In this document: one piece after another, positions 1-33,961 of the stretch
Position numbering within the stretch: the first letter of the stretch is position 1
How the letters are laid out: each line of letters begins with the position of its first letter
NCBI GenBank assembly: GCA_002842505.1
Contig: PHDE01000013.1
Span: 1 to 33,961 of the forward strand
Origin: Bacteroidetes bacterium HGW-Bacteroidetes-3
GTDB taxonomy: Bacteria > Bacteroidota > Bacteroidia > Flavobacteriales > Flavobacteriaceae
Reading direction: 5' to 3'
Length of the DNA stretch: 33,961 bases
Position numbers and translations under genes: made by a program
Notes under the pieces: model-generated
The model's input: the letters and a program-made list of their open reading frames with translations, nothing else
Database searches by the model: none
What the model was told of the DNA's origin: nothing

Positions 1-97
1 TGCCTCACGATAGACACCCTTGCTCTTGGCTAACGATTCCCATTGGCAGGCTCGTTCGGGATTTGCACCCTATAGATATATGGTATGCGTAGCGCAC
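1..97 (-). mobile_element. 5' end of a group II (IIC-like) intron ribozyme, domain I; continues off the left edge of the window
   Basis: Minus strand reads GTGCGCTACGCATACCATATATCTATAGGGTGCAAATCCCGAACGAGCCTGCC..GTTAGCCAAGAGCAAGGGTGTC..GTGAGG. It has a 5' GUGYG-type start and the blocks CTATAGGGTG-TCCCGAAC, GTTAGCC and GCAAGGGTGTC, which I recognise from group IIC domain I (O. iheyensis type). It sits immediately after a terminator U-tract, the IIC target preference. Confidence 0.85.
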
Positions 98-132
98 AAA
101 AAGAAAAGCCGTTTCAAATTTGAAACGGCTTT
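98..132 (-). terminator. Rho-independent terminator of the 174..1385 gene; apparent group IIC intron insertion target
   Basis: Perfect 28-bp palindrome AAAGCCGTTTCAAA/TTTGAAACGGCTTT (105-132), followed on the minus strand by TTTTCTTTTT and then GTGCGC. Confidence 0.9.
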
Positions 133-173
133 CTTCATTCAATATTTGGTAACCAGCCAAATAAATAAACCAA

Positions 174-1385
174 CTAAAACTTATAATTTAAACCTGTATA
201 AACTCCTAAATAGTAAGGTTGAAGGCTTCCGGAGTTTTTAGAAAAGGTATTTGTTTGCACTTTGAACATTGGGGAAACGTTGATAAATAAATTTTTGTAG
301 ATTGAATAGTCTATATCCAACCCAATATTACCGCTAAAATTTAAGGATCTTAAATTGTTTGAGGAGCCTAAACTTTGGGTGAAATTATTGGTTTCAACAA
401 AAACTTCGTCCCTGTTTAATAGCAACGTACTAAATCCGCCCACTAAATTAATGCCAAATTTACCATCGGTAACATTGTATTTTACTTCTACAGGAATTTC
501 AACATAGCCAAAAATTTGGTTGATGCTTCCGCCTGATTCGTTGTTATCAGCAGACAGTGCGTTTTCTTTAAGTGCTGAAATATCGGCACTTCTTGACAAA
601 AGTGGATTGGCCGATAAATTTGAAAAACCGACCACGGAAACTCCCGGGGTAACATAAATATTATTGGTTGTTAATCCTAAACTTATTAAGTTAACGCCCG
701 ATTGCAGGCTGAATTTGTCTGAAAGTTGATAAGCGACTTTTACGCCATAAGAATAAGATGAATTTCCGGAAGACGGATTGTTTTTAAATTGCGCGTCAAC
801 GCCAGATCCTTCGCCAAATGAACTAAAATATATTGGCGCGAAAATGGTGGCCACGGAAAATTTGCTTTCTGTGATTACTTTTTTTGAAATTTCTTTTTCA
901 GTAAAATTTGTAAGCGGCAATTTTTTAGCGTCGGACAATAAAAGACCATTTAATGATTTTTGGGACGAAACACTTTCTTCTGAAATGTTTTTCTCTTCTT
1001 TTTCGGCAAATTTAGTGCTGTTTTCTATTTCGGCCAGTTCTTTGCTTAAAGCTTTCACCACTTTTTGCATCGCCTTTAACTTCTCTTCAACTGTTATTGC
1101 TTTAATTGTATCTTTTTGGTCAGAAATTTTCTGTTTGGTTTCTTGTTTTTGAAGAATGTTTTTGGATAAATTATTTTTTGGAAGAAAATAAATGGCTCCA
1201 ACACTAAAAAATAGCACAAGCAAGGCTGCAATGCTGGAAATTTTAAACCAAAACGGAAGTCCTCTTTTATTTGATCTTGGAATTAGCCTGTTTTCAATGG
1301 AGTCCCAGGCTTCATCAGGTGGGGATACCTCAAAGTCTTTTAAATTCTCTTGGAATAATCTATCAATGTTTTTAAAATCTCTCAC
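174..1385 (-). CDS. Anti-sigma-like N-terminal region + TM + coiled coil + outer-membrane beta-barrel protein
   Basis: 403 aa ORF: cytoplasmic-type N-terminus (PPDEAWDSIENRL), TM (FKISSIAALLVLFFSVGAIYFL), charged coiled coil, PorT-like barrel repeats ending in YKF; directly downstream of an ECF sigma gene. Confidence 0.8.
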   Translation of the reverse strand: MRDFKNIDRLFQENLKDFEVSPPDEAWDSIENRLIPRSNKRGLPFWFKISSIAALLVLFFSVGAIYFLPKNNLSKNILQKQETKQKISDQKDTIKAITVEEKLKAMQKVVKALSKELAEIENSTKFAEKEEKNISEESVSSQKSLNGLLLSDAKKLPLTNFTEKEISKKVITESKFSVATIFAPIYFSSFGEGSGVDAQFKNNPSSGNSSYSYGVKVAYQLSDKFSLQSGVNLISLGLTTNNIYVTPGVSVVGFSNLSANPLLSRSADISALKENALSADNNESGGSINQIFGYVEIPVEVKYNVTDGKFGINLVGGFSTLLLNRDEVFVETNNFTQSLGSSNNLRSLNFSGNIGLDIDYSIYKNLFINVSPMFKVQTNTFSKNSGSLQPYYLGVYTGLNYKF

Positions 1386-1399
1386 TATTATCTTTTAAC

Positions 1400-1936
1400 T
1401 TAAATAGATTGTTGTGCCTTTTGATGAATTTCTATTTTTTGTTTTAAAATGGCTCTTGCTCGGGCTAAATTCGATTTTGAGGTACCTTCCGCAATCTGCA
1501 ACATTTCTGAAATTTCTTTATGGGAATAACCGTCTAAAGCATAAAGGTTAAAAACCAATCTGTACCTATCCGGTAATTCATTTATTAGATTCAGTAAAAA
1601 ATCTAAAGAAATTTCATCATCATCAACGTCAACAATCACCTCATCAGGAATATCTTCCGTCACAATATTTAACACATTTTTTTTTCTGTATTTCAGTAAA
1701 ACTGTGTTAATCATTACCCGCTTTAACCAGCCTTCAAACGATCCTTTAAAATTAAACTGCCCAATTTTGTCAAAAATGACAATAAAGCCATCTTGAAAAT
1801 TGTCTTGAGCCTCTTGTTTGTTTTTAGAGTACTTTAGGCATATAGAAAACAACTTACCTGCAAAAAGCTGGTAAATTTCCTTTTGTGCCTTTCGATCGTT
1901 ATTAGCACACTGTTTTATGAGATTGTCTAACCCCAA
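1400..1936 (-). CDS. RNA polymerase sigma-70 factor, ECF subfamily
   Basis: 178 aa with sigma region 2 (AQDNFQDGFIVIFDKIGQF..FEGWLKRVMINT) and region 4 (LPDRYRLVFNLYALDGYSHKEISEMLQIAEGTSKSNLARAR). TTG start. Confidence 0.9.
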   Translation of the reverse strand: MGLDNLIKQCANNDRKAQKEIYQLFAGKLFSICLKYSKNKQEAQDNFQDGFIVIFDKIGQFNFKGSFEGWLKRVMINTVLLKYRKKNVLNIVTEDIPDEVIVDVDDDEISLDFLLNLINELPDRYRLVFNLYALDGYSHKEISEMLQIAEGTSKSNLARARAILKQKIEIHQKAQQSI

Positions 1937-2024
1937 ATACGAGCATTTTAATTGTTAATAAGATACCTAAAAAGATAATAGGTTGCGTAAATTTACATTA
2001 CTTTTGCGGTGTTTCGCAATTTTT

Positions 2025-3005
2025 ATGAAAAAAATTAACATTTTTAATATTCATAATAGCCACGAGTTCGAAAAAATGGCACTTGAGATTTTTCAATTTC
2101 AGGCTGAAAACAATTTGGTTTATAAAGAATTTATTACGCTTTTGAATATTGATATTTATAGGGTTGAAAAAATTGAGGAAATTCCTTTTTTGCCCATACA
2201 ATTCTTCAAATCACATAAAGTTGTGTCTTCTGATGAAGCTGTTCAACACATTTTTTTAAGCAGCGGCACTACCGGAAATGAGCAAAGCAAACATTTTGTT
2301 ACCGATTTATCTATTTATGAAGAAAGCTTTACCAAAGGATTTGAGCATTTTTATGGTTCTATTTCAGCGTATACCGTTTTGGCTTTGTTGCCTTCTTATT
2401 TGGAGCGTGATGGATCTTCTTTAATTTATATGGTGAACGATTTTATTCAGAAATCTAAAAATGAAAAAAGCGGATTTTATCTGAACAATTTAGAAGAATT
2501 GGCTAAAAATTTAGTGGAATTAGACAAAAATAACGAAAAAACACTATTAATTGGCGTTTCTTTTGCTTTGTTGGATTTGGTTGAGAAGCACAAGTTTAAG
2601 CTAAAAAACACAATTGTGATGGAAACCGGTGGCATGAAAGGCAGAAGAAAAGAATTGATCAGAGAGGAATTGCATCAAATTTTGCGCGAAGGTTTTGGCG
2701 TTGAAAACATACATTCGGAATATGGAATGACCGAATTATTGAGCCAGGCCTATTCAAAAGGAAACGGCATTTTTGAATGTCCGCCCTGGATGAAAATTCT
2801 AACGCGCGACACAGAAGATGCTTTGACTATTTTGCCCGAGGGAAAATCGGGCGGTATTAACATTATAGATTTGGCAAACAACAATTCCTGTTCTTTTATC
2901 GCCACACAAGATTTAGGAAAAACTTACGAAAACGGAACCTTCGAAGTTTTGGGAAGGTTCGACAATTCGGATATCAGAGGCTGCAATTTAATGGTGATGT
3001 CATAA
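2025..3005 (+). CDS. LuxE/PaaK-family acyl-protein synthetase / acyltransferase
   Basis: ORF with LSSGTTGNEQSKHF and EYGMTELLSQAYSKGNGIFECPPWMK motifs of the LuxE family. ATG at 2025 preferred over the TTG at 1983; TACTTTTG -7-like box at 1999-2006. Confidence 0.8.
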   Translation: MKKINIFNIHNSHEFEKMALEIFQFQAENNLVYKEFITLLNIDIYRVEKIEEIPFLPIQFFKSHKVVSSDEAVQHIFLSSGTTGNEQSKHFVTDLSIYEESFTKGFEHFYGSISAYTVLALLPSYLERDGSSLIYMVNDFIQKSKNEKSGFYLNNLEELAKNLVELDKNNEKTLLIGVSFALLDLVEKHKFKLKNTIVMETGGMKGRRKELIREELHQILREGFGVENIHSEYGMTELLSQAYSKGNGIFECPPWMKILTRDTEDALTILPEGKSGGINIIDLANNNSCSFIATQDLGKTYENGTFEVLGRFDNSDIRGCNLMVMS

Positions 3006-3088
3006 ATTCCCCTCCATTGGAGGGGTGTCCGCAGGACGGGGTGGTTAATTCCCCTCCATTGGAGGGGTGTCCGCAGGACGGGGTGGTT
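3005..3088 (+). repeat. Two identical tandem 42-bp copies of a REP-like double-hairpin repeat
   Basis: AATTCCCCTCCATTGGAGGGGTGTCCGCAGGACGGGGTGGTT at 3005-3046 and 3047-3088; internal dyads CCCCTCCA/TGGAGGGG and GTCC/GGAC. Confidence 0.95.
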
Positions 3089-3578
3089 TTTCTCCGTATT
3101 CCCTAACAATAAATGCTTCCAACAAACTCATTGCGTTTCCTAAATTCTTCTTTACGTCAATATCAGTTATACGATACATTTTCAGCCCAAGATTTTCTAA
3201 ATATAATTGTCTTTTTGCATCATATTCAACCTTGTCATCGTGGCTAGATCCATCAATTTCAATAATTAAACCTAAAGTTTTTACATAAAAATCGACGATA
3301 TAATTGCCAATAATTCGCTGCCGGTCAAAATCTATTTTGTAAAACTTTCTTTTATGTACTTGCTGCCAAAATAAAACTTCTGAAAGAATTCCTTTTTTTC
3401 TTTTGCCTTTTGTCAGTCGGGAAAGCGCGGGATTGTATGGCAGGTTTTCAACGAAATTTCTTATAATTGGAGTGTTGTTAATAGTTGTAAGAATAATTTT
3501 ACCATGTTGTGGCGTAGTGACCACCCCGCCCTGTGGGCACCCCTCCGGTGGAGGGGAATTTGTTTTAGGTGATTTCAT
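3045..3578 (-). CDS. DUF559 domain (Vsr/endonuclease-like fold) protein, framed by repeat-derived sequence
   Basis: 177 aa; EVLFWQQVHKRKFYKIDFDRQRIIGNYIVDFYVKTLGLIIEIDGSSHDDKVEYDAKRQLYLENLGLKMYRITDIDV is a typical DUF559 core. N- and C-termini are encoded by the flanking repeats. Confidence 0.85.
   Translation of the reverse strand: MKSPKTNSPPPEGCPQGGVVTTPQHGKIILTTINNTPIIRNFVENLPYNPALSRLTKGKRKKGILSEVLFWQQVHKRKFYKIDFDRQRIIGNYIVDFYVKTLGLIIEIDGSSHDDKVEYDAKRQLYLENLGLKMYRITDIDVKKNLGNAMSLLEAFIVREYGEKPPRPADTPPMEGN
3519..3560 (-). repeat. Third, inverted and diverged copy of the 42-bp REP-like repeat
   Basis: GACCACCCCGCCCTGTGGGCACCCCTCCGGTGGAGGGGAATT aligns with the reverse complement of the 3005-3088 copies; differences preserve the hairpins. 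Confidence 0.9.
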
Positions 3579-3631
3579 AGTATTTTCAACAATTTTTCTT
3601 TCGAATATACAAATTTTGTCAACGATAAATG

Positions 3632-3663
3632 AAAAAACCGCCTGAATTAACTTTAGACGGTTT
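3632..3663 (-). terminator. Rho-independent terminator downstream of tyrS
   Basis: Minus strand AAACCGTCT-AAAGTTAATTC-AGGCGGTTTTTTC. Confidence 0.7.
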
Positions 3664-3708
3664 CCATATTATAATTTTAAAGCAACATTACATTGCTAAA
3701 TACATTTG

Positions 3709-5019
3709 CTATATAACTTTCAGCAAAAAATAGCTTTTTTTACCGCGTTGCAGCAACACAAATTTATTGGCGATTAAATCATTAGCAGTAATTATAAAAT
3801 CGTCCGATACTTTTTCTTTATTTACTGAAATTGAATTTTCGCTTAAAGCCCTGCGCACTTCTCCATTCGATTTTAAAAAACCATAATCTGCAAATGCGGC
3901 AACAATTCCCAATCCGTTTTTAATAACGGAACGTTCAATTTCTGCTTGTGGAACGCCTTCAAAAACATCCAGAAATGTTTGTTCATCCAAAGTTTTTAAA
4001 TCTTCTGCAGTAGAATTTCCGAATAAAATATTTGAGGCTTTAATAGCGTTTTCATACGCTTCATTTCCGTGTGTCATAATAGTGACTTCTTCCCCAATTT
4101 TCTTTTGAAGAATTCTTAAATGCGGGGTTTTTTGATGTTCTGAAATTAAAGTTTCAATGGTTTCTTTGTCTAAAAAAGTGAAAATTTTAATATAACTTTC
4201 CGCATCTTCATCCGAACAATTTAACCAATATTGGTAATATTTATAAGGCGATGTTCTGTTGGCGTCTAACCAAACGTTTCCTCCGGCTGTTTTACCAAAT
4301 TTTGTGCCGTCGGCTTTGGTAATTAATTTACAGGTTAATGCGTAGGCTTTTCCCTGCGCTTTTCTCCTGATTAATTCGGTTCCCGTGGTAATATTTCCCC
4401 ATTGGTCGGAACCTCCCATTTGAAGTTTACAGTCTTTTTCTTTGTATAAATGGTAAAAATCGTAGCCCTGAAACAATTGGTAGGTAAATTCGGTAAAACT
4501 CATTCCGGTTTGAGAGTCGGAATCCAGTCGTTTTTTTACCGAATCTTTCGCCATCATATAGTTTACGGTAATGTGTTTGCCAATATCGCGCACAAATTCA
4601 ATCAATGAAATTTCTTTCATCCAATCGTAATTGTTTACCAATTGTGCTGCATTTTTTGTTGTGCTGTCGAAATTTAAAAAACGTGCCAATTGTGCTTTTA
4701 CGCCAGTCACATTTTTGGCCAAAGTTTCTTCATCCAACAAATTTCTTTCTTCCGACTTTCCTGAAGGATCGCCCACCATTCCTGTGGCGCCGCCCACCAA
4801 AGCGATTGGGTTGTGGCCTGCTTGTTGAAAATGCATCAACAAAATGATAGGCACCAAACTTCCAATATGCAACGAATCGGCTGTTGGGTCAAATCCAATA
4901 TAGCCGCTTGTTTTATTTTTCAATAAATATTCTTCGGTTTCGGGCATAATATCGTGTAACATGCCTCTCCAACGCAGTTCTTCAACAAAATTCATCATCA
5001 AATTTTTAAATTTCAGCAA
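3709..5019 (-). CDS. tyrS: Tyrosyl-tRNA synthetase (likely start at an internal Met, [13 protein letters not shown])
   Basis: 436 aa; class I aaRS motifs ([21 protein letters not shown]-like KFGKT), [15 protein letters not shown]-terminal S4-like region. Confidence 0.97.
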
Positions 5020-5116
5020 AGATAAAATTTTACGCGTTAGTTATTGCTTTTAGAATTGGTTTTTTAAAACGATGTTTTTACGCGATAAAAACAAACATTT
5101 TTTATACTTTCGTTTT

Positions 5117-6127
5117 ATGATTTTAGTTACCGGAGGAACAGGTTTGGTGGGCGCTCATTTATTGTATCAACTTTCTTTGGAAAATGATGCGGTAAAAGCC
5201 ATTCACAGAAAAAACAGCAATTTACTTGCCGTAAAAAATGTATTCAGCTATTTTTCTGCTGATTATGAGTCTCTTTTTCAAAAAATCGAATGGATTGAAG
5301 CCGATATTACAGATGTTATTTCGTTGGAAACGGCTTTTAAAAATGTAACAGAAGTGTATCATGCTGCCGCTTTGGTTTCTTTTAATTCGAGAGATTATAA
5401 AACCATGGACGAAATTAATATTGAAGGCACTTCAAATATGGTAAATTTTTGTATTGCAAACCATATCAAAAAATTATGTTTTGTAAGTTCGGTTGCAACC
5501 ATTGAAAAATCGGTCACTAATAAATTTATGACTGAAGCCGATGAATGGAATATGGAGAAAATCAGTTATGGTTATGCAATGACAAAATATGGGGCAGAAA
5601 TGGAGGTTTGGCGTGCGTCGCAAGAAGGTGTTCCTGTTGTAATTGTAAATCCAGGGATTATTTTGGGCGCCGGATTTTGGCATCAGGGATCGGGTTCCAT
5701 ATTTTCAAAAATTCATAGTGGATTATCATTTTATAGTGAAGGTGTTATGGGGTTTGTTTCTGTAAATGATGTGGTAAAAGCGATGGTTTTGCTTATGAAA
5801 AGCGACATTGTAAATGAGAGATATATTTTAGTGGCTGAAAACAGCAGTTTTAAAGATGTGTTTTACCAAATAGCGCAAAATTTCGAAAGGAAAGTGCCTT
5901 CCATAAAAGTCACAAAATTAATGAGTGCCATTGGCTGGCGGTTAGAAAAATTAAAGTCCATTTTAAAAAATAATCCACCAATGCTCACTAAACATGCAGC
6001 GAAATCTATTCACGATAAAAGATATTATTCTTCAGAAAAAATACAAACGGAATTAAATTTTAATTTTGAACCCATTTCTGAAACAATCAAAAATGTATGT
6101 GAACTGTATAAGAAGCAGTTTAAATAA
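5117..6127 (+). CDS. NAD-dependent epimerase/dehydratase (SDR extended family)
   Basis: MILVTGGTGLVGAHLLYQL Rossmann start, YGYAMTKYGAE active-site YxxxK, VIVNPGIILG. ATG at 5117. Confidence 0.9.
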   Translation: MILVTGGTGLVGAHLLYQLSLENDAVKAIHRKNSNLLAVKNVFSYFSADYESLFQKIEWIEADITDVISLETAFKNVTEVYHAAALVSFNSRDYKTMDEINIEGTSNMVNFCIANHIKKLCFVSSVATIEKSVTNKFMTEADEWNMEKISYGYAMTKYGAEMEVWRASQEGVPVVIVNPGIILGAGFWHQGSGSIFSKIHSGLSFYSEGVMGFVSVNDVVKAMVLLMKSDIVNERYILVAENSSFKDVFYQIAQNFERKVPSIKVTKLMSAIGWRLEKLKSILKNNPPMLTKHAAKSIHDKRYYSSEKIQTELNFNFEPISETIKNVCELYKKQFK

Positions 6128-6134
6128 ATGACAT

Positions 6135-6602
6135 TTATTTTAAGCGATTCATTTTTAGGGAATCCATTTTTAAGGAATCCATTTTACCCGACTTTTTAGG
6201 CACTTTTTTAAAATTTTCTCGAAGATTTTTAAGGGAGTCTCTTTTTAAGGAATCCTTTAATTCAATTTGTTTGTCCAACACTTTTTTTTGTGCTTTAAGT
6301 CGTTCTTCAACATTTTTCAGGATTTCCTCATAGTCGTCAATGCGCGAAGTATAGTAAAAATTACTTTCTTTAAAACGCGTGCTGTCGATTCCATATTTTT
6401 CAAAAACCAAAGGGAAATAATTCACGTTTCGCTCAAGATCTTCATTTTTAATATTTTCGGCTCCTGAAGCAATTAGCATATCCGACAACAAATCCACCAT
6501 TTGATTTTTAGAAATTAAATGGTCGGGTTTTTTAATAATGGTATTGCTGGTGCAAGCCATAAAAAAAACACTTAATAAAATGACGTAATTAAATTTTTTC
6601 AT
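6135..6602 (-). CDS. DUF4296 domain-containing lipoprotein
   Basis: 155 aa, lipobox-like MKKFNYVILLSVFFMACTS; KNQMVDLLSDMLIASGAENIKNED; neighbourhood with pyrC and polyprenol-P-mannose synthase. Confidence 0.8.
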   Translation of the reverse strand: MKKFNYVILLSVFFMACTSNTIIKKPDHLISKNQMVDLLSDMLIASGAENIKNEDLERNVNYFPLVFEKYGIDSTRFKESNFYYTSRIDDYEEILKNVEERLKAQKKVLDKQIELKDSLKRDSLKNLRENFKKVPKKSGKMDSLKMDSLKMNRLK

Positions 6603-6764
6603 CTGTTTATAGTTTATTTTTTATTGGTACAGATGCAGTTCGCTATTAATCATTTCTGTGTGTATCAAAATTTGTTATGCTCGTTTCATTTGTTTTTTAA
6701 CTTTCATTTTCTGTTTTGCGGTTTTGCAACCTTCCAGCTTTCAGACATTCGACTTTCAAACTTT

Positions 6765-8129
6765 TCAACTTTCAACTTTCAAACTGTCCTGTCTGTTAAA
6801 CAATAACCTTTTTCCTTTAATAAGATCATTAAATTTGCCGTTATTATACACCAAATGGCCATTTACAAATGTATGGGTAATTTTTGAGTAAAACGTGGTT
6901 CCTTCAAATGGAGACCAGCCGCATTTATACAAAATATTGTCTTTGGTCACCGTCCAAGGCGAAGAAATATCAACCAAAACCAAATCTGCATAATATCCTT
7001 TTCTAATAAATCCCCGTTTTTCAATTTTGAAAATTTTTGCCGGATTGTGGCACATTTTTTCAATTATTTTTTCAAGGGAAATTTTTTCCTGTTGAAACAT
7101 TTTCAACATCGCCGGCAAAGCGTGTTGCACCATTGGCCCGCCACTTGGGGCTTTTGTGTAAACCTGTTCCTTTTCTTCTTTTGTGTGCGGCGCGTGATCT
7201 GTTGCAATTACATCAATTCTGTCATCAAGCAACGCTTTCAACAAGCCTTCTTTGTCATGGGCTGTTTTTATTGCCGGATTCCATTTTATGAAATTTCCTT
7301 TGGTTTCATAATCACTTTCATCAAACCATAAATGATGCACGCAGACTTCGGCTGTAATTTGTTTTTTTTCAATGGATCCTTTATTAGAGAAAAGATCCGT
7401 TTCTTTGGCGGTTGATAAATGAAAAACATGCAATCTCGCACCTGTTTTTTTGGCAAGTTTAATGGCTTTAGAAGTTGAGATATAACAAGCTTCCTCGCTT
7501 CTTATTTTTGGGTGAAATTTTACGGGAATATCCTCTCCGTATTCTTTCAAATAATTTTCCAAATTGGCTTTTATGGTTGCTTCATCTTCACAATGAACGG
7601 CAATCAACATTTTTGTGGAAGAAAATATTTTTTCCAGCACTTTTACGTCATCAACCAACATATTTCCTGTTGAAGAACCTAAAAACAATTTAATTCCGGC
7701 AACATTGGCCGGATTTGTTTTCAACAATTCCTCTAAATTGTCATTGGTTCCCCCAAACATAAACGAATAGTTGGCGTAAGATGTTTTAGAAGCAATTTCA
7801 AATTTTTGTTCCAGCAATTCTTGTGTGGTGGCTTGCGGCACTGTATTCGGCATCTCAATAAAGGAAGTAATACCGCCAGCAATGGCTGCTTTACTTTCCG
7901 ATTCAATAGTTGCTTTGTGTGTAAGTCCTGGTTCGCGAAAATGAACCTGGTCATCTATCAATCCGGGAATCAAATATTTTCCTTCCGCATCAATAATGGT
8001 GGTGTCTGCCGATTTTGAGCTAATTGAAGTGTCTATATCCACAATAAATTCACCATCAATCAACACATCGCCATCCATTATTTTTCCTTCGTTTACAATA
8101 CGGGCATTTTTTATTAACACTAAACTCAT
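6765..8129 (-). CDS. pyrC: Dihydroorotase
   Basis: 454 aa; GLIDDQVHFREPGLTHKATIESES, HCEDEATI, VIATDHAPHTKEEK. Confidence 0.95.
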   Translation of the reverse strand: MSLVLIKNARIVNEGKIMDGDVLIDGEFIVDIDTSISSKSADTTIIDAEGKYLIPGLIDDQVHFREPGLTHKATIESESKAAIAGGITSFIEMPNTVPQATTQELLEQKFEIASKTSYANYSFMFGGTNDNLEELLKTNPANVAGIKLFLGSSTGNMLVDDVKVLEKIFSSTKMLIAVHCEDEATIKANLENYLKEYGEDIPVKFHPKIRSEEACYISTSKAIKLAKKTGARLHVFHLSTAKETDLFSNKGSIEKKQITAEVCVHHLWFDESDYETKGNFIKWNPAIKTAHDKEGLLKALLDDRIDVIATDHAPHTKEEKEQVYTKAPSGGPMVQHALPAMLKMFQQEKISLEKIIEKMCHNPAKIFKIEKRGFIRKGYYADLVLVDISSPWTVTKDNILYKCGWSPFEGTTFYSKITHTFVNGHLVYNNGKFNDLIKGKRLLFNRQDSLKVES

Positions 8130-8141
8130 TTTCTTTTTCTT

Positions 8142-8861
8142 TTAATTAGGCAAGTTTTCCAATCGCATTTTTATAACGCCAAAAACAGCTTCAGAAATTA
8201 TGGAACCGCTCATTTTTGAGGTGCCTTTTTTTCGGTCGGTAAAAATAATGGAAACTTCCTTATGTTTGAATTTTTTTTTCCAGGCTTTAAATTTCATTTC
8301 AATCTGAAACGCATAACCCACGAACTTTATTTTATCCAATTCTATATTTTCCAACACTTCGCGTCTATAACAAACAAACCCGGCGGTAGTGTCATAAATG
8401 GGAATTTTGGTAATGAATCTTACATATTTAGAAGCAAAGTAAGATAAAAACAAGCGTTTAAAATCCCAATTGATGACGTTAATTTTATTATTTAAATACC
8501 TTGATCCAATCGAAAAATCGGCTCCATTTTCAGCACAGGCGCTATACAATTTAATCAAATCTTCCGGATTGTGAGAAAAATCAGCATCCATTTCAATGAT
8601 ATAGTCATAGTTTTTAGAAATCGCCCACTTAAATCCGTGAATATAGGCAGTTCCCAATCCGTTTTTTTCTTTCCTGACTTCTAAAAATAAATTGGAAAAT
8701 TCTTGTTGTAAATTAGTGACAATTTCTCCGGTTCCGTCTGGAGAACTGTCGTCCACAACCAATATGTCGAACTGTTTTTCCTGAGAAAACACAGCCCTTA
8801 TAATTGCTTCAATATTTTCTTTTTCGTTATAAGTTGGGATGATGACAAGCGTATTCGACAT
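8142..8861 (-). CDS. Polyprenol monophosphomannose synthase (GT2)
   Basis: 239 aa; VIIPTYNEKENIEAII, VVDDSSPDGTGEIV, EMDADFSHNPEDL. Confidence 0.93.
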   Translation of the reverse strand: MSNTLVIIPTYNEKENIEAIIRAVFSQEKQFDILVVDDSSPDGTGEIVTNLQQEFSNLFLEVRKEKNGLGTAYIHGFKWAISKNYDYIIEMDADFSHNPEDLIKLYSACAENGADFSIGSRYLNNKINVINWDFKRLFLSYFASKYVRFITKIPIYDTTAGFVCYRREVLENIELDKIKFVGYAFQIEMKFKAWKKKFKHKEVSIIFTDRKKGTSKMSGSIISEAVFGVIKMRLENLPN

Positions 8862-8930
8862 AAAATAAATTTACGCCACAAAGGTAAAACAAATTATCAC
8901 TAATTTTGCGTTTAAATAATAACATCCTTT

Positions 8931-9593
8931 ATGTTTGAGGCAAAAGAAATAACACAACAAAACAATCATTGGATTTCACTTGTTTTTTTGGCGATTCTTA
9001 TTTTTTTAACACTGGCTAAAGTTTTGTATAAAGATCGGTTGCTTCATACAACCGCCTTATTTTTATCCAAAAAATACCTTTTTATTTATTTTGGGAAAGA
9101 AAAGAATGATATTATAAATTTATTTCAGTTTTTATTGTTTTTGGTGCAAATTTTATCAATTTCCCTATTGTTTTTTTTTGCAAATAATTTGTGGCAGTTT
9201 TCGCCGGTGCTCAACGATTTAAAAGGATATTTATTGCTAATTTCCGGTCTCTGTATGTATTTTTGTGTGAGATATTTAATTGGATTGTCTTTGGCTGAAA
9301 TATTTAACATAAAAAACAAATATAATAGAATTGTTTATGAAAAGGTTGGTTATTTTAACAACTTAATATTGTGGATATTGCCTTTTTTAATGTTGAGCAT
9401 TTATACCAATAATTATAAAGAATTATTTTTTAAGATTACCTTTTTTGTATTCGCAATTTTATTGATTTTGAGGTACAGTTTAGTTCTTGGAAATAATAAA
9501 AAGCTCATAGTTAACAACTTATTTTATTTTATTTTGTACCTTTGCGCACTTGAAATAGCGCCTTTGGCAATTATTTTAAAATTAACAATTTAA
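8931..9593 (+). CDS. DUF4271 domain-containing membrane protein
   Basis: 220 aa multi-TM ORF upstream of hemD; TAATTTTG -7-like box at 8901-8908. Confidence 0.8.
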   Translation: MFEAKEITQQNNHWISLVFLAILIFLTLAKVLYKDRLLHTTALFLSKKYLFIYFGKEKNDIINLFQFLLFLVQILSISLLFFFANNLWQFSPVLNDLKGYLLLISGLCMYFCVRYLIGLSLAEIFNIKNKYNRIVYEKVGYFNNLILWILPFLMLSIYTNNYKELFFKITFFVFAILLILRYSLVLGNNKKLIVNNLFYFILYLCALEIAPLAIILKLTI

Positions 9594-9609
9594 AACAAAA
9601 TTGAAGTTT

Positions 9610-10371
9610 ATGAAAGTGAAAACAATTTTGGTTTCCCAACCAACTCCAAAAACGGAAAACTCCCCATATTTAGAATTATCGGAAAAACAAAAAGTTAAAA
9701 TCGACTTTAGGCCATTTATTCATGTTGAAGGTGTTTCTGCAAAAGAGGTAAGAGCCCAAAAAATTGATTTAAAAAATTATACTGCAATTATTTTGACCAG
9801 CAGAAATGCAGTTGACCACTTTTTTAGAATTGCTGAAGACATGAGGTTTCCGGTTCCCGACGATATGAAATACTTTTGTGAATCTGAAGCTGTAGCTTAC
9901 TATTTACAGAAATATGTGGTATATCGCAAACGTAAAATTTATGTGGGCGAACGCACTTTTGCGGATTTGGCGAAAATTATAAAAAAATATAAAGACGAAA
10001 AGTTTTTATTGCCTTGTTCAGATAAACTTAAAGATATAGTGCCTCAAACTTTAAATGAAATCAGTGTAAATTGGGAGCGTGGCACTTTTTATAGGACATT
10101 GATTAGCGATTTAACTGATTTAGAGAATGTGTTTTATGATGTGTTGGTTTTCTTTAGCCCGTCAGGAATTGATTCCCTTTTTCAAAATTTCCCTGATTTT
10201 AAACAAAATGAAACACGAATTGCGGCATTTGGAAATTCAACCATAAAAGCGGCGACTGATGCTGGATTAAAATGTAATATTCAAGCGCCAACGCCTGAAT
10301 CGCCTTCTATGACGATGGCTTTGGAAAAATACATTATTGAAGTCAACAAAAAGCAACCCTGCGATAAATAA
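9610..10371 (+). CDS. hemD: Uroporphyrinogen-III synthase
   Basis: ORF 9601..10371 with internal ATG at 9610; VKTILVSQPTPK, TAIILTSRNAVDHFF, FFSPSGIDSLFQNFP, AAFGNSTIKAATDAGL. Confidence 0.9.
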   Translation: MKVKTILVSQPTPKTENSPYLELSEKQKVKIDFRPFIHVEGVSAKEVRAQKIDLKNYTAIILTSRNAVDHFFRIAEDMRFPVPDDMKYFCESEAVAYYLQKYVVYRKRKIYVGERTFADLAKIIKKYKDEKFLLPCSDKLKDIVPQTLNEISVNWERGTFYRTLISDLTDLENVFYDVLVFFSPSGIDSLFQNFPDFKQNETRIAAFGNSTIKAATDAGLKCNIQAPTPESPSMTMALEKYIIEVNKKQPCDK

Positions 10372-10380
10372 TTTTAAAAA

Positions 10381-10400
10381 AACCGAGTTTTAACTCGGTT
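10381..10400. terminator. Bidirectional terminator between convergent hemD and radA
   Basis: AACCGAGT-TTTA-ACTCGGTT followed by TTTTTT on plus and preceded by AAAAAA. Confidence 0.85.
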
Positions 10401-10403
10401 TTT

Positions 10404-11762
10404 TTATGAAAATAAGTTTCCGAAAACGTCTTCAACCTTTGTGACTTTTACCACTTTTATTTTGTGTCCGCTATTGCTGATTTTATTAAATTTTGAGATA
10501 AATATTTTGTGAAATCCGAGTTTTTCCGCTTCCATAATGCGTTGCTCCACACGGTTTACCGGACGAATTTCACCTGTTAGGCCAATTTCGGCGGCAAAAC
10601 AAAAATCCTGCGCAATAGGAACATCTTCATTAGAAGATAAAATAGCGCAGATTACGGCTAAATCAATGGCTGGATCATCTACTTTTATGCCACCTGCAAT
10701 ATTTAAAAACACGTCTTTTGCGCCCAATCTAAATCCGGCCCGTTTTTCCAAAACCGCCAAAAGCATGTTTAGTCGCTTGGTGTCGTAGCCAGTTGCCGAG
10801 CGTTGTGGGGTTCCGTAAACTGCCGTGCTTACAAGCGCTTGAACTTCAATCATTAAAGGACGCATACCTTCTAAAGTGGCGGCAATTGCGGTGCCGCTTA
10901 AATCTTCTTCTTTTTGGGAAATCAATATTTCTGAAGGGTTTTCAACCTCTCTCAAACCAAAGGACTGCATTTCATAAATGCCAATTTCTGCGGTGGAACC
11001 AAATCTGTTTTTTTGGGCGCGCACAATGCGATACGCGTGATTTCTGTCGCCTTCAAACTGCAGCACAACATCTACCATATGCTCTAAAACTTTTGGGCCG
11101 GCAATATTGCCGTCTTTTGTGATGTGGCCAATTAATAACACTGGCGTAGCGGTTTCTTTGGCAAACTTAATGAGTTCGGCAGTTGTTTCCCTAATTTGTG
11201 AAATTGAGCCGGGAGAAGCATCAATATATTCGGTATAAAGTGTTTGAATGGAATCTATGACAACAACTTCTGGTTGTACTTCTTCAATGGCCCTAAAAAT
11301 ATTTTGGGTATTTGTTTCGGTTAAAATTAAACAATCGGTATTTAAATTTTGAAGCCGTTCAGCACGCATTTTTATTTGTGACTGACTTTCTTCACCCGAA
11401 ACATACAATACTTTTTTTTGCATTGTCAAGGCAATTTGCAAGAGCAACGTTGATTTCCCGATTCCGGGTTCGCCTCCCAACAGCAACATAGAGCCTTTTA
11501 CCAAACCGCCACCCAAAACCCTGTCGAGCTCGTTATTTTTGGTTGAAATTCGGTCTTCTTTATCAAGTAAAATATCGTTAATTTTTAAGGCTTTATTGGC
11601 TTTTTTTGGTGAGGCGGACTGTTTCCAGTTTCTTTTTTCTTCTGCCTGTATCACTTCTTCAACAATGGTATTCCACTCGTTGCATGAAGTGCATTGCCCC
11701 AGCCATTTGGCATATTGTGCGCCACAATTTTGACAAAAAAACAGTGTTTTGGTTTTGGCCAT
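10404..11762 (-). CDS. radA: DNA repair protein RadA
   Basis: 452 aa; CxxC zinc finger (FFCQNCGAQYAKWLGQCTSCNEWNT), Walker A GGEPGIGKSTLL, KNRFG motif, Lon-like C-terminus. Confidence 0.97.
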   Translation of the reverse strand: MAKTKTLFFCQNCGAQYAKWLGQCTSCNEWNTIVEEVIQAEEKRNWKQSASPKKANKALKINDILLDKEDRISTKNNELDRVLGGGLVKGSMLLLGGEPGIGKSTLLLQIALTMQKKVLYVSGEESQSQIKMRAERLQNLNTDCLILTETNTQNIFRAIEEVQPEVVVIDSIQTLYTEYIDASPGSISQIRETTAELIKFAKETATPVLLIGHITKDGNIAGPKVLEHMVDVVLQFEGDRNHAYRIVRAQKNRFGSTAEIGIYEMQSFGLREVENPSEILISQKEEDLSGTAIAATLEGMRPLMIEVQALVSTAVYGTPQRSATGYDTKRLNMLLAVLEKRAGFRLGAKDVFLNIAGGIKVDDPAIDLAVICAILSSNEDVPIAQDFCFAAEIGLTGEIRPVNRVEQRIMEAEKLGFHKIFISKFNKISNSGHKIKVVKVTKVEDVFGNLFS

Positions 11763-12057
11763 TTTAAATTTTTATTGAAGAGGTAAATATAGGAAGAATA
11801 ATGCGTTGTTTATAACGGTAAAGTGCCTAAAATTAATTAGCCAATTCGATAATTATTAATTTCAGTTATTTGATTTTATACAATCCACGTATTTTATGAT
11901 AAAAACCAAGTTAAAAATTATAGAAAAAAATTCAATCATAATTTGTATTTAACCGCAAGGGACGCAAGAAAAAAAACGCAAAGTGCGCCATTTTTTTTTG
12001 GTTAACATTTGATTACGCCATTTTTAAAATCGTAGGTCAAAAATCGTAAATAAATTT

Positions 12058-12150
12058 GCGTTAGGGGTTGCAGTGAAAACCTTTTTGCGCTTTTTTAGCG
12101 AAAAAAGTTTGGAACGAAAAACCCGACCCGCCAGTTGGCGGGGAACGCCC
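12058..12150 (+). repeat. Structured intergenic element of a family I believe is recurrent in flavobacteria
   Basis: GCGTTAGGGGTTGCAGTGAAAACCTTTTTGCGCTTTTTTAGCGAAAAAAGTTTGGAACGAAAAACCCGACCCGCCAGTTGGCGGGGAACGCCC; stem 12081-12107 (CTTTTT.CGC/GCG.AAAAAG) and CCCGCC-AGTT-GGCGGG (12127-12142). Confidence 0.6.
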
Positions 12151-12196
12151 ACCAAAACGGTCGGCAGGCCCAAAATATCAGTTTAATTTTATGAAT

Positions 12197-13174
12197 TTAT
12201 TTGTGCCGTAATCTGTTGTAAATTGGAATTAACAAAAAGGAAAGTCCGCCAAATATAATCACCATTAAGGTTTGGGCAGTCCACATAATCCACCCGAAAG
12301 CGCGTGCGGGATTGTCTTCAATATGATATAAAATGAGTGCGCTTGCCACAAAAACAGGATACGTTCCCAAGCCGCCGTTTGTTAGCGCCATACTAAAACC
12401 GCCCACCACAAAAGCCACAATGATGGCCGCGAAAGGAAGGTTGGTGGTTTCGGGCAATGAAAAGGTAACTGCATAAAACATAAGCACATACATTACCCAA
12501 ATAAAAATGGTGTGAAAAAGAAATGCCCATTTCTTTTGCATGGTAATAATACTTTTTATGCCATCGATTAATCCTTTTATGAATATAAATATTTTTATAA
12601 TAAATGGATGTTTTGATTTTTTAAGTACACGGTAGGTTATAAATCCGGCTAAAGGCATGCCCACTAAAAAAATAATTTTTAAATAGAGGTCACCTTCTCT
12701 GTCTTCTTTAAAAAGGTAGCCGCTCATGAGTTCGGTTTGCAAGAAAAAAGCTACGCCTGTTATTAAAAGCAACATAATTACATCGGCAACGCGTTCTGCA
12801 ACAATGGTTCCTATGGCTTTTTCAAATGGAATATTTTCGTATTTTTTAATGGTTGCCGCTCGTGCGAATTCACCTGATCGGGGAATAAATAAGTTGAGCA
12901 AATAAGCGATTAAAACCGTCATAACGCTATTGGCAAACTTTGGTCTGTAACCCAAAGGCTCTAACAAAAACTGCCAGCGATAAGCGCGTGACAAATGGCT
13001 TAAAATTCCAAAAAACAAAGACAAGACCACCCACCAATAATTTGCCGTTTTAAAGGAGGTTTTTATGGATTGAATGTCGGAAGGCGTTAATTTTGATATG
13101 GAGTACCAAATTAAAAAAACTCCCAAGGCTATTGGGAGTGTCACAAAACTTATTTTTTTTAATTTGTTGATCAA
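12197..13174 (-). CDS. Flippase-like / lysylphosphatidylglycerol synthase TM-region family protein
   Basis: 325 aa multi-TM; LSHLSRAYRWQFLLEPLGYRPKFANSVMTVLIAYLLNLFIPRSGEFARAATIKKYENIPFEKAIGTIVAERVADV. Confidence 0.85.
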   Translation of the reverse strand: MINKLKKISFVTLPIALGVFLIWYSISKLTPSDIQSIKTSFKTANYWWVVLSLFFGILSHLSRAYRWQFLLEPLGYRPKFANSVMTVLIAYLLNLFIPRSGEFARAATIKKYENIPFEKAIGTIVAERVADVIMLLLITGVAFFLQTELMSGYLFKEDREGDLYLKIIFLVGMPLAGFITYRVLKKSKHPFIIKIFIFIKGLIDGIKSIITMQKKWAFLFHTIFIWVMYVLMFYAVTFSLPETTNLPFAAIIVAFVVGGFSMALTNGGLGTYPVFVASALILYHIEDNPARAFGWIMWTAQTLMVIIFGGLSFLLIPIYNRLRHK

Positions 13175-13175
13175 A

Positions 13176-13526
13176 TTATGTTAACGTATTGTCTTTTTCA
13201 TTAGGAAAAATTAACGAAGGTTTGAATAATTTCGCCTTTTCAAAATCCATAATGCCATAAGAAATAATGATAATAATATCTCCTTTTGCAACTTTTCTGG
13301 CTGCAGGGCCGTTTAGCGTAATTTCTCCGCTTTTTCTTGGGCCTGGGATTACATAAGTTTCGAGGCGTTCGCCATTGTTAATGTTTACAATTTGAACTTT
13401 TTCTCCCTGAATAATATTTGCTGCATCCATTAAATCCTCATCAATAGTTATGCTGCCGATATAATTTAAATCGGCGCCGGTAACTTTAACCCTGTGAATT
13501 TTAGATTTTACGACTTGTATTTGCAT
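13176..13526 (-). CDS. panD: Aspartate 1-decarboxylase
   Basis: 116 aa; [36 protein letters not shown] self-processing site. Confidence 0.96.
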
Positions 13527-13564
13527 AATGCAAAATTAATGTTTTTGAATTAAATTGTTAATGT

Positions 13565-14404
13565 TTATAAACTTATATTGTCTATCAGTCTAATTTTTCC
13601 AGCAAAAACGGCTATAAACGCGCGATATTTTTTTGTTGGATTTTTTGTTTCAACGGATAAAAGAGTGTCTTCATCGGCAATTTCAAAATATTCCAGATTG
13701 AACAATGGGTGATTTTTAAATTCATTTCCAACCCATTTCACCACTTCTGAAGCATTTTTTATACCAAATTTAGCTTTGGCTTTTTTAAGTGTTTTATAAA
13801 TGAATGGCGCTGCGGCTCTTTGTTCTTTTGTAAGCCTCACATTTCTTGAGCTCATGGCCAAACCATCCTTTTCTCTGTGAATGGGGCAGGCAATAATTTT
13901 TACGGGAAGATTTCTTTTTTCCACCATTTTGCGAACGATTTGGATTTGCTGAAAATCCTTTTCCCCAAAATAGGCTTTACTGGGTTTCACTATTTCAAAC
14001 AAACGCTCAACAATGGTGCCCACACCGTTAAAATGACCATCCCTAAATTTTCCTTCCATTTGCAATTCCAATCCGTCAAAATCATAAGATTGCGACTGAA
14101 TGTCGTTGTTATAAATTTCTTGTGGAGTTGGGGTAAAAACAATGTCGCAATAAGAAGATTCCAAAAGCGCTAAATCTTTGTCAATTGTTTTTGGATAATT
14201 TATTAAATCATCGGCATTGTCAAACTGCGTTGGGTTCACAAAAATACTCACCACCACTATATCATTTTCCTTTTTTGCCCTTTCCACCAGCGACAAATGT
14301 CCTTCGTGAAGAGCCCCCATAGTTGGCACAAAACCAATAGTGGTGCCGTTTTTTAACGACGCTATTTCTTGCTGTACCGATATAATTTTACTAAAAACTA
14401 ACAT
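13565..14404 (-). CDS. panC: Pantoate--beta-alanine ligase
   Basis: 279 aa; GFVPTMGALHEGHLSLVERAK, SIFVNPTQF, FGEKDFQQ, MSSRN. Confidence 0.97.
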   Translation of the reverse strand: MLVFSKIISVQQEIASLKNGTTIGFVPTMGALHEGHLSLVERAKKENDIVVVSIFVNPTQFDNADDLINYPKTIDKDLALLESSYCDIVFTPTPQEIYNNDIQSQSYDFDGLELQMEGKFRDGHFNGVGTIVERLFEIVKPSKAYFGEKDFQQIQIVRKMVEKRNLPVKIIACPIHREKDGLAMSSRNVRLTKEQRAAAPFIYKTLKKAKAKFGIKNASEVVKWVGNEFKNHPLFNLEYFEIADEDTLLSVETKNPTKKYRAFIAVFAGKIRLIDNISL

Positions 14405-14435
14405 AACGTATTTGTTAATAAACGTTAAAAGCGTG

Positions 14436-14484
14436 CAAACTTACATTTTTCAAGCTAAATTCTGCATAAATTTTCGTAATTTTG
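14436..14484. promoter_or_regulatory. Divergent flavobacterial -7 elements (minus TAAGTTTG 14436-14443 for panC; plus TAATTTTG 14477-14484 for the GT5-like gene)
   Basis: Both match TAnnTTTG and lie 32 and 29 bp upstream of the respective start codons. Confidence 0.6.
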
Positions 14485-14512
14485 CATATTCTTTAAAATT
14501 AAGAGTTGGTTT

Positions 14513-15322
14513 ATGAAAGATAAGAGAGTATTGATCGTTTCTTCAGAAGTTGTTCCTTATTTGCCTGAAAATGAATTGTCAACGACCTCATTTGAAACAG
14601 CAAAAATGATCCACAGCAACGGCGGGCAAACACGAATTTTTATGCCTCGGTTCGGATTGATAAATGAAAGAAGGCATCAACTTCATGAAGTAATTCGTTT
14701 ATCCGGTATGAACTTGGTAATCAACGATATGGATATGCCTTTAATTATCAAGGTTGCTTCAATTCCAAGGGAGAGAATGCAAGTTTATTTCATTGACAAC
14801 GACGAATATTTTAAAAGAAAAGCCTTATTTTCTGATGAAGACAATAACTTATTTGAAGACAATGACGAGCGTGCCATCTTTTTTGCAAAAGGAGTGGTTG
14901 AAACAGTAAAAAAACTAAATTGGTCGCCAGACATTATTCACGTTAATGGATGGATGGCATCACTTTTACCCTTATATATTAAAGAATATTATAAAGATGA
15001 CCCCTTATTTTCGAACAGTAAAATAGTGACTTCGCTGTACAATACCGGTTTTGAGGGTTCTTTAAATAACGAGTTTTTTGAAAAGATTAAGTTTGACGGT
15101 ATTGGAGAATCTAAATATAAAACCATTATCAAGCCAACCTACACAAACCTTTTAATTAATGCCATTGAAAATTCTGACGCGGTTATTAAAGCAAGTGAAC
15201 AACTTCCAAATGATTTGCTTGATTACTTAAAAACTTGCGACAAACCAGTGTTGGATTATTATCCAATAAGTGAATTTGACAGTGCGTACACCAATTTTTA
15301 CTTAAACAAAGTTTTATCATAA
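14513..15322 (+). CDS. Glycogen/starch synthase-like protein (GT5 N-terminal region only)
   Basis: 269 aa; RVLIVSSEVVPYLPENELSTTSFETAKMIHSNGGQTRIFMPRFG, DIIHVNGWMASLLPLYIKEYY; no C-terminal GT-B half. Confidence 0.8.
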   Translation: MKDKRVLIVSSEVVPYLPENELSTTSFETAKMIHSNGGQTRIFMPRFGLINERRHQLHEVIRLSGMNLVINDMDMPLIIKVASIPRERMQVYFIDNDEYFKRKALFSDEDNNLFEDNDERAIFFAKGVVETVKKLNWSPDIIHVNGWMASLLPLYIKEYYKDDPLFSNSKIVTSLYNTGFEGSLNNEFFEKIKFDGIGESKYKTIIKPTYTNLLINAIENSDAVIKASEQLPNDLLDYLKTCDKPVLDYYPISEFDSAYTNFYLNKVLS

Positions 15323-15340
15323 AAAATCCAAAATTTATAT

Positions 15341-16873
15341 ATGGCAATTAAAGTTGTAAATGCTTTAAAATATTTAGGGCTGTTCTCAATAGTATTTTTT
15401 ACTATAATATCGTGCGAAAAAGAAATTGAAAGTATTGGCGTTAACCTGGTTAACAATAATAATTTCACCATAAATAAAGACACTTCAGAAGTTTTGGCGA
15501 CCAATGAAAATATTGTCAGCGTTCCAACTAGCGGAACCACAGTTACGCAGTATTTATTGGGGGTTTATTCCGACAATGAATTTGGAACGTTAAAAGCGTC
15601 CATTGTGTCGCAATTGAATCTGCCTGCAATTGGAACTGCCTATAACTACGGAACAAATTACACCATTGATTCTGTGGTAATGTCCATTCCTTATCAGGTT
15701 ACCAAAGGCGTTAAACAAAGCGACGGAAAACCAACGTTTACCATTGATTCTGTTTTTGGTGATGCCAATGTTGAATTTCAATTGGGTGTTTATGAGCTTA
15801 AAACATTTCTGAATACTTTAGATCCGAACGATCCTTCAAAACCTGCGGTTTATTATTCAGACAAAGAATTTTTAAAAGGTGATACGCCGTTTTATTTGGG
15901 GAATTTTAAAGTAAACCCTAACGATACCGTATCTTATATAAAAAGATTTATGCCCAATGGCAGCACTGTTTATAAGATTGACACCGTTAAACTGGCAGAT
16001 GTAAGTCCGAGTATTAAAATTCCGTTAAATAAAAGTGCAATTCAACAACTTTTTGTGGACAATGCTGCCGGAGCTGAGTTTCAAACTCTTGATAATTTTC
16101 AACATTTTTTTAGGGGTTTTTATATTGAAGCGAAGGAATTAACTTCCAATAAATCGCATCTGGTTTCATTGGCAATGGCAAATGCCAAAATGATTATTTA
16201 TTATTCAAAAGATGAAAATGAAGAAGCTGCTGTTGATTTAAACAATAACGGCGTAAAAGGTGAACAGGGAGTTAGAACCAAGCACAATTTCGATTTTTCA
16301 TTTGGCACCCTAAAAGCAAATCTGTTTGAAAGAGATGTTGCCGCACCGCATCAAAGTGGCGAAAACAGGCTGTATGTGCAGGGAGCGGCAGGTTCAATAG
16401 CAAAAATTGATTTGTTTCAAAATGAAAATTTGGTCGATTTACAAGATAATAATTGGCTGATTAATGATGCAAGCTTGATTTTTTATGTGGATCAAAATGC
16501 GGCCAGCAACATAGTGCCAAATCAATTGTATTTATACAACTATGACGAAAAAACACAAATGGTTGATATTATGAATGAAGGATTGGCGGCAGTTGGCGGC
16601 TTTTTGGAAAGAGACGCAGAAGGAAAACCTTTCCGATATGTTTTTAAAATCACCGATTATATCTCAAGATTGTTAATAACCAATGAGCCACTTAGCTTGG
16701 TGAAATTAGGGTTGAAGGTTTTTAATCCGTCAGATGTTCCTGTCAATATTTTAGATACAAAAATTAAAGATTTCAGCTGGACGCCAAAGGGAGTTGTTTT
16801 ATTTGGGCAAGACCCAAGTTTTGGTGATAAAAGAGTAAAACTGGAAATATCTTATTCAAAAATAAATAATTAA
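15341..16873 (+). CDS. DUF4270 domain-containing lipoprotein
   Basis: 510 aa; lipobox IISCEKEIESIGVNLV; located before glmS. Confidence 0.85.
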   Translation: MAIKVVNALKYLGLFSIVFFTIISCEKEIESIGVNLVNNNNFTINKDTSEVLATNENIVSVPTSGTTVTQYLLGVYSDNEFGTLKASIVSQLNLPAIGTAYNYGTNYTIDSVVMSIPYQVTKGVKQSDGKPTFTIDSVFGDANVEFQLGVYELKTFLNTLDPNDPSKPAVYYSDKEFLKGDTPFYLGNFKVNPNDTVSYIKRFMPNGSTVYKIDTVKLADVSPSIKIPLNKSAIQQLFVDNAAGAEFQTLDNFQHFFRGFYIEAKELTSNKSHLVSLAMANAKMIIYYSKDENEEAAVDLNNNGVKGEQGVRTKHNFDFSFGTLKANLFERDVAAPHQSGENRLYVQGAAGSIAKIDLFQNENLVDLQDNNWLINDASLIFYVDQNAASNIVPNQLYLYNYDEKTQMVDIMNEGLAAVGGFLERDAEGKPFRYVFKITDYISRLLITNEPLSLVKLGLKVFNPSDVPVNILDTKIKDFSWTPKGVVLFGQDPSFGDKRVKLEISYSKINN

Positions 16874-16888
16874 AAATACATAATTGCG

Positions 16889-18739
16889 ATGTGTGGAATT
16901 GCAGGTTATTTAGGATTTAGAAAAGCATACCCAATAGTAATCAACGGATTACAGCGGTTGGAATATAGAGGTTATGACAGTGCGGGAGTTGTATTGCTCG
17001 ACGGCAATGAAATGAGCCTGTATAAAACAAAAGGAAAAGTTTCTGATTTAAAAAAAATCACCAGACAAAAAAATGTTGAAGGCAATTTGGCATTGGGCCA
17101 TACCCGTTGGGCAACACACGGGATTCCGAGTGATGAAAATTCGCATCCGCATCTTTCAAACTCAGGAAATTTAGTGATTGTCCATAATGGAATTATTGAA
17201 AATTATGACACCATAAAAAAGGAACTCATAACAAGAGGATATACTTTTAAAAGTGATACGGACACCGAAGTTTTAATCAATTTAATAGAAGAGATTAAAA
17301 TTAAAAATAAATGCAAATTGGGAAAAGCCGTTCAAATGGCCCTAACCAGTGTTGTTGGCGCTTATGCAATTGCCGTTTTTGATATTGCAAAACCCGATGA
17401 AATAATTGTAGCCAAATTAGGAAGTCCGATAGCGATTGGCATTGGTGAGAACAACACAGAGTTTTTTGTAGCTTCAGATGCATCACCTTTTATAGAGTAC
17501 ACCAGAAATGCCATTTATTTAGACGATGAGGAATTGGCAGTTATTAAATTGGGCAAAGATATAAGAATTCGTAAAATTCAAGACAATACTGAGGTAGAAC
17601 CTGATATTCAGCAATTAAAACTTAATTTAGAGCAAATTGAAAAAGGTGGTTTCAATCATTTTATGCTCAAAGAAATTCACGAACAGCCACACGCCATTTT
17701 AGACGCTTACAGAGGAAGACTTCTAGCCTCAAAAGGCCTGATAAAAATGGGCAGTGTTGACAACAATATTTCAAGATTTTTAAATGCTAACCGTATTGTC
17801 ATTGTGGCTTGTGGAACTTCTTGGCACGCCGGGCTGGTGGCTGAATATTTGTTTGAAGATTTGGCGCGCATTCCTGTTGAAGTAGAATATGCCTCGGAAT
17901 TTAGGTACAGAAATCCGATTATAAACAAAAATGATATTGTAATTGCCATTTCACAATCGGGCGAAACTGCCGATACATTGGCGGCCATAAAATTGGCAAA
18001 ATCTAAAGGCGCTTTTGTATTTGGGGTTTGCAACGTAGTTGGTTCTTCCATCGCACGAGAAACAGACACAGGCGCTTATACGCACGCCGGGCCGGAAATT
18101 GGCGTGGCTTCAACCAAAGCATTTACCACACAAATCACCGTTCTTGCCTTAATGGCATTAAAACTTGGTAATTTAAAAGGGGAACTTTCAAACTCTATGT
18201 ATCACCATTATATCCAGGAAATGAGTTTAATTCCGGGGAAAGTGGAAGAGGTTTTGAAAATGGATAAAGAAATTGAAAAAATTGCGGCAATTTATAAAGA
18301 TGCCCCAAACTGTTTGTATTTGGGTAGAGGCTATAACTTTCCTGTGGCTTTGGAAGGCGCTTTAAAATTGAAGGAGATTTCTTATATTCATGCAGAAGGA
18401 TATCCAGCTGCCGAAATGAAACACGGACCAATCGCTTTAATTGATGAACACATGCCGGTGATTGTTATTGCCACCAAAAAGGGTCATTATGACAAAGTGG
18501 TAAGCAACATTCAAGAAATAAAAGCACGGAACGGTAAAATTATTGCCATTGTAACCAAAGGCGATACTATTGTTAGGGATATTGCAGACCATGTGATTGA
18601 AATTCCGGAAACCGAGGAAGCTTTTACACCACTTCTGTCAACAATTCCATTGCAATTGTTATCGTATTATATCGCAGTAATGCGCGGTTGTAATGTAGAT
18701 CAGCCAAGAAATTTGGCGAAATCGGTTACGGTGGAGTAA
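16889..18739 (+). CDS. glmS: Glutamine--fructose-6-phosphate transaminase (isomerizing)
   Basis: 616 aa; MCGIAGYLG N-terminal Cys nucleophile, RLEYRGYDSAG, SIS domains, C-terminal DQPRNLAKSVTVE. Confidence 0.98.
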   Translation: MCGIAGYLGFRKAYPIVINGLQRLEYRGYDSAGVVLLDGNEMSLYKTKGKVSDLKKITRQKNVEGNLALGHTRWATHGIPSDENSHPHLSNSGNLVIVHNGIIENYDTIKKELITRGYTFKSDTDTEVLINLIEEIKIKNKCKLGKAVQMALTSVVGAYAIAVFDIAKPDEIIVAKLGSPIAIGIGENNTEFFVASDASPFIEYTRNAIYLDDEELAVIKLGKDIRIRKIQDNTEVEPDIQQLKLNLEQIEKGGFNHFMLKEIHEQPHAILDAYRGRLLASKGLIKMGSVDNNISRFLNANRIVIVACGTSWHAGLVAEYLFEDLARIPVEVEYASEFRYRNPIINKNDIVIAISQSGETADTLAAIKLAKSKGAFVFGVCNVVGSSIARETDTGAYTHAGPEIGVASTKAFTTQITVLALMALKLGNLKGELSNSMYHHYIQEMSLIPGKVEEVLKMDKEIEKIAAIYKDAPNCLYLGRGYNFPVALEGALKLKEISYIHAEGYPAAEMKHGPIALIDEHMPVIVIATKKGHYDKVVSNIQEIKARNGKIIAIVTKGDTIVRDIADHVIEIPETEEAFTPLLSTIPLQLLSYYIAVMRGCNVDQPRNLAKSVTVE

Positions 18740-18791
18740 CGACAAGCAAATTCCACCAACCCTTCAAAAATATTTTAAGAACTAACATCAA

Positions 18792-18824
18792 CAAAACACT
18801 TGTGCTAAAAGTACAGGTGTTTTG
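18792..18824. terminator. Hairpin between glmS and the minus-strand small ORF; possible terminator
   Basis: CAAAACACTTGT-GCTAAAAGT-ACAGGTGTTTTG, 11 of 12 pairs; no long T-tract. Confidence 0.45.
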
Positions 18825-18903
18825 CAGTAAAAACAACAGATTTCTCCTTCAGTTTAATACTTTAGAATAATTCACATCCCGCACTATTAGATTTATATAG
18901 TAC

Positions 18904-19020
18904 TTAAATACAAACTTTCACAATCCATATAAGGTTAAAGAGGCTTAAACCAAAAACAAGTAAAATAACCGTAAGGAACAACACCAGTTGTGTGTTTTTT
19001 TCAAAAAAAAGTTTTTTCAT
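18904..19020 (-). CDS. Small ORF, predicted single-TM 38-aa protein
   Basis: ATG..TAA on minus: MKKLFFEKNTQLVLFLTVILLVFGLSLFNLIWIVKVCI. Consensus promoter 48-78 bp upstream. Below the ORF-track length cutoff. Confidence 0.5.
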   Translation of the reverse strand: MKKLFFEKNTQLVLFLTVILLVFGLSLFNLIWIVKVCI

Positions 19021-19067
19021 AGCGTTTTTAAAATAATTTTAAATGAGGGGAATTTAATATTACCTAA

Positions 19068-19098
19068 CAAAAATACTAATTTTAAAATAAGAACAAAA
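19068..19098 (-). promoter_or_regulatory. Flavobacterial-type promoter for the small ORF
   Basis: Minus strand TTTTG (19098-19094), N18, TATTTTTG (19075-19068); matches TTTG-N17-23-TAnnTTTG. Confidence 0.65.
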
Positions 19099-19179
19099 TA
19101 TTTTAATGTTTTTTTTGATTATATAGAATTTTGCAATTAATTGAATTGGCGTTGTTTACGAATAAGATATTTATAAAAA

Positions 19180-19791
19180 CTAAAATATGGAGTCATGAAC
19201 CATACTGTGGTTTCCATCATTCCACAAGGTTAAAATATCAGTTGCAACCTGGGCGCCGCTGCCTGCTGCAATGGTAAACTGACTTCGCCAGCCCGCTAAA
19301 ACACCGGCAACGTAAATTCCTTCAGCAACCAAATGATTGTTGTTTTTTAGCATTATACGCTCTTTATGCGGAGGCAAACTGTGGTGCGGAATTACATATT
19401 GCATTAAGCCTTCAATGTTAAAAAGGTTTGAAGGACCAACAGCCACCACAACCGTTTTTGCTTGGTAGGAATTTTTATTGGTGACTACTTTAAAATTGGG
19501 AAATTCTCCTTCAATTTTGTTCACCTTTTCATTTTCTATCTGAACTACATGGGGATATTGTTCAGAAAGTTGATTTAAACCATCTGCCAAAACCTGATGG
19601 CCTCTCGTTCCTTTTTTAAATCCCAAAACATTATTAAGCAAGGCTTCGTGTAATGCCGAGCTTTTTTGATGCACTACAATGCCAATATTTTTATTTTCAG
19701 CATAGGGTTTTTGAACTGCCGAACCTAAAATTAGGGCGCAAGACAATCCGGCTGCGCTTCCTCCTATTATCAATACATCAAAAGCGTCCAT
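19180..19791 (-). CDS. NAD(P)/FAD-dependent oxidoreductase, minimal thioredoxin-reductase-like fold
   Basis: 203 aa; DVLIIGGSAAGLSCALILG FAD motif, TVVVAVGPSNLF, GIYVAGVLAGWRSQFTIAAGSGAQVATDIL; no CxxC and no NADPH domain. Confidence 0.8.
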   Translation of the reverse strand: MDAFDVLIIGGSAAGLSCALILGSAVQKPYAENKNIGIVVHQKSSALHEALLNNVLGFKKGTRGHQVLADGLNQLSEQYPHVVQIENEKVNKIEGEFPNFKVVTNKNSYQAKTVVVAVGPSNLFNIEGLMQYVIPHHSLPPHKERIMLKNNNHLVAEGIYVAGVLAGWRSQFTIAAGSGAQVATDILTLWNDGNHSMVHDSIF

Positions 19792-19801
19792 ATTTATGAG
19801 T

Positions 19802-20386
19802 TTAATTATGTAATAATCCCTGAATATTTGAAGTAAACAGTTTAACGGCTATTGCCAATAATACAACGCCAAATACTTTTCTAATAATATTGATGCCGTT
19901 TTTACCTATAATTTTTTCGATTTTCACCGAAGTCTTAAGCACTATGTATAAAAAAACTGTATTTAAAACAATGGCAATCACAATATTTATGGTTGAAAAC
20001 TCAGCCCTTAACGAAAGCAATGTGGTTAAACTTCCAGGGCCGGCCAATAACGGAAATGCCAACGGAAAAACGGAGGCCGTTTTAGCGTTCGTTTCTTCTT
20101 CTTTATAAAGCGAAATTCCCAAAATCATTTCCAGCGCCAAGAAAAACAAAATAAAAGAACCTGCAACCGCAAATGAATTAACATCAATGCCAATCAGGCT
20201 TAAAATACTTGTTCCCAAAAACAGAAAAGCAACCATAATAAAACACGCAACAATAGACGCTTTTTCTGAATGGATGTGGCCAAATTTCACGCGTAAATCA
20301 ATAATTACAGGAATACTTCCTATAATGTCAATTACCGCAAACAAAACCATGGTTGCAGTAACTATTTCTTTAAAATTTATTCCCAT
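19802..20386 (-). CDS. MarC family integral membrane protein
   Basis: 194 aa; FAVIDIIGSIPVIIDL, VFPLAFPLLAGPGSLTTLLSL. Confidence 0.9.
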   Translation of the reverse strand: MGINFKEIVTATMVLFAVIDIIGSIPVIIDLRVKFGHIHSEKASIVACFIMVAFLFLGTSILSLIGIDVNSFAVAGSFILFFLALEMILGISLYKEEETNAKTASVFPLAFPLLAGPGSLTTLLSLRAEFSTINIVIAIVLNTVFLYIVLKTSVKIEKIIGKNGINIIRKVFGVVLLAIAVKLFTSNIQGLLHN

Positions 20387-20476
20387 TGTATTCCTTTTTT
20401 AAAAGATTGGCGAAAGTAACCAATCAAAAATAGAATTATAACAAAAGTAATGCAAAAAAATAGTTATTTTTGCCGG

Positions 20477-21046
20477 ATGTTTCAATTAGGAAAAACAATC
20501 GTTTCAGAAGAGATTATAGACAATGATTTTGTCTGTAATCTTTCAGCCTGCAAAGGCAAATGCTGTATTGATGGGGAAGCCGGCGCTCCGTTGGATGAAG
20601 ATGAATTGATTATACTTATGGATATTTATCCGAAAGTGAAGCCTTTTTTAAGGGCAGAGGGAATTCAGGCTATTGAGGACCAAGGACTTTTTGTTACCGA
20701 TGAAGGGGAATATGAAACTACTTTAATAGACGGGAAAGACTGCGCTTATTCTATATTCGATGAAAACGGCACCGTTAAATGTGGTATTGAAGAAGCTTAC
20801 AATCAGGGCGCGATAGAATGGAAAAAACCAATTTCCTGTCATTTATACCCAATCCGCATTACAGAATACATTGAATTTTCAGCAGTAAATTACCATAAAT
20901 GGCCAATTTGTGACGACGCTTGTTCTTTGGGCGCAGCATTGCAAGTGCCCGTTTACAAATTTGTGAAAGAAGCCTTAATCAGAAAATTTGGCAAAGATTG
21001 GTATATGGAACTGGAAAGAATTGCCAGAAATCACAAACAGCAATAA
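20477..21046 (+). CDS. DUF3109 family protein
   Basis: MFQLGKTIVSEEIIDNDFVCNLSACKGKCCIDGEAGAPL cysteine cluster; ISCHLYPIRITEY. ATG at 20477 fits the family start better than 20450. Confidence 0.88.
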   Translation: MFQLGKTIVSEEIIDNDFVCNLSACKGKCCIDGEAGAPLDEDELIILMDIYPKVKPFLRAEGIQAIEDQGLFVTDEGEYETTLIDGKDCAYSIFDENGTVKCGIEEAYNQGAIEWKKPISCHLYPIRITEYIEFSAVNYHKWPICDDACSLGAALQVPVYKFVKEALIRKFGKDWYMELERIARNHKQQ

Positions 21047-21347
21047 AATTTTAAGCGCGTAAAAATCATCTTTAACTATGAATAATTTTTACGCGTACTT
21101 ATCTTAATTTGACGTTTTCGCTTAAACTCCCTAATACCAATTGGCGAACAATTTCAAAATTATCAAAGCCTTAAAAATCAGTGATTAACAATATTGTTTT
21201 GTTCTTGAAATTTTTCAATAATGTTAAAAACTCCATATCAAATGTGAATAAGTAAGCATTTTTTGTGTCTATTTTTTTTCAATATTTGTTTTACTCGTTT
21301 TTTACCAAAAAAACAGCAAAAACTACTAACTAAAAAAACTAAGATTC

Positions 21348-22322
21348 ATGTCATTTATTGAACCTATTCTTCAGCCCAACAAAAATCGCTTTGTGATTTT
21401 TCCAATTCAGCACCAAGATATTTGGGAATGGTATAAAAAACAGGAAGCGAGCTTATGGACTGCGGAAGAAATTGATTTGCACCAGGACGTAATAGACTGG
21501 GACTCAAAATTAAATGATGACGAACGTTATTTTATCAAACATATTTTGGCGTTTTTTGCTGCTTCTGACGGAATTGTAAATGAAAATTTGGCCGAAAATT
21601 TTGTAAGCGAAGTGCAATATTCCGAAGCAAAATTCTTTTATGGTTTTCAAATAATGATGGAAAACATTCATTCTGAAGTGTATTCACTGTTGATAGACAC
21701 TTACGTTAAAAATGAAGCTGAAAAGGATCAGTTGTTCAACGCCATTGACTATTTTCCTGCCATTAAAGAAAAAGCTGATTGGGCGCTAAAATGGATTGAA
21801 AGTCCGAGTTTTGCCGAGCGATTAATAGCCTTTGCGGCCGTTGAAGGCATCTTTTTCTCGGGAAGTTTTTGCTCCATATTTTGGTTGAAAAAAAGAGGTT
21901 TAATGCCTGGATTAACTTTTTCAAACGAACTAATTTCAAGAGATGAAGGAATGCACTGCGATTTCGCCGTTCACCTGCACAACAACCATATTGTAAATAA
22001 AGTTCCTAAAGAACGGATTACAGAAATTTTAACAAAAGCGCTCAATATTGAACGCGAATTTATTACAGAATCACTGCCAGTGAGTTTAATAGGAATGAAC
22101 GCCAAATTAATGTCGCAATATTTGGAGTTTGTGACCGATCGATTGTTGACGGAATTTAATTGCGATAAAGTTTACAATGCCTCAAATCCATTTGATTTTA
22201 TGGAAATGATTTCCTTGGAAGGCAAAACAAATTTCTTTGAAAAACGGGTTTCGGAATACCAAAAAGCCGGCGTAAAAAGCGGTACGGGAACCGGAAGCAT
22301 CAGTTTTGATGCGGAATTCTAA
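21348..22322 (+). CDS. nrdB: Ribonucleoside-diphosphate reductase, beta subunit (class I)
   Basis: 324 aa; diiron ligand motifs ([40 protein letters not shown]). Confidence 0.97.
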
Positions 22323-22334
22323 GGAATTACGATG

Positions 22335-22460
22335 TACGATTTTTGATTTACGATTGTGAAATAAATTCTTAAAATCAAATCAATTTTTCTTTCCTTCGGA
22401 AAGCTTGTCTGCAGTGGTAGAGGTTGGGGATAGGAAATAATTCGTAAATCAAAAATCGTA
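22335..22460. repeat. Inverted-repeat-bounded insert between nrdB and nrdA
   Basis: TACGATTTTTGATTTACG (22335-22352) and its exact reverse complement CGTAAATCAAAAATCGTA (22443-22460); internal CTTTCC-TTC-GGAAAG hairpin. Confidence 0.7.
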
Positions 22461-22506
22461 AATCAAAAATATTTTAAAAACTTACTAACTAAATATAGCT
22501 AAAAAT

Positions 22507-24888
22507 ATGTTTGTACTAAAAAGAGACGGGAAAAAAGAGCCGGTGATGTTCGATAAAATCACGGCCAGGGTTCGCAATATGTGTTACGGTTTAAACAAAT
22601 TGGTCGATCCCGTGAAGGTTGCCATGCGCGTAATTGAAGGATTGTATGGTGGGGTTCCAACTTCTGAACTTGACAATTTAGCCGCTGAAACCGCCGCAAC
22701 AATGACGGTTCAACATCCAGATTATGCCAAACTTGCGGCACGTATCGCCGTTTCAAACTTGCATAAAAACACCAAAAAAGTTTTTTCTGAAGTGATGTCC
22801 GATTTGTACCATTACGTCAATCCGCGTACCGGAAAAAAAGCACCATTGTTATCCGATGAAACCTATAAAGTGATTATGGACAATGCTGAAAAGTTAGATT
22901 CTACCATCATCTACAACCGAGATTTTGGCTACGATTACTTCGGATTCAAAACATTGGAACGTTCCTATTTGTTGAAAATAAACGGAGAAATTGCCGAGCG
23001 TCCGCAACATCTGTTAATGCGTGTTGCCATAGGCATTCATCAGGAAGATATTGATGAGGCCATTGAAACTTACGAATTAATGTCCAAAAAATTCTTTACG
23101 CACGCCACGCCAACGCTTTTTAATGCGGGAACGCCAAAACCGCAAATGTCTTCGTGTTTCTTGTTGCAAATTCAGGACGACAGTATTGATGGTATTTACG
23201 ACACGCTAAAACAAACTGCGCAAATTTCGCAATCTGCCGGCGGCATCGGACTTTCAATTCACAATGTGCGCGCCACGGGTTCTTATATTCGCGGAACTAA
23301 CGGAACTTCAAACGGCATTGTTCCAATGTTAAAAGTATTTAACGATACGGCACGATATGTAGACCAAGGCGGCGGAAAACGAAAAGGTTCTTTTGCCATT
23401 TATATGGAGCCTTGGCACGCCGATGTTTTTGAGTTTCTGGATTTGCGAAAAAATACCGGAGCGGAAGAAAAACGTGCCCGAGATTTGTTTTATGCAATGT
23501 GGATTCCCGATTTATTTATGAAACGCGTGGAGGAAAATGGCGAATGGACGCTGATGTGCCCAAATGAATGTCCGCATTTGTTCGACACTTATGGAGAGGA
23601 ATTTGAAAAACTATACACCGGCTACGAAAAAGTTGGGAAAGGACGCAAAACCATCAAAGCCCGTGAACTCTGGGAAAAAATATTGGAAGCCCAAATAGAA
23701 ACCGGAAATCCGTATATGTTGTATAAAGATGCGGCCAACCGAAAATCAAACCAGAAGAATTTAGGAACTATCCGTTCTTCTAATTTGTGCACTGAAATTA
23801 TGGAATATACCGCAAAAGATGAAGTTGCGGTTTGTAATTTGGCATCCATTGCGCTTCCTATGTTTGTTGAAGAAAATGAAAACGGAACCAAATTTTTCAA
23901 CCACCAAAAGCTTTATAAAATCACCAAAAAAATTACCCGTAATTTAGATACGGTGATCGACCGAAATTATTATCCGGTGAAAGAAGCCGAAAATTCGAAT
24001 TTCCGCCACAGGCCAATCGGACTAGGTGTTCAAGGTTTGGCAGATGCTTTTATTCTGCTGCGGTTGCCTTTTACAAGTGATGAAGCCAAAAAATTAAACG
24101 AAGAAATTTTCGAGACTATTTATTTTGCTGCTGTAACTTCTTCCATGGAAATTGCAAAAGCAAAAGAGCCCTATTCTTCATTTAAAGGTTCGCCAATGTC
24201 ATTGGGTGAATTTCAGTTTAATATGTGGGGCGTTTCTGAGGAAGAATTAAGCGGAAGATGGGATTGGAAAGCTTTGCGCAAAAAAGTCATCAAAAATGGC
24301 GTAAGAAATTCGTTGTTGGTGGCGCCGATGCCAACAGCTTCAACCTCTCAAATACTGGGAAATAACGAAGCTTTTGAGCCATACACTTCAAATATTTATA
24401 CCCGCAGGGTTTTAAGCGGGGAATTTATTGTGGTGAACAAACATTTGTTGGAAGATTTGGTTGATTTGGGTTTGTGGGACAATGAAATGAAAGAAAATAT
24501 TATGCGCGCTAACGGATCCGTTCAACATATTGACAGTATTCCCCAAGAATTGAAAGTTTTGTACAAAACTGTTTGGGAAATGAGCATGAAAGATATCATT
24601 GATATGTCTCGTCAGCGCGGTTATTTTATTGACCAATCTCAATCGTTAAACTTGTTTATGCAAGATGCCAATTATGCCAAATTAACGTCTATGCATTTTT
24701 ATGCCTGGAAATCGGGTTTAAAAACGGGCATGTATTATTTACGCACCAAAAGTGCCGTAAATGCAACCCAATTTACGGTTTCAAACATTAAAAAAGTAGA
24801 AGAAATTCCTCTTACGCCAGAAGAGTTAAAACAATTGATACTGCAATCAAAAGAGAATCTTGACGATTGTGAAATGTGCGGCTCATAA
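22507..24888 (+). CDS. nrdA: Ribonucleoside-diphosphate reductase, alpha subunit
   Basis: 793 aa; ATP-cone N-terminus [57 protein letters not shown]-terminal CEMCGS. Confidence 0.98.
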
Positions 24889-24913
24889 CCTTAAAAATCT
24901 ATTCCTTTTTTTG

Positions 24914-24956
24914 AAGAAACCTTTACTTTTAAATTTTAAGTTGAGGTTTCTTTTTA
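24914..24956 (+). terminator. Rho-independent terminator after nrdA
   Basis: AAGAAACCT-tt-ACTT ... AAGT-tg-AGGTTTCTT followed by TTT. Confidence 0.75.
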
Positions 24957-25093
24957 AAAAAAATAGGATAAACAATCGATATTTTTGACATCAATAATTT
25001 TTAGGTTTAAGCAAAATCACGTAAAAAAAGCATTCAATTAGACCTACTTTTTAAAGGGGTGACAATTGTTAGGGTTAAATAAAATTTTAAACG

Positions 25094-25101
25094 TATTTTT
25101 G
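25094..25101 (+). promoter_or_regulatory. -7 element of the PiT gene
   Basis: TATTTTTG (TAnnTTTG) 21 bp upstream of the ATG at 25123; argues against the TTG start at 25066. Confidence 0.55.
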
Positions 25102-25122
25102 CCAAAATTTAACACCGAAATA

Positions 25123-27375
25123 ATGGGAGATTTTTACATTTTAATTATTGTTGCATTAGCCATATTGGCAGTTGTTGATTTGGTTGTGGGCGTTAGTAAT
25201 GATGCCGTAAACTTTTTAAATTCGGCCATTGGCTCTAAAGCTGTTTCCATGCGCACCATTATGATTGTGGCAAGTTTGGGGATATTTATTGGCGCCGTAT
25301 TTTCAAGCGGAATGATGGAAGTAGCCCGTAAAGGGATTTTTATCCCAAGCGAATTTTACTTCAATGAAATTATGATCATTTTTGTGGCGGTAATGATTGC
25401 GGATGTTTTGCTGCTGGATTTATTTAATTCACTGGGAATGCCCACCTCCACCACCGTTTCAATTGTGTTTGAATTGTTGGGGGCTGCCGTGGTAATGGCT
25501 TTGATAAAAATTAACGCTTCCGGTACCGAAACTTTTTCGGATCTTGGCAAATATATCAACTCAGATTCCGCACTGTTAATCATTTCCGGAATATTACTGT
25601 CGGTTGTCATTGCTTTTTCTGTAGGATCATTTGTTCAATATATTTCAAGGTTGATATTTTCATTTCATTATGAGAAAAAAATGAAATATGTAGGAACGGC
25701 CTTTGGAAGTATCGCCCTTACAGCCATAACGTATTTTATTTTTATTAAGGGATTAGGCGGCACACCGTTTTCTGATCAAATTTCTGCCATATTAAAAGGA
25801 CGTGAATTTTATATTTTAGGGGGAAGTTTTATTTTTTGGGCCATTTTTTCTCAAATTTATACGCTTATTTTTAAAAAAAATAGCCTTGTATTGGTTATCA
25901 TCATTGGTACATTCGGACTAGCCTTGGCTTTTGCCGGTAACGATTTGGTAAACTTTATTGGCGTACCAATGGCCGCTTGGCATTCTTATGAAGCCTGGTC
26001 CGTTTCAGGGGTTGAAGCTACCGCATTCCCTATGGTTCAATTGGCCAAAAAAGTGCCTACCGAATCGGGATTGCTATTTTTGGCAGGAGCTATAATGGTG
26101 CTCACCTTATGGTTTTCAAAAAAAGCAAAATCAGTAACAGAAACTGAGATTGGATTGTCAAGGCAAGGTGATGGCCACGAGAAATTTCAGGCTAATTTTT
26201 TATCTCGATTTGTTGTAAGATGTTCCGTAAACATTAGCAATGCCCTAAACTATTTTTTACCCGATAAATTACAGGAAAAAATTAATGCCCAGTTTTTAAA
26301 GCCGGTGATTTCTTTGCCCAAAGACAAAGAGTATGAGTTACCGGCATTTGATATGATTAGGGCATCCGTTAATTTGATGGTATCAGGTATTTTAATATCA
26401 ATCGCAACTTCCTATAAACTGCCATTGTCCACAACTTATGTAACTTTTATGGTTGCCATGGGTTCATCATTGGCCGACAGGGCTTGGGACAGAGAAAGTG
26501 CTGTGTTTAGGGTTGCAGGCGTTATAAATGTTATTTTAGGATGGTTCTCAACAGCGTTTATGGCATTTGTTTCCGCAGGAACTTTTGCGTATCTAATTTA
26601 TTTGGGAGGAACTCCGGTAATTGCATTTTTATTGTTGCTGGTTGGATTTTTATTGATAAGAAGCACTTTAAACCATGCCAAAAGAACCAAAGAGGAAAAG
26701 AAAAAAAGTTATATTGACAGAGCTGAATTAATCACCATTAATGAAGTGATTAATGAAAGTTCAGACCATATTTCTGAAGTGGTAAAACGCGTAAATAAAT
26801 TATACACCAATGTGGTCGATGATTTGGCTTTGCATGATTTAAACAAACTTTCCAAGACTGATAAACATGTTAAAAAGTTGAATAAGGAAGTAAATGTGCT
26901 TAAAGAAGATGTGTTTTATTTTATTAGGTCGCTTCATGAAACCTCTGTTGAAGCAAGTCGATTTTATATTTTAGTGTTGGGGTATTTACAGGATATCACG
27001 CAGTCTATTGAGTATATTTCAACAACAAGCTACAAACACGTTAGCAACAATCATAAAAATTTAAAGAAATCACAAATTAGCGATTTAAATATCATCAGTG
27101 AAAAATTAGTCGTTTTGTTTAATCAGATTGAACATGACTTCACCAAAAAGGATTTTAGCAATTTGGCAGTTATTATTGATGAAAAACAAGCATTGTTTAA
27201 CCATCTGGCAGAATCTATCGACAAACAAATTTCAAGAATCAGGACAGAGGAATCGAGTCCGAAAAACACCACATTGTATTTCGGTATTTTATTGGAAACC
27301 AAAGATTTAATATCGGCTTTAATGAATTTATTGGAGTTGTATCAGGAATTTTATATCCTTGGAAAAAAAGCATAA
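25123..27375 (+). CDS. Inorganic phosphate transporter, PiT family, with PhoU-like C-terminal region
   Basis: Duplicated PiT signature (VVGVSNDAVNFLNSAIGSKAVS; FAGNDLVNFIGVPMAAWHSY); alpha-helical C-terminal extension. Confidence 0.92.
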   Translation: MGDFYILIIVALAILAVVDLVVGVSNDAVNFLNSAIGSKAVSMRTIMIVASLGIFIGAVFSSGMMEVARKGIFIPSEFYFNEIMIIFVAVMIADVLLLDLFNSLGMPTSTTVSIVFELLGAAVVMALIKINASGTETFSDLGKYINSDSALLIISGILLSVVIAFSVGSFVQYISRLIFSFHYEKKMKYVGTAFGSIALTAITYFIFIKGLGGTPFSDQISAILKGREFYILGGSFIFWAIFSQIYTLIFKKNSLVLVIIIGTFGLALAFAGNDLVNFIGVPMAAWHSYEAWSVSGVEATAFPMVQLAKKVPTESGLLFLAGAIMVLTLWFSKKAKSVTETEIGLSRQGDGHEKFQANFLSRFVVRCSVNISNALNYFLPDKLQEKINAQFLKPVISLPKDKEYELPAFDMIRASVNLMVSGILISIATSYKLPLSTTYVTFMVAMGSSLADRAWDRESAVFRVAGVINVILGWFSTAFMAFVSAGTFAYLIYLGGTPVIAFLLLLVGFLLIRSTLNHAKRTKEEKKKSYIDRAELITINEVINESSDHISEVVKRVNKLYTNVVDDLALHDLNKLSKTDKHVKKLNKEVNVLKEDVFYFIRSLHETSVEASRFYILVLGYLQDITQSIEYISTTSYKHVSNNHKNLKKSQISDLNIISEKLVVLFNQIEHDFTKKDFSNLAVIIDEKQALFNHLAESIDKQISRIRTEESSPKNTTLYFGILLETKDLISALMNLLELYQEFYILGKKA

Positions 27376-27425
27376 TTAAAAATTTAGAGATCCTATTTAT
27401 AAGGTTCAAAATAATATAAAATAAA

Positions 27426-27453
27426 AAACCTGTTCCTTTGATGGAACAGGTTT
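27426..27453. terminator. Bidirectional terminator between convergent PiT gene and phoU
   Basis: AAACCTGTTCC-TTTGAT-GGAACAGGTTT with T/A tracts on both sides. Confidence 0.9.
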
Positions 27454-27496
27454 TTTTATCCTAAATTTTTATGCTAATTTTAAATCAAACAAAAAT

Positions 27497-28159
27497 TTAC
27501 TTTTTCTTTTTATGCTTTAATATTTCTGCATCAATATAAAAAATGATGCTTTCAGAGATGTTTTTCAGCAAATCTCCAATTTTTTCAAATTTTTTCATCA
27601 CCACCAACGCCATTAAATATTGCCTGATCAATTCCGGATTTTTAACGGCGTCTTCAGCCACTATATTGAAAGCATTTGCATTTATTTCATTGATAATTTT
27701 ATCTTTCTTAAATACTTTTCGTGCAGCTTTTATATTTTCATTGATATAGGCTGTTTCCACATCCTTAAACATACTGTCGAGAGTTTCAAACATCAGGTTA
27801 AACTGCAACCTCTCAATAAGTTCCGGAACCAATTTTTGATTTAAATCAACGGTGTGGTTAGCGATATCATACGCCTGATCGCCAATCCGCTCCAAATTGT
27901 AATTAATTTTCAGCAGTGCCAATGCAAATCTCAAATCAGTTGCCACGGGATTGTACAATGCGATAAATCGATCAGTATCCTTTTCAATTTTTAAATCAAG
28001 TGAATTAACTCTGTTCTCTTTTCTAATGACTTCTTCTGCCATATCTGTATCGAAAATAATGAATGCTTCATAGGCAAGTTGAACCTGTCCATGGCATAAG
28101 CTTAACATTTCTTCTCCTATCTGACTTAAAACAACTCTTTGTTCTTCAATATTTATCAT
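27497..28159 (-). CDS. phoU: Phosphate signalling complex protein PhoU
   Basis: 220 aa; RVNSLDLKIEKDTDRFIALYNPVATDLRFALALLKINYNLERIGDQAYDIA. Confidence 0.96.
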   Translation of the reverse strand: MINIEEQRVVLSQIGEEMLSLCHGQVQLAYEAFIIFDTDMAEEVIRKENRVNSLDLKIEKDTDRFIALYNPVATDLRFALALLKINYNLERIGDQAYDIANHTVDLNQKLVPELIERLQFNLMFETLDSMFKDVETAYINENIKAARKVFKKDKIINEINANAFNIVAEDAVKNPELIRQYLMALVVMKKFEKIGDLLKNISESIIFYIDAEILKHKKKK

Positions 28160-28171
28160 AATTTTATTTTT

Positions 28172-28984
28172 TTAACCGAATCTGCCTGTAATATAATTTT
28201 CGGTTTGTTTTTTTTCTGGATTCGTAAATATCTTTTTCGTTTTGTCAAATTCAATGAGTTCCCCCATATAGAAAAAAGCAGTATAGTCACTAATTCTAGA
28301 AGCCTGTTGCATATTATGGGTGACTATAATAATGGTGTAAAATTCTTTTAAATGATGGATTAATTCTTCAATTTTAGCGGTAGAAATAGGGTCTAAAGCC
28401 GAAGTTGGCTCGTCCATCAACAAAATGGAAGGTTCAACCGCCAAGGTTCTTGCAATGCACAATCGTTGTTGCTGTCCGCCCGATAATGCCAAAGCCGATT
28501 TGTTTAAATTGTCTTTTACCTCATTCCATAAATCAGCCTGCACCAACGCTTTTTCCACACGCTGCGCAATCAATTCTTTGTCTTTGATACCTTGGATTTT
28601 TAATCCGTACGCAACATTTTCAAAAATGGATTTCGGGAACGGATTTGGTTTTTGGAATACCATGCCAACTTCTTTCCTCAATTCTTCAACCTGCGTTTTT
28701 TTTCCGTAAATGTTAGTGTCATCTATTTTAATTTTACCTTCCATTTTAAAATCATCCACATAATCATTCATCCTGTTAAACAATCGAATGAAAGTAGATT
28801 TTCCGCAGCCGGAAGGACCGATAAAAGCGGTAATGCTTTTTGGCTTAATATTCATGGAAATATCTTTTATGGCCTGAAAATCGCCATAATATACATTTAC
28901 ATTTTTGGCGTGTAGTTTATATTTTTCAGAAGGGGAAGCTTCTGTTTTAGTCTCGTTGGTTTTTTCTGTCATTATCGCATTCAT
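28172..28984 (-). CDS. pstB: Phosphate ABC transporter ATP-binding protein
   Basis: 270 aa; Walker [41 protein letters not shown]. Confidence 0.98.
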
Positions 28985-28988
28985 TGAA

Positions 28989-29843
28989 TTATTGTAATTT
29001 TTTTTGCCATTTGTTTCTTAAATAAACAGCTATTCCATTCATAATAAATGTAATAAGCAACAATACTATTATTGCCCCGGCTGCAGCAACTGCAAATCCC
29101 TGTTGCGGCCTTGTTGTCCAATTAAAAATTTGCATTGGCAACACTGAAAACGTGTCGAAAAGCGAATGAGGAACAAATGGCACATAAGCCATGGCGCCTA
29201 CCACAATTAAAGGCGCTGTTTCACCTATTGCCCTAGATAAAGAGAGAATTATTCCCGTAATAATACCTCCAAATGATGACGGCAAAACAACACTTCTTAT
29301 GGTTTGCCATTTTGAGGCGCCCAATGCGAAAGAAGCTTCTTTTAATGAGGATGGCACCGCTTTTATGGCCTCTCTGGTTGCCACAATTATGATTGGCAAA
29401 ATTAAAAGCGACAAGGTTAAACTGCCTGCCAAAATACTTCCCCCAAAATTAAAAAAGCGAACAAAAATACCCAATCCCAGCAATCCATAAATGATGGAAG
29501 GAACGCCCGCCAAATTTGAAATATTAATTTCCAATAAAGAGGACAATCTTGATTTTTTTGAATATTCTTCTAAATAAATACCGGCACCAACTCCAACAGG
29601 AATTGCAAAAATAATGGTTAAAAGCATTACATCCAATGTACCAATAATGGCAGTATAAATTCCAGCCTGTTCTGGTTTTCTGGAGGGTAAACTGGTTATA
29701 AAATCCCAATTAATTCTTGTAAAACCTACACGAACAATGTTATAAAGCAAAATGGCCAGGATTAAAATGCCAAAAAGGGTAAATAACATACCCAACGCTT
29801 TAAATGCCTGATCTTTATACCTATTTTTCTTTAAGTTATTCAT
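28989..29843 (-). CDS. pstA: Phosphate ABC transporter permease PstA
   Basis: 284 aa; [61 protein letters not shown]. Confidence 0.96.
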
Positions 29844-30711
29844 ACTTTTCCTGATACTTTTTCTTAATCCAAAAACTAATGCTGTTCAACGTAAAGGTAA
29901 ATAAAAACAAGGTAAGACCCGCGGCAAAAATAGTTTTATACTCTAATGAGCCTTGTGGTGCGTCACCTGAACTTACTTGCACAATATAAGAAGTGATCGT
30001 TTGAATTGGGATGGTTGGATTTAAAGTGAATTGGGCTTGTTGCCCAGCTGCAATAGCTACAATCATAGTTTCGCCAATGGCTCTTGAAATGGCTAATATG
30101 ATGGATACGATGATTCCTGAGGAAGCTGCCGGCACCATCACTTTAAATGCCGTTTGAAATCGGGTTGAACCCATTCCGAAAGCGGCTAATTTTAATGACT
30201 TTGGCACTGCGTATAAAGCATCTTCACTTAACGAGGAAATAAACGGAATAATCATAATTCCCATAACAATCCCTGCGGAAAGTGAGTTGAAAGTTTCCAA
30301 ATCCGGGTAAATAGTTTGTAAAAACGGTGTCACGACTGATAAGGCAAAAAAACCGTAAACTACCGTTGGAATGGCCGCTAAAATTTCAAGAAATGGCTTT
30401 AAAGTTTTTCTGAAACTCTTGGGCGCGTACATATTTAAATAAATGGCAATGGTTAATCCTATTGGAAGCGCCACCGCAATAGCTATTGCCGCAGTTAAAA
30501 ATGTTCCTGAAACCAAGGCTAAAATACCAAAATGTTTTTCACTAAAAAGCGGGGTCCATTGTGTGTCGGTCAAAAACTCAAAAATTGACACAGTCCTAAA
30601 AAATGAAATACTTTCAAACAACAATACCACAATAATACCAATGGTGGTAAATATGGTAATGGAAGCACACAGCTTTAATATAAATTCAATTATTTTTTCT
30701 TTAACTTTCAT
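29836..30711 (-). CDS. pstC: Phosphate ABC transporter permease PstC
   Basis: 291 aa; [63 protein letters not shown]; overlaps pstA by 8 bp. Confidence 0.96.
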
Positions 30712-30720
30712 ATATTACAA

Positions 30721-30746
30721 TTGCCGACAAGAAACCTTGTCGGCAA
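30721..30746 (-). promoter_or_regulatory. Strong intercistronic hairpin between pstS and pstC
   Basis: Perfect 11-bp stem TTGCCGACAAG/CTTGTCGGCAA with 4-nt loop, ending about 9 nt before the pstC ATG; no U-tract on minus. Confidence 0.8.
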
Positions 30747-30768
30747 ATATAAATTTTTTATAACTCTG

Positions 30769-31704
30769 TTATTTAATCAACGCTTGGCTAAAAATTGTTT
30801 TTTGTTCTTCATAACCACTTTGGGGCATTGGAACATAACCAACTTCTTTAGACAATTTTGGGGCATTGCTTAAATAGAAATCGATAAAACTTTTAACTTC
30901 AGGACGTTGGGCCGATTTTTTATTCACAAAAATATATAACGATCTTGATAAAGGAGCATATTCATTGCTCGCCACAGTCTCTAAACTTGGCAATACAGCT
31001 CCTTTTCCGTCATCAATGCCAACAACGCCTAATTTTTCCTTATTTTCTTCGTAATAGGACAATCCGAAATAACCCAAGGCATAGGTGTCTTTTTCAATTC
31101 CTTGTACAGCAACATTATAATCTGAAACTGCATTATAATCAGTTCTGCTGGCGCCAGATTCTCCCATAATTGTTTCAGTGAAGAAATCATAGGTTCCATG
31201 GGAAGTGTTTGGACCGTATAAGTGAATTTCTTCATTTGGCCATCCTTTTCTGATGTCGCTCCATTTTTTAACAGTGCTATTTGGCTCCCAAAGTTTTTTA
31301 AGTTCTTCGGTAGTCATTGTTTTAGCCCAAGTATTGTCTTTATTTACCACCACGGAAATACCGTCAAGCGCAATAGTCAAACGAACATATTCAATACCGT
31401 TTTGTTTACAAAGTTCAATTTCTTTGTCTTTAATGTCTCTTGATGCGGCACTGACATCAGTGTCACCAATTCCGAATTTTTTAAAACCTCCACCAGTACC
31501 CGACTCACCTACGGTAACTTTCACTTGTGAATTAACTTTTAAATATTCTTCAGCAACAGCCTCTGAAACTGGAAAAACAGTTCCGGATCCATCAATAGAA
31601 ATTGCTCCCGTTAATGCAGCATCTTCTTTTTTCTCATTTTCTTTTTTGTTTCCGCAAGCTCCAATTACTAAAGCTAAGGATAAGATAAATACTAATTTTT
31701 TCAT
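30769..31704 (-). CDS. pstS: Phosphate ABC transporter substrate-binding lipoprotein
   Basis: Lipoprotein signal MKKLVFILSLALVIGACGNKK, ISIDGSGTVFPVSEAVAEEY, GESGTGGGFKKFGIGDTDVSAASR. Confidence 0.95.
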   Translation of the reverse strand: MKKLVFILSLALVIGACGNKKENEKKEDAALTGAISIDGSGTVFPVSEAVAEEYLKVNSQVKVTVGESGTGGGFKKFGIGDTDVSAASRDIKDKEIELCKQNGIEYVRLTIALDGISVVVNKDNTWAKTMTTEELKKLWEPNSTVKKWSDIRKGWPNEEIHLYGPNTSHGTYDFFTETIMGESGASRTDYNAVSDYNVAVQGIEKDTYALGYFGLSYYEENKEKLGVVGIDDGKGAVLPSLETVASNEYAPLSRSLYIFVNKKSAQRPEVKSFIDFYLSNAPKLSKEVGYVPMPQSGYEEQKTIFSQALIK

Positions 31705-31728
31705 TTTTGTCTGTTTTAATTTGTTTTG

Positions 31729-31763
31729 CAAAGGACTGTTTTGATTGTTAAATTTAGGTTAAC
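31729..31763 (-). promoter_or_regulatory. Putative pstS promoter with 11-bp-period TTAAC repeats (Pho-box-like)
   Basis: Minus strand GTTAAC-CTAAA-TTTAAC (31763-31747), then GTCCTTTG (31736-31729). Confidence 0.4.
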
Positions 31764-31806
31764 TAAAAATTATTTGTATTCTATTATTTTCTTTACATTA
31801 AATGAA

Positions 31807-32817
31807 TTATAGCTTAAATTCCGCATTTAAAAACACCAGTGATTTGTTGTCTATTGTTGCATTGTCAAAACTAAAATCTTGGTAATTTAAAGAAAATTTA
31901 AGGCCTTTAACAGGCGCATATTGAATTCCCGCAATAATTTGACTTCCGTTTTTGTCGAAATTCCAGGCTGCAGTTTGACCCGTTAATGTATTTGAATTTA
32001 GTGCATCATAGCGGCCAAAAATTTCAAATTTTTTGTTGATTATGTAGGTTGAATAAAAGGAAAAACCGTCTAAATCGTGGTCAACGGCCGGACTGGAATA
32101 TTTTTTTCCGTTGTTTAATTCATTGTATTCTGCACCAAATCTCCAATGAGATGCTTTATAGCCCGCAAATAAGGCCAAAGCGGTAACTGCTTTTGAATTG
32201 GTGGTTGGCTGTGCATCCATATAAATTTTTGTGGTCAATCCTTTTATGGGTTCAAACACCAAATTCCCACCAAATCTTTGATTGCCGTCTTCATCCTGTA
32301 ATTTTTTGTAGCCTTCACCATTCACAATCAATACATTTGCTTTTAATGTTTTGGTGATTGTAAATTCAGCGCTTACACCCAAATCGGCACTGGTTCCAAA
32401 ACCGTATGCATCTTGATAGGAAGTAAATATATAACGGTAACCCCAAAAATCTTCCTGGTCGTTAAATTGTTTCATTCCAATCATTCCCATACTCAATTTT
32501 ACGCCTTCAGCCACTTTCCAATCCAATTGGGCGGCTTTTAAAAACGCGGTATACTCACTTCCGCCGGTATTGCTGCCAACATCAAAAGTAATTTTTGCTG
32601 AAATATTTTTACTGAAATCGTATTTATAGCCAAAGTAAGAACGTTTTAGCTCGAAAGCACTTTTGTTGGTGGCGTTTTGGGAAAGATCTGTGTGGTAATT
32701 CCAAAAAACCTTAAATTGAACATCGCCGCTGGGTTTAAATTCTTCTTCTGTTGTGTTTTGGGAAAATGAGGAAATGGTTAAAAAAAGCGCACTTAAAAAA
32801 AATAATTGTTTTTTCAT
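31807..32817 (-). CDS. Phosphate-selective porin (OprP/OprO-like)
   Basis: 336 aa with signal peptide MKKQLFFLSALFLTISSFSQ, GDVQFKVFWNYHTDL, AQLDWKVAEGVKLSMGMIGMKQ, C-terminal aromatic strand; next to pst genes. Confidence 0.88.
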   Translation of the reverse strand: MKKQLFFLSALFLTISSFSQNTTEEEFKPSGDVQFKVFWNYHTDLSQNATNKSAFELKRSYFGYKYDFSKNISAKITFDVGSNTGGSEYTAFLKAAQLDWKVAEGVKLSMGMIGMKQFNDQEDFWGYRYIFTSYQDAYGFGTSADLGVSAEFTITKTLKANVLIVNGEGYKKLQDEDGNQRFGGNLVFEPIKGLTTKIYMDAQPTTNSKAVTALALFAGYKASHWRFGAEYNELNNGKKYSSPAVDHDLDGFSFYSTYIINKKFEIFGRYDALNSNTLTGQTAAWNFDKNGSQIIAGIQYAPVKGLKFSLNYQDFSFDNATIDNKSLVFLNAEFKL

Positions 32818-33054
32818 TTTTACCTACTTTGATTTACATTCACCAAAAAGTGAATTTTTTAATTAATTTTTAAAATTATAAAATTGATCAATAACGATTA
32901 TTGATGAATATCATTTTTTAATTCATCGCCATTTTTTTTGGGCAATGATTCTTTTTAATAAAAATTTAAATTGAAGAATGTAAAAAAAGCTTTTATCGCT
33001 TTATTTTTTTGGTTCATCCTTTACTAGTTTTTGTCGTTGCAAAGAACCCATGTG

Positions 33055-33089
33055 TTTGTTAAGTTAATGTTAAGTGGATGTTACCTTTG
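33055..33089 (+). promoter_or_regulatory. Rightward promoter-like sequence overlapping three 11-bp-spaced GTTAA/GTTA repeats
   Basis: TTTG (33055-58), GTTAAG at 33058 and 33069, GTTACC at 33080, -7 TACCTTTG (33082-33089). Confidence 0.45.
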
Positions 33090-33156
33090 CAATAAAGTTT
33101 GCTTTGAAGTGCCTAAAGTTTGAATAATCATTATAACCTAAAAAAGCTGTAAAAAA

Positions 33157-33267
33157 TCGGTTTAACCGCTCGCAAAGAAGGCGCAATGTTCGCGAAGCAT
33201 TCGGTTTTTAAATTAAGTCAACGTTATTTAGGCATCAGCAATCGAAAATTCGTAAATCGTAAATCGT
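33157..33267. repeat. Composite intergenic repeat cluster, copy A
   Basis: TCGGTTTAACCG, CGCAAAGAAGGCGCAATGTTCGC, GTCAACGTTATTT, (AATTCGT)(AAATCGT)2 in order. Confidence 0.75.
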
Positions 33268-33290
33268 AAATTTAAAGGTTCTTCGTGGTT

Positions 33291-33318
33291 AAAAAAAGGC
33301 TGCCCGAATTGGCAGCCT
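33291..33318 (-). terminator. Strong rho-independent terminator on the minus strand
   Basis: Minus strand AGGCTGCC-AATTCG-GGCAGCCT-TTTTTT. Confidence 0.88.
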
Positions 33319-33630
33319 AGAACATTTCACAAATTAGTTGACAAAAACTAATGGATATTATGAAAAGATATATTTAAATCGTGTTTAAATACCCAGCAAA
33401 TTTCAATGAATAAATCCTGTTATGTGTAACTAAATCATTATGATATTATTAAATATTTTTCAAAAATAAGTGCCTAAAATGCCTAAAGTTAAATCGCTCC
33501 CAATTCAGCAGTAAAAAATGAAAATATAGTTGAGATTTTCTTTTTTGTCAAGCACTTTTATAAGATAACATTTCAAATACTTATTGAATTCCAACAAAGT
33601 TTCCTAAATCAAAAGAGCCTATCTAAAAGT

Positions 33631-33820
33631 CGGTTTAACCGCAAAGCGCGCAAAGAAGACGCAATGTTCGCAAAAAGTTTGATCTTTAAAATCAGTGCTT
33701 TCCTAAAGCTTAAATTTTTAAAACTAACATTAAAATATTGTCAATTTAGGTCAACGTTATTTGGCAACGACAATTCATAATTCATAATTCGTAATTCGTA
33801 ATTCGTAATTCGTAAATCGT
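33631..33820. repeat. Composite intergenic repeat cluster, copy B, ending in seven 7-bp tandem units
   Basis: TCGGTTTAACCGC, GCGCAAAGAAGACGCAATGTTCGC, GTCAACGTTATTT, then (AATTCAT)2(AATTCGT)4(AAATCGT) at 33772-33820. Confidence 0.8.
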
Positions 33821-33961
33821 AACTAATAAGTGCCTAAAGTTTGGAGTGCCTAGAGTGCCTAGAGTTAAAAATTTCAAGCCCAACAACCGTATCAAGACGA
33901 GACGTTTTCTTAATTTTTTCAAAAATGGCTTATTTCTAATATCATTGAAACTGTTTTACTT

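Follow-up and report, generated by a model that had tools for sequence, protein, structure and literature searches.

A DUF559 nuclease gene between inverted REP-like repeats as a probable REPtron-like mobile unit

The window analysed here, a stretch of 33,961 nucleotides from Bacteroidetes bacterium HGW-Bacteroidetes-3, contains a locus that is probably one copy of a REPtron-like mobile unit, in which a DUF559 nuclease gene lies between inverted copies of its cognate REP. We show that the pairing of nuclease and REP is conserved across genera and is specific to each nuclease subfamily. As the driver behind the spread of a very common type of bacterial repeat, the DUF559 family is a strong candidate; binding, cleavage and transposition of the repeats by the nuclease are inferred.

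The unit starts directly after the stop codon of a LuxE-like acyl-protein synthetase gene (PF04443; 1983-3005, + strand), and tyrS (3709-5019, - strand) is the neighbour on the right. Two identical 42-mers lie in tandem on the + strand at the left side. The outer one (3005-3046) consists of a hairpin CCCCTCC/GGAGGGG (3009-3025), an inner stem TCC/GGA (3028-3036) and a tail GGGGTGG (3038-3044), and the second (3047-3088), read on the - strand, gives the C-terminus of the protein (PPRPADTPPMEGN). The inverted third copy (3520-3561, - strand), which is 88% complementary by sequence comparison, has its hairpin outermost and its tail GGGGTGGT toward the gene, and 432 nt separate the inverted arms. 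The nuclease ORF (3045-3578, - strand) has 177 aa as called, its true start codon being uncertain, and carries a DUF559/Vsr-like PD-(D/E)XK domain at 3126-3404 (- strand). An earlier note had claimed that tandem 42-bp repeats and an inverted copy box the DUF559 ORF, that the repeats encode its C-terminus and that its stop codon arises at the repeat-repeat junction, and all of this held: the repeat at 3047-3088 encodes the C-terminal KPPRPADTPPMEGN, and the junction 3046/3047 runs through the TAA (3045-3047, - strand). The repeat-coded C-terminal reading also recurs in relatives. The claim that the N-terminus is read from the repeats held only in part, because repeat coding of NSPPPEGCPQGGVV depends on translation starting at the ATG at 3578. 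That start is doubtful, since one relative (L139) uses another reading frame through the same repeat and since an ATG (MKEIL...) lies between the repeat and the domain in Chryseobacterium relatives. We consider it unlikely that the repeat-coded N-terminal part is a conserved design.

Chance repeats can be rejected as an explanation, given that inverted matches of this strength were found in 0 of 2,336 control window pairs and that the arrangement recurs in 59 of 76 relatives; the same recurrence excludes a purely local oddity. The unit has terminal inverted repeats, a criterion for insertion sequences, and the filled and empty luxE-tyrS intergenic sequences align too loosely for a target-site duplication to be read. 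Repeat copy numbers in this study derive from pattern searches, and these found one further exact copy of the window-type repeat in its own genome, along with other repeat classes. The idea that the exact repeat is abundant there was thus rejected; the class is low-copy in that genome. Elsewhere in the window, at 12053-12132 (+ strand), we observed an Rfam Flavo-1 RNA (RF01705, 50.3 bits).

The 177-aa ORF matches the PF04480 DUF559 profile above cut-off (E = 3e-22, residues 59-151), and its profile matches include no Y1 HUH transposase, only DUF559 and a weak MTES_1575. In a set of about 106 DUF559 domains from 201 genomes, nearly all of different genera, D96, E107, D109 and H113 are conserved in at least 102 of 106 domains, and all four are intact in the window protein. 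The AlphaFold2 model of this protein has a pLDDT of 90, and Foldseek places it closest in the PDB to the DUF559 protein 3hrl and to the catalytic domain of I-Bth0305I (3r3p; probability 1.00). The nuclease is under purifying selection: dN/dS is about 0.07 among orthologues in its own genus and 0.03-0.11 in other groups, indicating that the protein is maintained as functional. PADLOC returned weak matches only and no defence assignment, and a plasmid search gave diverse DUF559 matches. Short C-terminal matches to the DUF559 profile (positions 66-108) were also observed in ORFs of ~155-190 aa from many genera and probably represent another nuclease family.

A scan of named genomes gave 80 relatives of the window subfamily, in Chryseobacterium, Flavobacterium, Pedobacter, Lutibacter, Polaribacter, an ignavibacterium, a Ghiorsea MAG and others. 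For the 76 relatives with enough flank, an inward-facing repeat is present on the left in 67, on the right in 63 and on both sides in 59. Repeat density is 3.10/kb within 350 bp of the gene against 0.026/kb beyond 1 kb, an enrichment of about 119-fold, and the 72 loci with both neighbours readable represent 41 distinct neighbour contexts. Many stand-alone copies are flanked by long direct composite repeats (up to about 600 bp), which either accompany or replace the simple inverted ones, and at several DUF559 loci no flanking repeat was detectable. In four relatives (L140, L141, L165 and L175), the ORFs of window-type units continue in frame into adjoining proteins, which, judging by the motif APIDILDYI, look like DNA methyltransferase/helicase proteins.

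The stand-alone DUF559 genes split into several clades, and five subfamilies each have their own repeat class across genera. Flanks of genes from the same clade in different genomes share 7.3 G/C-rich 9-mers, compared with 1.65 for different clades and 1.9 for different clades within one genome, and this contrast is nearly gone 1-1.6 kb away (2.6 vs 1.9 shared 9-mers). Individual motifs follow the same pattern when flanks of their own clade are compared with those of the others: CCCCTTGAG is found in 12/19 vs 1/52, AAGGGGTGG in 5/5 vs 0/66, ACACACCCC in 8/10 vs 0/61 and GAGGGGAGC in 14/25 vs 0/46.

Each copy of the window repeat has the layout AATT-CCCCTCC-ATT-GGAGGGG-TG-TCCGCAGGA-C-GGGGTGG-TT, comprising a 7-bp hairpin, a small second hairpin and a G-rich tail. 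The inner stem shows compensatory changes among relatives, with 55/57 cells paired as opposed to 33/57 when the alignment is slid by one. The tail reversed, GGTGGGG, differs from the purine arm GGAGGGG only in having T for A, and such a match corresponds to the rule for antiparallel purine-motif third-strand pairing (PMC4666352). A hairpin and a third strand obeying the purine-motif code can thus be read directly from the window repeat. Other classes illustrate the same rule, one clade having the arm GAGAGGGG and tail GGGGTGTG and another the arm GGGAGGGG and tail GGGGTGGG. In the 30 nt downstream of hairpins near DUF559 genes, the fit to the third-strand rule is 0.75 vs 0.64 for shuffled sequence (p = 8e-17), whereas the sequence upstream of those hairpins fits about as well as shuffled, so that the excess is downstream only. 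That the G-rich tail can fold back as a third strand, giving a purine-motif intrastrand triplex, is inferred from sequence alone, and physical triplex formation remains an inference. The window repeat has a second linker of 12 nt, which holds the extra hairpin, while other classes have shorter linkers; with this linker the window repeat fails the criterion of Holder et al. 2015 that both loops be 1-6 nt. The outer boundary is conserved on both sides as aaATT followed by CCCCTCC, and the window copies have this end instead of a GTAG-type foot, which is absent from them.

At the genome level, the hairpin-plus-tail pattern is present in 39/201 genomes, and a reversed control had almost no matches. 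Full-length DUF559 is carried by 35/39 pattern-positive and 30/162 pattern-negative genomes (OR 38.5, p = 7e-17), and the association persists when only REPs away from DUF559 genes are counted (OR 28, p = 1e-13). Y1 transposases show no independent association once DUF559 is accounted for (OR 1.7, p = 0.45), and a strong Y1 match occurs in none of the four REP-positive genomes without DUF559. For the window pair in 298 genomes of the order, the cognate nuclease is found in 32/46 repeat-positive and 2/252 repeat-negative genomes (OR 286, p = 1e-29; p = 0.0014 within one family). These statistics control only partly for phylogenetic non-independence, and close genomes are not independent. By the search used, 14 of the 46 REP-positive genomes lack the cognate nuclease, with solitary copies persisting in them, and the strict REP pattern is missing in 2 of the 34 nuclease-positive genomes; decay of the repeats after loss of the enzyme would explain genomes with repeats and no nuclease, an inference on our part. 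In a sample of solitary repeats, 37/38 are extragenic, though 82% of that sequence is coding. We show that DUF559 predicts the presence of solitary intergenic REPs. As a separate observation, genome G033 (L309-L314) has 143 copies of CCCCTCTTGAGAGGGG(C/T)TAGGGGTG-type repeats and four DUF559 matches, and would be a good population for a study of repeat spread.

Presence/absence turnover at the same site is shown by the luxE-tyrS interval. It measures 710 bp here, and three relatives that carry the unit have 611-709 bp; in two close relatives that lack the unit the interval is 65 and 67 bp, and several outgroups also have a short one. On the tyrS tree, unit presence requires at least three changes, and the empty luxE-tyrS sites nested among occupied species carry no repeat scar. 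The corresponding segment of leuS has about 30 residues in most genera without an insert and 161-231 with one, and REPs are absent at most of the empty leuS sites.

The remaining claims of the earlier note can be judged against these results. Its likening of the arrangement to REP/RAYT, with an endonuclease-like protein, is supported (59/76 both-sided, no Y1), and its proposal of a DUF559-driven mobile unit that seeds solitary repeats is supported by association, mobilisation itself being inferred. Simple inverted boxing had to be corrected in view of the many stand-alone copies with long direct composite repeats. Equal repeat abundance in genomes lacking DUF559, set beforehand as a refuting outcome, was not seen (OR 38.5; cognate OR 286), nor was a lack of enrichment beside DUF559 genes (about 119-fold enriched). 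The gene was not seen without repeats at luxE-tyrS in the occupied species checked with both ends readable, where the repeats are kept. The suggested empty luxE-like/tyrS sites in relatives were found, at 65 and 67 bp.

DUF559 copies also occur in frame inside host genes. In the genome of the window, they lie within metH (L001, contig C241, 1426-1855) and leuS (L002, contig C44), with G/C-rich palindromes at the joints. In other genera, DUF559 is found within leuS, metH and recG, N-terminal to hemD and to a PALP-family gene, and C-terminal to hisD, and the linkers of the in-frame copies are repeat-coded. The leuS, metH and recG copies form one clade with gene-specific subclades and must therefore be at least partly inherited or gene-targeted; such host-gene-specific clades fit inheritance as well as repeated jumping. 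AlphaFold2 modelled the whole LeuRS with its insert poorly (mean pLDDT 70), the inserted domain reaching about 80 between low-confidence repeat-coded linkers. In the leuS genes L248 and L260, the position of DUF559 holds only a short in-frame repeat-like peptide, VIASE(T/A)KQS, which likely comes from a different (CGTC-type) palindrome. Locus L111 (G126 contig C1, about 236 kb) has a 717-aa ORF with an internal DUF559-like match; the segment after the match ends in YIVNGVVVHNCDE, which resembles an intein C-terminal splice motif, and an intein with a DUF559-like nuclease is possible.

The same association extends to Proteobacteria, where most of 28 DUF559 loci are bordered on both sides by palindromic repeats, inverted or direct (the control sample was small, n=55). 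A typical flank motif is CCCTCTCCC..GGGAGAGGG..GGGTGAGGG, and we identify these flank repeats as the class II intrastrand triplex motifs of Holder et al. 2015 (PMC4666352). Hundreds of bacterial genomes contain repeats of this type, in many copies, and the repeats have been linked to genome rearrangement; Holder et al. report that activities providing genetic mobility were never found around triplex motif sites (PMC4666352). CGTC-type REPs have likewise been reported without a dedicated enzyme (PMC3733652). In E. coli K-12, the annotated DUF559 gene is ycjD (L306 1706-2261; MG1655 1351205-1351760). One of the 23 Holder motifs is found about 166 bp away from its stop codon, a proximity expected by chance in about 0.5%, and the C-terminus of YcjD, ending RRSPSP at the stop, reads into a decayed copy of the triplex motif. 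The gene is present in 3366/5426 E. coli genomes. As a clean empty-site test we rejected ycjD, since strains that lack the gene have an efflux operon next to fabI.

The mechanism we propose is inferred; for DUF559 units we observed neither transposition events nor target-site duplications, nor any biochemical activity. The nuclease would recognise the folded REP, probably when it is single-stranded at replication, and would nick or cut there; repair, replication or recombination would then carry a copy, either of the REP by itself or of the entire unit, to new sites. Units entering open frames may survive because the repeats are short, are free of stop codons in one frame and encode flexible linkers, and the nuclease would then be made as part of the host enzyme. 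A bolder reading, towards which the balance tips without settling, is that DUF559 and G-rich triplex-forming REPs make up a nuclease-repeat mobile system that spans Bacteroidota and Pseudomonadota, provides the engine so far lacking for a palindromic repeat class that ranks among the commonest in bacteria (the E. coli triplex motifs included), and can persist in essential enzymes, for example leucyl-tRNA synthetase, as a passenger domain that is translated with them.

The main rival, which we regard as unlikely, is a homing-type element: DUF559 would cut pre-existing REPs or fixed sites in leuS, metH and recG, homologous repair would copy the gene in, and the repeats would be a target moved by something else. 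In its favour are I-Bth0305I, a homing endonuclease, as the nearest solved fold after 3hrl, the gene-specific clades of copies at fixed positions in leuS, metH and recG, and the many stand-alone copies between direct repeats of up to about 600 bp, an arrangement that entry into a repeat would produce. Against it, the empty luxE-tyrS sites and most empty leuS sites have no REP, and no other enzyme explains the repeats, Y1 transposases not being independently associated. A host maintenance enzyme of the Vsr-like repair type, with regulatory or terminator hairpins nearby and solitary repeats spread by recombination or another factor, is very unlikely. Strong purifying selection speaks for it, as does Caulobacter VsrA, the only experimentally studied DUF559 protein we found, which was interpreted as a mismatch-repair endonuclease (PMC12907096); however, patchy presence, turnover, 41 contexts, both-sided inward orientation and subfamily-specific repeats are not expected of a resident gene. 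Mobilisation of the REPs by RAYT/IS200-type Y1 transposases, with DUF559 as a passenger, is all but excluded: Y1 genes are common in these genomes, and a Bacteroidetes RAYT subclass 2.6 has been reported among atypical palindromes (PMC6006769), but Y1 adds nothing given DUF559 (OR 1.7, p = 0.45) and a strong match is found in 0/4 REP-positive genomes without DUF559.

Under the preferred reading of a REPtron-like unit, a specific and widespread enzyme partner makes the origin of triplex repeats a biochemical question and gives DUF559 a candidate role; REP-enzyme pairing is placed on a catalytic fold different from that of RAYTs, and a mobile unit lives in frame inside essential genes without splicing. 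We found no DUF559-REP link in the literature searched, which did not cover subscription literature, and that literature yielded no published description of such a nuclease-REP pairing. With REPtrons (RAYT/TnpA-REP), the DUF559 units share inverted palindromic flanks, solitary intergenic copies, enzyme-repeat co-variation and patchy distribution (PMC6006769, PMC3733652). REPtrons have an HUH/Y1 enzyme and a GTAG foot, whereas the DUF559 unit has a Vsr-fold PD-(D/E)XK nuclease, no GTAG and a G-rich third-strand tail, and, unlike REPtrons, also occurs in frame within essential genes. In the way it works the unit resembles a REPtron, but it lacks the defining features of one, an HUH/Y1 enzyme and a GTAG foot. 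With the class II triplex motifs (PMC4666352), the likeness is that the same motif lies beside proteobacterial DUF559/ycjD and that the Bacteroidota classes obey the same third-strand rule; no mobility gene was reported for those motifs, whereas we propose an enzyme partner for the DUF559-linked repeats. Published DUF559/Vsr-like nucleases (PF04480; 3hrl; VsrA) share the domain, fold and catalytic residues, but no REP or mobility link was found for them and VsrA was read as mismatch repair. The EDxHD homing endonuclease I-Bth0305I (3r3p) shares the fold of the catalytic domain and the acidic/His motif. This endonuclease is associated with a phage group I intron; the DUF559 unit has no intron or intein and has paired palindromic ends instead. 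Rickettsia palindromic elements (RPE) are similar in placing palindromic repeats in frame inside functional genes, a location that the window copy, lying between luxE and tyrS, does not have and that the leuS, metH and recG copies do. RPEs carry no nuclease, whereas the DUF559 units bring one with them and are also intergenic.
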